Positions 1 through 64,000 of a stretch of DNA of 64,000 nt are shown piece after piece. The position numbers were made by a program, and so were the translations under genes. The notes below the pieces were generated by a model. It saw only the letters and a list, made by a program, of their open reading frames with translations. It did no database searches and was not told the DNA's origin. The stretch's first letter is position 1, and each line of letters starts with the position of its first letter. This DNA comes from Chloroflexota bacterium (GTDB lineage Bacteria > Chloroflexota > Anaerolineae > Anaerolineales > Villigracilaceae), in the NCBI GenBank assembly GCA_024434165.1, contig QMIW01000001.1, positions 1 through 64,000 on the forward strand, read 5' to 3'.

Positions 1-63
1 GTCTACCTAGGGTACTGCCAATGGAATGGCAGGTCTTGTCATCAGTTGACGCAAGACAATTGT

Positions 64-777
64 CTACTTGACTTCGTGTCGCAAGTTCTCGTATTGTTCG
101 ACCAGCGGTCCTTCATCGGGTTCATCGTTCACTTCCTGATATTCATGATCCGGGCGCAGGATGACATCGGCGGGGAAATCGCCTGCCTTCCAGATCGGGA
201 GCGTGCGCGCGACTTCATAGCCTGGTTTGCAGAATTCCTCGGGATCGAGTTCCGGCGAGACGATCACCACATATTCATCGGAGTCGGAGGTATAGTGCGT
301 GAGAATGTACGGTCCGATCTCGGAGAGCGCCGCTTGTTCGTATTCAAAAGGTGGTAATGGCACACCGGCTTTGGCAAACAGCCAGGTAACCTTTTCCTTG
401 AGCCACTCGATATCGGCATCGCGGTTGAAGATCGTGCGGCGGTGGAAATCGCGGGGGATGGCAGTCAGGTTGCAGTACTCGTCCGGTTTCTGATCCGCGA
501 GGGCGTAGGCGCTGGTCTCGATCTCCAACGCCACGATTACCTCGTCATCCCATTTCCAATTCACACTGCCCACGTACTCGCAGGGTTTGGCAAAGGCGCC
601 GGAGTTCATCACGATGTCCTCCCAGCCTTTGGGGTGATCGTGCGGAGTACACCAGACCTGAAAACCACCGCTGCCCGCTTCGAAGATCGCGGCAGGATCG
701 GAGTTGCTGGCGATGTCCAGTTCGCGTGCCAGGTTAAGCACGGGCTGGAGTCGTTTGTGTTCGGATTGCATGGTCAT
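64..777 (-). CDS. Hypothetical protein, 237 aa, last gene seen of accessory operon
   Basis: No family recognised. The protein is acidic, with no signal peptide or membrane segment, and is rich in Asp/Glu near its C-terminus (EPDEGPLVEQYENL). I start it at ATG 777 because AGGAG lies about 6 bases upstream; a longer reading to 861 has no such site. It follows the Api92-like gene by 13 bases on the same strand, so it is probably co-transcribed with the primase/SSB/clamp/RadC set. Genes of this kind in mobile elements are often uncharacterised. Function unknown. Confidence 0.75.
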   Translation of the reverse strand: MTMQSEHKRLQPVLNLARELDIASNSDPAAIFEAGSGGFQVWCTPHDHPKGWEDIVMNSGAFAKPCEYVGSVNWKWDDEVIVALEIETSAYALADQKPDEYCNLTAIPRDFHRRTIFNRDADIEWLKEKVTWLFAKAGVPLPPFEYEQAALSEIGPYILTHYTSDSDEYVVIVSPELDPEEFCKPGYEVARTLPIWKAGDFPADVILRPDHEYQEVNDEPDEGPLVEQYENLRHEVK

Positions 778-790
778 GATCGTTTCTCCT

Positions 791-1483
791 TTATCCGCCG
801 CGCGGACCGTCGTATTCGTATTGATGATGGAACTCTTCGATCCCCTCAGACCAGCGGGCATGACCGCTGAAGCCCATGCCGCCTTCGAAGTATTTCAGCT
901 CGAAGGTGTGATCGGGGAACATGGATGCAAGTTTCTCGATGACCGGGATGGGCGGACTCCAGGCGGTGTCGAATTCCAGGAACGCCTGGATGGGTTCGGC
1001 GTCCGGCAGGGGACTGCCGCATTGCTGACAGGTCAGGACGATCATTGCCTCGGTCTTATGCACTGTCTGGCAGTAGGTGCATTTGGACAGCTTACGCAAA
1101 GGCTGCGAGGGATCGGCGTGGGTAGTGAGGTGGACATGACAGGCATTCCATTTTGTTCGCCAAAATTCGCAGCACCATTCATAACCACCTGAGTTGTAAC
1201 CATCCTTGATCCACGGCGTGCCGGGTTCCACACCATATTCCGCGCCAAGGGCTGCGAGTTTTTGTTGGCGCTCGGGATCATCGTTTTCAATGTCCGCAAA
1301 TTTTTCCCGATACTCCTCGGCGCGCTTGTCCATGTCGCGATAGATCTGCGGGTAGGGGATGATGCGGTTGAAGTCCAGGATACGTTTGTCCTGATCGTGA
1401 ATGGAGTCAGAGCGGATGGTTTCAAGCACTTTGTTGACATCGGGACCGGTTATGGTCAATTCGTTTTCAGTCCAGTTCGGCAT
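791..1483 (-). CDS. Api92-like (DUF1281-type ferredoxin-fold) protein with a zinc-ribbon insert
   Basis: 230 aa. The N-terminus MPNWTENELTITGP is the hallmark start of Api92/YubB-like proteins found in phages and conjugative plasmids, whose C-terminal part folds like ferredoxin and whose role is unknown. Two CxxC pairs (CTYC and CQQCG, near residues 140-165) suggest a bound zinc ion within the chain. The C-terminus has the aromatic GMGFSGHARW block typical of the family. ATG 1483 is chosen because AAGGAG stands 8 bases before it. It lies 4 bases after the end of the next gene upstream, so translation is probably coupled. Confidence 0.7.
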   Translation of the reverse strand: MPNWTENELTITGPDVNKVLETIRSDSIHDQDKRILDFNRIIPYPQIYRDMDKRAEEYREKFADIENDDPERQQKLAALGAEYGVEPGTPWIKDGYNSGGYEWCCEFWRTKWNACHVHLTTHADPSQPLRKLSKCTYCQTVHKTEAMIVLTCQQCGSPLPDAEPIQAFLEFDTAWSPPIPVIEKLASMFPDHTFELKYFEGGMGFSGHARWSEGIEEFHHQYEYDGPRGG

Positions 1484-1487
1484 GAGA

Positions 1488-1880
1488 TTACTCCTTGGGT
1501 TTTTGATTTGAAGAGGTTGGAAAATCCTGCAGGAGACCCAGCAGGATGAGATGATCGCCTTCCTCCACGTGCAGGCGCAGGCTGCGTTCGACGTAGCGAC
1601 CTTTGACTTTGTCATCGTGGAGGTATTCAAAGGTAAAGGAAAGGGAAGGGCGTTGATCAAGGACCAGATGGTGATGGGCAAGCCAGAGCGCGTCATAGAG
1701 TTGCTGATCGGGATCGTCCTCGTCGCCATGATCCAGGGCATCGCTCAGGGATTGGCTGATCTCCACCTGCTTGGTGAAGCCGATGCAGGCGGTTGCCCAG
1801 CCTGCATCCAGCCAGGTGGTGGGCCGGATCAGGTTTCGTTGTGGCGCGGATGGAATGGTCAGGTTGAGAGTCAGTTGCAT
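1488..1880 (-). CDS. Hypothetical protein, 130 aa
   Basis: No family recognised. Soluble and acidic, with a predicted beta-rich middle (SLSFTFEYLHDDKVKGRYVERSLRLHV). ATG 1880 is preceded by a perfect AGGAGG, which overlaps the stop region of radC exon 2 at 1889, so it is probably translated from the spliced radC message. A longer upstream reading has no support. Function unknown. Confidence 0.7.
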   Translation of the reverse strand: MQLTLNLTIPSAPQRNLIRPTTWLDAGWATACIGFTKQVEISQSLSDALDHGDEDDPDQQLYDALWLAHHHLVLDQRPSLSFTFEYLHDDKVKGRYVERSLRLHVEEGDHLILLGLLQDFPTSSNQKPKE

Positions 1881-1888
1881 AATTCCTC

Positions 1889-2037
1889 CTACCCAAAGCC
1901 CAGACCGCGTTCCTTGAGCGAGACCCAACGCTGCCCGCCGATCACGAGGTGATCGAGCACATCGATGTCCAGTAATTTGCCTGCCTGCACCATTGAGCGG
2001 GTTACGGCAACATCATCGGGTGAAGGGGTCGGATCAC
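1889..2037 (-). CDS. radC: radC, 3' exon (C-terminal half of MPN/JAB domain)
   Basis: Reads [15 protein letters not shown] and then the conserved LGIxVLDHxVIG-like block ([18 protein letters not shown]), the standard end of RadC. DPTPSPDD should directly follow HNHPSG in any RadC, and it does so once the intron 2038-4438 is removed: the joint codons read P-S-G-D-P-T. Exons 4994-4439 and 2037-1889 add up to 705 bases, or 234 aa plus stop, the normal RadC length, with no frameshift. The Asp after HNHPSG completes the HxHPxGD metal site. Confidence 0.9.
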
Positions 2038-2101
2038 GTAGAGTAGGGGCAGGGACGCCATGCACAGATTGCTCCGTGCGGTTTTCCCCACCCCTCTCTC
2101 C

Positions 2102-2135
2102 AAACCGGACGTGAGACTTTCGCCTCATCCGGCTT
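2102..2135 (-). ncRNA. Group II intron domain V catalytic hairpin
   Basis: On the minus strand this reads as AAGCCGGATGAGGCGAAAG followed by TCTCACGTCCGGTTT. The outer stem pairs AGCCGGA with TCCGGTT and the inner stem GAGGC/GTCTC is capped by GAAA. The AGC catalytic triad sits at its 5' base. This is the standard domain V layout. It overlaps the last four codons of the intron-encoded protein. Confidence 0.85.
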
Positions 2136-3861
2136 TCCATTGAATTAAATTTGCTGTCTGGCGGTAGCCGTGTTCAGCCTTGTGGCATGTCAGGCACAGA
2201 GTTTCGAGGGTATCGAGGCTATGGGATTTCGTGCCCTTCTTGTGATGCACACGCGGACTCTCGGAAGAGCCACAGCGTACACACTTGAAGTCGTCCCGCA
2301 TCTTTGCCCGCAGTTTGAGTTCCGCAAGTTCAAGCGGCTCATTGCGTGATGCACGGTTGCTGGTTGCCCCGATGGTTGCCGTGTAAATGGCTTCCTCTGG
2401 CCCTGTTTCTCCCATTGGATAATCCAGCAGGATTGACTCTGCTTCCATCAGGTAGGGATGAGGAAACCCATCTTTTCCCTTTTGGTAGTAGCGTTGTCTC
2501 TGCAATTCCTTTGGGGAGGGTAGCCACTGGTACGCTTCGAGGATTTTCTCCCCTTCGCGTATGCTGGCTGTCCAACGCGTTCTGTTGTGAATGACTTTGG
2601 TCTTGGTTGTAATCAGATTGTGTTTTCGGCTGCCTTTGTGCTTCTTCAGGAGCCAGCCGAGGTATCTGAACCATGTATGGCGGGTGATGTCTTCGATGTC
2701 AGCGAGCAGGCTGGTGTACTTGTAGTACTCCGCCCAGCCCCTCACAATTGCATTCAGGGTGGTCAGCCTGCTGTATTCGTCCATCCATGTCCAACCTCTG
2801 GAAGTCAGGTCTTTGAGTTTCTTCTTGACGCGCTCTTTGCTCTTTTCTGTCGGTCTTAGATGCACCACCCAGCGTCCTTCAGGATTGGTTCTCTGGATAT
2901 GAAATCCCAGAAAATTGAACCCGTCGTTGACATGGGTAAGAAGCGTCTTTTCTTCGGACAGTTCGAGGTGGAGTTGGGTCTTGAGATACTCGCGGATTTC
3001 CTCTTTGGCTTGCTGTACTCCGGCGATACCGTCGTTGCTCATCACAACAAAATCGTCCGCGTAGCGGACGAGACGGTAGTTACCAATTCCAGCATAGCGC
3101 CTGCGGCGTTTTTCGTTGGCGTCCAGATTCCACTTTGCCTCTGCCCACTTGTCGAACTCGTTCAAGTAGACATTGGCGAGCAGTGGAGAGATGACACCTC
3201 CCTGCGGTACACCCGTTGAGGTGTGTGCAAAGAGTCCATCTTCCATGACACCAGCCTTGAGGAACTTCCAGATTAGGTCGAGGATGTCTTTGTCTGCGAT
3301 GCGCTGTTTGAGGATGGAGAGCAACTTGCGATGATGTACCGTGTCGAAGTAGCCCTTGATGTCACCCTCGATTGCGTAGTAATACTTTGATTTTGGTCCC
3401 GTCAGTGACATAACGACCGCAATGGCATCCATTGTGCAACGACCTTTGCGAAATCCAAAGGAGTAGGGTTGGAAGTCCGCTTCGTAAATGGGATCGAGAA
3501 TGGCTCTCAGTGCTTCCTGCACAATGCGATCTCTGAGAACCGGTATCCCCAACGGCCTTTGTTTCCCGTTTGCCTTCGGGATGTACACTCTTCGGACAGG
3601 TTGAGGCTGGTAGGTTTTCCTCTTGAGAGATTCCACGAGTATTCGTATTTCCTGCTCGTAGTTCTTCTTGAAGGTATCCCGTGTTGTGCCATCGGTACCT
3701 GCCGTTGAGCTGCCTGGTCGCGCCAGAACGGCTGCGGCTGCACATTGAATCCAGTAGTCCCAATGCATGAGACTATATAGATTGGTAAAGCGGTGTTGTG
3801 GATTTTCCTGTGCTGCCAGTGCCAGGCTTGTTTGCTTTTGGGACATCTTGGATTGGCTCAT
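2125..3861 (-). CDS. ltrA: Group II intron reverse transcriptase/maturase with HNH endonuclease
   Basis: 578 aa from ATG 3861, chosen because GGAGAAAGGA lies just upstream; the open frame to 4020 runs into intron RNA. Order of parts: RT fingers/palm with [29 protein letters not shown] and the catalytic YADD ([11 protein letters not shown]); the maturase X domain (GWAEYYKY); and a C-terminal HNH/zinc nuclease with CxxC...HH...CxxC ([21 protein letters not shown]). Such proteins help the intron splice and drive its retrohoming into DNA. The stop codon falls inside domain V of the intron RNA, which is odd. All key RT residues are present. Confidence 0.95.
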
Positions 3862-4438
3862 ACGTCCTTTCTCCGTCTTAGTTTGCATTAGCCTATGTAA
3901 ATTCAACTGCCTTCCTTCGCCATGTGGCAGGCTTTCCCTGCCTCTGACTACTACGAAGGCTCCGTCCCATGTGCGGCATGTGGTCGCAAGCTGACTTACT
4001 CCTTTGCAGGAGAACTGCACATGGTTCCCAAGTTCATGTAGATAGTGTCTTCATATCGCTGTAGGTTTGGTCTGTACGCCTTGCTCGGCTCGTTGCCTCG
4101 CTCGTCATCGGGGAAGACCAGAATGTTCTGGAGTGCTGGTTTCCTATCCTAGCGAGATTTTGTCCTTCCATCAGAGATGGACAATCCGATGACTACACCC
4201 TCGCCCTAACGTAAAACGGGTGTTCCAACCTGCGGCGCTTCAAACAACCATTTCTTTCGTAACCGTGGCGATACTCTGGCTAGCAGCCTCGGGAAGATTA
4301 GGGTTTCCCTTGCCACATTGTCGAAGGAGCTTCAGAAGCGATTCTGCTTCGGGTCGTCGCCCCTGTCCCTCTAGCCACTCTGCACACTCCGTGCAGGGTT
4401 CCGTTTGAAACTTTCTATCTACATGCTTCTTGGCGCAC

Positions 4439-4994
4439 CAGATGGATGGTTGTGGACTACGATGATCGCGCAGGCATTGCGGGTGACGGCGGGCTGGAAG
4501 ACCTCGGCGATGCGCACCTGCGAGGAGTTGACCGAGCCCTGATAGACCTCGACGATCTCCAGCACACGGTTGCGGCGATCCAACAACAGCACGCGCAGAT
4601 GTTCCTTTTCCAGTAATGCCATCTCGGATTGCACGAGCGCGGCGGCATCGGCGGGGGAGTTGATCGCGATGCGCTCATCGGCGGGCAGACTGAGACGCAG
4701 CCCCAGCGTGAGCGCAGCTTTGATGCGCACGGCGGTCGCCTGGTTTATGCCGCGGACCTTCGCCAGTTCCTGCGGATGGGCTTGATAAATGCGGCGGATG
4801 TCGTCCCCGAAATGCGCCAGCAGATCCTGTGCGATCTCGATCTGTTTCTGACCGCCGATCAGGGCGGCGAGCAGCTCGGTCTGGTTGCAGGCGGTGGCAT
4901 CCTGGGTGACGCGATAGGCGGGCTGCTCGCGCAGCGGCATGGTCTTGAGACGCGGCTGGGTGTAGGGGGATTGGACGTGCAAGAGGGTGTTCAT
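4439..4994 (-). CDS. radC: radC, 5' exon (UPF0758/MPN family)
   Basis: 185 codons plus one base. It has an N-terminal helix-hairpin-helix-like region (LAKVRGINQATAVRIKAAL) and then the JAB/MPN fold with EKEHLRVLLLDRRN and the HNHPSG metal motif, where the group II intron cuts the Gly codon after its first base. RadC-family proteins are common on mobile elements beside anti-restriction and replication genes; the precise role is unsettled. ATG 4994 is preceded by AAGGAG. It follows the sliding clamp gene, with a strong hairpin between them. Confidence 0.93.
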
Positions 4995-5013
4995 GAAAAC
5001 TCCTTGGGAAATG

Positions 5014-5045
5014 AAAGACGGCGCACCGTTGGGTGCGCCGTCTTT
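5014..5045 (-). terminator. Strong hairpin between dnaN and radC
   Basis: Perfect 14-bp stem (AAAGACGGCGCACC with its complement) and a 4-base loop. It lies inside the operon, between the clamp stop (5058) and the radC start (4994). The T-rich tail is clearer on the plus strand (TCTTTGTTTG) than on the minus strand, so in the operon it may act as a partial terminator or mRNA-processing/stability element. Confidence 0.6.
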
Positions 5046-5057
5046 GTTTGATGTTTG

Positions 5058-6224
5058 TTATGCCATCGCCATCTCAGGCAGGCTGATCGCAATCGCTTCA
5101 TCCTCGGGAAAGGGATCCTTGAACCCATCCGAGAGCATGGGCATGATGACCGCGCTGAAGTTTCCGGCTTCGATCATGAGCGGCTTGGTGCTGCCTGTGA
5201 TGCGCAAAGTCAGTTCGCCTTTGATCGCTTCTGCGGTTCGTTTGAGATATAGGGCAGACAGCCAGGCTTGGGCGTTCTCCCCGCTGGTGATTGCCTCCAG
5301 GATGTTGCGCGCCTGACCGGTCTCGGTTTCTGCGGAGGCGATCTTCGCCACACCGTTCGCAACTTTGAGGAAAGTGTTTTGTGTGCCCATTGCATTCACC
5401 ATGCGGATCGATTGCAGCAGACTCGCTTGTTGGGCCTGCAGCGTGGCAACTGCGTTTGTGCGCGCATCGCCAATCAGGGTCTGAATCTGCACGGCGGGAA
5501 AATTGCCATCGACTGTCACAGTGGCAAGCATCAGGTTCTTGGAGGACTCTGCGTTGCGGATCTGGAAGAGCGCGCGGTTGGCGCCGATCATTCCCATGCG
5601 CACGGTGTCGCGCTCCTCGATCAGGGAGGACAACAGACGCACACTGCTGATGGGCAGGGACACGGCAATGGAGTCGCGCGGTCCTTCCAGAACTTCGAGT
5701 ACCTGACCAGCGGTGTATCCATCGGCAGCCAGTGCCACGGCTTGGGTCTTGTCCAGCATGAGATGCACGACCTGCAGGATGGCGCGCGACTCATCGGTCG
5801 AGGCAAAGGGCAGCACACGCAGCAGGCTGCGGAAGGTGCTGCCAGTACAGGTGGACAATGGATGCAAGTCTTTCTCATCCAGCATGGGTAGGGCTTCGTC
5901 CACAATACGCAGTGAGGTCCGAGTGGAAGCGCCTTGAATAACGAGCGCGCTGCCATCGATGTGCAGGCGAATGGAACCGGCAAGAGTCTCGACCACGGCT
6001 TTGAATGTGGCGGCATCCACGCAGACGGCAAGGTCTTCGTTGCAGTCCACATTCAGGGTGGCGCGTGCAGCGGTCTCGCCGTTGAAGCAGGACAGGTGCA
6101 GGATGCCGTCTGTATTGACGTTCATCTGCACGAGGGTGAAGGCGGCTTGCAGGCTGTTCTTTGCGCTGGCACGGGTCACGGCATTCAATGACGCTTGCAG
6201 CAGGTCTTGTTGCAGGGTGATCAT
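5058..6224 (-). CDS. dnaN: Beta sliding clamp homologue (DnaN family), element-encoded
   Basis: 388 aa. It begins MITLQQDLLQASLNAVTRA like DnaN domain 1, continues with the inter-domain AADGYTAGQV block (cf. the TDGHRL region) and ends with the M-P-M-L-S-D-G... segment close to the C-terminal clamp strand. Length equals the usual three-domain clamp. The role is to tether a DNA polymerase to the template as a ring. It starts in an ATGA overlap with the 56-aa gene before it. The same block carries its own DnaE, SSB and primase, so it may be a dedicated processivity factor rather than the chromosomal clamp. It is quite divergent from housekeeping DnaN. Confidence 0.85.
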   Translation of the reverse strand: MITLQQDLLQASLNAVTRASAKNSLQAAFTLVQMNVNTDGILHLSCFNGETAARATLNVDCNEDLAVCVDAATFKAVVETLAGSIRLHIDGSALVIQGASTRTSLRIVDEALPMLDEKDLHPLSTCTGSTFRSLLRVLPFASTDESRAILQVVHLMLDKTQAVALAADGYTAGQVLEVLEGPRDSIAVSLPISSVRLLSSLIEERDTVRMGMIGANRALFQIRNAESSKNLMLATVTVDGNFPAVQIQTLIGDARTNAVATLQAQQASLLQSIRMVNAMGTQNTFLKVANGVAKIASAETETGQARNILEAITSGENAQAWLSALYLKRTAEAIKGELTLRITGSTKPLMIEAGNFSAVIMPMLSDGFKDPFPEDEAIAISLPEMAMA

Positions 6225-6391
6225 GAGCTGAGGTCTCCTTGTTGTTGAGTGAGATAGTCCTGCAGGATCTGGATGTCGAGGTAGATATGGTTATCGCGTT
6301 CTTCAGGAGAAGAGTCTTCGAAGTGCTTCTGCTCATCCTCGGCGACATAGTCCAAGAGGCGGGCAAGCGAGCGTAATTGTTCGGCGTTCAT
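6221..6391 (-). CDS. Small acidic protein, 56 aa, between ssb and dnaN
   Basis: Reads MNAEQLRSLARLLDYVAEDE... and ends QQQGDLSS. Helical and acidic, with no cysteine and no membrane segment. It is joined on both sides by four-base ATGA overlaps: its start overlaps the ssb stop (6388-6391) and its stop overlaps the dnaN start (6221-6224). That double coupling is strong evidence that it is a real gene despite its size. Function unknown; a replication accessory protein is only a guess from position. Confidence 0.75.
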   Translation of the reverse strand: MNAEQLRSLARLLDYVAEDEQKHFEDSSPEERDNHIYLDIQILQDYLTQQQGDLSS

Positions 6392-6795
6392 GCGGGTGCG
6401 ACCTCCTCCGCCTGTGCGACCGGGACTTCGTTCTCTTCATTGCGGCTGTCCAGAAAATGGATCTCCATGATCTTGAGTTCGTAATCCGCAGCCGCCGTCC
6501 CGTCTTGCCGCGTCCAGATGCGTGGGCGTCCGCTGGATTTATCCGGGGTAAGCCTGCCTTCGATCAAAACCTTGCTTCCCTTTTGAAGGTATTGTTTGCA
6601 GATCTCCGCCAGCTTGCCCCAGGCGGTGCAGCGGAACCAGGTTGTGACCTTGATGATCTCGCCCTTCTCGTTGGGATACTGATCATTAGTGGCGACGTTG
6701 AAGATCGTGACCGGCGTGCCGGAGGGCGTGTAGCGCATCTCGGGTTCGCCGCCGAGATGACCGATGAAGATGGTTTTGTTGTATTGCTTGGACAT
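6388..6795 (-). CDS. ssb: Single-stranded DNA-binding protein
   Basis: 135 aa, a single OB fold: NKTIFIGHLGGEPEMRYTP, then VTTWFRCTAWGKLAEICKQY and KGSKVLIEGRL, all SSB hallmarks. It coats single-stranded DNA during replication, repair or transfer. ATG 6795 is preceded by AAGGAGA. Odd point: the C-terminus ends EEVAPA and lacks the acidic DDDIPF-like tip that ordinary bacterial SSBs use to recruit partners. An element-specific version is likely. It is coupled to the 56-aa gene and the clamp downstream. Confidence 0.93.
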   Translation of the reverse strand: MSKQYNKTIFIGHLGGEPEMRYTPSGTPVTIFNVATNDQYPNEKGEIIKVTTWFRCTAWGKLAEICKQYLQKGSKVLIEGRLTPDKSSGRPRIWTRQDGTAAADYELKIMEIHFLDSRNEENEVPVAQAEEVAPA

Positions 6796-6819
6796 GGGAG
6801 TCTCCTTATTTGAATTGAG

Positions 6820-6960
6820 TTACTTGCACACGTCGCGCAGGCGCTGGTCGATCTGGTATTGACCGGAACGGATGTAGTGGATCAGGCTGACGATGAACCA
6901 CAACGCCCAGAGAACCATCAGGGCGAATAGGAACATGGTGATGAAAGTGAAGATGGACAT
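6820..6960 (-). CDS. Small single-pass membrane protein, 46 aa
   Basis: MSIFTFITMFLFALMVLWAL... gives one strongly hydrophobic helix (about residues 5-29), followed by a short basic/polar tail ending RLRDVCK. ATG 6960 has AAAGGAG 7 bases upstream; upstream codons to 7005 belong to the hairpin. Lies between the primase and ssb. No family recognised. It could be an unrelated membrane peptide of the element. Confidence 0.6.
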   Translation of the reverse strand: MSIFTFITMFLFALMVLWALWFIVSLIHYIRSGQYQIDQRLRDVCK

Positions 6961-6984
6961 GAGGTTGCTCCTTTTGGTAAAAGA

Positions 6985-7017
6985 AAGCGGGGAGCGATGA
7001 AACATCGCTCCCCGCTT
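6985..7017 (-). terminator. Intra-operon hairpin after primase gene
   Basis: Perfect 15-bp stem (AAGCGGGGAGCGATG and complement) with a 3-base loop, followed on the minus strand by TTCTTTTACC. It sits between the primase stop (7040) and the small membrane gene. It may partly end transcription or protect the upstream message. Confidence 0.6.
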
Positions 7018-7039
7018 CAGGGAATGGATTGGTTTGTAC

Positions 7040-8032
7040 TTACAGAATGGACGGCCACCATCCGCTCAGGATGGCTTCGTCCGGATCGAGAGGTGCGGGA
7101 GGCCGCAGGGATTGCACATCTGCCCCACCGCCGCGAATGGCATCCGTGAGATGTTCTGTCCATTCATCCCCGGCTTTGTCCGGGTCGCTGAGCAGGACAT
7201 ACTCATACTGGTTGTGTTCGCGGAACCAGGCAAGCATCTTTGCCGAAGGGCTGGCGCCGTTGGTGTAGACCGCAACCGCCTCGCCATCGCGTCCCAGTTG
7301 ATGGATCTTCTGGGCGGTGATCAACATATCGAACAGGCCTTCCAGGACGATGATCGTGCGCGTATCAGGCGTGATGCGCCAACTGCCGAGCGGTTGCAGG
7401 CGGTTGCCCCAGGTCTTGTGATTCTTGAGCGGGGTGAAATTGCGCGTGCCCTTGGGCAGTTGCTCATCCGGGATATAGCGCACATTCATCACGGCAGGTT
7501 GGGTCGGCGGGTCGGCATACACCACCCCACCCGCCCACAACCAGGTCCCGTCCCGGCGCACCATCATGGATTGTTTGGCTGCATCCATGATCTCGCGATG
7601 GACACAGGGAACGGGAATGCCATAGCCGAGTCCGTAGACCAATGCGGTGTAGGGTGTGATGCCGCGCTTGGATAGATAACTCCAGGCAGGCGACGTCTGC
7701 ACACAAGCGCGCGCTTCCGACACGGCTTCATCCAGCAGTTGCACCTGGGTCGGCGGACGTTTGGGGCGGGTCGGTTTGGGTTCCGACACGGGTGGGAGGT
7801 AGCCCCGACCCAGTTTCTCTTGCAGCGCTTTGAGCGAACCGCCGCTGGCGCCGCAGCGCAGGCACTTCCAGTAGCCGCTCTGCAGATTGACCCCGAAGTT
7901 AGGTTGCCCTCCCTGCCCCTCCCGACTCGCGTCGTTATGGAAGGGGCACCAGAAGATGGCCCAGCCCCGATGATCCTCCACGCGAACCGCCGTTCCGAGG
8001 ATCCCTTCGGCGATGGATAGGATGTCTTGCAT
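7040..8032 (-). CDS. DnaG-like primase: CHC2 zinc finger plus TOPRIM domain
   Basis: 330 aa. The N-terminal zinc finger is seen as CPFHNDAS (Cys29, His32) and WKCLRCGASGG. The C-terminal TOPRIM fold shows IIVLEGLFDMLITAQK (the catalytic Glu) and LLSDPDKAGDEW (the DxD-type acid). This is the layout of primases from phages and conjugative elements; it would lay RNA primers. It is shorter than chromosomal DnaG (about 600 aa), with no helicase-binding tail. ATG 8032 has a perfect AAGGAGGT upstream. It heads the replication part of the operon (primase, SSB, clamp). Confidence 0.88.
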   Translation of the reverse strand: MQDILSIAEGILGTAVRVEDHRGWAIFWCPFHNDASREGQGGQPNFGVNLQSGYWKCLRCGASGGSLKALQEKLGRGYLPPVSEPKPTRPKRPPTQVQLLDEAVSEARACVQTSPAWSYLSKRGITPYTALVYGLGYGIPVPCVHREIMDAAKQSMMVRRDGTWLWAGGVVYADPPTQPAVMNVRYIPDEQLPKGTRNFTPLKNHKTWGNRLQPLGSWRITPDTRTIIVLEGLFDMLITAQKIHQLGRDGEAVAVYTNGASPSAKMLAWFREHNQYEYVLLSDPDKAGDEWTEHLTDAIRGGGADVQSLRPPAPLDPDEAILSGWWPSIL

Positions 8033-8062
8033 GGGATTTTCTGCGACCTCCTTTTCGTTTGA

Positions 8063-8170
8063 TCAATGGCCCAGACACTGGGCGATGGCTGCCATGCAAA
8101 CCGCAAGCCAGTGATGAGGCTGGGAAGCGGCGATGGCGACCAGGATGAGAAGTAGTGCGAAGGTTCTCAT
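8063..8170 (-). CDS. Small hydrophobic peptide, 35 aa
   Basis: Reads MRTFALLLILVAIAASQPHHWLAVCMAAIAQCLGH, with a signal- or anchor-like N-terminus. ATG 8170 is preceded by AAGGAGA at good spacing, and it fits neatly between the 76-aa gene and the primase. Support is only the ribosome site and position, so it is tentative. No family recognised. Confidence 0.4.
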   Translation of the reverse strand: MRTFALLLILVAIAASQPHHWLAVCMAAIAQCLGH

Positions 8171-8251
8171 GATCCGTCTCCTTCTTGGAATGGATTAAAT
8201 AGTCCCAGGGAGAGGGCATGATCACGCATCCGGCGAGTCCCGTGAGACGGC

Positions 8252-8482
8252 TCATTCCACCTCCACGCGCGCCCAACAAGGGGCGCTGGTCTCCAGCACG
8301 GCATGCTCGTCCAGCAGTGTAATGTCGGCTTGATACAGGTGGTGGTCTCCCTGTCGCTGGGCGATGTCGGCAACCTTGACGGGCTTGCCGTCGGCGAAGA
8401 TGATGCGCTCACAGGCTTTGAGGGATTTCCCTGCGGAAATCTTGACGGTTTTTACGGTTGTGATATGATCGGGCTTGAACAT
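8252..8482 (-). CDS. Hypothetical protein, 76 aa, first gene of the replication operon
   Basis: MFKPDHITTVKTVKISAGKS... forms a small beta-rich soluble protein with no recognised family. ATG 8482 is preceded by GGAG; the upstream extension to 8614 runs through hairpins and is not coding. Being first behind a promoter, an attenuator-like terminator and another hairpin, it could be a regulator, but there is no motif for that. Confidence 0.6.
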   Translation of the reverse strand: MFKPDHITTVKTVKISAGKSLKACERIIFADGKPVKVADIAQRQGDHHLYQADITLLDEHAVLETSAPCWARVEVE

Positions 8483-8493
8483 AAACGTTCTCC

Positions 8494-8523
8494 GAAACCG
8501 TCCAGTTGCAGCTGGGCGGTTTC
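8494..8523. terminator. Hairpin just upstream of the first operon gene
   Basis: GAAACCG...CGGTTTC stem with inner CCAG/CTGG. On the plus strand it is followed by TCTCTTTTTAT, so it can end rightward transcription. On the minus strand it lies right before the GGAG of the 76-aa gene and could mask or expose that ribosome site. Confidence 0.6.
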
Positions 8524-8589
8524 TCTTTTTATCTGCCGGGCCTTGCACCCCGGCGAGTCCTCGCTGTCTCGCGTGGTGGAAAACAAAAA

Positions 8590-8626
8590 CGGGCGCCTGG
8601 CATGGAAAGTCCATGTCGGGCGCCCG
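8590..8626 (-). terminator. Rho-independent terminator in operon leader (possible attenuator)
   Basis: Stem CGGGCGCC/GGCGCCCG, a small internal mismatch, then CATGGA/TCCATG with a 3-base loop. On the minus strand it is followed by TTTTTGTTTT. It lies between the predicted promoter (8662-8691) and the first gene (8482), so transcripts must pass it to reach the replication genes. Confidence 0.75.
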
Positions 8627-8661
8627 TTTGGCGTACGTGGGGAGATGCGGTTATTGAATTG

Positions 8662-8691
8662 GTATTACGTTGCCTCCTATCTTGGGTTCAA
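8662..8691 (-). promoter_or_regulatory. Predicted promoter of the leftward replication operon
   Basis: On the minus strand: -35 TTGAAC (8691-8686), an 18-base spacer and -10 TAATAC (8667-8662). This is the best sigma-70-like match upstream of 8482. An imperfect palindrome (8706-8729; CCGATACAC and GTGTGTCGG, 9 pairs with one G-T) sits just upstream and could be an operator. Confidence 0.5.
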
Positions 8692-9186
8692 ATGTGGATT
8701 GGACACCGATACACTCATAGGTGTGTCGGCTTGAATGTGGGGCTTGTTCGGGAAACGCCTCTCTTCTTTTTGTGCAAAAGAGCTGTTACCATTTCCGATT
8801 TGCTGCTTTGGTTTCCGAACAAGCCTTGATGTGGGGATGGTTTTGTTTGCGATGGATCTGTTTTTGTTTTGATTGGGCTCCTGAATTGATTGGGAATATG
8901 GGGATGGGATACAACGGCAGAAGCCCGGCGGTTTGCCAGGCTTCTTGAAGAGAGGGATGGATTGTGGAAAGGTTGAACAGTGGGGATTATATGGATGCGG
9001 GGGAATTTGTCAAAGCACGTAGGCGGCAGGTGTTTTTCTGGAATACCCTTTTCCAACCTGTAAAAACGCCCCTATTCCCTACGGGCGAACTCAATTGAAA
9101 AAGTTGCAATCGCCTGACATGGGTATAATTTTTTCACGTGCCCCGGCGCTATATCCACACTACCATTGGATTTGGATGGGAGAAAA
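8692..9186. other. Gene-free, structured region between divergent operons
   Basis: About 500 bases without a credible gene. It holds three inverted repeats: 8706-8729; a 15-bp pair GGCTTGTTCGGGAAAC (8741-8756) with its near-perfect complement at 8811-8825, enclosing a smaller CTTTT/AAAAG hairpin; and AGAAGCC/GGCTTCT at 8919-8945. A TATAAT at 9124-9129 with only a weak -35 may drive the M23 gene. Possible roles are a replication or transfer origin, a regulatory RNA, or operators. The reading frames here are not convincing. Confidence 0.55.
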
Positions 9187-10860
9187 ATGAAAAAAACGAT
9201 TTTCCTGATCACTGTCATTGGATTACTTCTACAATCCTGCACAACCGGCAGCACTGAAACCCCGGTGATTGAAATAACCGATGGAATTACCACAGTGGGC
9301 ATTCCGAGTTCCACGCCGGAAGTCGCCACCCCGACGTTTACCCCGCAGCCAGAAATTGGGGACCGACCCGTCTTTCTGGCATGGCCGCTGCCAGCCCATG
9401 TCGGGCTTGCGCGAATATCCCAGTACCCCAACAACCCGTGGACCTGGAAGTACCTGGGCTTGAACGAGGGGCAACAATGCCCGCCCATGTTTGGGTACCT
9501 GCTCAATGTCGATTCATGGGTGTATTGGCGCGATCCATCCATTCCGGAGGAACAGGACAAGGCGCAAGCCGACCCGCACAACTTCGACATGGTGGCTTGT
9601 TATTCCACGGATGGCAACATCGGCGCGAACGGGCACGAAGGCACGGATATCAAAGCGCCAGCAGGAACTCCCGTGTATGCCGCCGCAGACGGCCGGGTCA
9701 TGGAATGGCGACCGGATGGACTGAACAGCATGATCGTCCTGAAACATTGCCTGGGGGGCGAGTGGGACGCGTCGGGTGGGTGTGTTGGCGGAGAGCCGTG
9801 GTACACCACCTATATGCATATTGTCACCAACAAGGATCTGCTGGTCGAAAACCTGGAGGTTCAATCAGGCACGCAGGTCGGCGTGATCTATGACCAGACC
9901 ATCAATTCCCATTTACATTTTGAAGTGGGGCGCGAAAAGCGCGGATACACCAATTTTGTAAATCCCTGGGGTCGGGATGAAGCGCCCTGGCTTGGGTGCA
10001 TGTGGATCGATCAAGCCCTGTGTGTAAATCCTGATCCTGCTTATCACCGTTTGGCGGTGGTGGAAAACTCGGGGCAACTGATCCTCCAGCAGGGCGAGTT
10101 GACCATTCAGGTTCGGGATGTGCCTGAGATCAGGCAGCTCCGTTTATGGGGGGAACGGATCGTTGTTCTGGATACACAAGGGAATCTGTTTGCCCGCGAA
10201 GGGCGCTACACCGATACGGAAGACTCTATCTTGAATTGGAATCGGATCGCCAGCGAGGTGCAAGAGGTGCAAATCTCAGACCAGCGCATTGGCATACGCA
10301 AGACCGATGGAAACTTGTATGTACTGGAGGGTGCCCTGAATGGAGCCTGGACCCTTCAGGCGGAAAATGTGCGTGCCTTCTCCATCTCGGATACCCGCAT
10401 CGGGTATGTGGACGGCAATGGCGACCTGTTCGTCCGGCAGGATGGATTGGACTCCGCATGGCAAAGACTCGCCAGCGGGGTGGCGGCTTTCCAGTTGAAC
10501 GACAACCGCATCGCCATAACAGACTCACAGGGCAGTTTGTTCGTCAATGAAGGTGATCTGAATGCGGAATGGCAGCCAATGGTGGAGGATGTCAGGGCGT
10601 TTCAACTGACGAACCTGCGGCTGGGCATCCTCGACTCACAAGGCAGACTGCTGGTCAAGTCGGGCAACTTGCGGGCAGGGTGGCTTGTGATTGCAGAACA
10701 GGTGACTTCGTTCCAATTATCCAATTACCGTCTGTTGGTGCTGCACGCGGATGGAAGTTTCAGGTATCAGGAGGGAAATTTGTACCAGCCGTTGAAAGCA
10801 TTGGAATGGGATGCCCGGACAGTTCTTGTGAATGACAGTATCCCGACTTTTGTTCCTTGA
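9187..10860 (+). CDS. Lipoprotein M23-family peptidase with tectonin-like repeats
   Basis: 557 aa. A signal peptide ends in LLLQSC (lipid-modified Cys18). A Thr/Pro-rich spacer leads to an M23 (LytM) zinc peptidase with GHEGTD (His150, Asp154), YMH (His211) and HLHFE (His242/244), all metal and catalytic residues present. From about residue 290 to the end are roughly seven repeats of about 38 residues of the type LGILDSQGRLLVKSGNL, resembling tectonin/beta-propeller blades. It probably cuts peptidoglycan outside the membrane, as VirB1-like partners of secretion systems do, and the repeats may bind glycan. Start chosen at MKK, with GGGAG upstream. Confidence 0.85.
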   Translation: MKKTIFLITVIGLLLQSCTTGSTETPVIEITDGITTVGIPSSTPEVATPTFTPQPEIGDRPVFLAWPLPAHVGLARISQYPNNPWTWKYLGLNEGQQCPPMFGYLLNVDSWVYWRDPSIPEEQDKAQADPHNFDMVACYSTDGNIGANGHEGTDIKAPAGTPVYAAADGRVMEWRPDGLNSMIVLKHCLGGEWDASGGCVGGEPWYTTYMHIVTNKDLLVENLEVQSGTQVGVIYDQTINSHLHFEVGREKRGYTNFVNPWGRDEAPWLGCMWIDQALCVNPDPAYHRLAVVENSGQLILQQGELTIQVRDVPEIRQLRLWGERIVVLDTQGNLFAREGRYTDTEDSILNWNRIASEVQEVQISDQRIGIRKTDGNLYVLEGALNGAWTLQAENVRAFSISDTRIGYVDGNGDLFVRQDGLDSAWQRLASGVAAFQLNDNRIAITDSQGSLFVNEGDLNAEWQPMVEDVRAFQLTNLRLGILDSQGRLLVKSGNLRAGWLVIAEQVTSFQLSNYRLLVLHADGSFRYQEGNLYQPLKALEWDARTVLVNDSIPTFVP

Positions 10861-10888
10861 TGTCGGACTGCATGAAAGCTCAGGCAAT

Positions 10889-12043
10889 TTATTCAGAGTT
10901 TTCCAACGCTTGAAAGACCTCATACGCCATGAAGACCCGGTTGCGCGCATGCCCGGTGGTTTCCTTGAGAACACCCGCCGCGACTAATTTATCGACATAA
11001 CGCTTGGCAGCCATATACGGAATATCCAAGGCTGTCTCCAATTGGCGCAGGGTCAGGATGGGGCGTGAGAAGAGGAAATCGATCACGGCAGACATGCGTT
11101 GTGGATTGTTGTCCGCCTGCACCAGTTCTTCATAGCGGGTACGGATCCCTTGCAGACGGGTCATGCGGAAGATGCTGTCCTGTGATTGCGCCGAAATACC
11201 CCGCAGGAAGAAACGCAGCCATTCCTCCCACTTTCCCTGTTGGGAGACTGCCAGAAGATGATCGTAATATTCCTGACGGTAATGTTCGAAATAAGCGCTC
11301 AAGTTCAGCAGGGGTTGGGACAGCACACCCCACTCGCGCAACAACAGCATGATCAACAACCGACCCACGCGCCCATTGCCATCCAGGAAGGGATGGATCG
11401 CCTCAAATTGGTAATGGATCAAACCGGCGCGCACCAGAGCCGGCAATTCCGTGTCGGCATGAATAAAAGCCTCCATTGCCCCAAGAGCAATTTTCATATC
11501 ATCCACTGATGGCGGGACATAGGTGGCGGTTTCAATGGTGCTGCCCGCTGCTCCGATCCAGTTCTGGGTCTTGCGGAATTCGCCCGGAGTGAATTGTCCG
11601 CCCCGTACCCCATCCATCAGTTTGGCGTGTAACTCACGAATCAAGCGCTGGCTGACCGGCAGTTTTTTTAGGCGTTCCAGTCCATAATCCAGTGCCAACA
11701 CATAGTTATGCACTTCGCGTACATCGTCGTCCGGTTCCAGAAATGACATCTGGGCGGACTCGTAGTTGTACAGGTCTGTCAGAGAGGCGCGCGTTCCCTC
11801 GATCCGGGAGGACAGGACCGCCTCGCGGCGGATAAAGGGTTGAATGAGCAGACGGGGGAATGGAAAATTGCCGGCGACCGTGGTCAATTTGGCAAGTTCC
11901 CGTTCTGCATCAGAGAGGGCGGTAAGCAGGGCTGGAGACCAATCCAGATCGGGTGGAAGCGGCGCGGGGATGAATGCCCAATAGCCATTTCTGGTGCGAA
12001 TGGCTTTGCCGGCTTTGGTGCTGCGAAAATCTCTTGGTTTCAT
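10889..12043 (-). CDS. Fic-domain protein (predicted AMP transferase) with winged-helix C-terminus
   Basis: 384 aa. The N-terminal Fic_N region carries SSRIEG, the class II inhibitory helix motif (S/TxxxEG). The Fic core has HPFLDGNGRVGR, matching HPFx(D/E)GNGRxxR with catalytic His. The C-terminus (RPILTLRQLETALDIPYMAAKRYVDKLVAAGVL) is a winged helix. Such proteins usually transfer AMP to a target and self-inhibit until released. ATG 12043 is chosen for its upstream AGGAC; an alternative is 12073. It faces the M23 gene and stands alone, like a cargo gene. Confidence 0.9.
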   Translation of the reverse strand: MKPRDFRSTKAGKAIRTRNGYWAFIPAPLPPDLDWSPALLTALSDAERELAKLTTVAGNFPFPRLLIQPFIRREAVLSSRIEGTRASLTDLYNYESAQMSFLEPDDDVREVHNYVLALDYGLERLKKLPVSQRLIRELHAKLMDGVRGGQFTPGEFRKTQNWIGAAGSTIETATYVPPSVDDMKIALGAMEAFIHADTELPALVRAGLIHYQFEAIHPFLDGNGRVGRLLIMLLLREWGVLSQPLLNLSAYFEHYRQEYYDHLLAVSQQGKWEEWLRFFLRGISAQSQDSIFRMTRLQGIRTRYEELVQADNNPQRMSAVIDFLFSRPILTLRQLETALDIPYMAAKRYVDKLVAAGVLKETTGHARNRVFMAYEVFQALENSE

Positions 12044-12088
12044 GATGAGTCCTGTGATGGGTGGTGTGAACATAGTTTACCATAACAT

Positions 12089-12107
12089 CACTTTTTAATT
12101 AAAAGTG
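12089..12107. promoter_or_regulatory. AT-rich near-palindrome upstream of fic
   Basis: CACTTTTTAATTAAAAGTG: arms CACTTTT/AAAAGTG around TTAAT. It is 46 bases ahead of the fic start and between divergent genes, so it may be an operator, possibly for the Fic winged helix itself. Inference from position only. Confidence 0.35.
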
Positions 12108-12265
12108 TGAATAAGGATTTTTATATTAACACCCGGGTTTGAGGGGAAACATGGGCGCTTGACGCATCTACATGTCCCGAAAAAGAACGACAGATGCGAG
12201 ATACCCTCTCATTACTTTTCATATCATGCAGTTCGCAAACAAAATAAAAAAAACAAGGATATGAA

Positions 12266-13228
12266 ATGGAAACTCAATTGAAAGATGGTCAGAAAAGAAG
12301 GCTGGGGCACTATATTGTAGGAGGTATTGTTATCGTCGGCATGATCGCCATTGCATGGGCTGCCTTGAATATCCAGCAACTGATCTCGAGATGGACGGTT
12401 TCGAATGAGACCCGGCAACTTGAGAAGCGCGCTGCCTACTCCCCGGAGGATGTGGAAAATCCCGAAGCACTTACGGAGAACTTCGAGGAAGGATTATCGA
12501 CTAGGTTCTGGGACTTTACGATCATCAATGGCGCCGGTCAGGCATCGAACGAAACTGCCTGGCATGCAGCCGAAATGGTTATCGATCACCAACTCATCCT
12601 CCGACACACAGACGACCCGGAATTCGACATAGAAAGTGCGGATTGGCAGGAACCCTCCAGCGAACAATACAACAATGTCACCTTGATCGGTGGCAGCGGC
12701 TTTCAACCCACCGCTTCAAGCGATGTGGTTGTGGAATTCAAGAGCCGGGTGGATGAGAATTTTTATGGAACGGCGGGAGTTGTCCTACAGCCGCAAGGGA
12801 CACTTCAGGCAGATGGAAGGTTTGCCAAGCCCTTCGATATGTTCGGATTATCCATGATAGGCAAGGAGTCCTCCTTCAATGGCAATAATGGAGCAGTTTG
12901 TTATTTGGCGCTCAATTGGGCTTCCGCAGAAGTCCAAGCCCTGAACGTGGATCCGGAACAATGGCATACCTACCAGATCCGTTTGCATCGGATCAGCAAA
13001 ACTCAATGGCTGGGAAGCATGTCGGTGGATGGGTCGGAAGTGTGTCGGATAAAGATGCCGGCGTTGGGACCGCTGGAGATCCAGGTCTGGAGCGACAATT
13101 ACCTGGTGAGCACCCAGCCACAACGATGGTGGCAGATTGCACCGGTTCTTACCTTGGGGTTCCAGGATGGCGGAGAGAAGGAGTTTTATCTGGACGACAT
13201 CCGGATCTTTGAAGAAGTGCTGGAATAA
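12266..13228 (+). CDS. Membrane-anchored protein with lectin/LamG-like outer domain
   Basis: 320 aa. It has a short basic cytoplasmic N-terminus, one membrane helix (about residues 14-37, YIVGGIVIVGMIAIAWAAL), and then a beta-rich extracytoplasmic domain with LTENFEEGLSTRFWDF, WHTYQIRLHR and FYLDDIRIFEEVLE. This pattern is that of concanavalin-like (LamG/DUF1080-type) folds. No catalytic motif is evident. It precedes the secretion genes and is followed by a clear terminator, so it is a separate unit. Confidence 0.7.
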   Translation: METQLKDGQKRRLGHYIVGGIVIVGMIAIAWAALNIQQLISRWTVSNETRQLEKRAAYSPEDVENPEALTENFEEGLSTRFWDFTIINGAGQASNETAWHAAEMVIDHQLILRHTDDPEFDIESADWQEPSSEQYNNVTLIGGSGFQPTASSDVVVEFKSRVDENFYGTAGVVLQPQGTLQADGRFAKPFDMFGLSMIGKESSFNGNNGAVCYLALNWASAEVQALNVDPEQWHTYQIRLHRISKTQWLGSMSVDGSEVCRIKMPALGPLEIQVWSDNYLVSTQPQRWWQIAPVLTLGFQDGGEKEFYLDDIRIFEEVLE

Positions 13229-13237
13229 ACAATTTCG

Positions 13238-13270
13238 AATACGCCTGGTCTTGGACCAGGCGTATTTTTA
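13238..13270 (+). terminator. Rho-independent terminator
   Basis: 13-bp perfect stem AATACGCCTGGTC / GACCAGGCGTATT, loop TTG, followed by TTTTA. It ends the transcript of the membrane protein gene before the secretion operon begins. Confidence 0.9.
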
Positions 13271-13329
13271 TTCGACGCAAAGCGACACATGCAATCCACC
13301 TCTTCCTCCCAAACAGTATAGTCACGCTC

Positions 13330-13899
13330 ATGAGTGAGACCTATCAATCCAAACGGGAACGCCGGCAACGCATGTTGGAAGCCCTGCCAGTCGGCTTACG
13401 GGAACATGTCTCCCTGCGCAATGTCGAAGCCGTGGCAGCCCTTTCCCCACAGGCACAAATGCGTTTATTGGATGCCATCCAAGCCGGTCTCACCCGCCTG
13501 CCGCGTGCGATTGAACAATTACGCAAAGACCCGCAGACATCCGTTGCAGACCTGCTGGATCCTCCCACTCAAGTTGAAGCAGTGCCGGCGATCCAGCCCG
13601 TTCAAACTGCAATTGCACACACCGTGGCGGATCAGATCCAGGAATGTTTTCCGGATATGCCGCGCGTGTCGGCGGAGGCGCTGGCAGAAGCGGAGGTCAT
13701 GCAGATCGTTCGATCCGTTGCAGAGACCAATCAACAGATATTCAGGTCCAGTCACATCAAAACGGATTTCGTCATGCTGACCCTGTATGGATTGATACGC
13801 CAAACGCTCGAACAGCTTGAAGAGATCATCGAAGAAACCCCTGCCCTGCGGCAGGCATTTGAACAAACCAACGAATGGAGAAAAGAAGAAACATGTTGA
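13330..13899 (+). CDS. Hypothetical protein, 189 aa, first gene of secretion operon
   Basis: Soluble, helical, acidic toward the C-terminus, with no recognised domain. It begins MSETYQSKRERRQRMLEAL. Its last bases overlap the start of the CpaB-like gene (13893), so it is translated together with it. It may be an accessory or regulatory part of the secretion system; that rests only on position. Confidence 0.7.
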   Translation: MSETYQSKRERRQRMLEALPVGLREHVSLRNVEAVAALSPQAQMRLLDAIQAGLTRLPRAIEQLRKDPQTSVADLLDPPTQVEAVPAIQPVQTAIAHTVADQIQECFPDMPRVSAEALAEAEVMQIVRSVAETNQQIFRSSHIKTDFVMLTLYGLIRQTLEQLEEIIEETPALRQAFEQTNEWRKEETC

Positions 13900-14798
13900 A
13901 ACGAATTGCCTCGACCGGTGTGAACCTGGTAGTGCTGGGGGTATCGGTTGGAATATTTCTGGTGGCGTTCATCGCCCTCAACGCCCTCGGTGCGGCGCAG
14001 AAGCCGCCCACCATTTCTGTGTTGTCCGCCACGCGTGACTTGAATATTGGTGACGTCATTATGGCAAATGACCTAGCGGTCAAGACCGTCTTTCAAGATG
14101 ACAATGCCAGCCTGTATATCCCCGGTGAGGAAGTGACTGGTGTGGTCGACGGCATTGTTGCTCAACCGATTGGGAGTGGACAGCCCGTCTTTCGCAATGC
14201 CATCGTGGCGCCGGCAGCAGAAGGCACGCGTTTGTCGGCTGTGCTGTCACAATTCCCCGGTCACAGTTTGTTCCCTCTGCCCTTGGATGCCATGAATTTG
14301 GTATCCCCGGATGCGGAAGCTTTTTTGCCCGGCGACCTGATCGGTGTGACCGTCGTGATCAGCACTCGACCCCAACAGATGAGCACACCGACTCCCATGC
14401 CGGAACTGATCATCGATCCGGGGTATGTGGAACCGACCGCCCAACCTTCCCCGCTTGAATTGGAACAGGCAGATGCTTTGAGTCGTGCTTTGCCGCCGCT
14501 TGCCAAGGACCTGTTCCCGATGGGCGTGCGTGTGATCGCGGTACAGGGACTGCCGCAACAAACTGAGTCTTCTGAAGACAGTGGCTCCTTCAACCTGGAT
14601 ACCCAGCCGAAGATGCTGATCCTGCTCATCCCAAATCAAAGCCGCGAAGTGTTATCGCTTGCCTTGCAGCAGGGAGATCGTTTGGTGGTTTCGCTCATGG
14701 CACGCGGTGATGAAACACCCTCTGCCGGCTTTACCTATTGGGACTTCGAAGACTTGTTCAAGCAGGATCGTGAAGAAGTCCTGGGAGGAGGACAGTAA
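13893..14798 (+). CDS. CpaB/RcpC-like pilus assembly protein (SAF domain)
   Basis: 301 aa. One N-terminal membrane helix (VNLVVLGVSVGIFLVAFIAL) is followed by a SAF-type domain: PTISVLSATRDLNIGDVIMANDLAVK and QPIGSGQPVFRNAIV. This is the layout of CpaB/RcpC, a periplasmic-side part of Tad/Flp pilus machines. The extended C-terminal part with ILLIPNQSREVLSLALQQGD also matches CpaB proteins. ATG 13893 overlaps the preceding gene, and the stop overlaps the next start (14798). Its neighbours are CpaE- and CpaF-like, which supports the call. Confidence 0.75.
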   Translation: MLKRIASTGVNLVVLGVSVGIFLVAFIALNALGAAQKPPTISVLSATRDLNIGDVIMANDLAVKTVFQDDNASLYIPGEEVTGVVDGIVAQPIGSGQPVFRNAIVAPAAEGTRLSAVLSQFPGHSLFPLPLDAMNLVSPDAEAFLPGDLIGVTVVISTRPQQMSTPTPMPELIIDPGYVEPTAQPSPLELEQADALSRALPPLAKDLFPMGVRVIAVQGLPQQTESSEDSGSFNLDTQPKMLILLIPNQSREVLSLALQQGDRLVVSLMARGDETPSAGFTYWDFEDLFKQDREEVLGGGQ

Positions 14799-16159
14799 TG
14801 CAGGTTCTTTTACTCGGAGCGGGAACTGTGACATCCCGCTTGAATATGCAACTGGCAGAACAAGGGCATTCGGTGATCGCCCAGATCGCGGCATTCACCC
14901 CGCAACACATCGACCTGTTCGACTTCCGTGCCTTGGTGGTGGTTTCACCGGAGTCATCGGTCTCGCCGGAGAGTCTGGTCAAGGCAGCTGAACGAGGTAA
15001 GTTGATCTTCGTCATTGCCGGTGTCGGTGATGGCATGGCATCCTGGGCGAATGGGGTTGGTGTGCCTTCGATTGCATACCCGCCCTCGGATGTGGACATC
15101 AATAAATTGTATGAAGAGATGCGCCGTGCGGATGCCGGCAATCTGGCGGCAGATGACCAGTATCGCCGGGCGGTACTTGGCAGTGATATGTCTGCTCGCA
15201 TTCAATCTGGGATGGCAGTGCGCAAGATTGCCATCACATCCCCAAAAGGCGGAACGGGTAAGACCACTGTGGCAGTTAATCTTGCAGTGGCACTCGCTCT
15301 CAGTGGCATTACCACTTATCTTGTGGATGCCGATGGCAATGCCGGCGCACTGCAATACCACATGCGCATGGAGCGGGTGAATACGACCATGATCGGCTTG
15401 TTACGCCGTGAAATCGCCAAAGCCAATAAAGGTGTCATGAGTGATGTGGCATCGGGTGCGGCATATCTGAATGCCTTCACTCCCTTGGAGAATTTACCGA
15501 CCTTGCGTGTCTTGCCGGGACTCATCACCGATGATCTGGGCGATGAGGTCCTGCAACAGGAGTCCAAAGTTGCAGAAGTCATTCAAGGATTGTATGAAGC
15601 GGGGGTTGCGGCTGGTGGTGTGGTCATCATGGATGTCGGCATCAATCCCGCACATGTGGTGCATCGTGCGGCACTAAAGGCAGCCGAAGGCATTGCGATT
15701 GTGATCAAGCCGGAGATCCCGGATCTGGCAGAGACTAGACGCTGGATCGCGAGGATGATCAACTCCCTGGCAAGTGTGGTCGGCAAGGGCAGTGCCCATG
15801 AATTCGTCGGCAGCCGTGTCAAGCTCTGCTACAACCAGGTGGTGGGCGATGGCTTCAAAGCAGCACACAAGATGCTGCAGCAAGCCTTGAGTGAGGACAA
15901 GATCGAACTTGCCTTGATTCCGAACGGCATCATCCCCATCGTGGACCCGCGTTTGGCAGCGCAGGCGGTGAATTCGGATCGCCGGGACGACATTTTGATC
16001 TGGCGTTACAAGAAAGAGAAGTTGGAGGAACTGAGCCCCTTCGCTGACTCTCTATTGGGATTTGCCTCCCACTTTGTGCCGGCAGTGCGCGAAGGCGCTT
16101 CACGCATTGGATTGCTTCCCAGCCCAACGAAAAAGCGCGGCTGGTTTGGGAAGGGCTAA
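14798..16159 (+). CDS. CpaE/TadZ-like ATPase (MinD/ParA fold)
   Basis: 453 aa. The N-terminal ~140 residues form a receiver- or Rossmann-like domain (MQVLLLGAGTVTSRLNMQLAE), followed by a ParA/MinD ATPase with deviant Walker A SPKGGTGKTTVAVNLA, switch VDADGNAG and the IMDVG region. CpaE/TadZ proteins mark the cell site where a Tad pilus is built. It is coupled to the CpaB-like gene by a one-base overlap and is 2 bases before the CpaF-like gene. Confidence 0.8.
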   Translation: MQVLLLGAGTVTSRLNMQLAEQGHSVIAQIAAFTPQHIDLFDFRALVVVSPESSVSPESLVKAAERGKLIFVIAGVGDGMASWANGVGVPSIAYPPSDVDINKLYEEMRRADAGNLAADDQYRRAVLGSDMSARIQSGMAVRKIAITSPKGGTGKTTVAVNLAVALALSGITTYLVDADGNAGALQYHMRMERVNTTMIGLLRREIAKANKGVMSDVASGAAYLNAFTPLENLPTLRVLPGLITDDLGDEVLQQESKVAEVIQGLYEAGVAAGGVVIMDVGINPAHVVHRAALKAAEGIAIVIKPEIPDLAETRRWIARMINSLASVVGKGSAHEFVGSRVKLCYNQVVGDGFKAAHKMLQQALSEDKIELALIPNGIIPIVDPRLAAQAVNSDRRDDILIWRYKKEKLEELSPFADSLLGFASHFVPAVREGASRIGLLPSPTKKRGWFGKG

Positions 16160-16161
16160 CC

Positions 16162-17607
16162 ATGTTTGATATTGCTGGGAAAACGATGAAGCCTGTTTCG
16201 GAGGCGCGTTCCTTAGATGAGATGGAACGTTGGTGGACCATCCTCGCCGAAGAAGGACGTGCAAAGAAAGCCAGCGAGTCTTTGCACAAGAGCATGACCT
16301 CCACGGAGATCGAGGCACTGGCGCGTCAGGTCTTTGAAGAAGTCAGTTCACGTGCGGTGGATGCAGGAGTTTCTCTTCCCAAAGAATACATCCTGCGTTT
16401 GATCGGCGAACTCTCAGGAATGGGTCCGTTGTTGGAACTGATCGCGCGTCCGGATATTGAAGACATCGCAATCAACCTCGGACATATCTATGTGTACACC
16501 ACCTCGAGTGGCTGGGAACATGCTGGCGCTGCACCGGATGGGATTGGCGATGCGCTCAGAGTCATGATCGACCGTGCCGGACAACGCGCACCGACACCCG
16601 ATTACCCGATTGCCGATGCGATGCTGCAGGTCATGGTGCCGCTTGTGGATGGAACCGTGCGGAGGAAGGGCGTGCGTATCAATTACGTCATGCCGCCGGC
16701 ATCACCCTATGGCGACACGATCACCTTGCGCGTCTCCAATTACCGCACCGCATCTGATCTGACTCAAGGCAGTCTGGCTTTACTCTGTCAGAACCGACTT
16801 CCACCTGTTCCGCGTCCCAAATTCGACCCGAAAGATTTTCCGCGTGGTAATGGCATTCTTACACCGGAAGCTGCCAACTACTTATTGAGTGTGATGGTGC
16901 ATGGGGGCACTTTGGTGATTGCTGGAACGACCGGTTCGGGCAAGACCTTTGTGGGGCAGCGTATCCTGCAGGAAATGCTGGATTACTACCCACGCGGCGC
17001 GATCCGTTTGTTCATTGTTGAAGATAGCAACGAGATCATCTTGAATGGTTGGAATGGGGATGGCAAAGCAGATACGGGCAACATCATTTACACCGTGACC
17101 CGACCAGAAATTCGTGGTGGTCCGCCACCGGTCACGATGTACGACCTGATCCGTTCTGCTCTGCGTTCCCGTCCGCATGGCGTTGTCATCGGTGAGGCAC
17201 GTGGTGCCGAAGCCTGGGAATTGATCCGCGCCGCAGCGACCGGGCATGGGCACAGCGCGTTTACCATCCATGCCACAAGCGCAGAGCATGTCTGGCCGCG
17301 CTTTTTGCAGGTGGTACAGGCGCATCCGGATGCGGCACGCATGTCTGAAATCCAGATCGCGCAGTCCTTTGCAGAAGCGGTGACGGCAGCGGTGTACATC
17401 GAACGCAATCATCAGCACGGGCAGATCGTGCGTGAGATCGTGGAAGTCTCCACCATTGTGGAACGCACCGCCGCGCGTCCATCCTTTTCCCCGTTGTTCA
17501 AGTATGAAGCGGGCAAGGGACTGGTTCCCACCGGCAATCGTCCGATGCGTCCGGGCTTTCGTGCCACGGACCTGAACATATCTGAAAGTATTTTCAAATT
17601 AACGTGA
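16162..17607 (+). CDS. CpaF/TadA/VirB11-family secretion ATPase
   Basis: 481 aa. The N-terminal domain has LIGELSGMGPLLELIARPDIEDI, typical of CpaF. The ATPase core shows Walker A AGTTGSGKTF, an Asp box (FIVEDSNEI), Walker B GVVIGEARGAEAWELI and the His box (GHGHSAFTIHA). As a hexamer it powers pilus assembly or substrate export from the cytoplasmic face. It follows the CpaE-like gene directly. It could serve the Tad-like parts or act as the VirB11 of the VirB4/VirD4 system further down. Confidence 0.9.
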   Translation: MFDIAGKTMKPVSEARSLDEMERWWTILAEEGRAKKASESLHKSMTSTEIEALARQVFEEVSSRAVDAGVSLPKEYILRLIGELSGMGPLLELIARPDIEDIAINLGHIYVYTTSSGWEHAGAAPDGIGDALRVMIDRAGQRAPTPDYPIADAMLQVMVPLVDGTVRRKGVRINYVMPPASPYGDTITLRVSNYRTASDLTQGSLALLCQNRLPPVPRPKFDPKDFPRGNGILTPEAANYLLSVMVHGGTLVIAGTTGSGKTFVGQRILQEMLDYYPRGAIRLFIVEDSNEIILNGWNGDGKADTGNIIYTVTRPEIRGGPPPVTMYDLIRSALRSRPHGVVIGEARGAEAWELIRAAATGHGHSAFTIHATSAEHVWPRFLQVVQAHPDAARMSEIQIAQSFAEAVTAAVYIERNHQHGQIVREIVEVSTIVERTAARPSFSPLFKYEAGKGLVPTGNRPMRPGFRATDLNISESIFKLT

Positions 17608-17613
17608 GGAACA

Positions 17614-17967
17614 ATGAGCAATGATTATTTGAAAGATGTGAATGGCGAGATCTATTCCACACTGAATATTAAACAGATCCGAAAGGAACTGGAAGCGAAC
17701 AGACATCTCTGGCATCATGTCCTTTATGAGCATGAGGGCGGTATGCCAGAACCTGTTCCCTTCGTGGATGACAGAGGGATTTTCAACCTGTACATTTTGG
17801 TCGCTGGCAACCCCAGTGGTGAGTTGATGTCATTAGCTTGTGCCTGGCATCCGAACAATCTGAACTGGCTCGATGTTTTTGAAAAGTCGGAGTTCCTCTG
17901 CAATTGGGTTCCTTCGGCAGTGCTGTATTCCCATGCTGTTCTTATGGTTACCTGGGTCTGTAAATAA
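17614..17967 (+). CDS. Hypothetical protein, 117 aa
   Basis: No family recognised. Soluble; starts MSNDYLKDVNGEIYSTLNIK behind GAGGA. The stop shares a base with the next start (17967), so the pair is co-translated. Conserved-looking aromatic and hydrophobic blocks (SLACAWHPNNLNWLDVFE) suggest a folded protein. Position suggests a role in the secretion system; unproven. Confidence 0.65.
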   Translation: MSNDYLKDVNGEIYSTLNIKQIRKELEANRHLWHHVLYEHEGGMPEPVPFVDDRGIFNLYILVAGNPSGELMSLACAWHPNNLNWLDVFEKSEFLCNWVPSAVLYSHAVLMVTWVCK

Positions 17968-18497
17968 TGGATTCTTCACAGGTTGGATCAACACGCACAT
18001 TTGTTTTGGCGAAGGGCTTTACTCAGGTTGGCTCACATACAGCCTTGATCGGGGAAGATGATACACGGCGCCTGTTCGCTGAAGTGTACGCCGACCCGGA
18101 TCGTCCGGATGTGCGACCACAGGAGGCATACCAGGCGATCCTGTCTTCCATCCAACCGGGCTGGACGCTGCGGCTATTGCAATTGTTCTGGCCTGACCCG
18201 GAACCGAGGTTGGAATTCCAGAAGCAGGTTAGCCAATGGGAAACTCCTGTTTCAGAGGGACTTGATATTTTGCATCAGGGTTTGTCCCTTGCCGTGCAGG
18301 AATATCCACTGCCGTTTGTCCGTCGCACAGTATTGGAGTTTGTGTTACCAAGTGATGAAGGGATAGCCTGGTGGGAGGGGCTGAGTGGATTGTGTGCCGG
18401 CTTTGGGTTACGAATTCGATATCTGGATCAGAATGCAATTGAAGCCCTAACCCGCTGGGTGCTCAATCCAAATTTGGAATATCAATCGGTAGTCTGA
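17967..18497 (+). CDS. Hypothetical protein, 176 aa, possible VirB4-partner domain
   Basis: Starts with MDSSQVGSTRTFVLAKGF, then LIGEDDTRRLFAEVYADPD and WTLRLLQLFWPDPEPRLEFQ. It resembles the N-terminal portion that precedes VirB4-type ATPase cores (in which a residue block ahead of the NTPase contacts partners), but similarity is only impressionistic. Overlaps the previous gene by one base. It converges with dnaE, whose stop codon lies 3 bases away. Confidence 0.6.
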   Translation: MDSSQVGSTRTFVLAKGFTQVGSHTALIGEDDTRRLFAEVYADPDRPDVRPQEAYQAILSSIQPGWTLRLLQLFWPDPEPRLEFQKQVSQWETPVSEGLDILHQGLSLAVQEYPLPFVRRTVLEFVLPSDEGIAWWEGLSGLCAGFGLRIRYLDQNAIEALTRWVLNPNLEYQSVV

Positions 18498-18499
18498 GA

Positions 18500-21499
18500 T
18501 TATCGAACGGCTATCACTTTTTCCGCCCGTAAATACGGTTCTCCACGTTCCTTGTCCATCTCCATCACCCCTGTGATCAACAGGGGGGGATTCGAATCAA
18601 GAAAGGATTTTGCGATCCGATACACATCCGGAAACAGAATCACATCCAGTGTCCCCTGCAGGTCTTCAATGGTCAGGAAGAGCATCGCATCCCCTTTTGC
18701 AGTGCGGCTGCGGCGTGAGGTTTGACGCACGCCAGCCACGGTCACCCGTCGCCCGATCTTCTCCACGGCATCGATGCTGGCAATCGCTCCGGTGACCTTA
18801 TCCTGCACCAGTTCCAATGGATGTGCTTCCAGACTGGCGCCAAGGATGTCCAATTGGGCATCTACCTTTTGTTGCAGGGTCCAGTCTTCATCGCTGGTGT
18901 CCGACCAGGCAAAGAGACTCATCTGATCACGTTGCCAGCCGCCGGTTTGTAGTCGACTCAGTACTGCGGGGATTTTTCCAAAGCCATCCAATGCTCCGAC
19001 CTTCGCCAGATGTTCCGCTTCCTGCATGCGAGGGTCCACACGGGAAAGGAAATCATCCAGGGAAGTGAATGGCGCATGTTGGATAATTCTTCCAATGCTA
19101 CGTTGAGTCAATTCCTTGACCTGACCGAGTCCCATAAAGAGAAGGCGCTCATCCGAGTTGATCAATTGTTGGACAGAGAATTGATGCCTGGAATAATTCA
19201 CATGTAGGGGACGGACTTTCAAGCCCAGACGTCTGGCTTCACTCAAGTACACACGCTGGCTGTAATACCCGCCCCAGTTGGCAAGCACCGCCGCCATGAA
19301 CTCTGCCGGAAAATATTCCTTGCACCAGGCGGAGCGCCAGCCGATCCGGGCATACGAAGCGGCATGGGCTTTGGGAAAGCCATAACCGGCGAAGGCAGCC
19401 ATCATTTCCCAGATGCGTTCGCCGGTCTCGATCGGAATACCGCTGCGGGCTTGTGCTTCGTTGACGAACTTTCTCTCCAACTCCTGCATCTTCTTGCCTG
19501 GATCGAAATGACTCATCGCCCGCCTCAAGAGGTCAGCTTCGGCGAGACTGAAGCCTGCCAGTTCATTGGCGATCCGCAGCACCTGCTCCTGATAAAGGAT
19601 GACTCCAAAGGTCTCATCCAATAAGGGTGCAAGTGCTGGATGAAGATGGCGGACTGGTTCTTCGCCTTTGAAACGGCGCACAAAGGCATCCTTGAGTCCG
19701 CCGGTGAGGGGACCGGGTCGATACAGTGCCAGAGCTGCCATGATGTCATCTTCCGTGCGGGCATGGATCTCACGCAGGGTGGCGCGCATCCCCGGACTTT
19801 CGATCTGGAAGCAGCCGATGGTCTCGCCCTTTTCAATGCGATTGGAGGTGGCTTCATCGGTATTCGGTGTGGAGTCCAGAACAGATAAAGGAGTCGCGTA
19901 TTGTTCAGGTTTACTTTGCTGCACAAACTCCGCCACGTCGCCGACAACAGTGAGACCACGGATACCCAGTAAATCGATCTTCACCAAGCCCAATGCTTCC
20001 ACCGAGTCGAGATCAAGTTGAGTGATAACGACACCCTTGCCACCTGAGTTCATGACTGGGACAAGATCAGTAAGCAATCCAGGTGCAACGATCACTCCGC
20101 CGGGATGCATGGAAAGATGGCGCGGTAATTTCAGGATGGCTTCGGCATCATCGAAGATGGCTTGGTGGTTGGGATAGGTGGTTCGCAGCTCTGCAAAAGG
20201 CGAAGGAGACTCTTCTCCATCCTCGGAGTCTTCGAAGCGTACCCACCAGGCATGCGGCAGTTGATTTGCGAGCTCCCGCACCTTGGCAGGTTCGAGTCCA
20301 TATGCCTTGGCGACATCGCCCAGGGCGGAGCGTGGACGATAGCGGTTGATCGTCCCCACCATCGCCACCTTGTCCGTACCATAGGTATCAAAGACATGCT
20401 GGATCACAGAGTCGCGCCGGCGTGAACAAAGGTCGGTATCAATGTCCGGAGGTGTCACTCTGGCTGGATTGAGAAAACGCTCGAAGTACAGGTTCAATCG
20501 TAATGGATCAGGACTGGTGATTCCCAGACAATGTGCAACCAGCGAGGAAGCTGCCGACCCGCGTGAGGAATAAGGCACACCTGTTTCGCGCGCAAAGTTC
20601 AGGATGTCCTCGACGATCAGGAAGATCGGCTCAAAGCCCATCTTCGAAATCACATCCAGTTCATGATCGAGGCGGGTCTGGATCTGCGGCGTGATCTCGC
20701 CATAGAGTTCCATCGCGCCCGCGGTGGCTTTATCCCGTAGATGACGTGTGGCTGTTATGCCCTCCGGTAATGGAAGGATGGGCATCTGGGATTTGCCAAG
20801 CGGCAAGTCGAAACGACAACGTTCAGCAATTTCTGCGGTGGCTTGCAATGCCTCAGGATATTCCTTGAAGCGTTCCTCGATCAGATGCGGGGATATGAAC
20901 CAGGCTTCTGCCGGGGCAAGGGCAGCCTGGGAAATAGATGAGACCGTTTGATTCAACCGGATGGCAGCCAGTGTTTTTTGTAATCGAATTTGTTCCGGGG
21001 TTTGGTAATAGACTGGATGCGCGACCACGGTCGGCAATCCAAGTTTGCGTGCCTGTGCAGATAACGAACCTGCATTGGTAATATTTCGCAATGGGATGTA
21101 CAAGCGATCTTCAAATCCATCTTGTAACCCCTGTGGGTTTTCACATAAGGCAATCAGGTCTTTGGAATATTGAAAGAGCGTTTCCAACGAACAGGGAAGA
21201 TCAGGATTCTCACGCAGGGCAAGGGTACTGCTCAGCCGGCACAGATTAGACCAGCCCTCGACACTTGTCGCCAACAATTGAAGTGGTCCCTGTTTCAGAT
21301 CGATCTCCAACCCCATCACGGGCTGAATGCCGGCATCCTTGCAGGCTTTAACGAATTCAACCGTTCCGGTCAGCAGATGATGATCGGTCACCCCCACGGC
21401 TGACATGCCACAGGCTTTTGCCGCCTGAACAATATCTGAGGGAGTCATCAAGCCTTCCTGCAATGAGAAGGCGGAGTGGGTAGTAAGATGAACGTACAT
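18500..21499 (-). CDS. dnaE: DNA polymerase III alpha subunit, DnaE family
   Basis: 999 aa, starting at MYVHLTTHS. PHP domain at residues 1-250 with the motif pair THS/VTDHH, but the first His of the usual HxH is Thr, so its metal site may be incomplete. The C-family polymerase core has PDIDTD (351-356) and VKIDLLG (Asp509), giving the catalytic acids. A clamp-binding QMSLF motif lies in the C-terminal third, before an OB fold (RVTVAGVRQTSRRS). Length is nearer DnaE2/short DnaE than the 1160-aa E. coli form. It sits antisense between secretion genes, far from a typical chromosomal context, and its partners may be the element's own clamp, SSB and primase. Confidence 0.9.
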   Translation of the reverse strand: MYVHLTTHSAFSLQEGLMTPSDIVQAAKACGMSAVGVTDHHLLTGTVEFVKACKDAGIQPVMGLEIDLKQGPLQLLATSVEGWSNLCRLSSTLALRENPDLPCSLETLFQYSKDLIALCENPQGLQDGFEDRLYIPLRNITNAGSLSAQARKLGLPTVVAHPVYYQTPEQIRLQKTLAAIRLNQTVSSISQAALAPAEAWFISPHLIEERFKEYPEALQATAEIAERCRFDLPLGKSQMPILPLPEGITATRHLRDKATAGAMELYGEITPQIQTRLDHELDVISKMGFEPIFLIVEDILNFARETGVPYSSRGSAASSLVAHCLGITSPDPLRLNLYFERFLNPARVTPPDIDTDLCSRRRDSVIQHVFDTYGTDKVAMVGTINRYRPRSALGDVAKAYGLEPAKVRELANQLPHAWWVRFEDSEDGEESPSPFAELRTTYPNHQAIFDDAEAILKLPRHLSMHPGGVIVAPGLLTDLVPVMNSGGKGVVITQLDLDSVEALGLVKIDLLGIRGLTVVGDVAEFVQQSKPEQYATPLSVLDSTPNTDEATSNRIEKGETIGCFQIESPGMRATLREIHARTEDDIMAALALYRPGPLTGGLKDAFVRRFKGEEPVRHLHPALAPLLDETFGVILYQEQVLRIANELAGFSLAEADLLRRAMSHFDPGKKMQELERKFVNEAQARSGIPIETGERIWEMMAAFAGYGFPKAHAASYARIGWRSAWCKEYFPAEFMAAVLANWGGYYSQRVYLSEARRLGLKVRPLHVNYSRHQFSVQQLINSDERLLFMGLGQVKELTQRSIGRIIQHAPFTSLDDFLSRVDPRMQEAEHLAKVGALDGFGKIPAVLSRLQTGGWQRDQMSLFAWSDTSDEDWTLQQKVDAQLDILGASLEAHPLELVQDKVTGAIASIDAVEKIGRRVTVAGVRQTSRRSRTAKGDAMLFLTIEDLQGTLDVILFPDVYRIAKSFLDSNPPLLITGVMEMDKERGEPYLRAEKVIAVR

Positions 21500-21572
21500 C
21501 AAGGCAATTGTAAACGGTTCACTGGAGAACTTAGCGACACGGACGGAATACCCGCCCGGGTCTTTTTGTATC
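21500..21572. promoter_or_regulatory. Short divergent intergenic region between dnaE and the VirB4-like gene
   Basis: 73 bases separate the two divergent starts, so both promoters must lie here or overlap coding sequence. I see no strong -10/-35 pair and no clear ribosome site for 21573. Confidence 0.3.
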
Positions 21573-23327
21573 ATGCCGTCCATGCCTGAACCTCAAGAAC
21601 ACTTCGCCGCCTCCATCGCTTCCGAAGCCGTGGAAGTCCTGGAAGATCATCTGCTCTTTCCGGGCGGCTATCTCCTGCCTCTCTCCGCGCGTGGCACAGG
21701 CGTGCCCGGCATGGCAGACCGGCCCTGGTCGCGCTTATCCGCAGATGTCTTCTTTCCCAATCTGCCGGTGATGTATTCCTTGTCCATGCGGCGTGAACCA
21801 CCAGATGTTCTGCGTGGATCCTTACGCGCGCGCCGAACTTTATTCGAGGGCTTCATGATGGCGCTCGCGGAGAAGACCGGTCGCCGACCTTCAATGGCGG
21901 AACGTTCTGCCGATCATGCGATGGATGCGGCCGAGTCGGAACTGACCTTCGGAAAGCCAGCGTTCAAGATCGCCTTGATGTCGGCACTGTTTGTCGAGCG
22001 TAATCGTTTTGAAGAAGCAGAGGCAGCGCGCAGGGTTATTGAGTCCAATTTGCGCGCACGGGGTCTCACATCACAACGACTCTTCTACATCGCCGAACGT
22101 GCCTTGCATCATTTCCAACCCGGAGGAAAGTTGTTTCCCGGATTGGATGAGCCGACATTATTTCTCGAAGAGACTCTTCCCTTGATGCCCGCCCCTTCAC
22201 GGCAGGTCATGCCGGTCGAGGATTCGGTTTGGATCGGCACGCATGCCCGCGATGGAAGGGATGTTCACTTCTCTTTCACCAAGGGACTTGATCCCGCCGT
22301 TCCACCTCCACCCCATGCAACTACATTGATCCTCGGTGAACCCGGTGCCGGCAAGACCAGCCTGTTGCGTTGGATCATGTTGCAGCGTTTGTTACAGGGT
22401 CGGACAGTGATTTCCATTGATCCCGAAGGCGAAAACAATAAACTCTGCGAAGCCGTAGGCGGAAGAGTCGTGCCAGCTGGTATTCCCGAAGACAAGGAGA
22501 CCTGCCTCATTCACCCCTTGCAAGGCGAGAACCCGGCAGAATTGCTGTTGGCAGTTCGTTTCTTAATAGCCTCCCTTGCTGGGGAGTCTGTACTTTCTCC
22601 CGGTGTACAAGCTGCTCTACATGAAGCCGTGAAGAGACGTTGGGATCGCAGACCGGGAGCGATGACCATCGCGGAATTTGTAGAGACCCTAGGAACGATC
22701 AATGTTCCAGAAGCCGCCATGCCGCTGGCGTTACTCAGACCCTTCATGCGAGGTGGACTCTTCGAGGGTTTCTTTGATAGACCCAAAGCACTTCTCTCTC
22801 CGCATTTCCCTGCCGGGCAATGGTGGAATTTTGATCTCTCCTCGCTGCGTGAAGAAAACCGTGCCATCGTGCATTCGGTCTTGGCATGGTTTTTGTATCA
22901 TGCCGTCACGGTCGGCAAGCAACCGATGGACATCTTTATCGATGAAGGCTGGCGCTTGTTGCGCAGTGGTCCGTTCACGGATCTATTGGATGAATTAGGA
23001 CGCCGTGCTCGCAAACGCGGCGTGGGTGTAACGCTCATCACGCATCTGCCTGCCGACCTCATGAAAAACCCCACCTCCTTGAGTCTGGCATCCACAGCTT
23101 TCATCGGTCGGCTCGGACCGGATGAAGCTTTTGCCTTCTATCGTTCCTTGGGTGTACCGGAAAGTGAAGCCAGGAAGAACGCAGAGACAACGTCACGGTT
23201 GCCTCCGCGAGTCTTTCTTGCTGCTCCATCTGCGGGGAGAGGTGCTTTGTTCCCGGCGTTGGTCTCCATCCCGCCGACATGGATCCAGTTCTGGAAGCAA
23301 CTTGGGGCGACAGGAGTGCCACGATGA
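21573..23327 (+). CDS. VirB4-like type IV secretion ATPase
   Basis: 584 aa. Walker A ILGEPGAGKTSLLRW (about residues 248-262), then SIDPEGENNKLCEAVGG, the VirB4-type segment after the P-loop. Walker B is IFIDEGWRLLRSGPF, followed by RGVGVTLITHLPADLM and TAFIGRLGPDEA, as in VirB4/TraE/TrbE proteins. It would energise DNA or protein transfer across the envelope. The N-terminal ~240 residues are shorter than in large VirB4 proteins. The stop overlaps the start of the coupling-protein gene (ATGA). Confidence 0.85.
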   Translation: MPSMPEPQEHFAASIASEAVEVLEDHLLFPGGYLLPLSARGTGVPGMADRPWSRLSADVFFPNLPVMYSLSMRREPPDVLRGSLRARRTLFEGFMMALAEKTGRRPSMAERSADHAMDAAESELTFGKPAFKIALMSALFVERNRFEEAEAARRVIESNLRARGLTSQRLFYIAERALHHFQPGGKLFPGLDEPTLFLEETLPLMPAPSRQVMPVEDSVWIGTHARDGRDVHFSFTKGLDPAVPPPPHATTLILGEPGAGKTSLLRWIMLQRLLQGRTVISIDPEGENNKLCEAVGGRVVPAGIPEDKETCLIHPLQGENPAELLLAVRFLIASLAGESVLSPGVQAALHEAVKRRWDRRPGAMTIAEFVETLGTINVPEAAMPLALLRPFMRGGLFEGFFDRPKALLSPHFPAGQWWNFDLSSLREENRAIVHSVLAWFLYHAVTVGKQPMDIFIDEGWRLLRSGPFTDLLDELGRRARKRGVGVTLITHLPADLMKNPTSLSLASTAFIGRLGPDEAFAFYRSLGVPESEARKNAETTSRLPPRVFLAAPSAGRGALFPALVSIPPTWIQFWKQLGATGVPR

Positions 23328-25780
23328 TCTGTATGCATTGTGGCTATGAACATGCCGCCGCCCCAGATCAATGTCCACTCTGTAACGGAGAATGGCAGGC
23401 TTGGGAATTGCTTTTTGCACCACACGCTTTGGATGACTTGCGCGCACAGGTCATGGGCTGGATCGCGCAACTTCCATTTCCCACCATGATGGAATGGATC
23501 GCATCCTCAAAGGGATTGCGTGTGCGCTTGTATCTACCTCCGCACGTGGCAGAAGGTGTAGTGAATTCCTGGTCAGCCATGACCGGACAGCATTCCAGGT
23601 GGCGCAGTTTGGGCATTGTGAAAATCCAATCCGATGGATATGCCCTGCATACCAGCAATCGCTTACCGTCGCTGATTGCCTCTGCAAAAGATAGCGACCC
23701 TCTGCTTGCCATTGGCAGCCGGCTGATTAGTGCCGCTCGCGAAGGGCATGATGCCAGTCTACGTCTTTGGCTGCTTGGAAACGAAGATCAACTGCAGGAG
23801 AAGTTACGCAGCCTGTCTTCCTACTCGTATGGCACCGAAGGCGGCGTCGGCAATGACACACCCAACTCGTGGGGCATGCAGTTGGATTTTCTACGTGCCG
23901 GACTTTTCTTCGGGATGATCATGGCGGGCATCAGTGGCGGGATTCTATTTGCGGGTTGGTTCAATCCGTTTGCGGTCTCCATGTTTGTGATCGCTGGTAT
24001 CACGATCTGTATTGCTTCGGCTTTAGGTATTCGGGATTGGCTCGCGTGGAGATCGATCCCCAAGGAAGTTGTGGAGAGACGGATACAGGAGCCGCTGTTG
24101 AAGGTCGCCTTCTCCATCTCTGAACCGATCCAACTTCCATTGCTGGCTGGGGAGCAATCGTGGCAACCGATTGAATCCACCTGGCCCGCCATCCAAAAAC
24201 ACGGCTTTCCATTACCTGCCGGTGAACTCGCCGGATTGATCGCACCACTTCAATTAGGTGAAGGCTCGGGGTTGTTGGATCGTGCCGTCTGGCAGGAAGT
24301 GCCGGCGCCGCCGCCATCGCAACCGTTGCTTGAGGCAGGTTTCAAGATCGGGCAGAGTGTTGCAACCGGCGAACAGGTCGGAGTCGATCCGGATGGACAT
24401 GGTCTCGCAACCGGTGGCAGTCGTTCAGGCAAATCATCATTTGTTTATTCCATGCTGGAACAACTGACCGCCAAAGGCGATGATGCCCCTGGAATATTTT
24501 TGGTCGATCCACATGTGTCGCTTGCAGATGCCTTTCTCGATGCGATTGCTCAATTGCCAGAGGAACAAAAGCAAAAAGCAATCAAGAGATTACGTGTCAT
24601 AACTCCAGATCAACCGCAGGTCATTCCCTTGAACCTACTTGCCGTTCCCGACTTTACCTGGGCAGGCAATGCCATCGTTCAGGTCGGACGGCGCATCTGG
24701 GATGACTACTGGGGTCCACGTATGCAGGCGGCGCTGCTTGGATTATTTCGCCTGGCGCATGTCTGGAACCAGCATCACCCCGAAGCCGGACTGGGTTTAT
24801 TGCACGTGGTCTTCATGGCGTTCAACAAACCCTGGCGGCATAAGGCGATGGCGTTGTTACCTCCCGGTGAACGCATGGGCGCTTTGGCACTGGACGCCTT
24901 GCTTGGACAAACCGGTGAGGGAGACAAGTGGAGTCAGGGCTGGGTCACGGAAGTGATCAGCCCGGTACTCTCGAAGGTCATGGCATTGGAGTTATCGCCC
25001 TGGTTGTTCTCCGCCATGCATCAGGAACGCTTTGTGGATCTGAATCAATGGATCGACGAACGCGCCTGGATCGTATTGCGTTTGCCATCCGGTGAGATGG
25101 GGCGCGAAGGTGCAAGGCTGACTGCCGGCGTTCTATATAACGTCTTCGATGCCGCGTATCGTAAGGCGACGTTGGAGAAGCCAACACCCTTTTATTTCAT
25201 CGTCGATGAAGCGCAGGAAATCGGATCGGGGATGCGTCTGGAGTCGATGCTGGCAGAAGGTGCCAAGTTCGGCGCGCGCATGTTCGTGCTGGCACAGTCA
25301 CTTTCCATGATGCGCAAGGTGGAAGGCATGGAACCGGTTGTACAAGCCATGCTTGCCAATACCTCCACCCAGATGTTCTTCTCGCCCGATCCGGAGGATG
25401 CGGATCTGATCCGCGCCACGTTGAACTCGACCGTGCGCTACGGGGACATGACACTCGACTTGCCTTCATTACAGTGCTGGCTGCGGGCGCGTATTGGCGG
25501 GAGATGGCAGCCGCCGACCCTGACGCAGATCAAGCCCCTACCAAGAGCAGATGCTGCGAGAGTCCGCGCGCTGATCGAGGATGTCATTGCAGCTCATCCC
25601 AACGATTATCTGCCAGCCGATGGCTGGCAGGAGAAAGCTTCCAAAGTTCTGGAGGATATGCTGCCGGCAGCATTATCCAAACTGCTGGATGAATTCCTGG
25701 CAGTACGCATCGAGGAGCAGCGCAATACCCAGATCCGCCAGCCCGCACCAGTTGAGGATGAAAGGCGTTTGGGATTTTGA
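23324..25780 (+). CDS. VirD4/TraG-like coupling ATPase with N-terminal zinc ribbon
   Basis: 818 aa from ATG 23324, which overlaps the VirB4 stop. Order: zinc ribbon (CMHCG...CPLC, residues 3-20), a soluble region, two membrane helices (about 200-245, LRAGLFFGMIMAGISGGILF and MFVIAGITICIASALGI), and then a FtsK/VirD4-type ATPase with Walker A ATGGSRSGKSSF, VDPHVSLADAF and Walker B FYFIVDEAQEI, with a VLAQSLSMM sensor region. Coupling proteins bring DNA or effectors to the secretion channel. The N-terminal zinc ribbon before the membrane pair is unusual for VirD4 and may recognise substrate. Confidence 0.82.
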   Translation: MICMHCGYEHAAAPDQCPLCNGEWQAWELLFAPHALDDLRAQVMGWIAQLPFPTMMEWIASSKGLRVRLYLPPHVAEGVVNSWSAMTGQHSRWRSLGIVKIQSDGYALHTSNRLPSLIASAKDSDPLLAIGSRLISAAREGHDASLRLWLLGNEDQLQEKLRSLSSYSYGTEGGVGNDTPNSWGMQLDFLRAGLFFGMIMAGISGGILFAGWFNPFAVSMFVIAGITICIASALGIRDWLAWRSIPKEVVERRIQEPLLKVAFSISEPIQLPLLAGEQSWQPIESTWPAIQKHGFPLPAGELAGLIAPLQLGEGSGLLDRAVWQEVPAPPPSQPLLEAGFKIGQSVATGEQVGVDPDGHGLATGGSRSGKSSFVYSMLEQLTAKGDDAPGIFLVDPHVSLADAFLDAIAQLPEEQKQKAIKRLRVITPDQPQVIPLNLLAVPDFTWAGNAIVQVGRRIWDDYWGPRMQAALLGLFRLAHVWNQHHPEAGLGLLHVVFMAFNKPWRHKAMALLPPGERMGALALDALLGQTGEGDKWSQGWVTEVISPVLSKVMALELSPWLFSAMHQERFVDLNQWIDERAWIVLRLPSGEMGREGARLTAGVLYNVFDAAYRKATLEKPTPFYFIVDEAQEIGSGMRLESMLAEGAKFGARMFVLAQSLSMMRKVEGMEPVVQAMLANTSTQMFFSPDPEDADLIRATLNSTVRYGDMTLDLPSLQCWLRARIGGRWQPPTLTQIKPLPRADAARVRALIEDVIAAHPNDYLPADGWQEKASKVLEDMLPAALSKLLDEFLAVRIEEQRNTQIRQPAPVEDERRLGF

Positions 25781-25908
25781 TGACCGCAACAACTTTGCGT
25801 ATTCTGTTGGTGGTCTGTGGTGGACCGCTTGCCTGCACCTTGACCTGTATTGGCATTTTGTATTCTGCCTGGCGTTTGTCCCGCAGGGGAAACGGATGGG
25901 ATCGATGA
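25780..25908 (+). CDS. Small membrane protein, 42 aa
   Basis: MTATTLRILLVVCGGPLACT... ends in RRGNGWDR; one hydrophobic helix with a basic tail. Its ATG shares one base with the coupling-protein stop (TGATG), and its TGA overlaps the next ATG (25905). Two such overlaps support reality. Probably a small part of the secretion machine. No family recognised. Confidence 0.6.
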   Translation: MTATTLRILLVVCGGPLACTLTCIGILYSAWRLSRRGNGWDR

Positions 25909-26234
25909 GTGACATGAATGTTTTGATCGAGCAGATGGTTACAGAGATTTCCACGCAAACGTTCCAATTGGAAGACCGTCGTCTGCGGCTGTTCCTGAAT
26001 TGGTTGATGGAGCACAGTATCGAAATGAAGGTTTCCCTTGGAACCTTTGATACCGGTCTAAAAGATACTGACATTCAGGAACGCTTCCGATCAGCACTGA
26101 AGACCTGGCTGCAGTCCCTGCCGGCGCAGGGTTTGCTTTGGGAATACCAAACCATCACTGGAGAGATTGGGTGGTGGCGCGATCTTGATCCTTCTCGATG
26201 GAAGCTGATCATAAAAACGGAAGAGGAGCCATAA
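25905..26234 (+). CDS. Hypothetical protein, 109 aa
   Basis: Reads MSDMNVLIEQMVTEISTQTFQ, soluble and helical, with a Trp-rich C-terminus (GEIGWWRDLDPSRWKLII). I start it at 25905, in the ATGA overlap with the 42-aa gene. A longer reading from 25581 overlaps the coupling protein and is rejected. Ends one base before the next small membrane gene. Function unknown. Confidence 0.65.
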   Translation: MSDMNVLIEQMVTEISTQTFQLEDRRLRLFLNWLMEHSIEMKVSLGTFDTGLKDTDIQERFRSALKTWLQSLPAQGLLWEYQTITGEIGWWRDLDPSRWKLIIKTEEEP

Positions 26235-26402
26235 ATGATGTGGTTCCTCGCCGGTGTAGGCGTCGGCATCTTCGTTGGGTATCTACTGGGTCTTGTGATC
26301 CCTCTCCAGATCTTCATGATCATCTGTCTGGTTTTGGCAGGCTTGCTGGTTCTATTGTTCTTCCTGTTCCATCTCGGCGTCCGGGATTTCCAGGAATATT
26401 AG
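26235..26402 (+). CDS. Small two-helix membrane protein, 55 aa
   Basis: MMWFLAGVGVGIFVGYLLGL then IFMIICLVLAGLLVLLFFLF: two membrane helices with a short loop and the tail RDFQEY. Directly abuts the previous stop (TAAATG). Small two-helix proteins of this kind resemble VirB2/VirB3-type subunits in other systems, but the sequence alone does not prove that. Confidence 0.6.
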   Translation: MMWFLAGVGVGIFVGYLLGLVIPLQIFMIICLVLAGLLVLLFFLFHLGVRDFQEY

Positions 26403-26409
26403 GAGTGTT

Positions 26410-28533
26410 ATGCAGCGTTCTCGTTTGATGTGGATCTTTCCGATCCTTGCGATTCTTTTATGGTGGACATCCGCCTCCACGCATGCTGCGCCACTGGCGG
26501 CGTATTCATTGCCAGAGGGACGCACCTATGACCAGGCACACAACCTGGGCTACATCGATTGGAGTGGTCCCGTTCAATATGTGTACATCACCCATCGCGA
26601 TGGCACTTCACTACCTCCAGAGGAAGGTGGCGCATCCTGCGGTGTCAGCTGCTCCGAATGGGTAACCCGTTTGGGGAATGGTGGAACTGCCAGTGGCTCC
26701 TTTGACCGGGATGTATCCTATTTTGAGGCAATGGTCGAATTTACGCGGGACGGCAGTGTTGGCACTGCCACTCTGCGCGCCTGCTCATCAAGTATGTCCT
26801 GGTATTTGTACAACGGATCCACGACTTTGCCTGGGTATGTCAGCATGATCCTGGCGGTTCCTGCGGGGTGCCGCTCCTGGTCTCTATCTGCTTCCGGCGG
26901 TTATGTGGATTTTCGCTCCATCGATGTGGAATACAGCGGACCGCCCAACACGGCGACTCCCACCCCATCCCGAACGCCCACCTTTACACCCACGATCACA
27001 CTCACGCCGACGGCAACCTTTACGCCTAGCCTGACGCCGACCTTGACCTTCACGCCTACAATGACATTTACACCCACGGCGACGTTTACCAATACCCCAT
27101 CACCCACACCCACTCCATTGCCGCCGCAAATTACAGGTGTGGTGGTTTGTGATCTCTGGGGCGATGCCGGTTGGTGTAGAGGGAATGAGACTCTGGAACT
27201 GACCGCCAGTGATCCACAAGGGTTTGACCTGACCATTGCTGGTGATTTAAATGGCGAGCCATTTACTTGTGGAAATTCCTGTGACCTGCCCTTGCCGGAG
27301 GGAACAGGGACTGCCAACTACACCGTGACCTCCACCAGTGGGCGAACTGCGAGTGGTTTATCCACCTGGCAGCGGGATGGGACGCCACCAGATCTTGCAG
27401 TCAGCCTCCCACCTGTGGATGGCAGGAATGGCTGGTATGTCTCGGAGGTGGATCTGTCCGCCATTGCCAACGATGCGATCTCAGGACTCTCCGTCTTGAA
27501 TGGAAGCCTGGATGGTGGCACGACCTGGATCTCCTTTCCAGTGCAGTTTATGGACGGCGATCACCTGGCGCTGATCCATGCCAGGGATGTGGCTGGGAAT
27601 GAGGTCACCGTGGAGAGAAGGATCCGTGTGGATACCGTTTCGCCGGTTGTGCAAATTACATCTCCCACCAATGGTGATGTGGTGCAGGGTGATGTGCACT
27701 TATCTGGAAGTTTGGAAGATATGACCTCTGGACCAGAGGGAGGCGAGATTTCTGTGGATGGTGGCCGCACCTGGTTCCCTGTTTCGCTGCATGTAGATGC
27801 CTGGTCATTCGTTTGGCGATCCGGAGAAGTTCCCAACGGAGAGTACATCATCCAGATGCGCGGGTTGGATCGGGCAGGTAATGATAGTGCTGCTTCGACG
27901 ATTTCTTTGACCGTGGACAATGCCCCGCCGGCGGTCTCCATCACCGAACGTTGGTGGATTTGGGAGACCGGAACATTGAAGGTCCTCTCCAATCATTTCC
28001 CAATTGCAACCATCCAGGTGACGATCCGCGATCCACAAAAGCGTTGGAAGGAAGTGGTGTTGGATTTTGACCCCGGCAGGAATTCCTATACCGTGAAATG
28101 GGATCGGCGTTTTGCAGATGGAACACTGGCTCCCCCAGGGGAATACCCGGTTTGGGCGGTGGCATGTGACCTGAATGGATTATGCGGACAGGACGAGGGC
28201 TGGATCGTGATCCCGGAGATGGCGACCTCGACTGCCACAATATCACCATCCCCAACGGCAACCAGCACTGTGATGCCTTTGGCGACACCCACTGCAACAC
28301 AAATAGTTCCAGCGCCGACTTTGGTAATGAACACACCCATACCAGAAGATATCCCTATGCCGGCTCAGTCCTCACTACCAATTTGGCAGATCATTGGCTT
28401 GCTGGGTCTATTCATGGTGATCGCCTCTGCCAGTGTGGTCGATCCACGTCCCAAGGCGTTGAAACGGTTGGGCGAAACGTTCAAAGTCATGTCTGCTCAG
28501 GCAAAAGACAATTCGTTTGATAACAAAATATAA
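26410..28533 (+). CDS. Surface protein with Ig-like domains and Thr-Pro linkers
   Basis: 707 aa. Signal peptide (MQRSRLMWIFPILAILLWW, cut near THAA), a Cys-bearing domain (GGASCGVSCSEWV), then a Thr/Pro linker of repeats like TPTxTFTPT at about residues 180-235, followed by Ig/Big-type beta domains (DLTIAGDLNGEPF; ITSPTNGDVVQGDV; NGEYIIQMRGLDRAGN), a second Thr/Pro stretch, and a C-terminal membrane helix (IWQIIGLLGLFMVIASASVV) with a basic tail. Such proteins are anchored outside the cell. It may be an adhesin or surface part of the transfer system. The low-complexity linker is typical of Chloroflexota surface proteins. Confidence 0.75.
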   Translation: MQRSRLMWIFPILAILLWWTSASTHAAPLAAYSLPEGRTYDQAHNLGYIDWSGPVQYVYITHRDGTSLPPEEGGASCGVSCSEWVTRLGNGGTASGSFDRDVSYFEAMVEFTRDGSVGTATLRACSSSMSWYLYNGSTTLPGYVSMILAVPAGCRSWSLSASGGYVDFRSIDVEYSGPPNTATPTPSRTPTFTPTITLTPTATFTPSLTPTLTFTPTMTFTPTATFTNTPSPTPTPLPPQITGVVVCDLWGDAGWCRGNETLELTASDPQGFDLTIAGDLNGEPFTCGNSCDLPLPEGTGTANYTVTSTSGRTASGLSTWQRDGTPPDLAVSLPPVDGRNGWYVSEVDLSAIANDAISGLSVLNGSLDGGTTWISFPVQFMDGDHLALIHARDVAGNEVTVERRIRVDTVSPVVQITSPTNGDVVQGDVHLSGSLEDMTSGPEGGEISVDGGRTWFPVSLHVDAWSFVWRSGEVPNGEYIIQMRGLDRAGNDSAASTISLTVDNAPPAVSITERWWIWETGTLKVLSNHFPIATIQVTIRDPQKRWKEVVLDFDPGRNSYTVKWDRRFADGTLAPPGEYPVWAVACDLNGLCGQDEGWIVIPEMATSTATISPSPTATSTVMPLATPTATQIVPAPTLVMNTPIPEDIPMPAQSSLPIWQIIGLLGLFMVIASASVVDPRPKALKRLGETFKVMSAQAKDNSFDNKI

Positions 28534-28557
28534 AAGAAAAGAAAAGGATATACAAAC

Positions 28558-29109
28558 ATGGAAATACTTCTTGCAATAGTTGTGGCATCCGCCGTGATCT
28601 TCTTTGGGGCGTTGATCAGCATGGGGAACGAACGTCAAAGGAAGGCAATTGATGGGTTGAGGGAACAGGTGGTGCTCTGGGCGATACAGGATTTGAAAAT
28701 CAAGCGTGAGCACCTTGTTCAGGCAGTCCAGGTTCCTGATCCTTTGGATTGGCTAAACAAGACTGCATCAAGAGTTTGTGCTTATGATTTGAAATTGCAG
28801 GTTTTGGAAGTAGTTGAGGAACCGCAATCCTTGATCTGCGCATCAGGTGATGGCGATCTTAAGGTCATTTTTTCACCTCTCTCACCAGTGGATATTCGCC
28901 GAATCAAGAGCAGCAGGCAAAGCCGTTTATCCAAATTTGCAGGGCAAAATCCCTTGCTACACCTACCCAAGAGTGTGAATATCCATGAATTGTCCCCATT
29001 GAATAGCGGACATCTTTTTGATCTGGAATTGGGGTTGGTATGGACTGCTTTAACTGGACAAAGTTGGAGCACGATCAATAGTTTATGGATTTATATTTTG
29101 GGCAATTGA
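28558..29109 (+). CDS. Hypothetical membrane-anchored protein, 183 aa
   Basis: One N-terminal helix (MEILLAIVVASAVIFFGALI), then a soluble cytoplasmic or outer domain (WAIQDLKIKREHLVQAVQVPDPLDWLN). No family recognised. It has AAAAGGA 9 bases upstream. Last rightward gene of the accessory block; the convergent GH3 gene ends 8 bases later, so the block probably ends here. Confidence 0.65.
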   Translation: MEILLAIVVASAVIFFGALISMGNERQRKAIDGLREQVVLWAIQDLKIKREHLVQAVQVPDPLDWLNKTASRVCAYDLKLQVLEVVEEPQSLICASGDGDLKVIFSPLSPVDIRRIKSSRQSRLSKFAGQNPLLHLPKSVNIHELSPLNSGHLFDLELGLVWTALTGQSWSTINSLWIYILGN

Positions 29110-29116
29110 TGCCTGC

Positions 29117-31048
29117 CTACTTTTTGAACGATAGACCGAATCCAAATGGGAAAAGCGGGTTTTCGGAGTCATGGGGCGCATCCTCTTTTTGCGCCCTGAC
29201 TGCCTCCATCGATGAAGGCAATTCAAAAGGTAAACGTCCTGATGGCGAAAAGAGTCCAAAAATCACATCCAAAACGGCTGAGTCGCTGGCGCCAAAGTTT
29301 GCAATCAAGCCGGTGGAATATTCGGTAATCTCAGGTATCACGGCTGGGCGCTCTAGAAACATGTCAATGATGGTTGGAACCCGCCTCATTACGTCCAGAA
29401 TGTGCTTGCTATCGTTGTCCTTGAAATCCAAGTCTCCAGCATGAAAATAATTTTCCAAAAACCCTTTGCGCTTTTCAAAAGGTGCATGCAAGCGCAGAAT
29501 GGCGATATCTGCATCCTCCAAATTTGACACCACCCTGCCATATTGGCTGGCGATTTCCGAATCAATGTTCTCCACAAATATCTTCATTCCTTTCCCCAGC
29601 GGAAGAAGGTTATCTTTATTTTTCAATAACACAATGGATTTTCGCTGGGCAATTTCCCCGGCTTTACGAAATTCCGGGTTGCCCACAATTCGCTCAGCCA
29701 GAACAGGATCCACAAATGGATTATCGAACAATCCCAGGCGAAATTTGTCGCGAAGCAGGCGGCGAACGGATTGGTTGATGCGTTCCTCCGTGATTCTACC
29801 GCTGTGAACCAGTTCCACAACGATTTCAGGGCACGCCTCTCCGCCAAACTGATCCACACCCGCTTCAATCGACTTTTGAATTCGTCCGGCAGCCGAAAGA
29901 TGCTCCACCCCCCAAGCTTTGGCGGGAATCAATTCACGCCCCATATACTTGATCGGATGGATAAGCATCTGGTCTGTGCAAATCACTCCTTCAAATCCAT
30001 ACCGTTTACGCAGCAGCCCTGTCACAATGTCCTTGTTAAATCCAAAGCCGACCTTTTCGAATGGTATGCCGACTGGAATGCTGTAATAGAGCATGATTTG
30101 TGCTGTGCCAGCCTGGAAGGCAGCCTCAAATGGTTTTAGGTGGTATTCAAACAAGCCGCCTGGATAAACTTGTTCCTTCCCATATGGGAAGTGGGCATCT
30201 TCGCCATTTCTCTGCGGACCCGCCCCGGGAAAATGTTTGGTCATGCAGGCAACGCTTTGAGAACCTAAAGGGTTGCCTTGAAAACCGAGGATATAAGCGG
30301 CGATCATCTCTGAGGCAAGGTTGGCATCTTCGCCAAAGGTACCAACTGCCCGACTCCATCGGGGTTCGGTCGCTAAATCTGCCATCGGGTGCAACGCCAA
30401 TCGAATGCCCACTGCAACATATTCCTGACGGGCTATATTGGCAAATTGTTGAACTAATTCCGGGTCGCGTGTTGCCGCGAGTCCCGCTTGTTCGGGAAAC
30501 CGCGAAAAGATTTCCTCTGCCATACCGGCTACCGGGTTTTGCATGAAGGAGTGAAGCGAATTGGATGAAATCGTAATAGGAATTCCCAATCGGGTCCGTT
30601 CCGCTAATTTCTGAACATGATTCGCCCATTCTGCCATTTGGCGCGGGGCGGCAATCCGTGTTACTTTGAAGTGATTCATGAGCCGCCTGGCGATCAGATC
30701 AGAGGATGGAGGCAGGGAAATGAGCGCGCTTTTCTCTCTCAATGTCCCATCTTCGTTCATGCCTATTGTGGCATGGAACATCAGTCCCGCTTTTTCTTCC
30801 AGGGTCATTTGCCCAAGAAGATCTTCCACTCGTTCTTCCAAGGGTCGGCGCGGATCTTCGTAAACATCCAAACGGCCGTTTTTATTTAGATCCCGAAATT
30901 TGTGACCATCAACCTGTAGGAGTCCTGCCTCTTCGCCAAGCAAAGATAGGTTTTGCCGGGCAACGACTTCCGGTTTAATTTCCAGCCAGTAGTACAGCGC
31001 GTACACAAACGCAAATAAACCGACCAGAATGAAGATCAAGATTTTCAT
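29117..31048 (-). CDS. Membrane-anchored glycoside hydrolase family 3 protein
   Basis: 643 aa. N-terminal membrane anchor (MKILIFILVGLFAFVYALYYW), a calcium-loop-like DLNKNGRLDVYEDP (residues ~53-66), then the GH3 (alpha/beta) barrel with VACMTKHFPGAG and the nucleophile region GVICTDQM, and a C-terminal alpha/beta sandwich (KSIVLLKNKDNLLPL). GH3 enzymes release beta-linked glucose, xylose or N-acetylglucosamine; substrate cannot be told here. The start overlaps the stop of the zinc-knuckle gene (ATGA), making it the last gene of the sirtuin operon. Confidence 0.88.
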   Translation of the reverse strand: MKILIFILVGLFAFVYALYYWLEIKPEVVARQNLSLLGEEAGLLQVDGHKFRDLNKNGRLDVYEDPRRPLEERVEDLLGQMTLEEKAGLMFHATIGMNEDGTLREKSALISLPPSSDLIARRLMNHFKVTRIAAPRQMAEWANHVQKLAERTRLGIPITISSNSLHSFMQNPVAGMAEEIFSRFPEQAGLAATRDPELVQQFANIARQEYVAVGIRLALHPMADLATEPRWSRAVGTFGEDANLASEMIAAYILGFQGNPLGSQSVACMTKHFPGAGPQRNGEDAHFPYGKEQVYPGGLFEYHLKPFEAAFQAGTAQIMLYYSIPVGIPFEKVGFGFNKDIVTGLLRKRYGFEGVICTDQMLIHPIKYMGRELIPAKAWGVEHLSAAGRIQKSIEAGVDQFGGEACPEIVVELVHSGRITEERINQSVRRLLRDKFRLGLFDNPFVDPVLAERIVGNPEFRKAGEIAQRKSIVLLKNKDNLLPLGKGMKIFVENIDSEIASQYGRVVSNLEDADIAILRLHAPFEKRKGFLENYFHAGDLDFKDNDSKHILDVMRRVPTIIDMFLERPAVIPEITEYSTGLIANFGASDSAVLDVIFGLFSPSGRLPFELPSSMEAVRAQKEDAPHDSENPLFPFGFGLSFKK

Positions 31049-31353
31049 GATTCAACCCCAAAAAGCCACGTTCCCGGGCAGGGAACTCTCCGTTCACATT
31101 CCCGGCATATTCCGTATTGCTGAAAACTGAAATTCGCCCAACTTTCCAGCAGGGCGTTACTCGAAAAAATCGCATTCGGATTGGTGAAGTATCCCCAGGC
31201 AAATGTCCAATCCGTTATTTTTTTACACTTATCGCAATATTGTTTGAAGGTCTTTGGGCGGACTTGGGCAGCATTATATTCAATATTTTCTGATTGCATT
31301 GTCAGTGGAAGAATAGTTGGAGAACCTTTTTTGCCGGTTTTATTTTTACTCAT
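31045..31353 (-). CDS. Small zinc-knuckle protein, 102 aa
   Basis: Two CxxC pairs (CDKCKK and CRECERR, about 40 residues apart) would hold one zinc ion. No named family recognised. Both ends overlap neighbours (31346-31353 with the winged-helix gene; 31045-31048 with GH3), so it is co-translated. Role unknown; a nucleic-acid or protein adaptor is possible. Confidence 0.7.
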   Translation of the reverse strand: MSKNKTGKKGSPTILPLTMQSENIEYNAAQVRPKTFKQYCDKCKKITDWTFAWGYFTNPNAIFSSNALLESWANFSFQQYGICRECERRVPCPGTWLFGVES

Positions 31354-31879
31354 TGGTTGTTCCTCTTAAACCACTAACCTCCTGCAGCCATTTTAGTTCG
31401 CCTATTAAGTGATGGAGATTGTAATGAAGCAAAAGCGCGCGGGCAGGTTCGTTCTTCAAGGTGGCTTGCGACTTTCTTAGTTTGTCGATCATATTATTTA
31501 TCAATGCCAGACGACTACTGGCATATTGCTTTCGCTTTCTTTGATCCAGCGAATTCCAAATTTCTGAAAATGAAACGCCTCCAGGAAACCTCTCAAATAA
31601 ACCAAAACTTTCGATCAAACAATAATCCCTTAAAAATCTGCGCCCTCTTACCGTAATATGATAGTACCGTTGCCGATCTCCCTTCTGACGTGCCCATTGG
31701 ATCAAATCCCAGCGTACAAGAATTCCAATTTCAGGGGTCAAACTGGCGGCTGCCATTTCCACAGACCAATTCTGGGCAAGACGGGAGAATAATTCCCCAG
31801 ATATCTGATCCCTGCTTTTGGGCATGCAACTTAAACTTTTCAAGATGGACATCGTTTTATCTGAATATAGCCTATACAT
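31346..31879 (-). CDS. Winged-helix protein (PadR-like), 177 aa
   Basis: Residues 1-90 form a winged helix: ISGELFSRLAQNW, the helix SLTPEIGILVRWDLI, and a wing with RQRYYHITVRGRRFLRD, as in PadR regulators. The C-terminal half is helical (ALINNMIDKLRKSQATL) and may dimerise. Its ATG lies within the sirtuin stop region (overlap of 8 bases). It may regulate this operon or be a DNA-linked partner of the sirtuin. Confidence 0.65.
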   Translation of the reverse strand: MYRLYSDKTMSILKSLSCMPKSRDQISGELFSRLAQNWSVEMAAASLTPEIGILVRWDLIQWARQKGDRQRYYHITVRGRRFLRDYCLIESFGLFERFPGGVSFSEIWNSLDQRKRKQYASSRLALINNMIDKLRKSQATLKNEPARALLLHYNLHHLIGELKWLQEVSGLRGTTNE

Positions 31880-32675
31880 GATGCCCCCCGGATAGAATTT
31901 GCAAGGTTTTTTTTATTATTGGCAAGGCTGTAGTTACATCTTCATGAATGACTACATTTGCAACTTGATCCAATATGGTAACCGTCTGATTGATAATAAT
32001 CAGGGATGATCCCTGCAGATAGGCATTATCAATCATTGCCGATGCCGGACCTCCAGACAAAGATGTTCCTGCGATAAGAATCAGATCGCTTTGCCGGATA
32101 GTTCTTTGGGCGGCAATTAACGCCTTGGCTGGAAGTTGCTCGCCGGTCAGAATCACATTAGGTTTGAGAATACCATGACAGGTTTTGCATCGAGGAACTA
32201 GACCATCCCGAAGAAATTGTTCCAATATTCCTTGCGATGGATAAATTTTGTAGCAGGATATACAGACAACTTCGCCCAATGTTCCATGTAATTCAATCAC
32301 TTCCCTGTTTCCGGCCTTCTGGTGCAACATATCGCCATTTTGAGTAATGATTGCCTGTAAATACCCCATTTCCTCCATCTCAGCGAGAGCCAGATGTGCC
32401 GCATTTGGTTGTGCGGCAAGTACTGTTTTGATGAGAGGAGTGATTTGCTCATAAAATCCCTGAGGGTCGCGGCAGAAGCCTTGCAGAGACCCCCTTGATT
32501 GTTCCCCTTCCTGCAAAACTTCTGCCCGCGCCCACAGTCCCGTTCCTGGACTGCGAAAGTCAGGGATGCCTGAACGGGTGGACATCCCCGCGCCTGTGAA
32601 TGCTATGACTCGTTTGTTTTTTGCCATCAGAGAGGCGGCTTGAAGAATTTCGTTAGAGGCATCAAGTTGAGACAT
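31872..32675 (-). CDS. Sirtuin-family NAD-dependent deacylase
   Basis: 267 aa. GAGMSTRSGIPDFRSPGTGL (NAD loop), ITQNGDMLHQKAG (canonical TQNIDxLHxxAG with Ile to Gly), IELHGTLG (catalytic His), and a zinc site CISC...CKTC. LTGEQLP replaces the more common FGExLP. It removes acyl groups from lysines using NAD, or may have another NAD-consuming activity. First gene of a four-gene coupled operon (sirtuin, winged helix, zinc knuckle, GH3). The changed Gly in the TQNID box could widen substrate range. Confidence 0.9.
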   Translation of the reverse strand: MSQLDASNEILQAASLMAKNKRVIAFTGAGMSTRSGIPDFRSPGTGLWARAEVLQEGEQSRGSLQGFCRDPQGFYEQITPLIKTVLAAQPNAAHLALAEMEEMGYLQAIITQNGDMLHQKAGNREVIELHGTLGEVVCISCYKIYPSQGILEQFLRDGLVPRCKTCHGILKPNVILTGEQLPAKALIAAQRTIRQSDLILIAGTSLSGGPASAMIDNAYLQGSSLIIINQTVTILDQVANVVIHEDVTTALPIIKKTLQILSGGHHV

Positions 32676-32758
32676 TTCAATTTTACCAAAACTCGTTTAT
32701 TATCACAGTATATTCAGGCATCTGATCATGCTGAGTAGTTACTCGAATCAAAATAAAT

Positions 32759-32784
32759 ACAGACTTTCATTGAATGAAAGTCTG
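32759..32784 (-). terminator. Terminator after degV
   Basis: CAGACTTTCATT with its complement and a very small loop, followed on the minus strand by TATTTATTTT. It lies 12 bases past the DegV stop. Confidence 0.75.
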
Positions 32785-32796
32785 CTGATATAAATA

Positions 32797-33651
32797 TCAT
32801 GCTAATGTGTAAAAAGCAACACCTAGGGTACCAGGTCCTGCATGGGTGCCAATTACGGGGCCAGCTTCTGCAATCATCAAGTCCGCGCAATTAAATTTAG
32901 CCCTCAATTGTTCTCCAAATTCTCGCGCTTCAGATTCTGCTTCGCAATGCAGCACGGCAAAGTGAGTTTCCTTTGCACCAATCTTTTCCTCCACCAATTC
33001 AAATAGGCGCGCAACCGCGCGCTTACGGGTACGGGCGCGTTCCAAGGGCTCGATTCGCCCTTCCTTAACGTAAAGAATTGGTTTAATGGCTAGCGCCGAC
33101 CCAAGAAAGGCAGTTGCCCCTCCAATGCGCCCTCCTTTGTGGAGGTATTCAAGTGTTTCCACGGTGAAAAACAGGTTCATATTTTGCTTGATGCGCTCCA
33201 ATAGTTCAACCACCTCTTTGGCGCTCTTTCCATTCTCTGCCGCAGCCCGCGCGGCAATCGCCATCATTCCAAACCCAAGCGAAACATTCTCTGAATTGAC
33301 AACATGAACAGGCACATCTTTAAACTGCTCATTCGCCATTAATGCCGATTGCAGTGTGGCGCTCATCTTATCGGAAATGGTCACTGTAACAATTTCCTCC
33401 GCCTCCTGCGCCAGTTTGCTGTAGACATCGATGAAATCCTGCGCCGTAGGCTGGGCGGTGGTGGGCAGTTTTTTGCTGGCGCGTAACAGAGTATAGAATT
33501 CTTTTGCATCCAAATTAACACCCACTTGAAAGTTTTTATCCCCAAAGTTTAAATGGACAGGGACAACATGCACCCCATATTGCAGACCTTGTGCAGGGGT
33601 CAAGGAACAGGCTCCATCTGTAACAACTGCAACTTTTTTCTTTGTCGACAT
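32797..33651 (-). CDS. DegV-family fatty-acid-binding protein
   Basis: 284 aa, the usual DegV length. VAVVTDGACSLTPAQ at the N-terminus, KLPTTAQPTAQDFIDVY (the TSQPS-like fatty-acid head-group loop), MSATLQSA, VNSENVSLGFGMMA and a C-terminal GPVIGTHAGPGTLGVAF. DegV/FakB proteins bind fatty acids and hand them to a kinase for phospholipid synthesis. The neighbouring PlsY fits this. Confidence 0.93.
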   Translation of the reverse strand: MSTKKKVAVVTDGACSLTPAQGLQYGVHVVPVHLNFGDKNFQVGVNLDAKEFYTLLRASKKLPTTAQPTAQDFIDVYSKLAQEAEEIVTVTISDKMSATLQSALMANEQFKDVPVHVVNSENVSLGFGMMAIAARAAAENGKSAKEVVELLERIKQNMNLFFTVETLEYLHKGGRIGGATAFLGSALAIKPILYVKEGRIEPLERARTRKRAVARLFELVEEKIGAKETHFAVLHCEAESEAREFGEQLRAKFNCADLMIAEAGPVIGTHAGPGTLGVAFYTLA

Positions 33652-33744
33652 AATAATCTCCTTTGGTTGATCAATAGAATAGTTTGAGGCGATTGGAAGT
33701 GGACAACATTATCCTGAGCGTTTACTCTCCTTTTCGGATCCTGC

Positions 33745-34383
33745 TCATTTCCTCTTGGCGCGCCAGCCAACGCCGCGTTCTGTGCCATCAAGTAGATTAC
33801 GGATATTCGGACGCAATGCCCAAAGCAAAAGCGCTTCTACAATTAGGCAATACAAAACATAGACCCACGGGGAGTAACCTTGCCAGGCACGTACCGCAAA
33901 AAGGATGATAGCTATGAGAGGGACGGTCATCGTTGTTACCGATGCGTACCCCACACCAAAATAGATCAATATGCTAATTGGAATTAAGATCAGGAAACTC
34001 GTCGGCCATAAACCTAAAGCCCCGCCTAAAGCCGGCGCACCCCCAGCCCCTCCGCGTAAGCGCAGCAACCCAGCTTCGTCACGCTCGGTAAGGAAAATGG
34101 AATAATTGTGACCCAGGATGGCTGCCAAGGGGGCAAGAATTTCCAACCAGGCATTATCAGGCGTCAGCCAACGTGCCAGCCATACGGCGCTGGCTCCTTT
34201 GAAAACATCCAAGAGCAATGTTAGTATGGCAATGGCAGGACCCGCAGCGCGCAAGGCATTGGTCGTGCCGGTGCGTCCGCTCCCAATCAGGCGCACATCC
34301 TGCCCGGTTTTCCAGCGAACCAGCAGCAGACCAAACGGAATGGAGCCAAGCAAGTAAGAGATCACAAGAACAATAACGGGCAT
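33745..34383 (-). CDS. plsY: Acyl-phosphate:glycerol-3-phosphate acyltransferase PlsY
   Basis: 212 aa membrane enzyme. Hallmarks: YLLGSIPFGLLL, the GSGRTGTTNALR loop (usually GSGNPGATNVLR), LDVFKGASAVWLA, and ILGHNYSIFL, with a Gly/Ala-rich GGAGGAPALGGALGL near the fourth helix (usually GGKGVAT). It makes lysophosphatidate at the membrane. The canonical Asn-Pro pair is replaced by Arg-Thr, so it is a divergent form. Start at 34383, 4 bases after the next gene's stop. Confidence 0.88.
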   Translation of the reverse strand: MPVIVLVISYLLGSIPFGLLLVRWKTGQDVRLIGSGRTGTTNALRAAGPAIAILTLLLDVFKGASAVWLARWLTPDNAWLEILAPLAAILGHNYSIFLTERDEAGLLRLRGGAGGAPALGGALGLWPTSFLILIPISILIYFGVGYASVTTMTVPLIAIILFAVRAWQGYSPWVYVLYCLIVEALLLWALRPNIRNLLDGTERGVGWRAKRK

Positions 34384-34387
34384 GCGT

Positions 34388-35065
34388 TTAATCCGTCCGT
34401 TTCTTATGCTCAAACCCATACCAGCCATGCCCATCCAGCACGGTCGCATTTGTGCGCCCGTTGATCTCGTGCGGATCGGCGATGGTGTGATTCAGGTCAT
34501 AGTGGATGGGCAGGATATAGTGCGGCTCGAATCGGTTGGACATTCCCATCAGCGCGTTTTTATAGCGGGCAGGCTGAAAGGGAGGCGTGCGCCAGGGCAA
34601 GCAGAGCAGATCGGGGCGTTGGGGCAGAGGCGCCTCATGCGCGTCGCCAATATGCAGCAGTGTAATCTCATCCTTCACAAGGAAGGAAAGCGGAGTACCG
34701 CCTGGGTCTGGGAATCGCCAGCGAAACAATACGTAAAAAAACGTATATAAGAATCCACCAATCGCACTGTATCCCGGCAGGATTTCGATGCCCGCAACCT
34801 CATCCCCTGCCTTGACGGGGCGCAGGCGCTCGCGCGGAACGCCCAGTTGCGCAGCAATTTCGCAAACATCCGGCGAAGCCAGCACAATTCCCGTCGGCAC
34901 TTCTGCCACGCGCCCGATGTGGTCTTTATGGGCATGAGTGACACAGATATATTCCACGCCCGGGTCCGGTTCGCGCGTGAAGTCTGGGTCTATTAAAATG
35001 TGATGCCTGCCTTTGATTTCGACGCAGGAATGACCAAGATAACGAACTTTCAATTCAGCCTCCAT
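34388..35065 (-). CDS. Metallo-beta-lactamase-fold hydrolase (UlaG-like)
   Basis: 225 aa. The N-terminus LKVRYLGHSCVEIKGRHHIL and the metal motif THAHKDHIG (THxHxDH) show the beta-lactamase fold; C-terminal HYDLN may complete the site. Proteins of this type include lactonases and phosphodiesterase-like enzymes; substrate unknown. ATG 35065 is preferred over upstream TTG. It precedes plsY on the same strand. Confidence 0.8.
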   Translation of the reverse strand: MEAELKVRYLGHSCVEIKGRHHILIDPDFTREPDPGVEYICVTHAHKDHIGRVAEVPTGIVLASPDVCEIAAQLGVPRERLRPVKAGDEVAGIEILPGYSAIGGFLYTFFYVLFRWRFPDPGGTPLSFLVKDEITLLHIGDAHEAPLPQRPDLLCLPWRTPPFQPARYKNALMGMSNRFEPHYILPIHYDLNHTIADPHEINGRTNATVLDGHGWYGFEHKKRTD

Positions 35066-35144
35066 AGTGTTTTTTTTATAAAAAAGGTTTTTCAATACAC
35101 CATACGAATAAAACTACCATCGCAAAGCCGATCAAAAATACGGG

Positions 35145-35734
35145 CTAGTTGAATACCGATAGCTTCAATTGGTTCAACGTTTGCGCGTCGGCAGGCAGGG
35201 CAGAAAGCGCGTCTGGCATGAAGGCATACAGCATGAGCAGGATGCCGCCAGCCAGCGCCCCCAATCCGCGAATGTGGGACGTATGGCAACCTTGTGCTCT
35301 TCACTCAGAACTAGGATCGCGCCGCCGAAAACCATCAGCAAGGAAACCAACACAGGCAAAAGAACCGGTCCCCACCTGGGGAGTGGAATCAGGAAGAGGA
35401 GGTCGGGATCAAGTAGAGTTTGCGGCCACCCGATAAACACTCGCAGCCAGATGTAATAAAAGATATCCCAGATACCAAAAGCGAAGACGGCAAACCCCAA
35501 TCGGGATGTAAACTTCTTTCCTGCAATCCAGCCTACAGATAGCAGCATGACCAGTGTTGCTGCCTCCCTGCCAAATTCGATGGCTCCAATTTGCGGGTTA
35601 AATGGCGGCACAGCTTGGATGGGATCATTAATGCCGTACAGTCTTCTTAGATAGACAACCACAGCCGATTCGAGATACGCCATAGCGACGGCGAACAGCC
35701 CGATCCATAAAAGGGATTTTGTCTTTCCGTTCAA
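35145..35734 (-). pseudogene. Frameshifted membrane protein
   Basis: Starts MNGKTKSLLWIGLFAVAMAYLESA..., with several membrane helices (GFAVFAFGIWDIFYYIWL, LLPVLVSLLMVFGGAILVL). After about position 35285 the frame changes to an implausible Cys/Arg tail, whereas the +1 alternative frame continues as another helix (GLGALAGGILLMLYAFMPDA) to a stop at 35145. This implies a one- or two-base indel, either a real mutation or an assembly error. No family recognised. The start overlaps the thioesterase stop (ATGA). Confidence 0.55.
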
Positions 35735-36207
35735 TTCCCTGCTCGCAGACTTTCCTTCGCTTCATTCCCCAACGTTGTGCCTGCTCCCGTTCCCAAGCCT
35801 TCAAATAAATGAGAAGCCTGCACAAAGATCCCCTCACCGCTGACAGCTACTTCTCCGCCCACCAATCGGATTGCTCCTGCAGCAGTCACCTTCTTCCCAT
35901 TGACATTCAGCACCCATGCACTGATCGTGAACATCTGACCAAGCGGAACGGGTTTGAGGTAATTGATATTGATGTTCACCGAGGCGACGCGATGTCCCGC
36001 CAGCCAGACCGCCGCGCCCATGGCTTCATCCAGCAATGCGGCGGATGCGCCGCCATGCGCCATGCCAGGCGGACCTTGTTGAGCGAGGGTCAAGGTCACT
36101 TCAGCAAAAATCGAGTTATCGTCCTGGGCGTACCAGGTCACGCCCATGCTTGGCGAATCTTCCGAGCCGCATACGAAACAAGAGCCATGAGAGGGTAATT
36201 TCTTCAT
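35731..36207 (-). CDS. Hotdog-fold thioesterase (PaaI-like)
   Basis: 158 aa. CFVCG at the N-terminus, QGPPGMAHGGASAALLDEAMG (the hotdog catalytic loop and helix), VASVNININYLKPVPLG and VTAAGAIRL in the second half, matching PaaI/4HBT enzymes that split acyl-CoA. ATG 36207 is chosen over the TTG upstream. It may be controlled by the CCGAA box at 36246-36263. Confidence 0.8.
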   Translation of the reverse strand: MKKLPSHGSCFVCGSEDSPSMGVTWYAQDDNSIFAEVTLTLAQQGPPGMAHGGASAALLDEAMGAAVWLAGHRVASVNININYLKPVPLGQMFTISAWVLNVNGKKVTAAGAIRLVGGEVAVSGEGIFVQASHLFEGLGTGAGTTLGNEAKESLRAGN

Positions 36208-36245
36208 TAAGTGTTTCAATCCTTTTTGTTATAGGATAGGTGAAT

Positions 36246-36263
36246 TTCCGAATAAACCGAAAA
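36246..36263 (-). promoter_or_regulatory. Putative operator box upstream of thioesterase
   Basis: TTCCGAATAAACCGAAAA: two half sites (T/A)(T/A)CCGAA, 9 bases apart. A near-copy occurs at 37003-37020 before the neighbouring regulator gene, which suggests one regulator binds both. Confidence 0.45.
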
Positions 36264-36296
36264 AATAAAATAAAAAAAGTTACCAAAGTAGACTTG

Positions 36297-37001
36297 CTAT
36301 GCACGCACAACTTCCCGCAGCAAATCAGCCAGGCGGTTCAACCTCTCCGCGTTCAATGTGGAAACTGCCGAGAGAATCTGGCCTGCTCTGCTCAGCAACA
36401 GGCTTCCTAAACGAAAATAAAGCCGTTTCGAGATGGCAAGGCTAAATCCAAGCCCGATCAAGGCGCTTATGCTGGCGGCTACCGAGAGTTCCTGGTTCAA
36501 AAAAGCCTTTCGCATATTGGTTACATCCTCATGTTCATCCATTAAATTCAAATTGAGCAAAATGGCGGTTGTAATGTTCGCCAGATTCGGGAGCGATACG
36601 TTTTCACTTGGGATGTGTTCGAGCAAGTTATCCAGGAGGCTTTCGAGGTCTTTGTCCCGGTAATTCTCAATTTGTTGCAGGATACGTTTTTTTACTTGCT
36701 GCCATTCTTCCTCGTTACGTATATCGCTTCCAGCTAATGTTCGCAGTCTTCGGACGGCGGCAAGCGTGGGACGAAATGCAATGGTTGGCCGTCCAGGTCC
36801 GCCAGGCTGATCAGGACGTTGGTGTTCCGCTTCAACCATCCCATGCGCTTCGAGAAGGCGCAGCATTTCATAGGCGCTGACCGGGCTAATTCGAAGGTGT
36901 TTTGCAAGCGTAGTGTAATGAATGGGCTCTCCGCCTTCATGGTAGAGATCCAGAAGCTTGCTTAATACCTCTTGTTGGCGTCGGGTAAGTTTTATAGACA
37001 T
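36297..37001 (-). CDS. Winged-helix transcription regulator, 234 aa
   Basis: N-terminal winged helix: LTRRQQEVLSKLLDLYHEGG, then IHYTTLAKHLRISPVSAYEML (recognition helix) and PGRPTIAFRPT, close to the LexA-type/MarR-type HTH. The C-terminal ~140 residues are helical (NITTAILLNLNLM), not a known ligand fold. Two adjacent CCGAA half sites sit immediately before its start, so it probably controls itself and perhaps the thioesterase operon. Confidence 0.7.
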   Translation of the reverse strand: MSIKLTRRQQEVLSKLLDLYHEGGEPIHYTTLAKHLRISPVSAYEMLRLLEAHGMVEAEHQRPDQPGGPGRPTIAFRPTLAAVRRLRTLAGSDIRNEEEWQQVKKRILQQIENYRDKDLESLLDNLLEHIPSENVSLPNLANITTAILLNLNLMDEHEDVTNMRKAFLNQELSVAASISALIGLGFSLAISKRLYFRLGSLLLSRAGQILSAVSTLNAERLNRLADLLREVVRA

Positions 37002-37002
37002 C

Positions 37003-37020
37003 TTCCGAAAATTCCGAAAA
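37003..37020 (-). promoter_or_regulatory. Putative operator box upstream of winged-helix regulator
   Basis: TTCCGAAAATTCCGAAAA: direct repeat of TTCCGAA with 9-base spacing, one base from the regulator start. Compare 36246-36263. On the minus strand it reads TTTTCGGAA twice. Confidence 0.45.
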
Positions 37021-37106
37021 TATTATATCATGCTCCCTGATGAAGTAATCCCAATCCATGAAGATGAAATAATGTTACACTATCACCGTAACGCAAGGAG
37101 CGCGTT

Positions 37107-37547
37107 GTGACAAAAGCCGCCACCCTATCAAACGAACTTCGGAAATTCATGGAGGAAACCATGCGCCAAAGCATGAAGGGCCTGCTGGCTTTTACGCGCG
37201 ACCGGAATATTTCTTTTTCCCAGATTTCAATACTTATGCATCTTTATTACAAAGGAAAAAGCAATGTTTCTGATATTGCCGAAAAATTGGGGACGACCAA
37301 CGCAGCAGCCAGTCAACTTATCAGGAAACTGGAACTGGAACATCTGGTACGGAGATATGAAGGAACTGACGACAGGCGGGTCCGCCAGATAGAACTGGGG
37401 GAACATGGAAAGAAACTTGTGGATGACATGATCGCCACCCGATTTCACTGGCTGGATGACTTAGCCTTGCTAATTGACAACGAGAAAAGCGGGCAGATCT
37501 TGTTGTCGATCCATGAGTTGACAGAGATGATACAGCAGGTTGAGTAG
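37107..37547 (+). CDS. MarR-family transcription regulator
   Basis: 146 aa, starting at GTG 37107 behind AAGGAG. HTH: FSQISILMHLYYKGKSNVSDIAEKLGT, recognition helix NAAASQLIRKLELEHLV, and the wing RYEGTDDRRVRQIELGEHGKKL, all MarR-typical. It probably binds DNA as a dimer and releases on a small phenolic or similar ligand. Divergent from the winged-helix regulator. Confidence 0.88.
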   Translation: MTKAATLSNELRKFMEETMRQSMKGLLAFTRDRNISFSQISILMHLYYKGKSNVSDIAEKLGTTNAAASQLIRKLELEHLVRRYEGTDDRRVRQIELGEHGKKLVDDMIATRFHWLDDLALLIDNEKSGQILLSIHELTEMIQQVE

Positions 37548-37654
37548 AAACCTAGTTCTAATGAATGAACTGTGCCATTGTACCTTTTTTGAGGAAATAC
37601 CTCTCCATAAAATGGATGGCATGACAAGAAAATTAATTGTTACTCGTCATCTTT

Positions 37655-37750
37655 TTAACACCTTTTCAGCCATGTTCTTACTGCCGCCAGCGATTCGGTG
37701 GTGATGGTATGACCCATGTGGAAGTTGTGATAGTCCACATCCACGCCATC
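37655..37750 (-). pseudogene. Decayed 3' fragment of a carboxylesterase
   Basis: On the minus strand it reads DGVDVDYHNFHMGHTITTES and then ends in VRTWLKRC and a stop. That is nearly the same as the C-terminus of the intact esterase at 53043-53720 (VDVDYHNLHMGHTITAES...VRTWLDRQL). The rest is missing, cut near 37750 beside a MITE. It is a remnant of a second copy. Confidence 0.7.
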
Positions 37751-37777
37751 TTGCAGGTTCCGGCTTCGTCTACGCAA

Positions 37778-37867
37778 TAGACGTTATCGGAAATAACCAA
37801 CAGGACTATAAAATGCCCTTGAAAATCGGCTTTTTTATGCCAAAATCCTTATTACCGATAACGTCTA
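37778..37867. mobile_element. 90-bp MITE-like element with terminal inverted repeats and TA duplication
   Basis: Left end TAGACGTTATCGGAAATAA, right end TTATTACCGATAACGTCTA: the inverted arms match at 18 of 19 bases. Both outer ends carry TA (37778-37779 and 37866-37867), the target duplication of IS630/Tc1-type elements. No gene inside. It lies between the esterase fragment and the sulfatase gene. Confidence 0.7.
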
Positions 37868-37914
37868 ATATACCGATTGAATGTATCTCATCCCTTTGGG
37901 CAATATAGTGCAAT

Positions 37915-39369
37915 TCATAGCCCCAGACGGGTAAACTGCTCATGCGGCGCGTTGATGGAGGTGAGGAACTCGCGCAGGCTGGCTTTCAGCCGCTCGACGA
38001 CTTCGGGATGTTCGGCGTATAAGTTTTGCTGCTGCTGCGGGTCGTCCTTGACGTTGTAGAGGGCGCTGGACATCGGTCCGCGTGTGACGCGGGCGGAGTA
38101 GCGTTTGCCATCAAAGTCGTCGTTCACGCGCACGTCGCCAAATTGGGGCGGCAGGGGCGAGTACCAGTAGAGCGGTTCGTTTTTGTCACTGGGGGGCCAG
38201 AGGTAGAGAGTCCATTCGCCGTCGGTGATGTTCATGGCTTCGCCGTAGCGCCCATAGACGGCAGTCTCGCGGATGGGCGAATCGCTTTCAGCGTGGAGAA
38301 TGTATGGGAGCAAACTCCGCCCATGCGTCCCGGCAGGAAGCGGGATGTTGAATCCATCCAATACGGTGGCGAATAAATCCACAGGTTGAACGAGGTGTGG
38401 CACGCGGCGTCCCCCCATCCCTTTGGGATGGTAGATGAGGAGCGGGACGTGGGCGAGTTCCTGATACATATTCGAGTCGCCGAGGTCGCTCCAGGGTTTG
38501 CCGATCATGCCGTGTTCGCCGAAGAGATGCCCGTGATCGGTGACGACAATAATCATGGTGTCGTCCATCAAGCCGAGATGTTCCACTTTATCAAGCAGGT
38601 GTCCGAGCCAGCGATCCACCATCGTCACTTCGCCCGCGTACAGGGCGCGGATTTCCTTGAGTTCTTCTTCGCTGTACAGGTCGGATTTGCCGTAGGTGGG
38701 CCAGATGAATCGCTGACCTTTGAAGCCAGGGTTGTACATCTCGTCGTAGGGGAAGGGCGGGTCGAAGGGTTCGTGCGGGTCGAAAACTTCGAGCAGGAGG
38801 AAGAAGTCTTTTAAGTTGCGGTTGCGCTCCACCCAGTCGGAGGCTTTGCGGAAGACCTGCGGGGCAAAGTAGTCTTCTTCCACGCGGAAGTGGGCAGTGT
38901 TGCGTTTGTAGCGGGCAAAGGAGCCAGGGCGGAGGGCGTGACGCGCCATGCGCTCCGCTTCGCCAGGGTATTCGACGGGGATGTCGGGGTCGGTGATCCA
39001 CAGGTCGTTTTCCTGTCCACGAATGAACTCCGCGCCAGAAAAGTTGAAGAAGTAATTGCCAGAGCCGCGCTCCCACATGTGATAGTGGTCGCTGATGACC
39101 ATGCTGGTATGCCCGTTTTGGGTGACGATTTTGGCGAGGTCGGGGTCGGAGGTTTCGAGCGGACCCCAGCCGCGCCAGGGGAACTCGAAGCGTCCCGTCC
39201 ACATATCGCGGCGGGCGGGCATACACGGGTACGAGCCGAGGTAGGCGTTGTCAAAGACGACGCTTTTTTTCGCCAGCGCATCGAGGTTGGGGGTTTGAAT
39301 CCACTCGTTGCCGTAACAGCCGAGATGGTCGCGCCGCAGGGTATCTATCAGGATGAAGATGGTGTTCAT
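37915..39369 (-). CDS. Sulfatase, Cys-type
   Basis: 484 aa. N-terminal metal Asp (ILIDTLRRDHLGCYG) and the signature C-M-P-A-R (Cys49) that is turned into formylglycine; TDHGHLFGEHGMIGK gives the second metal set. It hydrolyses sulfate esters, probably on glycans. No signal peptide, so it acts in the cytoplasm. The maturating enzyme next door suggests anaerobic activation. Confidence 0.9.
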   Translation of the reverse strand: MNTIFILIDTLRRDHLGCYGNEWIQTPNLDALAKKSVVFDNAYLGSYPCMPARRDMWTGRFEFPWRGWGPLETSDPDLAKIVTQNGHTSMVISDHYHMWERGSGNYFFNFSGAEFIRGQENDLWITDPDIPVEYPGEAERMARHALRPGSFARYKRNTAHFRVEEDYFAPQVFRKASDWVERNRNLKDFFLLLEVFDPHEPFDPPFPYDEMYNPGFKGQRFIWPTYGKSDLYSEEELKEIRALYAGEVTMVDRWLGHLLDKVEHLGLMDDTMIIVVTDHGHLFGEHGMIGKPWSDLGDSNMYQELAHVPLLIYHPKGMGGRRVPHLVQPVDLFATVLDGFNIPLPAGTHGRSLLPYILHAESDSPIRETAVYGRYGEAMNITDGEWTLYLWPPSDKNEPLYWYSPLPPQFGDVRVNDDFDGKRYSARVTRGPMSSALYNVKDDPQQQQNLYAEHPEVVERLKASLREFLTSINAPHEQFTRLGL

Positions 39370-39398
39370 GGGTGATCCTCTAGTTCATTACAAGATTC

Positions 39399-39480
39399 TT
39401 AACCACGAAGGGCACAAAATACACAAAGGATTAAGAAATAGGCTTTCCTTCGTGACCCTTCGCGGTTCAAAGTTTTTTCA
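39399..39480. repeat. Intergenic inverted repeat (REP-like)
   Basis: AACCACGAAGGGCAC and, about 40 bases later, GTGACCCTTCGCGGTT are near-complementary arms. It lies at the end of the radical-SAM gene and is a type of palindrome found between genes in many Anaerolineae genomes (general knowledge). It may also act in mRNA stability or termination. Confidence 0.45.
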
Positions 39481-40651
39481 TAATCTCCGACGGTGGTCGG
39501 CGCTGACGGAGCAGGTCCGCCATCTGGCGCATGGGCTGGTCAACGTGCGTGAAGAAGGCTTTGAAGCCCGCGCACAAATGATTCAGCCCCGCTTCGCCGT
39601 CGGGCGTGAAGTCGGTGCGGTCTTTGGGACAGCCGCCGTTGCAGGCAAACAGGACGGGACATTCGCGGCAGTAGCGCGGCAGGGACGATTTTTTGTCCAA
39701 TCCAAAAGCGCGCTGCCGCTCACTGCCCACCAGTTCGTTCATGGGCGTTTCAAAAATATTTCCCAAACGGTAACGCGGCTCGACGAAATGGTCGCAGGAA
39801 TACAGGTCGCCGTTATGCTCCATCGCCAGCGCCAGCCCGCAGGTTTCCTGAAAAACGCACAAACCGCCAGGCGCGCCCAGCCAGCGTCCGAGCGCGGTGT
39901 CGAACATCTGCACGAAGACTTTGCCCACGTCGCGGCGCACCCATTCGTCGAAAACGGCGATCAGAAAATCGCCGTACTGCCCGCCCGTGATGGAACGCGG
40001 CGTGAGCGCCAGCCCCTCTTGAAAGCCCGTCTCGTTCTCGCGCTCGACGATGGGAATAAACTGGATGAACTCCGCGCCGATTTCGTCGCGCAGGAAGCGG
40101 TACACTTCCAACGGCTGATGCACGTTGGCGGCGCTGACGCAGGTCAGGATGTTGAAATCCACTTTATGTTTTTTGAGCAATGCGATGGAACGCAGGACGC
40201 GCTCGAAGGTGGGACTCCTGCCCTTGTCGCGGCGATACAAATCATGCGCTTCACGCGGACCGTCGAGGCTGATTCCGATTAGGAAGCGATTCTCAGCGAA
40301 GAACTTACACCACTCATCGTCCAGCAGCGTGCCGTTGGTTTGCAGGGCGTTTTCGATTCTCATGCCAGGGCGGGCGTACTTCTTCTGGTACGTCACCGCC
40401 TTGCGGAAAAAGTCCAAGCCCATCAGGGTCGGTTCGCCGCCCTGCCACGCAAAGTTGACTTCAGGCGCGCGCTGACTCTGAATGTACTGACGGGTGTACG
40501 TTTCCAGCGTCTCGTCCGACATGCGGAAGGACGCGCCAGGGTACAAATCTTCCTTGCGGAGATAAAAACAATAGTCGCAGTCGAGATTGCAAATCGCGCC
40601 GCGCGGCTTGGTCATCACATGAAAGGCGGGAGGCAGGGGAATGGCAGTCAT
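39467..40651 (-). CDS. Anaerobic sulfatase-maturating enzyme (radical SAM/SPASM)
   Basis: 394 aa. Radical SAM Cys cluster CNLDCDYC (Cys21, 25, 28), the WQGGEPTLMGLDF block and the C-terminal SPASM Cys groups (LCVFQETCG, LYSCDHF, CRECPVLFACNGGCPKD), the anSME pattern. It oxidises the sulfatase Cys or Ser to formylglycine without oxygen. It sits between two Cys-type sulfatases, its likely substrates. Confidence 0.93.
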   Translation of the reverse strand: MTAIPLPPAFHVMTKPRGAICNLDCDYCFYLRKEDLYPGASFRMSDETLETYTRQYIQSQRAPEVNFAWQGGEPTLMGLDFFRKAVTYQKKYARPGMRIENALQTNGTLLDDEWCKFFAENRFLIGISLDGPREAHDLYRRDKGRSPTFERVLRSIALLKKHKVDFNILTCVSAANVHQPLEVYRFLRDEIGAEFIQFIPIVERENETGFQEGLALTPRSITGGQYGDFLIAVFDEWVRRDVGKVFVQMFDTALGRWLGAPGGLCVFQETCGLALAMEHNGDLYSCDHFVEPRYRLGNIFETPMNELVGSERQRAFGLDKKSSLPRYCRECPVLFACNGGCPKDRTDFTPDGEAGLNHLCAGFKAFFTHVDQPMRQMADLLRQRRPPSEIMKKL

Positions 40652-40660
40652 TTCTTCTTT

Positions 40661-42232
40661 TCAAATACTTCTTTCATGTTCCCAGTGTGGATTATCGCTT
40701 GCGCGAAGATACCAATATAACAGACGTTCCCGTAAATCGTCACGAATCTGGCTGAGGGCGGGGTCGTTGGCGCGGTTGACCAGTTCCTGCGGGTCGTTTG
40801 TCAAGTCGTACAGTTCTTCCCTGCCCGCGCTGCGGATGACCAGTTTCCACTCGCGCGTGCGAATCATGGCGGCGCGCGCCACCGTGGTTGGGTCGTCCTG
40901 CTGGAGTTTGAGTTTCTCGAAGTAGTGTCCCATCAAGGGATCGTCGGCAGAGGTGATGCCCGCTTCAAAGGCTTGCGGCTCGCGCGGGTCATATCCGCCC
41001 GCCGCATAAACGGCGTCCCGTTCCGCCGCGCCTTCCATCAAAGAAGTGAGCGACTGACCGAAGTGGGTGTACGGCGTCTGAACCCCCGCCTGCTCCAATA
41101 CGGTGGGAAACAGGTCGAGCGATTGGGTGAAGCCGTCCACGCGGCGCCCGGCGTACATATTTTTGGGATACTTGACGATCAGCGGCGCGCGCGCCAAAAC
41201 ATCCTGAAAACCTGTGGGCCATTTTTCGGGCAAGCCGTAATCGCCGACGTAATCGCCGTGGTCGCTGAGGAACAGGATGAGCGCATCGTCGTACAGTCCG
41301 CGCGCTTTGAGCGCGTCCATCACGCGCCCCACCTGCTCATCCAGTTTTGTGACCATGCCGTAATACACGGCGCGGATTTCGCGCCAGTCTTCGGGGGTGA
41401 CGCCCGCCATCTCGTAGCGGGAGAACAGTTCGCGCATGAAGTGCGGCTTGTCGTCCAGTTGAGCGGGGATGGGGTCGGGGACGGCGGCGCGGTCGTACAT
41501 CGAGAAATACGGTTCTTCGACATGATACGGCGTGTGCGGCAGGCTGGCGGCGATGTACAGGCAGAACGGCTGGGACGGCGCGTCTTTCAGCCACTGCACG
41601 GCGGAATCAAAGATCAGCCCTTCGGTTTGCGCGGCGGGAGAATCGGCTTCGGCTTTGCCAAAGTAGAAGGAATGATGCAGGCGGTGTCCGCGCGGGTAGG
41701 GCGTGTGCGCCATTGGCAGAACGTCCGCAAATTCTTGCAGGCGTTCATCGCCGAATAATGCGCTGAACGATTTGCGTTCCACCACAAACAAGCGGAAGAC
41801 CAGCCGCAGTAATTTCACTTTACGCCCGAAAGGCAGGCGGCGCAAACGCTGGCGCAAAATTCCCAGCAGGGCGTTTTGCGGTCCCGCCAGGCGGCGGCTG
41901 AAACTGGCGCGCAGACTGGGCGCGGTCATCAAATCGTTTTTGCCCGCCATGACGGTCTGGTAGCCGTTGTCTTTCAGCAGTTTGAAGAGATTCTCTTCGT
42001 GCGGGCGCAGCAACTGGTACAGCGAGCGATGCCCGTTGACCTGCGGGTACAAGCCCGTGAAGTTTGCCATACGCGACGGGGCGCAGACGGGATTGACGGC
42101 GTAGTTTTGGGCAAAGGTCACGCCGTCCGCTGCCAGCGCGGAAAGATGCGGCACGCGGACGATCGGATTCTCCAGCGCGTCCGCGCGCAGGTCGTCGGCG
42201 ATGATGATGACAATGTTGGGAGGGTTGGACAT
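40661..42232 (-). CDS. Sulfatase, Cys-type (second copy)
   Basis: 523 aa. IVIIIADDLRADA supplies the metal Asp pair and PVCAPSR (Cys50) is the formylglycine site; FLSDHGDYVGDYGLPEK completes the metal centre. Sequence and length differ from the first sulfatase, so they probably cut different sulfate positions. ATG 42232 is chosen; the upstream TTG is weaker. No signal peptide. Confidence 0.92.
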   Translation of the reverse strand: MSNPPNIVIIIADDLRADALENPIVRVPHLSALAADGVTFAQNYAVNPVCAPSRMANFTGLYPQVNGHRSLYQLLRPHEENLFKLLKDNGYQTVMAGKNDLMTAPSLRASFSRRLAGPQNALLGILRQRLRRLPFGRKVKLLRLVFRLFVVERKSFSALFGDERLQEFADVLPMAHTPYPRGHRLHHSFYFGKAEADSPAAQTEGLIFDSAVQWLKDAPSQPFCLYIAASLPHTPYHVEEPYFSMYDRAAVPDPIPAQLDDKPHFMRELFSRYEMAGVTPEDWREIRAVYYGMVTKLDEQVGRVMDALKARGLYDDALILFLSDHGDYVGDYGLPEKWPTGFQDVLARAPLIVKYPKNMYAGRRVDGFTQSLDLFPTVLEQAGVQTPYTHFGQSLTSLMEGAAERDAVYAAGGYDPREPQAFEAGITSADDPLMGHYFEKLKLQQDDPTTVARAAMIRTREWKLVIRSAGREELYDLTNDPQELVNRANDPALSQIRDDLRERLLYWYLRASDNPHWEHERSI

Positions 42233-42256
42233 GGAATTGTCTTCTTTCAAAAAAAT

Positions 42257-43234
42257 TTACCGATTGACATGGCGAAGAAAAGAAGCCGCTTCATTGAGCG
42301 CCGCGTTGGCTTGCGGAAGGAATCCAACAAAGTTAAAGAAGCCGTGAATCGCGCCCTGATACCGCACGCAGCGCGCCTCAACGCCCGCTTCTTCCAGCCG
42401 CGCCGCATAGCGTTCGGCTTCATCGCGCAGAGGGTCGAACTCGGCAGTGAGAATCAAAGCGGGGGGCAGGTTGCCCAAATCTTGCGCGAGAAGCGGCGAA
42501 ACGCGCGGGTCGAGCCGTTCCGCCTGCGCGCTGAGATATTGATCCCGCCGCTTTTCCAGCATGGACGTGGTGATGCCATAGCCCTGCGTTCCAAATTGGC
42601 GGTGCGAGTCGGTATCCATTTGGGCAAGGTTCGTGACAGGATTAAATAAAATTTGAAAGCGGATGGGCGGCGCGCCGCGCTGACGCGCCGTCAGACAGGC
42701 AGCCGCCGCCAGCGTTCCGCCCGCGCTGCCGCCTGCCACGCCCAAACGGGCAGAATCTCCGCCGAATTTTATGGCGTTCTCAAAAGCCCAATCCAGCGCC
42801 GCAAGCGTATCTTCCAACGCGGCGGGAAATTTGTGCTCAGGCGCCAGGCGGTAATCCACAGAAATTACAATGCACTTTCCACGCTTTGCCAGGCGGCGGC
42901 AAACCGCGTCGGCTTGACTCAATCCGCCTAATACCCAACCGCCGCCGTGCAGAAAGACCAACACAGGCAACGGCGAGGGCGCATCGGGCTTGTAGACGCG
43001 CACGGGGATGTCCCTGCCTTGCGCGGGAATGAAGCGGTCTTCGATGCGCTTCACCTGATCGCGACGGATGAGAAAGCGCATCAGCCCGTTGAGCGCCCTT
43101 TGTTCCCGCGCCCGCTCTTCTTCAGGAGAAAGTTCCTGGGAGGAGGGTTTGGGTGTAAGCCGGGACAAGAGCTTCAAGCGCGGGTCGAGCCGTCCGCCGC
43201 CCAAGCCCGCCGGGTCAGCAATCTGAAACGACAT
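42257..43234 (-). CDS. Alpha/beta hydrolase, HSL-type esterase
   Basis: 325 aa. The HGGGWVLGGL oxyanion motif and the nucleophile elbow GVAGGSAGG (GDSAGG-like, with Gly for Asp), then FDPLRDEAERYA (acid) and AIHGFFNF (His). Typical of the hormone-sensitive-lipase family; it may remove acyl groups from glycans in this locus. Confidence 0.88.
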   Translation of the reverse strand: MSFQIADPAGLGGGRLDPRLKLLSRLTPKPSSQELSPEEERAREQRALNGLMRFLIRRDQVKRIEDRFIPAQGRDIPVRVYKPDAPSPLPVLVFLHGGGWVLGGLSQADAVCRRLAKRGKCIVISVDYRLAPEHKFPAALEDTLAALDWAFENAIKFGGDSARLGVAGGSAGGTLAAAACLTARQRGAPPIRFQILFNPVTNLAQMDTDSHRQFGTQGYGITTSMLEKRRDQYLSAQAERLDPRVSPLLAQDLGNLPPALILTAEFDPLRDEAERYAARLEEAGVEARCVRYQGAIHGFFNFVGFLPQANAALNEAASFLRHVNR

Positions 43235-43239
43235 GGCGG

Positions 43240-43341
43240 TTAAGCGAGTTCTACGATGATGAGATGGTTGGGCATGGATTCACTGTTTTTGGAGGCGGGT
43301 TTGAGGGCAGAGACCAGCCCCAAGTCAGGGCTGAAGCGGTG
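43240..43341 (-). pseudogene. C-terminal remnant of a lost gene
   Basis: Between the HSL and GPH genes, a short frame reads RFSPDLGLVSALKPASKN... and ends MPNHLIIVELA and a stop, looking like the true tail of a protein, but an in-frame stop lies just upstream and no start is present. Probably the leftover of a deleted gene. Family not recognised. Confidence 0.35.
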
Positions 43342-43360
43342 TGTTTATCGCGCTGCGGCA

Positions 43361-44782
43361 TTAAATCTGTTTGAAATGAAACTCTTCGGGCAGAAGTTGG
43401 AAGGCTTCTTCCCGCGTGATTTCGCCGTTGTTGGCTTGCGCCATCACCTGAACGTTGTCGTCGCGCAATTTGAACATGCGCAACAGCGGCAGCGCAAGCA
43501 GGGCGCCGATGACGGGAAAGATGGAATACATCATCCAGATGCCCTTGAGAGTTTCAGGCGTTTGAATCGCGCCCGCGCCTTCCACAAACCCAAAGTACGC
43601 CAGACCCGCCAGGGCAATGGCGGCGGAGAGACCGTTCATCAACTTGGTGGCGAAGGTTTGCAGGGAGAAGGTGATGCCTTCGGCGCGCTCGCCCGTTTTG
43701 AATGTGCCATATTCAACGCAATCGGGCGTAAACATAAACGTGAGGATGCCCGTCAGCGCCGCGCCGAGGTTGCGAAGAACCAGGATGAGCATGAAAAGCG
43801 GGTAATTTTCGTATCCGACAAAGTAGATGACCACGCTGAAAACGATAAAGAAGATGATGGAGAACACATACAGGTTAAATTTGCCAAAGCGTTTGGTGAG
43901 CGCGGGCGTGAATGCGGCGAGTAATAACATGGGCAGGATGGTGATTCCCAGCAGGGTGGTTGCCGCCTGTGGGTTGCCGAGGTTGTTTACCGCAAAATAG
44001 GGAGTGAGCGTCAGCACGGTGTTGGTCAGCGAATAGACCACCATCGAGGCGTAAAAAATCAGCAGGTATTTGTTGCCTTTGAGGTATTTCCAGATGTCGC
44101 CCAGCGAGGGGGCGTTTTCCTTCCTGCTTAGGACGCGCTCCTGCGCCAGATTGGTAACAGGGTACTTGGCGATGACGCCAATCACGGAAATCGCAAGGGC
44201 GGTGGCAAGCCAGCCGATTTTTGGATAAAGCAGGGGGACGCCAAGCGCGATGGTGATTGTGCCAATCATTCCGCCCACGCGCCCGATGGAAATGATAACG
44301 GTTCGCTCCTGAATGTTTTCGGTCATGGCGGTGGTCAAGGCGAAGATGGGCGCGTCGGTGAGGGTGTAGGTTAAATCCCATAACAGGTAGGCGATCATCG
44401 CCCAGACAATTTTCATCTCCAGCGAGATGGAAGCGGGCATGGCAAAAATCAGGACGGTGGTGATGGCAATGGGGATGATAGACCAGCGAATCCAGGGCAG
44501 GAATTTTCCGCGTTTGGGTTTGGAGCGGTCAATGATGACCCCAAAAATTGGGTCATTGACGGCGTCCCAAATCTTTGCGACCAGAAAGATGGTCGCTACG
44601 GCGGCGGCGGTGATGCCCTGATCGGTGAGGAAGATTTGGTGGAAGTTCAAGAGCAGCATGTAGATGATGCTCTGCCCAAAGAAATAGACACCATAAGCAG
44701 TGCGCTCTGGCTTTGACGTTTGAAAAGCGACAGCAGGGCTGCCTGTTTGCGCTTTCAGGGACGTTACGTTATTTGTCTCCAT
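43361..44782 (-). CDS. GPH-family sugar:cation symporter (MFS)
   Basis: 473 aa, 12 membrane helices. Hallmarks: VAKIWDAVNDPIFGVIIDRSKPKRGKF (the GPH/MelB signature in loop 2-3) and YVLWDLTYTLTDAPIFALT-like block in helix 4. Such carriers bring in disaccharides, pentosides or hexuronides with Na+ or H+. The position with sulfatases suggests it takes up a desulfated or sulfated sugar. Confidence 0.92.
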   Translation of the reverse strand: METNNVTSLKAQTGSPAVAFQTSKPERTAYGVYFFGQSIIYMLLLNFHQIFLTDQGITAAAVATIFLVAKIWDAVNDPIFGVIIDRSKPKRGKFLPWIRWSIIPIAITTVLIFAMPASISLEMKIVWAMIAYLLWDLTYTLTDAPIFALTTAMTENIQERTVIISIGRVGGMIGTITIALGVPLLYPKIGWLATALAISVIGVIAKYPVTNLAQERVLSRKENAPSLGDIWKYLKGNKYLLIFYASMVVYSLTNTVLTLTPYFAVNNLGNPQAATTLLGITILPMLLLAAFTPALTKRFGKFNLYVFSIIFFIVFSVVIYFVGYENYPLFMLILVLRNLGAALTGILTFMFTPDCVEYGTFKTGERAEGITFSLQTFATKLMNGLSAAIALAGLAYFGFVEGAGAIQTPETLKGIWMMYSIFPVIGALLALPLLRMFKLRDDNVQVMAQANNGEITREEAFQLLPEEFHFKQI

Positions 44783-44790
44783 GTCTCTCT

Positions 44791-46125
44791 CTATGCCAGT
44801 TCGGCGCGGCGTTTTGCCAGCGTGTCATCCAGCGCCATGCGGTCACGGTGATAGTAGGGGTAGAAGGCAAACCACGAGAGAACACTGAAAGCGAGCGAGA
44901 CGGTCACCGACCAGAAGAACAGATTGGTGAGCGTAATTTGGTTGCCGATAATACCAACCAGCGCGGCGATGGCGGCTTGAACCAATCCGTTTGCCAGACG
45001 GTTGGCAGCGTAGGCGGTGCTGCGCTGTTCGGGCAGGTTGACGGCGGCGATCATCGAGGCGATTGCGGCGGGAAATGCCATGTCCATGAACAAGCCAAAC
45101 AGCAGGGCGAAGGCAAAGAAGGTCATCATATTGCCCGTCACCTGCTGGAAGAAGAAGTAGCCCAAAACTGCCATCATGGCGCGCGAACCCTGCGCGATGA
45201 ACAGCCGTCCATAACGCGGGTTTTTGCGTTCCGCCCAGTCGCCCAGCAGACCGCCAATCAGCGTGCTTAATGCCGAGCCGATGACGATGCCTGTCAGCAC
45301 GGTGGTGGCTTGACCGGGGCGGAAGCCGCGCTCATCCACCAGCCAGGTAACGGCAAAGGTCAGGATGGTCAGTTGAACAGGCACGCCGAAAATCTTTTCA
45401 AAAATCAACAGCAGGTTGGTCGGCACGCGGAAGATGGCCGCCACGCTCTGCCACGAAAACGTGTATTTTTTTTCAGACTTCTGCGCCACATCGGCAATGA
45501 CGGCTTCCGCGCCGCCGCGCGGCGGTTCTTTAAGGAAGAAGGCAAAGAGCAGACCGCTCAACATGCTCAGCGCGCCGAAGGTGACAAAACCGATGCGCCA
45601 GCCGGTTTCGGGAATTTCCGCCATGCGCCCAAAGAACAGGATGCTGACGATGACTGCCAGCGAGGAAATCATGCGCATAATGCCGAAGACCTTGCCGCGC
45701 TCCTTTTGCGGAAACAGGTCGGTGAGCATGGAGTTCATCGGCGAGCCGAGCGCCACCAGCCCAATGGCGGCGATGATGCGCAGGGAAAGCAGCATCTCGT
45801 AACTGGCGGAGAAACCGATCAACAACGTCCACAAGCCCCACAGCCCCGTGCCGATAATCAGAATGCGCTTGCGGCTGAAGCGGTCTGCGAGCATTCCCCA
45901 GATGGGACCAAAAATCATTTCCATCACTTTGCCCAAACTGGTGATTGTGCCAAGATGGGCGGTGGTCATATTGAGCGAAGCGCGGATGGCGGGGAACATG
46001 GAAGACATCGCCTGGTCTTCGCCCGCGTCCACAATGCCGGCGAAAGCCAGCGTTACCACATTGCGCCAGCGTCCCTTGATGGGCGTGGCTTCGGTGGCGG
46101 GAAGCGTTTCGGAAACAGCAGTCAT
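44791..46125 (-). CDS. MFS transporter, 12-helix
   Basis: 444 aa. The N-terminal half carries ITSLGKVMEMIFGPIWGMLADRFSRKRILI (the MFS loop 2-3 signature GxLaDRxxrkr) and helices to about residue 170, then a central cytoplasmic loop (ADVAQKSEKKYTF) and six more helices. Substrate unknown. ATG 46125 is preceded by AGGAG. It is 8 bases upstream of the GPH gene, so both are co-expressed. Confidence 0.85.
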   Translation of the reverse strand: MTAVSETLPATEATPIKGRWRNVVTLAFAGIVDAGEDQAMSSMFPAIRASLNMTTAHLGTITSLGKVMEMIFGPIWGMLADRFSRKRILIIGTGLWGLWTLLIGFSASYEMLLSLRIIAAIGLVALGSPMNSMLTDLFPQKERGKVFGIMRMISSLAVIVSILFFGRMAEIPETGWRIGFVTFGALSMLSGLLFAFFLKEPPRGGAEAVIADVAQKSEKKYTFSWQSVAAIFRVPTNLLLIFEKIFGVPVQLTILTFAVTWLVDERGFRPGQATTVLTGIVIGSALSTLIGGLLGDWAERKNPRYGRLFIAQGSRAMMAVLGYFFFQQVTGNMMTFFAFALLFGLFMDMAFPAAIASMIAAVNLPEQRSTAYAANRLANGLVQAAIAALVGIIGNQITLTNLFFWSVTVSLAFSVLSWFAFYPYYHRDRMALDDTLAKRRAELA

Positions 46126-46143
46126 GGGAACTCCTTTTAATAT

Positions 46144-46221
46144 GACCCTCACCCTGCCCTCTCCCAAAGGGAGAGGGAATCCCCTTCCCCATTCGGGGGA
46201 AGGGCTGGGGATGAGGGTGAG
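46144..46221. repeat. Nested inverted repeat (CCCTCACCC...GGGTGAG type)
   Basis: Outer arms CTCACCCT/AGGGTGAG, with inner CCCTCTCCC/GGGAGAGGG and CCTTCCCC/GGGGGAAGG hairpins. A common intergenic palindrome type in Chloroflexota and related genomes. Lies just before the MFS start. Confidence 0.6.
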
Positions 46222-46224
46222 AGA

Positions 46225-46971
46225 TTATTTTTCCAACTGCGAAAAAAACTGCGCGACACGCTGATACACGATTTCATGCTCCACGTCCAGCGTGATGACG
46301 TGTCCGCTTTTTTCGAGCCAAAGCGTCTCTTTGTGGGGCGTGGTCAGGCGCTCGCTCAACAAGTCCAGCGCATTCGGCTCGACCACTTTGTCGCCGCGCG
46401 ATTGAATGAGCAGGACAGGCACATTGATCTTCGGCAGACCTGCCTGCATCAGTTTCGCCAGCCCAGCCGCTTCCGCGATGGCATGAGGCACAAAATAACG
46501 ATACGATGTTTCGGCGGCAATTCCCACCGCGCCCGGCTTTTTGAATTTGGGGACAAATAAACTGAGCGGGCGCATCAAGGGGACGCGCCAATCATTCGTC
46601 AGCCCATAGGGCGCGGATAACGCCGCCACACCGCTGACCTGATAACGGTTTGCCGTGATCAGAGTCAGGATTCCGCCCATGGAGAGTCCCGCCACATAAA
46701 TGTGGTCGCTCATGTCTTTCAAAAGATTCAAGCCGTCTTCCACGGCGGTAATCCAATCGCGCCAGGCGGGACGGCGCAAATCGTCCACATGCGTGCCGTG
46801 TCCGGGCAGGCGGATGCCCAGCGCGGTGTAGCCTTGCGTTTCATTCAGATATTTCCCCAGTCCGCGCATGGCGGCGGGCGAGCCGGTGAAGCCGTGAATC
46901 AACAAAACGCCCGTGTGGCTGCCGGGAAAAAGGAACGGCTCCGCGCCGGGCATGGTAAGAAATTGATTCAT
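46225..46971 (-). CDS. Carboxylesterase/lysophospholipase-type alpha/beta hydrolase
   Basis: 248 aa. LLIHGFTGSPAAMRGL (HGFTG oxyanion), VAGLSMGGILTL (GLSMGG elbow, catalytic Ser), and SGHVITLDVEHE (His) close to the C-terminus; like Est30. Start at 46971. It probably deacylates small esters. Co-directional with the ABC operon. Confidence 0.88.
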   Translation of the reverse strand: MNQFLTMPGAEPFLFPGSHTGVLLIHGFTGSPAAMRGLGKYLNETQGYTALGIRLPGHGTHVDDLRRPAWRDWITAVEDGLNLLKDMSDHIYVAGLSMGGILTLITANRYQVSGVAALSAPYGLTNDWRVPLMRPLSLFVPKFKKPGAVGIAAETSYRYFVPHAIAEAAGLAKLMQAGLPKINVPVLLIQSRGDKVVEPNALDLLSERLTTPHKETLWLEKSGHVITLDVEHEIVYQRVAQFFSQLEK

Positions 46972-46973
46972 TT

Positions 46974-48026
46974 TTATTTTTCCTCTAAAGGTTGAAAACC
47001 GCCGCCTAATATTTCCTGCGTGGGCATGACCACCACAAAGGCTTGCGGGTCTTGGGCGCTAACAATGGATTTCAGATGCGCCACTTCCGTTACCGTGAGC
47101 GCCACCATCAAAACCGGGCGATCCTGATGCGAGTAGATACCCTGCCCGGAAAGGAGTGTGCCGCTGCGCTTCATCTCTTTGATGATTTTTTCCGAGACCG
47201 CCTGCGGGTCTTTGGTCACAACCAGCGCCAGGATGCGGCGGCGGCGGCGGGAAACGCGTTCTTTTTTTAATGGTTCGAAATCTGGTTTCACCCTCATCGC
47301 GCGCCAAAGCGAATTCATCATTGGCATACCATCGAACTTTGGCAGCACTTCGCCGCTGGCTTGCGTCAGCCCGGCGGTTAAAATTCCCACCAAAACCAGC
47401 GCTCCGTTGAATATCAAACCTAAAATCAACATGGTCGTGCCAGAGATGGGACCAAGCGCTGAGCGTGTCACAAATTCCGCCCAGGCAGCGGCGGGAACGG
47501 GGTGCAGATATACTTTGAGCGCCCAGACCATTCCCACTAGAAGAAAAATCCAAAAGTAGTTGCGGCGAAAGCGACGTCCGAAGGCTTCCCAAATGCTGAT
47601 GGGAAATTCGGGCGTAAGCAGCGTTTCCGCAAGGTTCTCCGCCCATTCGGGGTGGGGCGCAAACGGGGGCGCAAGCATGGCGGCGAAGAAGTCGGTCTCC
47701 ATCAGGCGGGCGCGGTATGCCCATAATTCGTAATAACGGTAACGTCTCGCTTCTATCCACAGAAAAATGGCGATCAAGAGAGTATTAATCAGCAGGACGC
47801 CGTGGTGATTGTTGGGGGATGAAAGGGCAAAAGAAATTGCCGCGCTGGTGGTGACAACCGCCCAATTCGTTGTATTATCCAATCTCATGCGCCAAGTGTT
47901 GGAACGCTGGATTTCGGCGCGGTAATAATGCACCATCGCTGTGGTAAATTCAGAGGGGCGCAGGTGGTAGCCGCGATACGACCAGACCGATTCGTCGGCG
48001 CCGGAAGCGGGTCTTTCTTCAGTCAT
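46974..48026 (-). CDS. DUF2270 membrane protein fused to a DUF2179-like domain
   Basis: 350 aa. N-terminal DUF2270 part with four helices: LDNTTNWAVVTTSAAISFAL, LLINTLLIAIFLWIEARRYRY, NYFWIFLLVGMVWALKVYL and TTMLILGLIFNGALVLVGIL. The C-terminal ~85 residues (VTKDPQAVSEKIIKEMKRSG ... VVMPTQEILGGGF) match the DUF2179 ligand-binding-like domain normally seen at the end of YitT-type proteins. I have not seen this pairing described; role unknown. Confidence 0.7.
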   Translation of the reverse strand: MTEERPASGADESVWSYRGYHLRPSEFTTAMVHYYRAEIQRSNTWRMRLDNTTNWAVVTTSAAISFALSSPNNHHGVLLINTLLIAIFLWIEARRYRYYELWAYRARLMETDFFAAMLAPPFAPHPEWAENLAETLLTPEFPISIWEAFGRRFRRNYFWIFLLVGMVWALKVYLHPVPAAAWAEFVTRSALGPISGTTMLILGLIFNGALVLVGILTAGLTQASGEVLPKFDGMPMMNSLWRAMRVKPDFEPLKKERVSRRRRRILALVVTKDPQAVSEKIIKEMKRSGTLLSGQGIYSHQDRPVLMVALTVTEVAHLKSIVSAQDPQAFVVVMPTQEILGGGFQPLEEK

Positions 48027-48034
48027 TGCAATCC

Positions 48035-48868
48035 TTATCCTTTCAGGGCGCCCAGTGTCAATCCCTTAATAATATAGCGTTGGGCGAAGGCAACCATCAG
48101 CAGGGCGGGGATCATGGCAAAGAATGCGCCCGCCGCCATTTCGCCGTAACGGATACTGTATTCCTGCACAAAACTGGAGATACCGACCGGGATGGTCATG
48201 CCGCGCGGCGTGCTGGTCAGCGAGAGGGAGAAGAGGAAGTCGCGCCATGAGAAGATGAACGCCAGCGCACCCGCAGCGGCGATGCCCGGCTGAATCATCG
48301 GGAGCAGAACCTGGGTCAGGGATTGGAAGCGGTTCGCGCCGTCCACCATGGCGGCTTCTTCCAGTTCCTTGGGAACGTCTGCAAAGAAGTCCAGCAAAAT
48401 CCAAGTGGCGGTGGGCAGGTTCAAAACGATGTGACCCATGATGACCGCCAACACTGTGTCGTAGATGTTGAGCGAGCGGGCAATCAGGTAGAAAGGTCCC
48501 AAAAATGTGACAGGCGGAAGCATATGAATGAATAAAATCATTCCCAGCAGTAAGCCGCTCCACAGGGGACGCCAGCGAAAACGGCTGAGGCTGTATGCCG
48601 CCAAACTGGCAATTACCAGCACGATCACCATTGTGCCAGCGGCAACCACAAGACTGTTAAATGTAAGCCGTAAAAAGTTGCTCTGACTGGGGTCAAAGAG
48701 TCTTTCGTAATTGACCAGTGTGGGCGTAAATGCCAGGCTGCCGGAAATAATGTCGCGGAAGAGTTTAAGGGAGGTCATCAGCGTGAAAAAAATGGGAACC
48801 AGCGTAAAAACCACCACAAACATCAGAAAGCCGTGCCGAAAAACGGGTTCAATGGAAAATTTCTTCAT
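48035..48868 (-). CDS. ABC sugar transporter permease, MalG-type
   Basis: 277 aa, six helices. The EAA loop reads LEEAAMVDGANRFQSLTQVLLPMIQPG, the ATPase-contact motif of MalG-like permeases. ATG 48868 is preceded by AGGAG. Partner of the MalF-type gene 13 bases upstream. The ATPase is missing nearby, so a shared MsmK-type ATPase is likely. Confidence 0.92.
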   Translation of the reverse strand: MKKFSIEPVFRHGFLMFVVVFTLVPIFFTLMTSLKLFRDIISGSLAFTPTLVNYERLFDPSQSNFLRLTFNSLVVAAGTMVIVLVIASLAAYSLSRFRWRPLWSGLLLGMILFIHMLPPVTFLGPFYLIARSLNIYDTVLAVIMGHIVLNLPTATWILLDFFADVPKELEEAAMVDGANRFQSLTQVLLPMIQPGIAAAGALAFIFSWRDFLFSLSLTSTPRGMTIPVGISSFVQEYSIRYGEMAAGAFFAMIPALLMVAFAQRYIIKGLTLGALKG

Positions 48869-48881
48869 GGCGATTCTCCTG

Positions 48882-49823
48882 CTATGCCTGGGCGCGTTGC
48901 CCAACCCGACGGTAAAAGATGACGAAGATGGAAATTATGAGCGCCAGCCCGAGCGCGAGGAAAGAAGCGTACCCCAGACGGAACTGCCCGGAGAATACGT
49001 CATAAATATACAAACTGATGACTTCAGTGGCGGTGCCGGGACCGCCGCCGGTCAGGAGGAAAATTTCATCAAAGACTTTGAAGGCAAAAATGGTGCGAAG
49101 CATGACGGCGGTGAGCAACGTGGGGCGCAGAAGGGGCAGGGTGATATAGCGCAGGATTTGGGATTCAGACGCCCCGTCCACGCGGGCGGCTTCGTTCACT
49201 TCCTGCGGCAGGGATTCCAACCCCGCCAGGATGATCAGAAACATGAAGCTGGTCCAGTGCCACAAGTCCACCAGAATGACGGATGGCATTGCCAGCTGGG
49301 GGTCCGCCGTCCAGGTAGGACCGGGAATGCCAAACACCGCCAGCGCTTGATTAATAAAACCGTAGTTGTAGTCGTACATCAACCGCCACATGGTGCCGAT
49401 GGCGATGGGCGGAACCAGCAGGGGAATCAGCAATACCGTGCGGTATAAGCCCACAAAATGGTTGCTGCGGCTGACCAGAAGGGAGATGACTAGAGCGAGA
49501 ATCGTCTCGATGATGACGACGGCTATCACAAAAACAAGGGTATTTTTCAGAGCGGTCGGCACAACCGGGTCTTGCCGCGCCGTTTCGAGGTGCTTCAAGC
49601 CGACAAACTCCCAGACGGTTTCTCCTTTGACAATATCTACTTCCGATACGCTCATGCGGATTAATTGATAACTGGGGTACGCTACCAGCAGGAGCAGGGT
49701 GATGACCAGCGGAGCGACCGTCCAATATTGGAAGGTGCGATCTATAAATTTACCTAGGCGGCTGGAAATTCCAACCTGGTTGGGTGTGGGAGAAAGTTTG
49801 GAAGGGTTCACGGCGACTCGCAA
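48882..49823 (-). CDS. ABC sugar transporter permease, MalF-type
   Basis: 313 aa. Six helices with the EAA loop LPQEVNEAARVDGASESQIL followed by RYITLPLLRP. The N-terminal helix is YWTVAPLVITLLLLVAYPSY. No ATG fits the start: candidates are TTG 49823 or GTG 49811. It imports oligosaccharides with the MalG-type permease and the binding protein upstream. Confidence 0.88.
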   Translation of the reverse strand: MRVAVNPSKLSPTPNQVGISSRLGKFIDRTFQYWTVAPLVITLLLLVAYPSYQLIRMSVSEVDIVKGETVWEFVGLKHLETARQDPVVPTALKNTLVFVIAVVIIETILALVISLLVSRSNHFVGLYRTVLLIPLLVPPIAIGTMWRLMYDYNYGFINQALAVFGIPGPTWTADPQLAMPSVILVDLWHWTSFMFLIILAGLESLPQEVNEAARVDGASESQILRYITLPLLRPTLLTAVMLRTIFAFKVFDEIFLLTGGGPGTATEVISLYIYDVFSGQFRLGYASFLALGLALIISIFVIFYRRVGQRAQA

Positions 49824-49845
49824 TGGATAGTTGAGTTAAAGAAAA

Positions 49846-49874
49846 GGGGAGGCGAATATTTCGTTCACCTCCCC
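49846..49874 (-). terminator. Hairpin between binding protein and permease genes
   Basis: GGGGAGG(C/T)GAA paired arms (11 bp, one G-T), loop about 7, followed on the minus strand by TTTTC. It probably lowers permease expression relative to the binding protein, a common arrangement in sugar ABC operons. Confidence 0.7.
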
Positions 49875-49883
49875 TGATACGAC

Positions 49884-51305
49884 TTACTCAGCCAGCGGCT
49901 TGACTTTATAACCGGCGTCGGTCAAGATTTTGTGAATCTCTTTCGCGCCTTCCAAAAGCGCCTGTTCGGGCGTAATTTCAGAAATCAACGCCTGCTTCAA
50001 GCGGCGATCCAAGACCTCAATGATTTGAGGCGTTTCCGCCAGGCGCGGCTGGGCATGAATGAACGGCGTGCTATCTGCCATGGCTTTCATCCACCAACCC
50101 AGCTTGGGGTCGTTTGCCATTTCTTCGTACACATCCTGGCGGACGGGGATCGCGCCAGATTGGGCGTAGAATAGCTGCGCATCCTTGCTCAACGCCCAAT
50201 TTAGAAAGGCGAGCGCGGCTTGCTTGCGCTCATCGGGCAGGTTGTGGGGTACGCCCATCACCCAGATGCCGGACATGGTGGCGTTCATGCCCGCCGCCGA
50301 GCCAGGAACCGGCACAGCCGCCACGTTCCCGATCACAGTGGATTTTTCGGGGTTGTCAAAGTCGGGCGCTGCGGCTCCCACCAATACCATCTGGGGGACT
50401 TTTCCGCTCGCCATGAGCGCAATCATTTCCGCCTGACCGTTATCCGCGAAGTTGGCAGGACCGTACTCGGTTCCGAGTTTGAGCCATGTGTTCAGGGCTT
50501 CCAAGCCTTCGGGGCTGTTGAGGGTTACTTCCCATTCGCCAGTCTGCTCGTCCAGTTTGATGACGTTGCCGCCATAACTGGCAAGGAAAGCCTGGAATTC
50601 CCAGTTGGGCGGGTTGGCGCGCACCACATAGCCGGACATATCTCCACTTTTGAGCGCTTGCGCGGCGGCTTCTACATCCGCCCAGGTCTGGGGAGCAGCC
50701 AGTCCTTGCGCCTCGAACAGATCCTTGCGGTAGAAGTAGAGCATGATGTTGCCATTGATCGGCAAGCCGTACAACTCGCCCTTTTCAGACGAGTAGCCCA
50801 ATTCGGAGTCCCAACGAGTCGCCCATTCGTATTCGATGATCTGCGGGTCGAGTTCAAAGTTCGGGTCAATGTCCTTGATGGGCGTCACCAGTCCGTCGGC
50901 ATAGAACTGCATGTACCACTGCTCGTTCAGCGTCAGGATGTCAAATTCGCTTTCAGAGGCTTGCACGGCGTTTCGGGATTTTTCCAACATGCCGTTGAAC
51001 GGAGTGCGGTTCAACGTGACCTGGTTGCCGGTCTCTTCCACATACTTGTTGACCAGCGCCTCGAAACCAGCCAGCCACGGGGATTCATTGATGAGGATGG
51101 TGATGGGAGGCAGGGGCTTGGGTTCTTCAGTGGCGGTGGGAACAGCCTCGGTGGCAGCCGCTTCGGTGGGAACTTCAGTCGGGGCGGGCGCTTCGGTCGT
51201 TGCGGCAGCGGGACCGCACGCGGCAAGCAGGAACGAAAAGACGACCAGCAGGCTGAGGCTGAGGAAAAGACCGCGTTGCGTCTTTTTCATAAAGTGTAGA
51301 TTCAT
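49884..51305 (-). CDS. ABC transporter sugar-binding lipoprotein
   Basis: 473 aa. The signal peptide ends at LLAACG (lipid Cys). A Thr/Ala/Pro-rich linker (TEAPAPTEVPTEAAA) leads to a two-lobe solute-binding fold of family 1: WLAGFEALVNKYVEETGN, GLPINGNIMLYFYRKDL, WVMGVPHNLPDERKQAALAFLNW. ATG 51305 has AAAGGAG upstream. It captures an oligosaccharide outside the membrane for the two permeases downstream. Confidence 0.93.
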   Translation of the reverse strand: MNLHFMKKTQRGLFLSLSLLVVFSFLLAACGPAAATTEAPAPTEVPTEAAATEAVPTATEEPKPLPPITILINESPWLAGFEALVNKYVEETGNQVTLNRTPFNGMLEKSRNAVQASESEFDILTLNEQWYMQFYADGLVTPIKDIDPNFELDPQIIEYEWATRWDSELGYSSEKGELYGLPINGNIMLYFYRKDLFEAQGLAAPQTWADVEAAAQALKSGDMSGYVVRANPPNWEFQAFLASYGGNVIKLDEQTGEWEVTLNSPEGLEALNTWLKLGTEYGPANFADNGQAEMIALMASGKVPQMVLVGAAAPDFDNPEKSTVIGNVAAVPVPGSAAGMNATMSGIWVMGVPHNLPDERKQAALAFLNWALSKDAQLFYAQSGAIPVRQDVYEEMANDPKLGWWMKAMADSTPFIHAQPRLAETPQIIEVLDRRLKQALISEITPEQALLEGAKEIHKILTDAGYKVKPLAE

Positions 51306-51397
51306 TGTTTCTCTCCTTTTGGGTTCAAAGTGTTGATTGAAGAACAACCTATGTCTTTACAAGTGTTTTAGAAATGCCTCCTTTCAAACCATACATC

Positions 51398-52414
51398 TCA
51401 TTGGCGCACAGCGGGCGCGGTTGAGTTTCTGATAACGAGAGATGTATCCAACATAATTTGGGCTGGAACAGAATCATGGCTGCCGCGAATGAATGACAAC
51501 AGAGTCTCAGCGGCGATACGCCCTTTTTGGTAGGTATCCTGCCGAATGGTGGTGAGAGGCGGGCTGGAAAATCGGGCAAGGCTGACATCGTCGAAACCAA
51601 CCACAGATACGTCTTCAGGCACGCGAAGGTCCAATTCCTTCAACGCCTGCACCGCGCCAAACGCCATCATGTCGTCGCCGCAAATTAGGGCGCTGGGAGG
51701 ATCAGGAAGCTTCATCGCCTGGATTGCCAGCGCATGTCCCGATTCAGAGGTAAAACTACCTTCCAGAATGTATTTCTCCACGAGAGGCAGATCATTTTTT
51801 ATCAAGGAATTGCGATACCCCTGTTCGCGCAGACGTACGGATACAAGACTCTTGGGTCCCGTTAATAGCGCAATATGGCGATGACCCAGGGAGACTAAAT
51901 ATTCCATTGCCTGTTCTACGCCACCCGCAAAATCAGCATCCACCCAGTGGGTCGAATTGTCGTTCTCAGCAATACGACAGGTTCCAATGCAGGGAACGCC
52001 GCTTTCTGCCAAACCTTCCAGATTGGGATCGCCAAGCGGAATGCTCATCAAGATCAAACCGTCTACCTGCCGTTGAGTATATAAATTTGCATATGGTATC
52101 CTGCCATGTGCAAGTTGGAGAAGCAAATTAACATTGTTTGCACTTAGAACTTCAGCAATACCCCGCAATACTTCCGTGAAAAACGGGTGAGTGAAAATGT
52201 AATCCGCAGAATGGGGGATGATCACACCAATGGTGTTTGTTCTTCCGTTAACCAGGCTACGTGCCATGTTATTCGGCTGATACCCCAGTTCCAGGATTGC
52301 CTGCTGGACTTTTTGGCGGGTCTCCGAGGAAACTTCTGCCATGTTGTTAACGACTCTCGATACGGTCTTGATGGAAACACCTGAAAGTTGGGCTACATCT
52401 TTGATTGTCGCCAT
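51398..52414 (-). CDS. LacI-family transcription regulator
   Basis: 338 aa. HTH MATIKDVAQLSGVSIKTVSRV, hinge-helix LGYQPNNMARSL, and a periplasmic-binding-like sensor (NTIGVIIPHSADYIFTHPFF, ICGDDMMAFGAVQAL, VVGFDDVSLARF). It likely controls the ABC operon downstream and the divergent cupin gene, through palindromes at 52448-52475. ATG 52414 is chosen over the GTG two codons upstream. Confidence 0.93.
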   Translation of the reverse strand: MATIKDVAQLSGVSIKTVSRVVNNMAEVSSETRQKVQQAILELGYQPNNMARSLVNGRTNTIGVIIPHSADYIFTHPFFTEVLRGIAEVLSANNVNLLLQLAHGRIPYANLYTQRQVDGLILMSIPLGDPNLEGLAESGVPCIGTCRIAENDNSTHWVDADFAGGVEQAMEYLVSLGHRHIALLTGPKSLVSVRLREQGYRNSLIKNDLPLVEKYILEGSFTSESGHALAIQAMKLPDPPSALICGDDMMAFGAVQALKELDLRVPEDVSVVGFDDVSLARFSSPPLTTIRQDTYQKGRIAAETLLSFIRGSHDSVPAQIMLDTSLVIRNSTAPAVRQ

Positions 52415-52447
52415 TGGCACATCCTTTTATTGTAGGTAAAATACATA

Positions 52448-52475
52448 ATGACAACGTTTACTGACAACGTTGTCA
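52448..52475. promoter_or_regulatory. LacI-type operator pair
   Basis: A perfect 14-bp palindrome TGACAACGTTGTCA (52462-52475) preceded 14 bases earlier by a near-copy (TGACAACGTTTACT, 52448-52461, matching 10-11 positions). The central CG flanked by AA/TT is the usual LacI-family operator form. It lies between the divergent lacI-type and cupin genes. Confidence 0.8.
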
Positions 52476-52513
52476 TTAAATATCATCATTTTTTCACTCT
52501 GTCAAGGAAAATC

Positions 52514-52951
52514 ATGACTTACCAAATTCCTGCCACCCTTCTCGAAATTCATGAATCCCATCTACCAGGTTTCAAGCCGTTGGTGGATTCTGATGATTGG
52601 CGCGTTGCCCTTTTGAACTTTGAACCTGCACTGACCCCTCAACGTCTTTCTGAGTTTCAGCGTCACAACGAAACCGACGAAGTATTCGTGTTATTAAGCG
52701 GACGCTGCATCCTTTTTCTTGGGGAAGGCGAAGACGCCGTCACGCAGGTCTTTGCGCTTGATCTGGAGCCGTTCAAACTGTACAACGTTTGCCGCCGCGC
52801 CTGGCATGCCCACGCACTCAGTGAAAATGCGAAATTATTAATTGTAGAAAATCGAAATACTTCGCGCGCAAATTCGCCGCGCACTAAAATGACCCCTGAA
52901 CAACATGCGGAAATCCTGAGCCTAACGCGCCAGATTTGGGGAGATGCGTAG
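52514..52951 (+). CDS. Cupin-fold protein, 145 aa
   Basis: Cupin motif: RHNETDEVFVLLSGRCILFLG and WHAHALSENAKLLIVENRNT (second motif with His). The first motif keeps the His and Glu. Probably an isomerase or epimerase-type sugar enzyme; exact activity unknown. ATG 52514 is preceded by AAGGA. It is divergent from the LacI regulator. Confidence 0.75.
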   Translation: MTYQIPATLLEIHESHLPGFKPLVDSDDWRVALLNFEPALTPQRLSEFQRHNETDEVFVLLSGRCILFLGEGEDAVTQVFALDLEPFKLYNVCRRAWHAHALSENAKLLIVENRNTSRANSPRTKMTPEQHAEILSLTRQIWGDA

Positions 52952-52972
52952 CTACAGATCTTCGCAAGTTAT

Positions 52973-53005
52973 CCCATACCCTTCCCACATGGGAAAGGGT
53001 ATGGG
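52973..53005. terminator. Palindromic hairpin between converging genes
   Basis: CCCATACCCTTCCC and GGGAAAGGGTATGGG around ACAT; 14 pairs. No long T-run. It may be a bidirectional terminator or a REP-type repeat. Confidence 0.5.
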
Positions 53006-53042
53006 AGTGTAATGTCAGCGCGTAATCTCCTCTCCCCCACCC

Positions 53043-53720
53043 CTACAACTGCCGGTCCAGCCATGTCCTCACAATTGAGAGCGACTCGGCGGTGATGGTG
53101 TGACCCATGTGAAGGTTGTGATAGTCCACGTCCACGCCGTATTTCAATAGAAAATCGCGCGACTGGTGCGACCATTCGAGCGGCATACTCGAATCTTCGT
53201 AGCCGTGCGTCATCACGACAGGTTTGCCTTTTACGCCAGCCTCATCCACTTGCAGCCCCGACTGTATGGGAACATAGCCCGACTGGGCAATGACTCCCTT
53301 GATGCGCTGCGGACGGGTGAGCAGAAACGACATGGACATCATGCTGCCCTGGCTGAAACCCATCAGGAAGAGTTTTTGCGGGTCAATCGGATAGGCTTGC
53401 AGCAACTCGCTGATGAAGTTGTCAATCCGTTCCAGCGCCGCTTCGAGTTGAATGGGGTCGGGTTTCCCAAACTCAGTGACGGGATACCAGTCATACGCGC
53501 CGGGGGCAAAGTCCACGGGTCCGCGCCCGCTGACCCACAGCAGGTTATCCTGCAAGTGCGGCGCGAGACCGATCAGGTCGCGTTCGTTGCTGCCGTGTCC
53601 GTGCAGGGCAAAGATGGCGGGGTAGCGAGTCTCTTTGTCAGCGGGGTTGTAACCTGCGGGCATTTGCAAAAGGTGATAAATCGAAAGGTCTGTTTTTTCT
53701 TCGACGGGGATTTGATTCAT
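53043..53720 (-). CDS. Phospholipase/carboxylesterase (dienelactone-hydrolase-like)
   Basis: 225 aa. PAIFALHGHGSNERDLIGLA (oxyanion), LFLMGFSQGSMMSM (GFSQG; catalytic Ser), VVMTHGYEDSSMP (Asp) and HMGHTI (His). ATG 53720 preceded by AGGAG. A decayed fragment of a sister gene occurs at 37655-37750. It is the last gene of the redox operon, or a separate unit after the repeat at 53775. Confidence 0.9.
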   Translation of the reverse strand: MNQIPVEEKTDLSIYHLLQMPAGYNPADKETRYPAIFALHGHGSNERDLIGLAPHLQDNLLWVSGRGPVDFAPGAYDWYPVTEFGKPDPIQLEAALERIDNFISELLQAYPIDPQKLFLMGFSQGSMMSMSFLLTRPQRIKGVIAQSGYVPIQSGLQVDEAGVKGKPVVMTHGYEDSSMPLEWSHQSRDFLLKYGVDVDYHNLHMGHTITAESLSIVRTWLDRQL

Positions 53721-53774
53721 GGGAACTCCTAAAGTTTTTTATATCAGCCACTGTCGTCACAGTGAGGGGACAAT

Positions 53775-53838
53775 TCAAAGCGATCTCGCTTGCAAACGAT
53801 GGATTGCTTCATCGGGCTAACGCCCTTCTCGCAATGAC
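53775..53838. repeat. Intergenic repeat (GATTGCTTC...CGGGCTAACGCCC type)
   Basis: Contains GATGGATTGCTTCATCGGG, then GGGCTAACGCCC and GCAATGACGAGAT, a repeat type frequent between genes of Anaerolineae (general knowledge). GGGC/GCCC can form a small hairpin. No gene here. Confidence 0.5.
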
Positions 53839-53850
53839 GAGATATTTCAT

Positions 53851-54918
53851 TTACGCGCCCGCGCGGACTTGAATTTCCTTGCGGACGACCGGCGCGACTT
53901 TTGTGCCAAGCAGTTCAATCGAGCGCATTAATTCCTTGTGCGTCACCGCGCCGATGTCCATTTGCAGCAGCAGACGGTCGTAATGCAAAATGTTCTGCTG
54001 GAAGAGAATCTTCTCGATGACTTCATCGGGCGTTCCGACATAATCGGAGCCGCGCAGGCTGCGGGCGGATTCGTACTCGGCGCGGTTCAAGCCGCGAAAG
54101 CCGCGCTCGCGTCCCAGTTTGTCCATCATCGCTTTCAAGAAGGGGAAGTAATCGTCCACCGCCTGCTTGGAATCGTCACCGATGAAGCCGCGCGAGTTGA
54201 CGCTCAACTGCCATTGGGCGGGGTCGTGTCCAGCCTGCTGCCAGGCTTGCTGATGCAACTCCGCCAGCGGAGAGAAACGTTCGGGCATTCCGCCGATGAT
54301 GCCCAGCGCCATGGGCAAACCCAACGCCCCGGCGCGCGTGGCGGATTCGGGCGTGCCGCCCACCGCAACCCAAATTGGAATCTCGCGCTGGAGCGGGCGC
54401 GGGTAAATCCCTTGACGGTCCATGGGCGGACGATGCCTGCCGTGCCACGAAACGACTTCGGCGGCGCGAATCTTCAAGAGCAGTTCCAATTTTTCGGCGA
54501 AGAGCGAATCGTAATCATTCAGGTCGTAGCCGAAGAGTGGAAAGGATTCGATGAAGGCGCCGCGTCCCGCCATGATTTCGGCGCGTCCTTCCGAGAGCAA
54601 ATCCAGAGTGGCAAAATCCTGAAAGACGCGCACGGGGTCGTCGGAGGAGAGAACCGTCACCGCCGTGCTGAGGCGGATGGTTTTGGTGCGCGACGCGGCG
54701 GCTCCCAGAATCACCGCCGGGGCGGAGGAAAGAAAATCGGGACGGTGATGTTCGCCGATGCCGAACACGTCCAAGCCGACCTGATCCGCCAGTTCGATGG
54801 TTTCGAGCAGGTGTTTCATGCGCGTCTGCGCGTCCACCTTTCCGCCCGTCTGGGGGTTGGTTTCCCATTCGACGAAGGTGTAGAGTCCGATTTCAAAAGG
54901 TTTGTTAATTTCCGACAC
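53851..54918 (-). CDS. LLM-class flavin-dependent oxidoreductase
   Basis: 355 aa, a luciferase-like barrel: [64 protein letters not shown], and [16 protein letters not shown]. It reduces or oxygenates small molecules with FMN, F420 or similar. Start is GTG 54918, with GGAG 5 bases upstream; no ATG fits. It follows the ferredoxin gene, a likely electron donor. Confidence 0.9.
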
Positions 54919-54947
54919 AAAAACTCCAATGAAGATAAATTGTCTGG

Positions 54948-55253
54948 CTACGCAGCCGCCACGCGCCGCAAGGTGATGGCTTTTTCGGGGCAGGCGGCGA
55001 CGCATTCAGCGCAGGCGTGGCAGGCTTCGGCGCGGACGGGGAAAGCCTGCTTCCAGTCGTGCGCCGCGCCTTTCAATCGCCCGATGAAACTCAGCGCGGC
55101 GCGCTCGTCCGCAGGCAGGATGCCAATATCGAAAACATTGTATGGGCAGACGGCGGCGCACTCGGCTTTGCCTTCGCATTTTTCGCGGTTGACGACAGGC
55201 ATGAAAACGCCCGGCTCCTGCTTGCAGTCTGCGGGTTGGGATGAGACGGTCAT
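54948..55253 (-). CDS. Ferredoxin-type 4Fe-4S protein, 101 aa
   Basis: Two clusters: [12 protein letters not shown] and [12 protein letters not shown] (the C-terminal ones canonical). The first lacks one residue of the usual spacing (CxxxxxCxxxCP), so it may hold a variant cluster. The start overlaps the peroxiredoxin stop (ATGA), indicating tight co-translation. It probably feeds electrons to the LLM oxidoreductase or the Sec-peroxiredoxin. Confidence 0.88.
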
Positions 55254-55726
55254 GGTTTATTTTCCATTCCTTCGACAAATTCCAGCAGTTCGCGGCTTTC
55301 CTGAAGCCAGGTCATCGGGTTGGCAGTGCGTTTTATGTACCGAATTACGCCCTCTCGGTCCAAAACCACCGAGGCAGTGCGCTGGATGACAAAGGCAACT
55401 TTATCCAATCCAAATGCCTGATACACCACGCGGTCAGGGTCGGCAAGCACGGGGAATGGGACTTTGAGTCCTTCCGCATACTTGATGGCGCGTTCTCGTG
55501 TGTCTCCCAAAATGACGAGAATGTCCGCGCCAGCGTTTTGGAAATCTTCAACCATGCGCCCCAACTGGGCGACGTGCGCTCGGCACTGCATTCAGTTGTA
55601 TTCGCGCACGAAGAAAAGCACAAGACGCGACTTGCCGCGATAATCGGCGATTCCCGCTTCGCCGCCTGTGCTGGAGGGCAGCCTAAAATCGGGGGCTCGT
55701 GAACCCACTGTCAACTCAGCGCTCAT
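55250..55726 (-). CDS. Peroxiredoxin-like (AhpC/TSA) selenoprotein with UxxC motif
   Basis: 158 aa when the in-frame TGA at 55594-55592 is read as Sec45. Before the TGA: ELTVGSRAPDFRLPSSTG and SRLVLFFVREYN; after it: MQCRAHVAQLGRMVEDFQ and a complete AhpC/TSA fold (ADILVILGDTRER, LKVPFPVLADPDRVVYQAFG, VVLDREGVIRYIKR). Family members have C-x-x-C here, so TGA replaces the first, reactive Cys. A hairpin 20 bases downstream has loop AGTTG. It would reduce peroxides with a selenol. Overlaps the ferredoxin gene by 4 bases; VOC gene ends 8 bases upstream. A nonsense mutation is possible but the position argues strongly against it. Confidence 0.8.
55547..55594 (-). promoter_or_regulatory. Candidate bacterial SECIS element, peroxiredoxin
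   Basis: After the TGA come 20 bases, then the stem CGCCC/GGGCG (55571-55567 with 55561-55557) around the loop AGTTG. Extending outward through one bulged C gives three more pairs (T-A, G-T, C-G). The loop has GU near its top and lies 25 to 30 bases after the TGA, within the usual 16-37 base window. Confidence 0.6.
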
Positions 55727-55733
55727 GATTCGG

Positions 55734-56675
55734 TCACTTGGTTGATTCCGCCAGTTCGGCAGTGGTCAAAAGTAAAGCGTTTTGGGATGGGTCGCGCAAA
55801 AAGAGACCGTCGGGACGGCGCTCGAAGGCGATTCCTTTTTGTTCAAGCAGACCGTCCATGCGCTCCAATTCGTCGGCGTTGGGCAGGTTGAAGGTGTAAT
55901 AGAGCAAGCCCAGGGCGTCGTCAGGAGGAGGCGGCGCGCCTTCTCCCTGCCAGGTGTTGTAGCCGATGTGGTGGTGATACGCTCCAGCCGAGACCATGCC
56001 CATGCGGAAGCCGCGCGCCGTTCCCATGTCGTCAAAGCCGAGAACGTCGTGGTAGAAACGCAGGGTGTCGTTGAGATTGGCGGTGTAGAGGTGGAAATGT
56101 CCCATGCGGGTTTCGGGCGGAGCGGACAGGTCGAGGCGGTCATCTTCGGTCAGGTTGGAGAAGAGCGCGTCCAAGTCCATCGCTTCGCGCCCGTCGCTGG
56201 TGGAGCCATCGGCGCGGCGGACGAAAAAGTTGCCGTTGCTGATTTCATTCACGCCGTCTTCGGGCGATTCGCAGTACAACTCGATGTTGTTGCCTTCAGG
56301 GTCGTCGAGATAGGTGGTCTTCGTCATGATGTGGTCGGTGGGGTAATTGGTATATTTCATGGCAAAGAGGCGGGCGATGACGCGTGCCAGTTCGCGGCGG
56401 TTGGGGAAGAGGATGGCAAAGTGATACATGCCCGTCACGCTGCGATAGCGCTTGCCATTTTGGATCTGGGTCATACGGACGAGATCGCGCCCGCCCATGC
56501 CCATTGCGGCAATCTGGTCTTTGCGCCAGTTCAACTCCAAGCCAATCGCTGTTTTGTAGAAAAGAATTTGATTTTCGAGATTGGCGACTTTGATATGGAT
56601 ATAGCCCGGCAGGCTTTCAGGGTGGATGCGGTCAGCGGCGATGGCGTGAGGTTTCATTGGGGAGGGTGTTATCAT
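55734..56675 (-). CDS. VOC-family (extradiol dioxygenase/glyoxalase-type) protein
   Basis: 313 aa with two VOC modules. First: GYIHIKVANLENQILFYKTAIGL ... NNIELYCESPEDG. Second: MGHFHLYTANLNDTLRFYHDVLGF ... SAGAYHHHIGYNTWQGEG, with the metal His and Glu pattern as in CatE-like catechol 2,3-dioxygenases. ATG 56675 has AAAGGAAA upstream. Substrate unknown; consistent with detoxification of aromatic or reactive compounds. Confidence 0.88.
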   Translation of the reverse strand: MITPSPMKPHAIAADRIHPESLPGYIHIKVANLENQILFYKTAIGLELNWRKDQIAAMGMGGRDLVRMTQIQNGKRYRSVTGMYHFAILFPNRRELARVIARLFAMKYTNYPTDHIMTKTTYLDDPEGNNIELYCESPEDGVNEISNGNFFVRRADGSTSDGREAMDLDALFSNLTEDDRLDLSAPPETRMGHFHLYTANLNDTLRFYHDVLGFDDMGTARGFRMGMVSAGAYHHHIGYNTWQGEGAPPPPDDALGLLYYTFNLPNADELERMDGLLEQKGIAFERRPDGLFLRDPSQNALLLTTAELAESTK

Positions 56676-56684
56676 ACTTTTCCT

Positions 56685-57182
56685 TTACGCTGGTTTTCCC
56701 TCGATAGACGCGGGTTCAATGGAACGTCCGGTGACAAAATTATATGAATCGACGATGAGTTGGAAGACGACATCCAGTTCTTCCATGTCCATTGGGGTGT
56801 AAACGAGAACCATGCCTTCGTTACCGATTTGCTCGGCGATGGGATGCATCTCCGCCCAGCCTGATGCAATCGCTTCGCGGGCGCGTTCGGGCGAAAGCGT
56901 GATGTGCAGGCTGCCATCGGGGTGAATGTGGGCAAACTCACGCCCAACTAGAATCAATTCCCCGCGCACAAGAGGCAGGTCTTCTCTAAGCCACAAGGCG
57001 CGCGCTCCCGGCACCGAAATCTGCGTCGGTTCGTTGCGGACATCGGGCAGGGCGTAGGCGCGGCGATACAGTTCCGCGTTCACATCAGGAACGGGCTTGA
57101 TCCCGATCTGAGTGTGCGGCATCCATTTGTGGGTTTGTGGGCGGGGTCGTTTTCGTTTGGGAAGTACCGTTAAGTCAGCCAT
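56685..57182 (-). CDS. Luciferase-like DUF5519 protein
   Basis: 165 aa. HIHPDGSLHITLSPERAREAIASGWAEMHP matches the HxHPDGSxH...GWxExHP signature of DUF5519 (luciferase-domain) proteins. The N-terminus is basic (PKRKRPRPQTHKW) and it ends with a MVLVYTPMDMEELD block. The biochemical role is not established. It is ten bases from the VOC gene. Confidence 0.8.
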   Translation of the reverse strand: MADLTVLPKRKRPRPQTHKWMPHTQIGIKPVPDVNAELYRRAYALPDVRNEPTQISVPGARALWLREDLPLVRGELILVGREFAHIHPDGSLHITLSPERAREAIASGWAEMHPIAEQIGNEGMVLVYTPMDMEELDVVFQLIVDSYNFVTGRSIEPASIEGKPA

Positions 57183-57237
57183 CGCTTATCCTTATAGTTG
57201 AATGGGAGGCAAAGTTAGCCTTGCTTCCCATCATTCA

Positions 57238-57627
57238 CTAGAACGAAAGGCTGAGCGCCCAGGGTTGGGGAATCGCCACGAACATCAGCGTGCAGCCCAA
57301 CATGCAGAAATCCTTCATAAACATGAGCATGTCGGTCTGGCGCGCCATGGGGTCTTGAACCGTCCAGAAGTTGTGCATGATGGACGCGACCGGAATGATG
57401 AACAAAACGATCAGGGCAACGCCGATCAGCGGGTATAAGCCGAGCAGAATGCTCAAGCCCCCCAGAATAATCATCGCACCGCTGCCGTACACAGCTAGGG
57501 CGGGGAAAGGCACGCCTTTGGATTGCGTCCAGGGGATCATGGCTTGCGCTTGGGCGAAGTGGGCGTAGCCGCCAAAAATCCAGTACACGCCCACGATGAT
57601 ACGTCCGATAAGAAATACGATGTCCAT
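57238..57627 (-). CDS. DoxX-family membrane protein
   Basis: 129 aa, four helices: IVFLIGRIIVGVYWIFGGY, FPALAVYGSGAMIILGGLSILLGLYP, LIGVALIVLFIIPVASI and CMLGCTLMFVAIPQPWAL. This is the DoxX/DoxD layout; such proteins associate with oxidoreductases and redox stress. RBS GGAGAGAG. Co-directional with the rest of the redox operon. Confidence 0.88.
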   Translation of the reverse strand: MDIVFLIGRIIVGVYWIFGGYAHFAQAQAMIPWTQSKGVPFPALAVYGSGAMIILGGLSILLGLYPLIGVALIVLFIIPVASIMHNFWTVQDPMARQTDMLMFMKDFCMLGCTLMFVAIPQPWALSLSF

Positions 57628-57744
57628 ACTCTACTCTCTCCTTTAGTGAATGGTTGGTTTGAACTTGCAAAAAAATTCGCGCTCTGTAAAGATAGATGTA
57701 AAAATCTGCGGCATTGAAGCGGAAGGCATCACATCCTTTCTGGT

Positions 57745-58353
57745 TTATTTTTGGTCTTTCGCAATCTGTTCCAGCGCTTGCAAAAAGGCTTCATAAGGCT
57801 GCGCGCCGACGATGGCGTAGCGGTCATTCAGAACATAGGTCGGCACGCCCGTCACGCCGATTTGCTGGGCTTCCTGCACCGCGTTATTGACGGCAACGGT
57901 GTGCCTGCCCGCTTCCACTTCGCGCTGCATCTCGTCCGCGTCCAGCCCAACCTGTACAGCGGCGTCGCGCAGAACGTCCCATTTGCTGATGTCTTCGCCG
58001 CGCCCGTAGAATTTGTCGAAGACGACGCGGTGAAACTCAAAGTGTTTACCCTTTTGCGTGGCGTATTCGGTGGCTTCGTGGGCAAGGCGCGTATTGGGGA
58101 TGCGCGTGGCAAAGACCATCTCCAGCCCGGCGGCGTCTGCCATTTGTTTCAAACGGGCATTGGTCTGCGCCATGCGCGATTTGACATAATCGGGCAGGTC
58201 CATTCCTTCGGGCGGTGTGTCGGGGCGCAGGTAAAACGGACGCCATTCGACTTGCGCGTTGTGCTTTTCAATTAACGTTGCGACCACACCCTGGCCGACA
58301 TAGCACCAGGGTCAGACGTAATCGGAATAGATGGTTAGTTTGAGTTGATCCAT
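57745..58353 (-). CDS. FrnE/DsbA-family selenoprotein with UPWC motif
   Basis: 202 aa when the in-frame TGA at 58314-58312 (codon 14) is Sec. The N-terminus MDQLKLTIYSDYV-U-PWCYVG matches the FrnE start SDFVCPWCYIG, so the TGA replaces the first Cys of CPWC. The rest is a full FrnE thioredoxin fold: VEWRPFYLRPDTP, RLAHEATEYATQKGK, NNAVQEAQQIGVTGVPTYVL (cis-Pro) and AIVGAQPYEAF. ATG 58353 has AGGAG 7 bases upstream, which supports reading through the TGA. A 6-bp hairpin lies right after the TGA. It would form or reduce disulfides or isomerise thiol compounds, probably in the cytoplasm. Confidence 0.85.
58289..58314 (-). promoter_or_regulatory. Candidate SECIS element, FrnE-like selenoprotein
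   Basis: Directly after the TGA: CCCTGG...CCAGGG with an 11-base loop that contains TATGTCGG (GU at 13-14 bases past the TGA). Slightly closer to the TGA than typical bacterial SECIS loops. Confidence 0.5.
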
Positions 58354-58375
58354 TTTTTTCTCCTGTTTTGTGATA

Positions 58376-59074
58376 TCAAGCCGTTTGTAGGTGTTTCTCG
58401 AAAAACGCCAGCGTGCGCTTCCATGCGTCGTCGGCGGCTTCGGCGTTGTGCGTGGGACCCGTGTCGTTGAAGAACGAGTGACGCGCGTCCGGGTAGATTT
58501 TGAAATCGTGCGCCACCTGATGGGCTTCCAGCCGCGTTTCCAACTGGCGGGCGGCGGAGGCGGTGAAATCCTTTTCGGGGTAACTGCCGACAATCGGACA
58601 GGAGTCCACCACAGCGTCGAGCGGACGCGGGTTCTGTCCATAGAAAACGGAGGCGGCGCGTAAGTCTTCATCCACGCAAGCCAGTTGCAGGGCATAACTT
58701 CCGCCCATGCAGAAACCAATGGCGCCCACGCGCCCCGCTTCGACTTCAGGGAGGTTTCGCAAAACATCCAACGCGGCGCGTAATTCGCCGACTACGCCGT
58801 TGCTCAACGGGCGGACGAGGATGCCGTGAAAGATGCGCGTCATGCAGGCGATGCGATTGCCTGCGCTGAACAAATCCACTGCCAGAGCAACGTACCCCGC
58901 GCCGGCGAAACGGCGGGCAATATCGCGGATGTTTTCGTTCAGCCCGAAGATTTCGTGGATGACGACCACGCCGGGGAAAGGACCCGCGCCTGCAGGCTTC
59001 GCAAGGTAAGCGTCCAGCGTTCCGCCTTGCGGGCGGGGCAGGGTGAGGGTCTCGGTGGACGGTTCGGCAGTCAT
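58376..59074 (-). CDS. Dienelactone hydrolase family protein
   Basis: 232 aa. PGVVVIHEIFGLNENIRDIARRFA (Glu oxyanion), GAIGFCMGGSYALQLA (nucleophile Cys in GFCMGG), ARHSFFND (His). This is the DLH triad Cys-Asp-His. It opens lactone rings, as in aromatic breakdown. Start ATG 59074 overlaps the thioredoxin-like stop. Confidence 0.92.
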   Translation of the reverse strand: MTAEPSTETLTLPRPQGGTLDAYLAKPAGAGPFPGVVVIHEIFGLNENIRDIARRFAGAGYVALAVDLFSAGNRIACMTRIFHGILVRPLSNGVVGELRAALDVLRNLPEVEAGRVGAIGFCMGGSYALQLACVDEDLRAASVFYGQNPRPLDAVVDSCPIVGSYPEKDFTASAARQLETRLEAHQVAHDFKIYPDARHSFFNDTGPTHNAEAADDAWKRTLAFFEKHLQTA

Positions 59075-59697
59075 TGCAGAATCTCCATGATTTCGCGCAC
59101 GGTAGCGGCTTGCAATCCTTCGGCGTACCAGGTTTCCATGTCAGCTTTGAGACGCTCGAAGATGGGATCGAGGCGGGCTTTGCGTTCTTCCCTGCTCAGG
59201 CTCTCGTCCCTACGGATGGCGGACACTTCGGGATGTTCTTCATTCCAAAGAGCCAGACGCGCGTGGGCGGCTTTGGAACGTTCGACCCATGTACCGATCA
59301 AACGAAAGGGTTTGTCCAAAAAGGCAAAGACGGGGATGCTGGTGATGTCGCTTGCGGCGAACCAGGCTTGCAAGTCCGGCCAGCGTGAGCGGAGGAATAC
59401 GCGCACTTCCATATCGGGGGCTGCTTCGGTCAGGCGCGCCAGGATGGGCAGGTTCATCAGGCAATCGACGCACCAGTCCTCGGTCATCACAAGGACGCGG
59501 ATGGGGCGTTGGAGCGCGGCGGCGGCAGCATGTTCCTCTTCGCTCAGTTGGACGGTCTCAAGGCGGCGCGTCATCGCCTCTTGATCTACACTCATCTGGG
59601 CGACGAACTCGGGCAGAGTAAGTCCCTGATCCCAGCGTAAGTCGTCTATTGGCAGGGCGGTTTGGCTAACTACGGATGTATTGGTCATTTTTAGCAT
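59071..59697 (-). CDS. Thioredoxin-family protein (CxxC)
   Basis: 208 aa from ATG 59697 (59688 is also possible). Thioredoxin core: IRVLVMTEDWCVDCLMNLP with the CVDC redox pair and ITSIPVFAFLD (cis-Pro). The helical N- and C-terminal extensions are not in plain thioredoxin. It may pass electrons to the two selenoproteins in this operon. The CVDC here is encoded with normal Cys codons. Confidence 0.85.
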   Translation of the reverse strand: MLKMTNTSVVSQTALPIDDLRWDQGLTLPEFVAQMSVDQEAMTRRLETVQLSEEEHAAAAALQRPIRVLVMTEDWCVDCLMNLPILARLTEAAPDMEVRVFLRSRWPDLQAWFAASDITSIPVFAFLDKPFRLIGTWVERSKAAHARLALWNEEHPEVSAIRRDESLSREERKARLDPIFERLKADMETWYAEGLQAATVREIMEILQ

Positions 59698-59748
59698 GGG
59701 GACGGATCTCACATGAAAAATGTATGAGGTCCAGGGCAAGGCAGGCGT

Positions 59749-60087
59749 TTAGTGTTCGTGACCTTCATGGTCGTGGTCGTGCCCACTGTTTCCATGATGG
59801 TTTTGCGGCAGATATTTATGCGGGTCCTTCTCGAAGGATCTCTGGCAGCCGGGGGAACAAAAGTAGTACATTTCGCCAGCGTGCTCGCTCTTGTATTGCG
59901 CGGTTTCGATTTCAACTTCCATCTTGCAAACGGGGTCAATTGCAGTGGTCATGAGATTCTCCTTTTGAGTTGGAACGTCCTTTTCGAACGCGGGATAACA
60001 TTCGCCGGTTAGCGGGTCACAGTAGCCGCCGACAGCGTTTTCGATGGGGACAATTTTCAGCGCAGGGCGGAGAGACTGGTCGGTCAT
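59749..60087 (-). CDS. YHS-domain metal-binding protein
   Basis: 112 aa. DPVCKMEVEIETAQ ... GEMYYFCSPGCQRSFEKDP is the YHS signature, in which Cys residues bind metal. A short N-terminal part has GGYCDPLTGECYP, a second Cys pair, and the tail is His/Asp-rich (HHGNSGHDHDHEGHEH), a likely metal chelating tail. First gene of the redox operon; RBS AAGGGA. A shorter form from 59952 is also possible. Confidence 0.85.
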   Translation of the reverse strand: MTDQSLRPALKIVPIENAVGGYCDPLTGECYPAFEKDVPTQKENLMTTAIDPVCKMEVEIETAQYKSEHAGEMYYFCSPGCQRSFEKDPHKYLPQNHHGNSGHDHDHEGHEH

Positions 60088-60258
60088 TGGAGACGATCCC
60101 TTTTATCTTTTGAATTGTTTGACATTGACTTGAACGGCTGTGTGTGATAGGATACTCTTGTCGCTTATACAACAGATGATGTTTATTAAATCCCTTTTAC
60201 ATGGTTTCGTCAATCACCAAAATCCAATATTTGTTGGATAAACGACAAAGGAGTAAAA
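60088..60258. promoter_or_regulatory. Divergent promoter region of redox operon and TetR gene
   Basis: 171 bases between divergent starts. Plus strand: TTGACA (60119-60124) with GATACT (60151-60156) or TTGACT (60125-60130) with a weaker -10. A palindrome ATCCAA-N6-TTGGAT (60222-60239), close to the TetR start, is a candidate operator for the TetR protein. Confidence 0.5.
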
Positions 60259-60840
60259 ATGTTGGATAATTCGCTTGCCGAAGAGAGAGTGGATCCGCGT
60301 ATCAGGCGCACTCTTCAATTTTTGGAAGAGGCATTTTCCACCCTGATCCATGAAAAAGATTTTCAATCCATCACGATTCAGGATATTACCGAACGCGCTG
60401 GAATCAACCGCGCCACGTTTTACGCCCACTTCCCCGACAAATACGCCCTGCTCGATTACAAAATCCGCCAGGAATTTCGAGCAGAAATCGAAAAGCGCAC
60501 GCTGAACGCCTGCCACTACAGTCAGGACAATCTGCGCGCGCTCATTCTCGCGGTATGCGAATTCATTCGAGAGGCGAATGGTCAATGTAAATCGCCTCGC
60601 GGCCAGTTTGAGCCGCTCATGGAGGCCCAGGTCAAAGCGCAAATAAAAGACCTATTAATGACCTGGCTGGATCAAGTCGATTCCAATGTTTCGCCGGAGA
60701 TCTCGTCGACCGCTGCAAGCTGGGCGATCTACGGGCTGGCGCAATATTGGAATGATGAGAAAGACCGTAAGCCATTAAACAAATTCGTGGAGCAAGTTCT
60801 GCCGCTGGCGGAGGCGAATTTGCAGTTGAACCAGATCTGA
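60259..60840 (+). CDS. TetR-family transcription regulator
   Basis: 193 aa. HTH: IRRTLQFLEEAFSTLIHEKDF, then ITIQDITERAGINRATFYAHFPDKYALLDY, classic TetR recognition helix. The C-terminal ligand domain is helical. Divergent from the redox operon, so it probably represses it until a reactive chemical binds. RBS AAAGGAG. Confidence 0.92.
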   Translation: MLDNSLAEERVDPRIRRTLQFLEEAFSTLIHEKDFQSITIQDITERAGINRATFYAHFPDKYALLDYKIRQEFRAEIEKRTLNACHYSQDNLRALILAVCEFIREANGQCKSPRGQFEPLMEAQVKAQIKDLLMTWLDQVDSNVSPEISSTAASWAIYGLAQYWNDEKDRKPLNKFVEQVLPLAEANLQLNQI

Positions 60841-60843
60841 ATC

Positions 60844-60880
60844 AAACCGCCCGGGCAAGAGTTGACCGGGCGGTTTCTTT
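60844..60880 (+). terminator. Rho-independent terminator after TetR gene
   Basis: AAACCGCCCGG / CCGGGCGGTTT 11-bp stem, loop of 11, then TCTTTTAT. Confidence 0.88.
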
Positions 60881-60961
60881 TATCGAATCAGCGCCACTCA
60901 GGGGCGCGTCCAGTACTATTTCAACACCACTAAAATCTTCTGTACGGTAGCGGCTTGACCG

Positions 60962-62494
60962 TTAATCCGCACTGGCGGCGTCAATCGATTCCTCAAGGTT
61001 CGATTGCTGGGAGGAAGACTCGCGGTCTCCTTTGGAGGCAGTGCTGTGGCGTGCGGCGTCGGTCAGTGTGCGGCGCGGGGCGAGGAAGATCGCTGCCAGC
61101 CCCAACAGAGCAGCAGTGAAGGCAATCATGAAGACCAAGTTGATCGAATTTGCCATTGCCAGGCGCGCATTTTCGGCAATCACCACTTGTGAGCCGGGCG
61201 TGGGGTTGAGCAGCTGTTGGATGATACTCACATCTTGCCCCGCCGCTTGCAGTCCGGAGGTCAGGTGCAGGGTCAATGCGGCGCCCATCACGCTCACGCC
61301 GAGAGTCCCGCCAATGGAGCGGCTAAACTGAACGGTGGAGGTGGCTGCACCAAGATGACGGCGTTCCACGCTGGACTGTACGGCAATCAGGAGGGACGGG
61401 ATCGAAAGCCCCATACCAACGCCCATCAGGGCGACGAAGACCATCAACAGGGTCTGGCTAGTGTTGAGGCTGGCTTGCGACATGAGGAAGGTGCCCAGGC
61501 TCAACGATGTCATGCCGATCAATCCCAGCGTCCGGTAACCGACGATCAACATCAGGCGCGCGCCGATAATGCTGGCAGTCACCCAGCCAAGCAGCATAGG
61601 GGTGATCGTGATGCCCGCCTGTGTGGCGCTGGTTCCCAGTACGGATTGTACAAACAATGGGACGAAGGATGTGCTTCCGAACATCGCCCAGCCTGCCAGC
61701 ATACCATGCCCCACGGCGACCGAGAACAGTCGGTCGTGAAAGAGATTCAGCGGCAGAATGGGGTCCACAGCGCGGCGTTCCGCCCATAGAAGAACGGCGA
61801 AGAGAATCGCTGCCAGGCTGATCAGCGCCCAACCGGCAGGCGTCCCCAACTCCATCAGCCCGAAGAGAAGCGCGACCACGCAGGCCGTTAAAAGACCTGC
61901 GCCAGCGTAATCTACGACAGGCATTTCGTGATGATGCACCTGGTCTCGCCAGGCGAACGCCACCAGTGCGGCGGCCAGCAAACCGGGGATGACGTTGACA
62001 TAAAAGACCCAGCGCCAGGAGAGCTGATCCACCAGGAAACCACCCAGAAGCGGCCCCACAATGGATGACACTCCCCACACGCCGGAGAACAATCCCTGCA
62101 TTCGGGCACGTTGCTGGAGTGAGAACATTTCGCCGATCATAATGAATGCCAGAGGCTGGACACCGCCCGCGCCCAGTCCTTGAATGGCTCTGAAAATGAT
62201 GAGCTGGGTCATGTTGCTCGCCTGTCCGCTCAATGCCGAACCGATCAAGAACAGTCCCATGGCGAAGATATAGAGGCGGCGGCGCCCGAACAGATCGGAC
62301 AACTTGCCATAGAGGGGGACGGTGGCGGTCGAGGCCAGCATGAACGCCGAAAAGACCCACGAATAATGTTCCAGCCCGCCCAACTGCCCGATGATGGTGG
62401 GCATGGCAGTGGCAATGACGGTGGATTCCATCGAAGCCATGAACAGGCTGAGCATGATGCCCAGCGTGACGATAATGATACGCTTTCGTGACAT
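60962..62494 (-). CDS. DHA2-family drug efflux pump (EmrB/QacA-like)
   Basis: 510 aa, 14 helices. N-terminal MLSLFMASMESTVIATAMPTI (DHA2 helix 1), PLYGKLSDLFGRRRLYI (MFS loop A), RAIQGLGAGGVQPLAF (motif C-like), SWRWVFYVNVIPGLL. It exports drugs or lipophilic toxins using the proton gradient. Downstream of a MarR regulator on the same strand, as in emrRAB-type operons; the C-terminal tail is Ser/Asp-rich (SSQQSNLEESIDAASAD). Confidence 0.92.
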   Translation of the reverse strand: MSRKRIIIVTLGIMLSLFMASMESTVIATAMPTIIGQLGGLEHYSWVFSAFMLASTATVPLYGKLSDLFGRRRLYIFAMGLFLIGSALSGQASNMTQLIIFRAIQGLGAGGVQPLAFIMIGEMFSLQQRARMQGLFSGVWGVSSIVGPLLGGFLVDQLSWRWVFYVNVIPGLLAAALVAFAWRDQVHHHEMPVVDYAGAGLLTACVVALLFGLMELGTPAGWALISLAAILFAVLLWAERRAVDPILPLNLFHDRLFSVAVGHGMLAGWAMFGSTSFVPLFVQSVLGTSATQAGITITPMLLGWVTASIIGARLMLIVGYRTLGLIGMTSLSLGTFLMSQASLNTSQTLLMVFVALMGVGMGLSIPSLLIAVQSSVERRHLGAATSTVQFSRSIGGTLGVSVMGAALTLHLTSGLQAAGQDVSIIQQLLNPTPGSQVVIAENARLAMANSINLVFMIAFTAALLGLAAIFLAPRRTLTDAARHSTASKGDRESSSQQSNLEESIDAASAD

Positions 62495-62535
62495 ATTCTT
62501 AAACTTATACTTCCTTTTAGGGGGATTTCTCGAAT

Positions 62536-62676
62536 CTATTTGCAGACATCGCGCATGATCGTTCTATTCGGCATTTTCCAATGAAGTTGATCTGCAAAAC
62601 AATGTGAAACACTGTTGATTTTTTCTGCACTGCCATTTTCGTGGATTAATTCCTGGGCAGCGATAACCATTTTCAT
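62536..62676 (-). CDS. Possible small protein, 46 aa
   Basis: MKMVIAAQELIHENGSAEKI..., ending in RTIMRDVCK, in the gap between the MarR stop and the DHA2 start. Composition looks protein-like, with no membrane segment, but no strong ribosome site is visible. Its role, if real, is unknown. The rest of the gap, 62495-62535, has AAAAGGA before the DHA2 ATG. Confidence 0.35.
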   Translation of the reverse strand: MKMVIAAQELIHENGSAEKINSVSHCFADQLHWKMPNRTIMRDVCK

Positions 62677-62696
62677 TTTTCGGCTTGCATGACCGG

Positions 62697-63149
62697 TTAC
62701 TTTTCCGGGCTGAGTACGAACAGGTCTTGAAGGATTTGCATTGCCTGAGAGATTGTCTTCAGTTCCTCTTTTGACAGGCGGGACATTTTGACCATTAGAA
62801 ATTTCTGCGCGAAATCATAGGCAACATTCAGTTCCTCTTGCCCCTGCAGAGTCAGAAAAAGGCACATTTTGCGTCGGTCTTCCTCTCCACCACGAGCATC
62901 GCGGCTCACCAACTTGCGATCCACCAGCTTGTCAATTAACACGGACATCGTTGGCAGTGACACTCCAACATGAGCAGCAACGTCTGAAAGGGAAGTGCCA
63001 TGATTGCGATTGATATATAGCATCGCACGGAATTGGTGGACATTAATGTCGGCGGCGCGCAGCTCATGAAGCTTGGCACGGATGCTGCGCATCACGAGTG
63101 GAACGACATCAATAATCCGCTCAGCGGTACCCCGAACCGTATCTATCAT
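62697..63149 (-). CDS. MarR-family transcription regulator of efflux genes
   Basis: 150 aa. NVHQFRAMLYINRNHGTSLSDVAAHVGVSLPTMSVLIDKLVDRKLV (HTH) and the wing RDARGGEEDRRKMCLFLTLQGQEEL. It has a perfect sigma-70 promoter ahead (63182-63210) and is followed by the DHA2 pump, so it probably represses its own operon and the pump until an inducing compound binds. Confidence 0.92.
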   Translation of the reverse strand: MIDTVRGTAERIIDVVPLVMRSIRAKLHELRAADINVHQFRAMLYINRNHGTSLSDVAAHVGVSLPTMSVLIDKLVDRKLVSRDARGGEEDRRKMCLFLTLQGQEELNVAYDFAQKFLMVKMSRLSKEELKTISQAMQILQDLFVLSPEK

Positions 63150-63181
63150 TTCATTTCCTTTTCTAATAGTTTTGATTTCTA

Positions 63182-63210
63182 ATTATATTCCCTGCTAAAG
63201 GAATTGTCAA
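63182..63210 (-). promoter_or_regulatory. Consensus sigma-70 promoter for marR-type gene
   Basis: On the minus strand: TTGACA, exactly 17 bases, TATAAT. The downstream ATTAGAA occurs twice in direct repeat (about 63160-63185), suitable for a MarR operator that blocks this strong promoter. Confidence 0.85.
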
Positions 63211-63377
63211 ACAGGAATCCTGAGTCTTAAGCATCATCTAGATTTCTGATATGAGGGATAAAGAACACTCAGGCTTGCTTTGTGCTCATCATGACAGCAA
63301 GACGCGTCTCCTCAGTCCCATTGGTAGTTCAAGCTATTCTTCGCTGGCAGAAGCAAAATAAGCCAGACGCAAAAAAC
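63211..63377. other. Gene-free stretch upstream of MarR promoter
   Basis: No credible gene; AT-rich with no clear repeats. The rightward frame 63282-63515 crosses the terminator and is not supported. Confidence 0.4.
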
Positions 63378-63413
63378 AAAGACCGCCAGGATATGCTTAC
63401 CCTGGCGGTCTTT
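63378..63413 (-). terminator. Terminator after membrane-fusion gene
   Basis: AAAGACCGCCAGG and its complement CCTGGCGGTCTTT, 13 pairs, loop about 10. On the minus strand it is followed by TTTGTTTTTT, just past the stop at 63431; on the plus strand by ATTTTGT. Confidence 0.88.
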
Positions 63414-63430
63414 ATTTTGTCTCGTTGTTT

Positions 63431-64000
63431 TTATGGGGTCATGAAGGTTACATCAGCTGGCATACCGGGCTTGAGTTTCAGTTCGGGGTTTGGCACACTT
63501 AACTTAATGGCATAAACGGTGGCCTGGCGTCCTTCCACGGTCTGAACGTTGCGCGGGGTAAATTCCGCCTTGTCGGAAATGTAGGTCACACTGCCGGTAA
63601 AGGTCTGTCCGGGGAAAGAATCCACTGCAATGGAAACCTGATCGCCGAGATTGACCTTGCCATATTCAGTTTCGGGGATATACACCACAAGTTCTACTTC
63701 CTGGAGTTGCCCGATGGTGATGACCACACCGCCCGGGGCGAGCGTCTCGCCGACTTCGATCCCGCGAGTTAAAACAACTCCATCCACCGGCGCAGTGACT
63801 ATCGTCTTTTCGAGTTGAACGTCAATCGCCGCTAGAGCCGCCTGCGCTTGCGCGAGAGCTGCTTCCGCTTGTTGGACACCAGCTTCGGCGGCTTTCAACT
63901 GCATGGACTGGTCGCCAGTAAGCAGGGAGTTGTGGTAATCCAGGGCGCGGTCAAAGCGTTCCTGCGCGACCTTCAGGCGGGCGCGAGCCTCGAGAACATC
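63431..64000 (-). CDS. HlyD/EmrA-type membrane fusion protein, 5' part cut by window
   Basis: At least 189 aa, continuing past 64000. A coiled-coil (ARARLKVAQERFDRALDY ... QAEAALAQAQAALAAIDV), a lipoyl-like half (IVTAPVDGVVLTRGIEVGETL) and a beta-barrel (VELVVYIPETEYGKVNLGDQV, KLKPGMPADVTF), as in HlyD family adaptors. It links an inner membrane pump to the outside; the DHA2 or an ABC partner could be used. Reading frame is open to the window end, so the N-terminus lies outside. Confidence 0.9.
   Translation of the reverse strand, partial: DVLEARARLKVAQERFDRALDYHNSLLTGDQSMQLKAAEAGVQQAEAALAQAQAALAAIDVQLEKTIVTAPVDGVVLTRGIEVGETLAPGGVVITIGQLQEVELVVYIPETEYGKVNLGDQVSIAVDSFPGQTFTGSVTYISDKAEFTPRNVQTVEGRQATVYAIKLSVPNPELKLKPGMPADVTFMTP

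What the first reader, a model, noticed from the sequence alone, without database searches (positions are those of the whole stretch)
55250..55726. Peroxiredoxin-like selenoprotein: TGA at reactive Cys of a UxxC motif
Seen: one gene broken only by a TGA at codon 45, with normal AhpC/TSA sequence on both sides in the same frame (REYN-TGA-MQC). Family members carry C-x-x-C at this place. A hairpin with a GU-containing loop (AGTTG) starts 20 bases after the TGA. Known: Sec replaces catalytic Cys in several Prx-like families. Inference: this is a selenoprotein that ordinary annotation would truncate to 113 aa.
Basis: partly seen in the sequence, partly recalled or inferred. Interest (0 to 1): 0.92.

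Follow-up and report, generated by a model that had tools for sequence, protein, structure and literature searches.

The report
Selenium-containing peroxiredoxin-like redox protein
A gene that looks broken by a stop codon in a Chloroflexota (Anaerolineae) bacterium is in fact read through to place selenocysteine at the active site of a peroxiredoxin-like enzyme; the kind is already known, but this branch is in no curated family and would be cut short by ordinary annotation.

Summary
The 158-aa frame has one interruption, TGA at codon 45 (UMQC). The same genome has selA, selB, tRNA-Sec(UCA) and a selD that itself carries TGA. Every member of the close family examined has either TGA or Cys here and nothing else; 18 distinct Sec-form sequences were compared with 27 Cys-form ones. 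A Cys paralogue lies in the same genome. In one pair of genomes 97.8% identical over 3.46 kb, one copy has TGA and the other TGT. The hairpin after the TGA is unremarkable by energy alone (z 0.26), but it is conserved and covaries in Sec forms, its loop always reads AGUUR, and most Cys forms have lost it. Fold and sequence place the protein in the Prx-like UxxC class (PF00578): U45 lies where ResA has its first Cys and where true peroxiredoxins have the Thr of TxxC. This is a new member of a known kind. It scores below every NCBIfam cut-off, so ordinary annotation would probably give a 113-aa fragment. A second apparent selenoprotein, DsbA-like with UPWC, lies 2.6 kb upstream in the same cluster. 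Sec insertion and enzyme activity have not been measured.

The parts
55250..55726 (-). Sec-containing Prx-like protein, 158 aa, AhpC/TSA domain, motif U45-M-Q-C48
55592..55594 (-). UGA codon read as selenocysteine (codon 45)
   Evidence: TGA or Cys at this codon in all close relatives:
55583..55585 (-). Cys48 codon, partner of Sec45; aligns with the peroxidatic Cys of Prx and the second Cys of ResA CxxC
   Evidence: invariant in A2; PDB profile alignments
55557..55571 (-). bacterial SECIS hairpin, 5-bp stem, loop AGUUG, 25 nt after UGA
   Evidence: model in PMC13188914
54948..55253 (-). ferredoxin (4Fe-4S), start overlaps the Prx-like stop (ATGA)
   Evidence: neighbour conserved in L057 and L061-L063
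53851..54921 (-). luciferase-like flavin monooxygenase (TIGR03858, over cut-off)
53043..53720 (-). esterase PF02230, best NCBIfam hit MhqD (below cut-off)
55734..56675 (-). double glyoxalase/ring-cleavage dioxygenase-like gene directly upstream
57742..58353 (-). second selenoprotein candidate: DsbA-like, U14-P-W-C, TGA at 58314-58312

Best explanation
The gene encodes a selenoprotein of the Prx-like thiol:disulfide oxidoreductase kind (PF00578, UxxC). The UGA at codon 45 is decoded by SelB with Sec-tRNA(Sec), guided by the hairpin 25 nt downstream, giving a 158-residue protein. The selenolate of Sec45, at the N-terminal end of the first active-site helix, most likely attacks a disulfide or peroxide, and Cys48 resolves the product as a Se-S bond that a thioredoxin-type reductant reopens. 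Shown by sequence: recoding signature, machinery, fold, and Sec/Cys exchange. Inferred: actual Sec insertion, the catalytic cycle, and the substrate; the conserved neighbourhood (ring-cleavage/glyoxalase-type dioxygenase, MhqD-like esterase, flavin monooxygenase, ferredoxin, DsbA-like selenoprotein) hints at quinone or electrophile stress.
For: Machinery in the genome. TGA at the same codon in the 12 nearest Sec-form matches (the window gene and 11 others) of a 396-genome class search, next to Cys-form homologues, including a Cys paralogue in the window's own genome. Named genomes, nearly all Anaerolineae: only TGA or TGY at this site. A natural swap: L027 (TGA) and L075 (TGT) are 97.8% identical over 3.46 kb and 456/459 in the gene. 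Third-position excess of substitutions on both sides of the TGA. SECIS: 90% of cells paired, 4 of 6 pairs with changes on both sides, 0/500 shuffles reach the covariation score; loop Leu codon TTR in 18/18 Sec forms against 3/27 Cys forms, P about 8e-10, while TTR is 122/305 of the other Leu codons in the same genes; stem with at least 4 of 5 pairs in 17/18 against 5/27. AlphaFold model pLDDT 88, peroxiredoxin fold, best Z 22.8, rmsd 1.9 over 151 residues.
Against: No proteomics and no selenium labelling. The hairpin is unremarkable by energy, and the loose bSECIS model fires at many TGAs in this window. The sequences compared are related, so the Fisher P values overstate independence. The substrate and the choice between disulfide reductase and peroxidase are not resolved.
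Confidence: 0.96

Rival explanations
1. Pseudogene or sequencing error: the TGA is a nonsense mutation or an assembly error and the gene is dead or truncated.
For: In the window alone, one premature stop breaks an otherwise good frame.
Against: The same TGA recurs at the same codon in many separate genomes and genera with purifying constraint after it and a conserved RNA hairpin.
Confidence: 0.01
2. The UGA is decoded as another residue (Trp/Gly code change or near-cognate read-through) rather than Sec.
For: Only that the frame is open if TGA is read through.
Against: Homologues have Cys, never Trp, Gly or Arg, at the site; the full Sec machinery is present; the gene itself ends in TGA; the hairpin follows the TGA and tracks Sec forms.
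Confidence: 0.02
3. The enzyme is a true peroxidase in which Cys48 (aligned to the peroxidatic Cys) attacks the peroxide and Sec45 resolves it, rather than a thiol:disulfide oxidoreductase with Sec45 attacking. This concerns the chemistry only; it is still a selenoprotein.
For: Fold nearest to Bcp/AhpE/PrxQ; C48 aligns with the peroxidatic Cys, and the invariant Arg116 aligns with the Arg of Sulfolobus Bcp1 before TFVID.
Against: The Pro and Thr of PxxxTxxC are Arg41 and Sec/Cys45 in this family; ResA CPHC aligns residue for residue with U45xxC48; published work describes the UxxC of Prx-like proteins as thioredoxin-like (PMC1088965).
Confidence: 0.35

Closest known systems
Prx-like thiol:disulfide oxidoreductase selenoproteins (PF00578, UxxC/UxxU; PMC9312934, PMC13188914; 'Prx-like protein' of PMC1088965; 'Prx-like 1' of PMC2398784)
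   Same: PF00578 domain, Sec first in UxxC, Cys homologues, bacterial SECIS after the UGA
   Different: a distinct branch (FFVRE-x-x-U-M-Q-C...QRTAS) found here in Anaerolineae, about 30-40% identical to the UPFC branch; not compared directly with the published example protein
SelL-related redox proteins, NCBIfam NF040769
   Same: best NCBIfam hit, E 1e-21 over residues 10-117
   Different: 77 bits against a cut-off of 120, so not a member by the curated rule
Sec-containing peroxiredoxin (TxxU; PrxU, NF040737)
   Same: peroxiredoxin fold and Sec in the active-site region
   Different: here Sec sits three residues earlier, at the Thr position; 29.5 bits against a cut-off of 270 for NF040737
ResA/TlpA thiol-disulfide oxidoreductases
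   Same: CPHC of ResA aligns with UxxC
   Different: the domain starts near residue 7, leaving no room for an N-terminal membrane anchor; the model is closest to Bcp/AhpE structures
UPFC-type Prx-like proteins of the same class (L034-L047, L051)
   Same: TGA at the same column, Cys three residues on, hairpin with AGUU loop in most
   Different: about 30-40% identity, separate branch in the tree

Membership tests
bacterial selenoprotein | in-frame UGA at a position occupied by Cys in homologues | tested here: met
bacterial selenoprotein | selA, selB, selD and tRNA-Sec in the genome | tested here: met
[quoted passage not shown]
   loop AGUUG, 5 bp, 25 nt, -11.9 kcal/mol; criteria from PMC13188914; covariation
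bacterial selenoprotein | Sec detected in the protein | not testable with these tools
   needs mass spectrometry or 75Se labelling
Prx-like thiol:disulfide oxidoreductase (PF00578, UxxC) | PF00578 domain over the gathering score | tested here: met
   88 bits against 26
Prx-like thiol:disulfide oxidoreductase (PF00578, UxxC) | UxxC motif | tested here: met
   U45-M-Q-C48
Prx-like thiol:disulfide oxidoreductase (PF00578, UxxC) | thiol:disulfide oxidoreductase activity | not testable with these tools
   needs an enzyme assay
canonical peroxiredoxin | PxxxT/SxxC active-site motif | tested here: not met
   R41 in place of Pro, U/C45 in place of Thr
canonical peroxiredoxin | peroxiredoxin fold | tested here: met
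   Z 22.8, rmsd 1.9, 151 aligned
SelL-related redox protein NF040769 | curated NCBIfam cut-off of 120 bits | tested here: not met
   77.3 bits

The most novel reading that the evidence does not exclude
A so far uncurated branch of Prx-like selenoproteins in Anaerolineae works together with a DsbA-like selenoprotein in one conserved quinone/electrophile-detoxification gene cluster, so that two Sec enzymes act in one pathway and swap freely with Cys forms in close relatives.
Probability: 0.3. Interest if true: 0.55.

Novelty: new member of a known kind. Interest (0 to 1): 0.42.

Why it matters
It adds a clearly supported selenoprotein branch, below the cut-offs of all curated NCBIfam models, that standard annotation would split into two fragments. 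The Sec and Cys forms, including a nearly identical TGA/TGT pair with the hairpin intact, form a natural experiment on what Sec buys an enzyme and how a SECIS decays after Sec is lost.

Tried and rejected
Rfam gave no SECIS hit at E up to 10 in the region, and RF00031 found nothing in the genome or in any of the 14 control genomes; from my own knowledge RF00031 is a eukaryotic-type model, so neither result counts as evidence. Energy z-score of the hairpin: uninformative. Reading the plus-strand frame across 55250-55726: only a shadow of the minus-strand gene. A window-wide scan for TGA sites with bSECIS-like hairpins gave 100 hits, 30 with a loose redox motif near the TGA; I recognised coding homology on both sides only for this gene and the DsbA-like one, and did not scan the other 28 against libraries. 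Presence or absence of selA did not separate Sec from Cys genomes: 39 of 40 relatives tested have a selA match. Paper searches for Anaerolineae selenoproteins showed nothing on this family by title and abstract.

Full report
Observation. The gene lies on the minus strand, 55726 to 55250. Standard calling splits it into a 44-aa and a 113-aa ORF separated only by TGA at 55594-55592. Read through, it is 158 aa with REYN-U45-MQC48, and PF00578 covers residues 7-131 at 6e-25, across the TGA. The hairpin CGCCC-AGTTG-GGGCG lies at 55571-55557, 20 nt after the TGA. All details of the finding are confirmed; only the strand was missing.

Machinery. The genome (4.4 Mb, 98% complete) has selB (327.6 bits, over cut-off), selA (544 bits), a tRNA-Sec with anticodon tca (67 bits) and selD (367.7 bits). 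The selD reading frame carries a TGA in SACAG-U-ASK, which fits the Sec site listed for SelD (UxxK, PMC13188914). The organism therefore decodes Sec by every genomic criterion tested.

Homologues. A search of 396 genomes of the class gave, at the top, the window gene, eleven other Sec-form genes with TGA at the same codon (55-72% identity), and Cys-form homologues with CxQC (51-54%), one of them a paralogue in the same genome (G000:C26, FIRETSCWQC). A scan of named genomes brought 45 loci, nearly all labelled as Anaerolineae or Chloroflexi MAGs. At this codon they have TGA or TGC/TGT and nothing else. Part of that scan used a pattern ending in Cys, so its Sec/Cys ratio is not meaningful, but one search has no such bias. 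Substitutions concentrate at third positions on both sides of the TGA in all six pairs examined, so the part after the TGA is under protein-level constraint.

A natural swap. L027 (TGA) and L075 (Anaerolineales CHL2, TGT) are 97.8% identical over 3.46 kb, and their copies of this gene differ at 3 of 459 bases, one being the TGA/TGT change. The hairpin is identical in both. This looks like a recent Sec/Cys exchange with a relic SECIS. A sequencing error in one genome is not excluded. Both genomes have selA.

SECIS. By energy the hairpin is ordinary (z 0.26), and a loose bSECIS model matches at 100 TGA sites in this window, so the hairpin alone would not be evidence. Comparison is. On 12 Sec-form sequences the six-pair stem is 90% paired; four pairs change on both sides, and 0 of 500 shuffles reach the covariation score; slid partners score far lower. 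Relatedness can inflate such counts, and the structure was read from these sequences, so this is supportive rather than conclusive. The codon-level test is independent of folding: the Leu codon in the loop is TTR in 18 of 18 distinct Sec forms but in 3 of 27 Cys forms, while the same Sec genes use TTR for 122 of their 305 other Leu codons; the loop dinucleotide GU is kept in 18/18 against 1/27, the one being L075. [quoted passage not shown] PMC13188914): here 5 nt, 5 bp, 25 nt and -11.9 kcal/mol.

Protein. The AlphaFold model (pLDDT 88, pTM 0.86) is a peroxiredoxin fold; best matches are BCP, AhpC-type and Bcp1 structures (Z 22-23, rmsd about 1.9). Profile alignments place U45 on the Thr and C48 on the Cys of TPGC in the Burkholderia enzyme (5enu), and place U45xxC48 on CPHC of ResA. 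Arg41 replaces the Pro of PxxxTxxC, while Arg116 is invariant and aligns with an Arg of Sulfolobus Bcp1. This matches the published description of Prx-like selenoproteins as having UxxC instead of the TxxU of Sec-peroxiredoxins (PMC1088965). The mechanism proposed is therefore thioredoxin-like: attack by the selenolate of Sec45 and resolution by Cys48. A peroxidase cycle is the main rival and is not excluded.

Tree. Changes of state on the protein tree of 56 rows (site 45 masked) need at least 4 steps, with the window gene inside an all-Sec group of 18 rows (support 84) and a large, mainly Cys group beside it (short search, many weakly supported forks). On this tree Sec and Cys have exchanged more than once, but the direction is not settled.

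Neighbourhood. The order DsbA-like, luciferase-domain protein, glyoxalase-type protein, Prx-like, ferredoxin, LLM monooxygenase and/or esterase is kept in part in L057 and L061-L067. The gene 2.6 kb upstream reads MDQLKLTIYSDYV-U-PWCYVG when TGA is read through, hits PF01323 (7e-30, from the ORF after the TGA), and has orthologues with U (L057, L065) and with Cys (L066) at that site; it is probably a second selenoprotein, of the published DsbA-like UxxC kind. The esterase's best NCBIfam hit is MhqD, below cut-off. From general knowledge, Bacillus mhq genes for quinone resistance combine an MhqD esterase, glyoxalase-type dioxygenases and a DoxX protein, and such proteins are also here. Quinone/electrophile stress is a lead, not a result.

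Known or new. UxxC Prx-like selenoproteins have been published since 2005. This branch scores under every NCBIfam cut-off, including SelL-related redox protein (77 against 120 bits), so automatic annotation probably truncates it; existing annotations of these genomes were not inspected. Verdict: a well-supported new member of a known kind.

Noticed in passing
window 57742-58353, minus strand (TGA at 58314-58312): Second selenoprotein candidate: DsbA-like protein with U14-P-W-C; orthologues have U (L057, L065) or Cys (L066) at the site.
   Followed up: partly
L027 versus L075: Genomes 97.8% identical over 3.46 kb differ by TGA versus TGT at the Sec codon while the SECIS hairpin is unchanged: a recent Sec/Cys swap or a sequencing error.
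   Followed up: partly
L054 (G000:C50:39449-40378, minus): The genome's selD is itself a Sec gene (SACAGUASK).
   Followed up: yes
L051 (G000:C162:15117-15509, minus) and L034-L047: A second, UPFC/UPHC-type Prx-like selenoprotein branch is common in this class; many matches of the class search carry one TGA. In L042 the motif is UPFA, without the second Cys.
   Followed up: partly
window 53043-59074, minus strand: Partly conserved cluster of esterase (MhqD-like), flavin monooxygenase, ferredoxin, glyoxalase-type protein, DoxX, DsbA-like and dienelactone hydrolase genes, reminiscent of quinone-detoxification (mhq) genes.
   Followed up: partly
L058-L060, about position 375: Remnant of the DsbA-like gene (about 51 aa matching, with stops around it) near an intact Prx-like Sec gene: the DsbA-like gene appears to be decaying in these genomes.
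   Followed up: no
window 2038-2137, minus strand: Group II intron match (Rfam RF00029, 64.7 bits).
   Followed up: no
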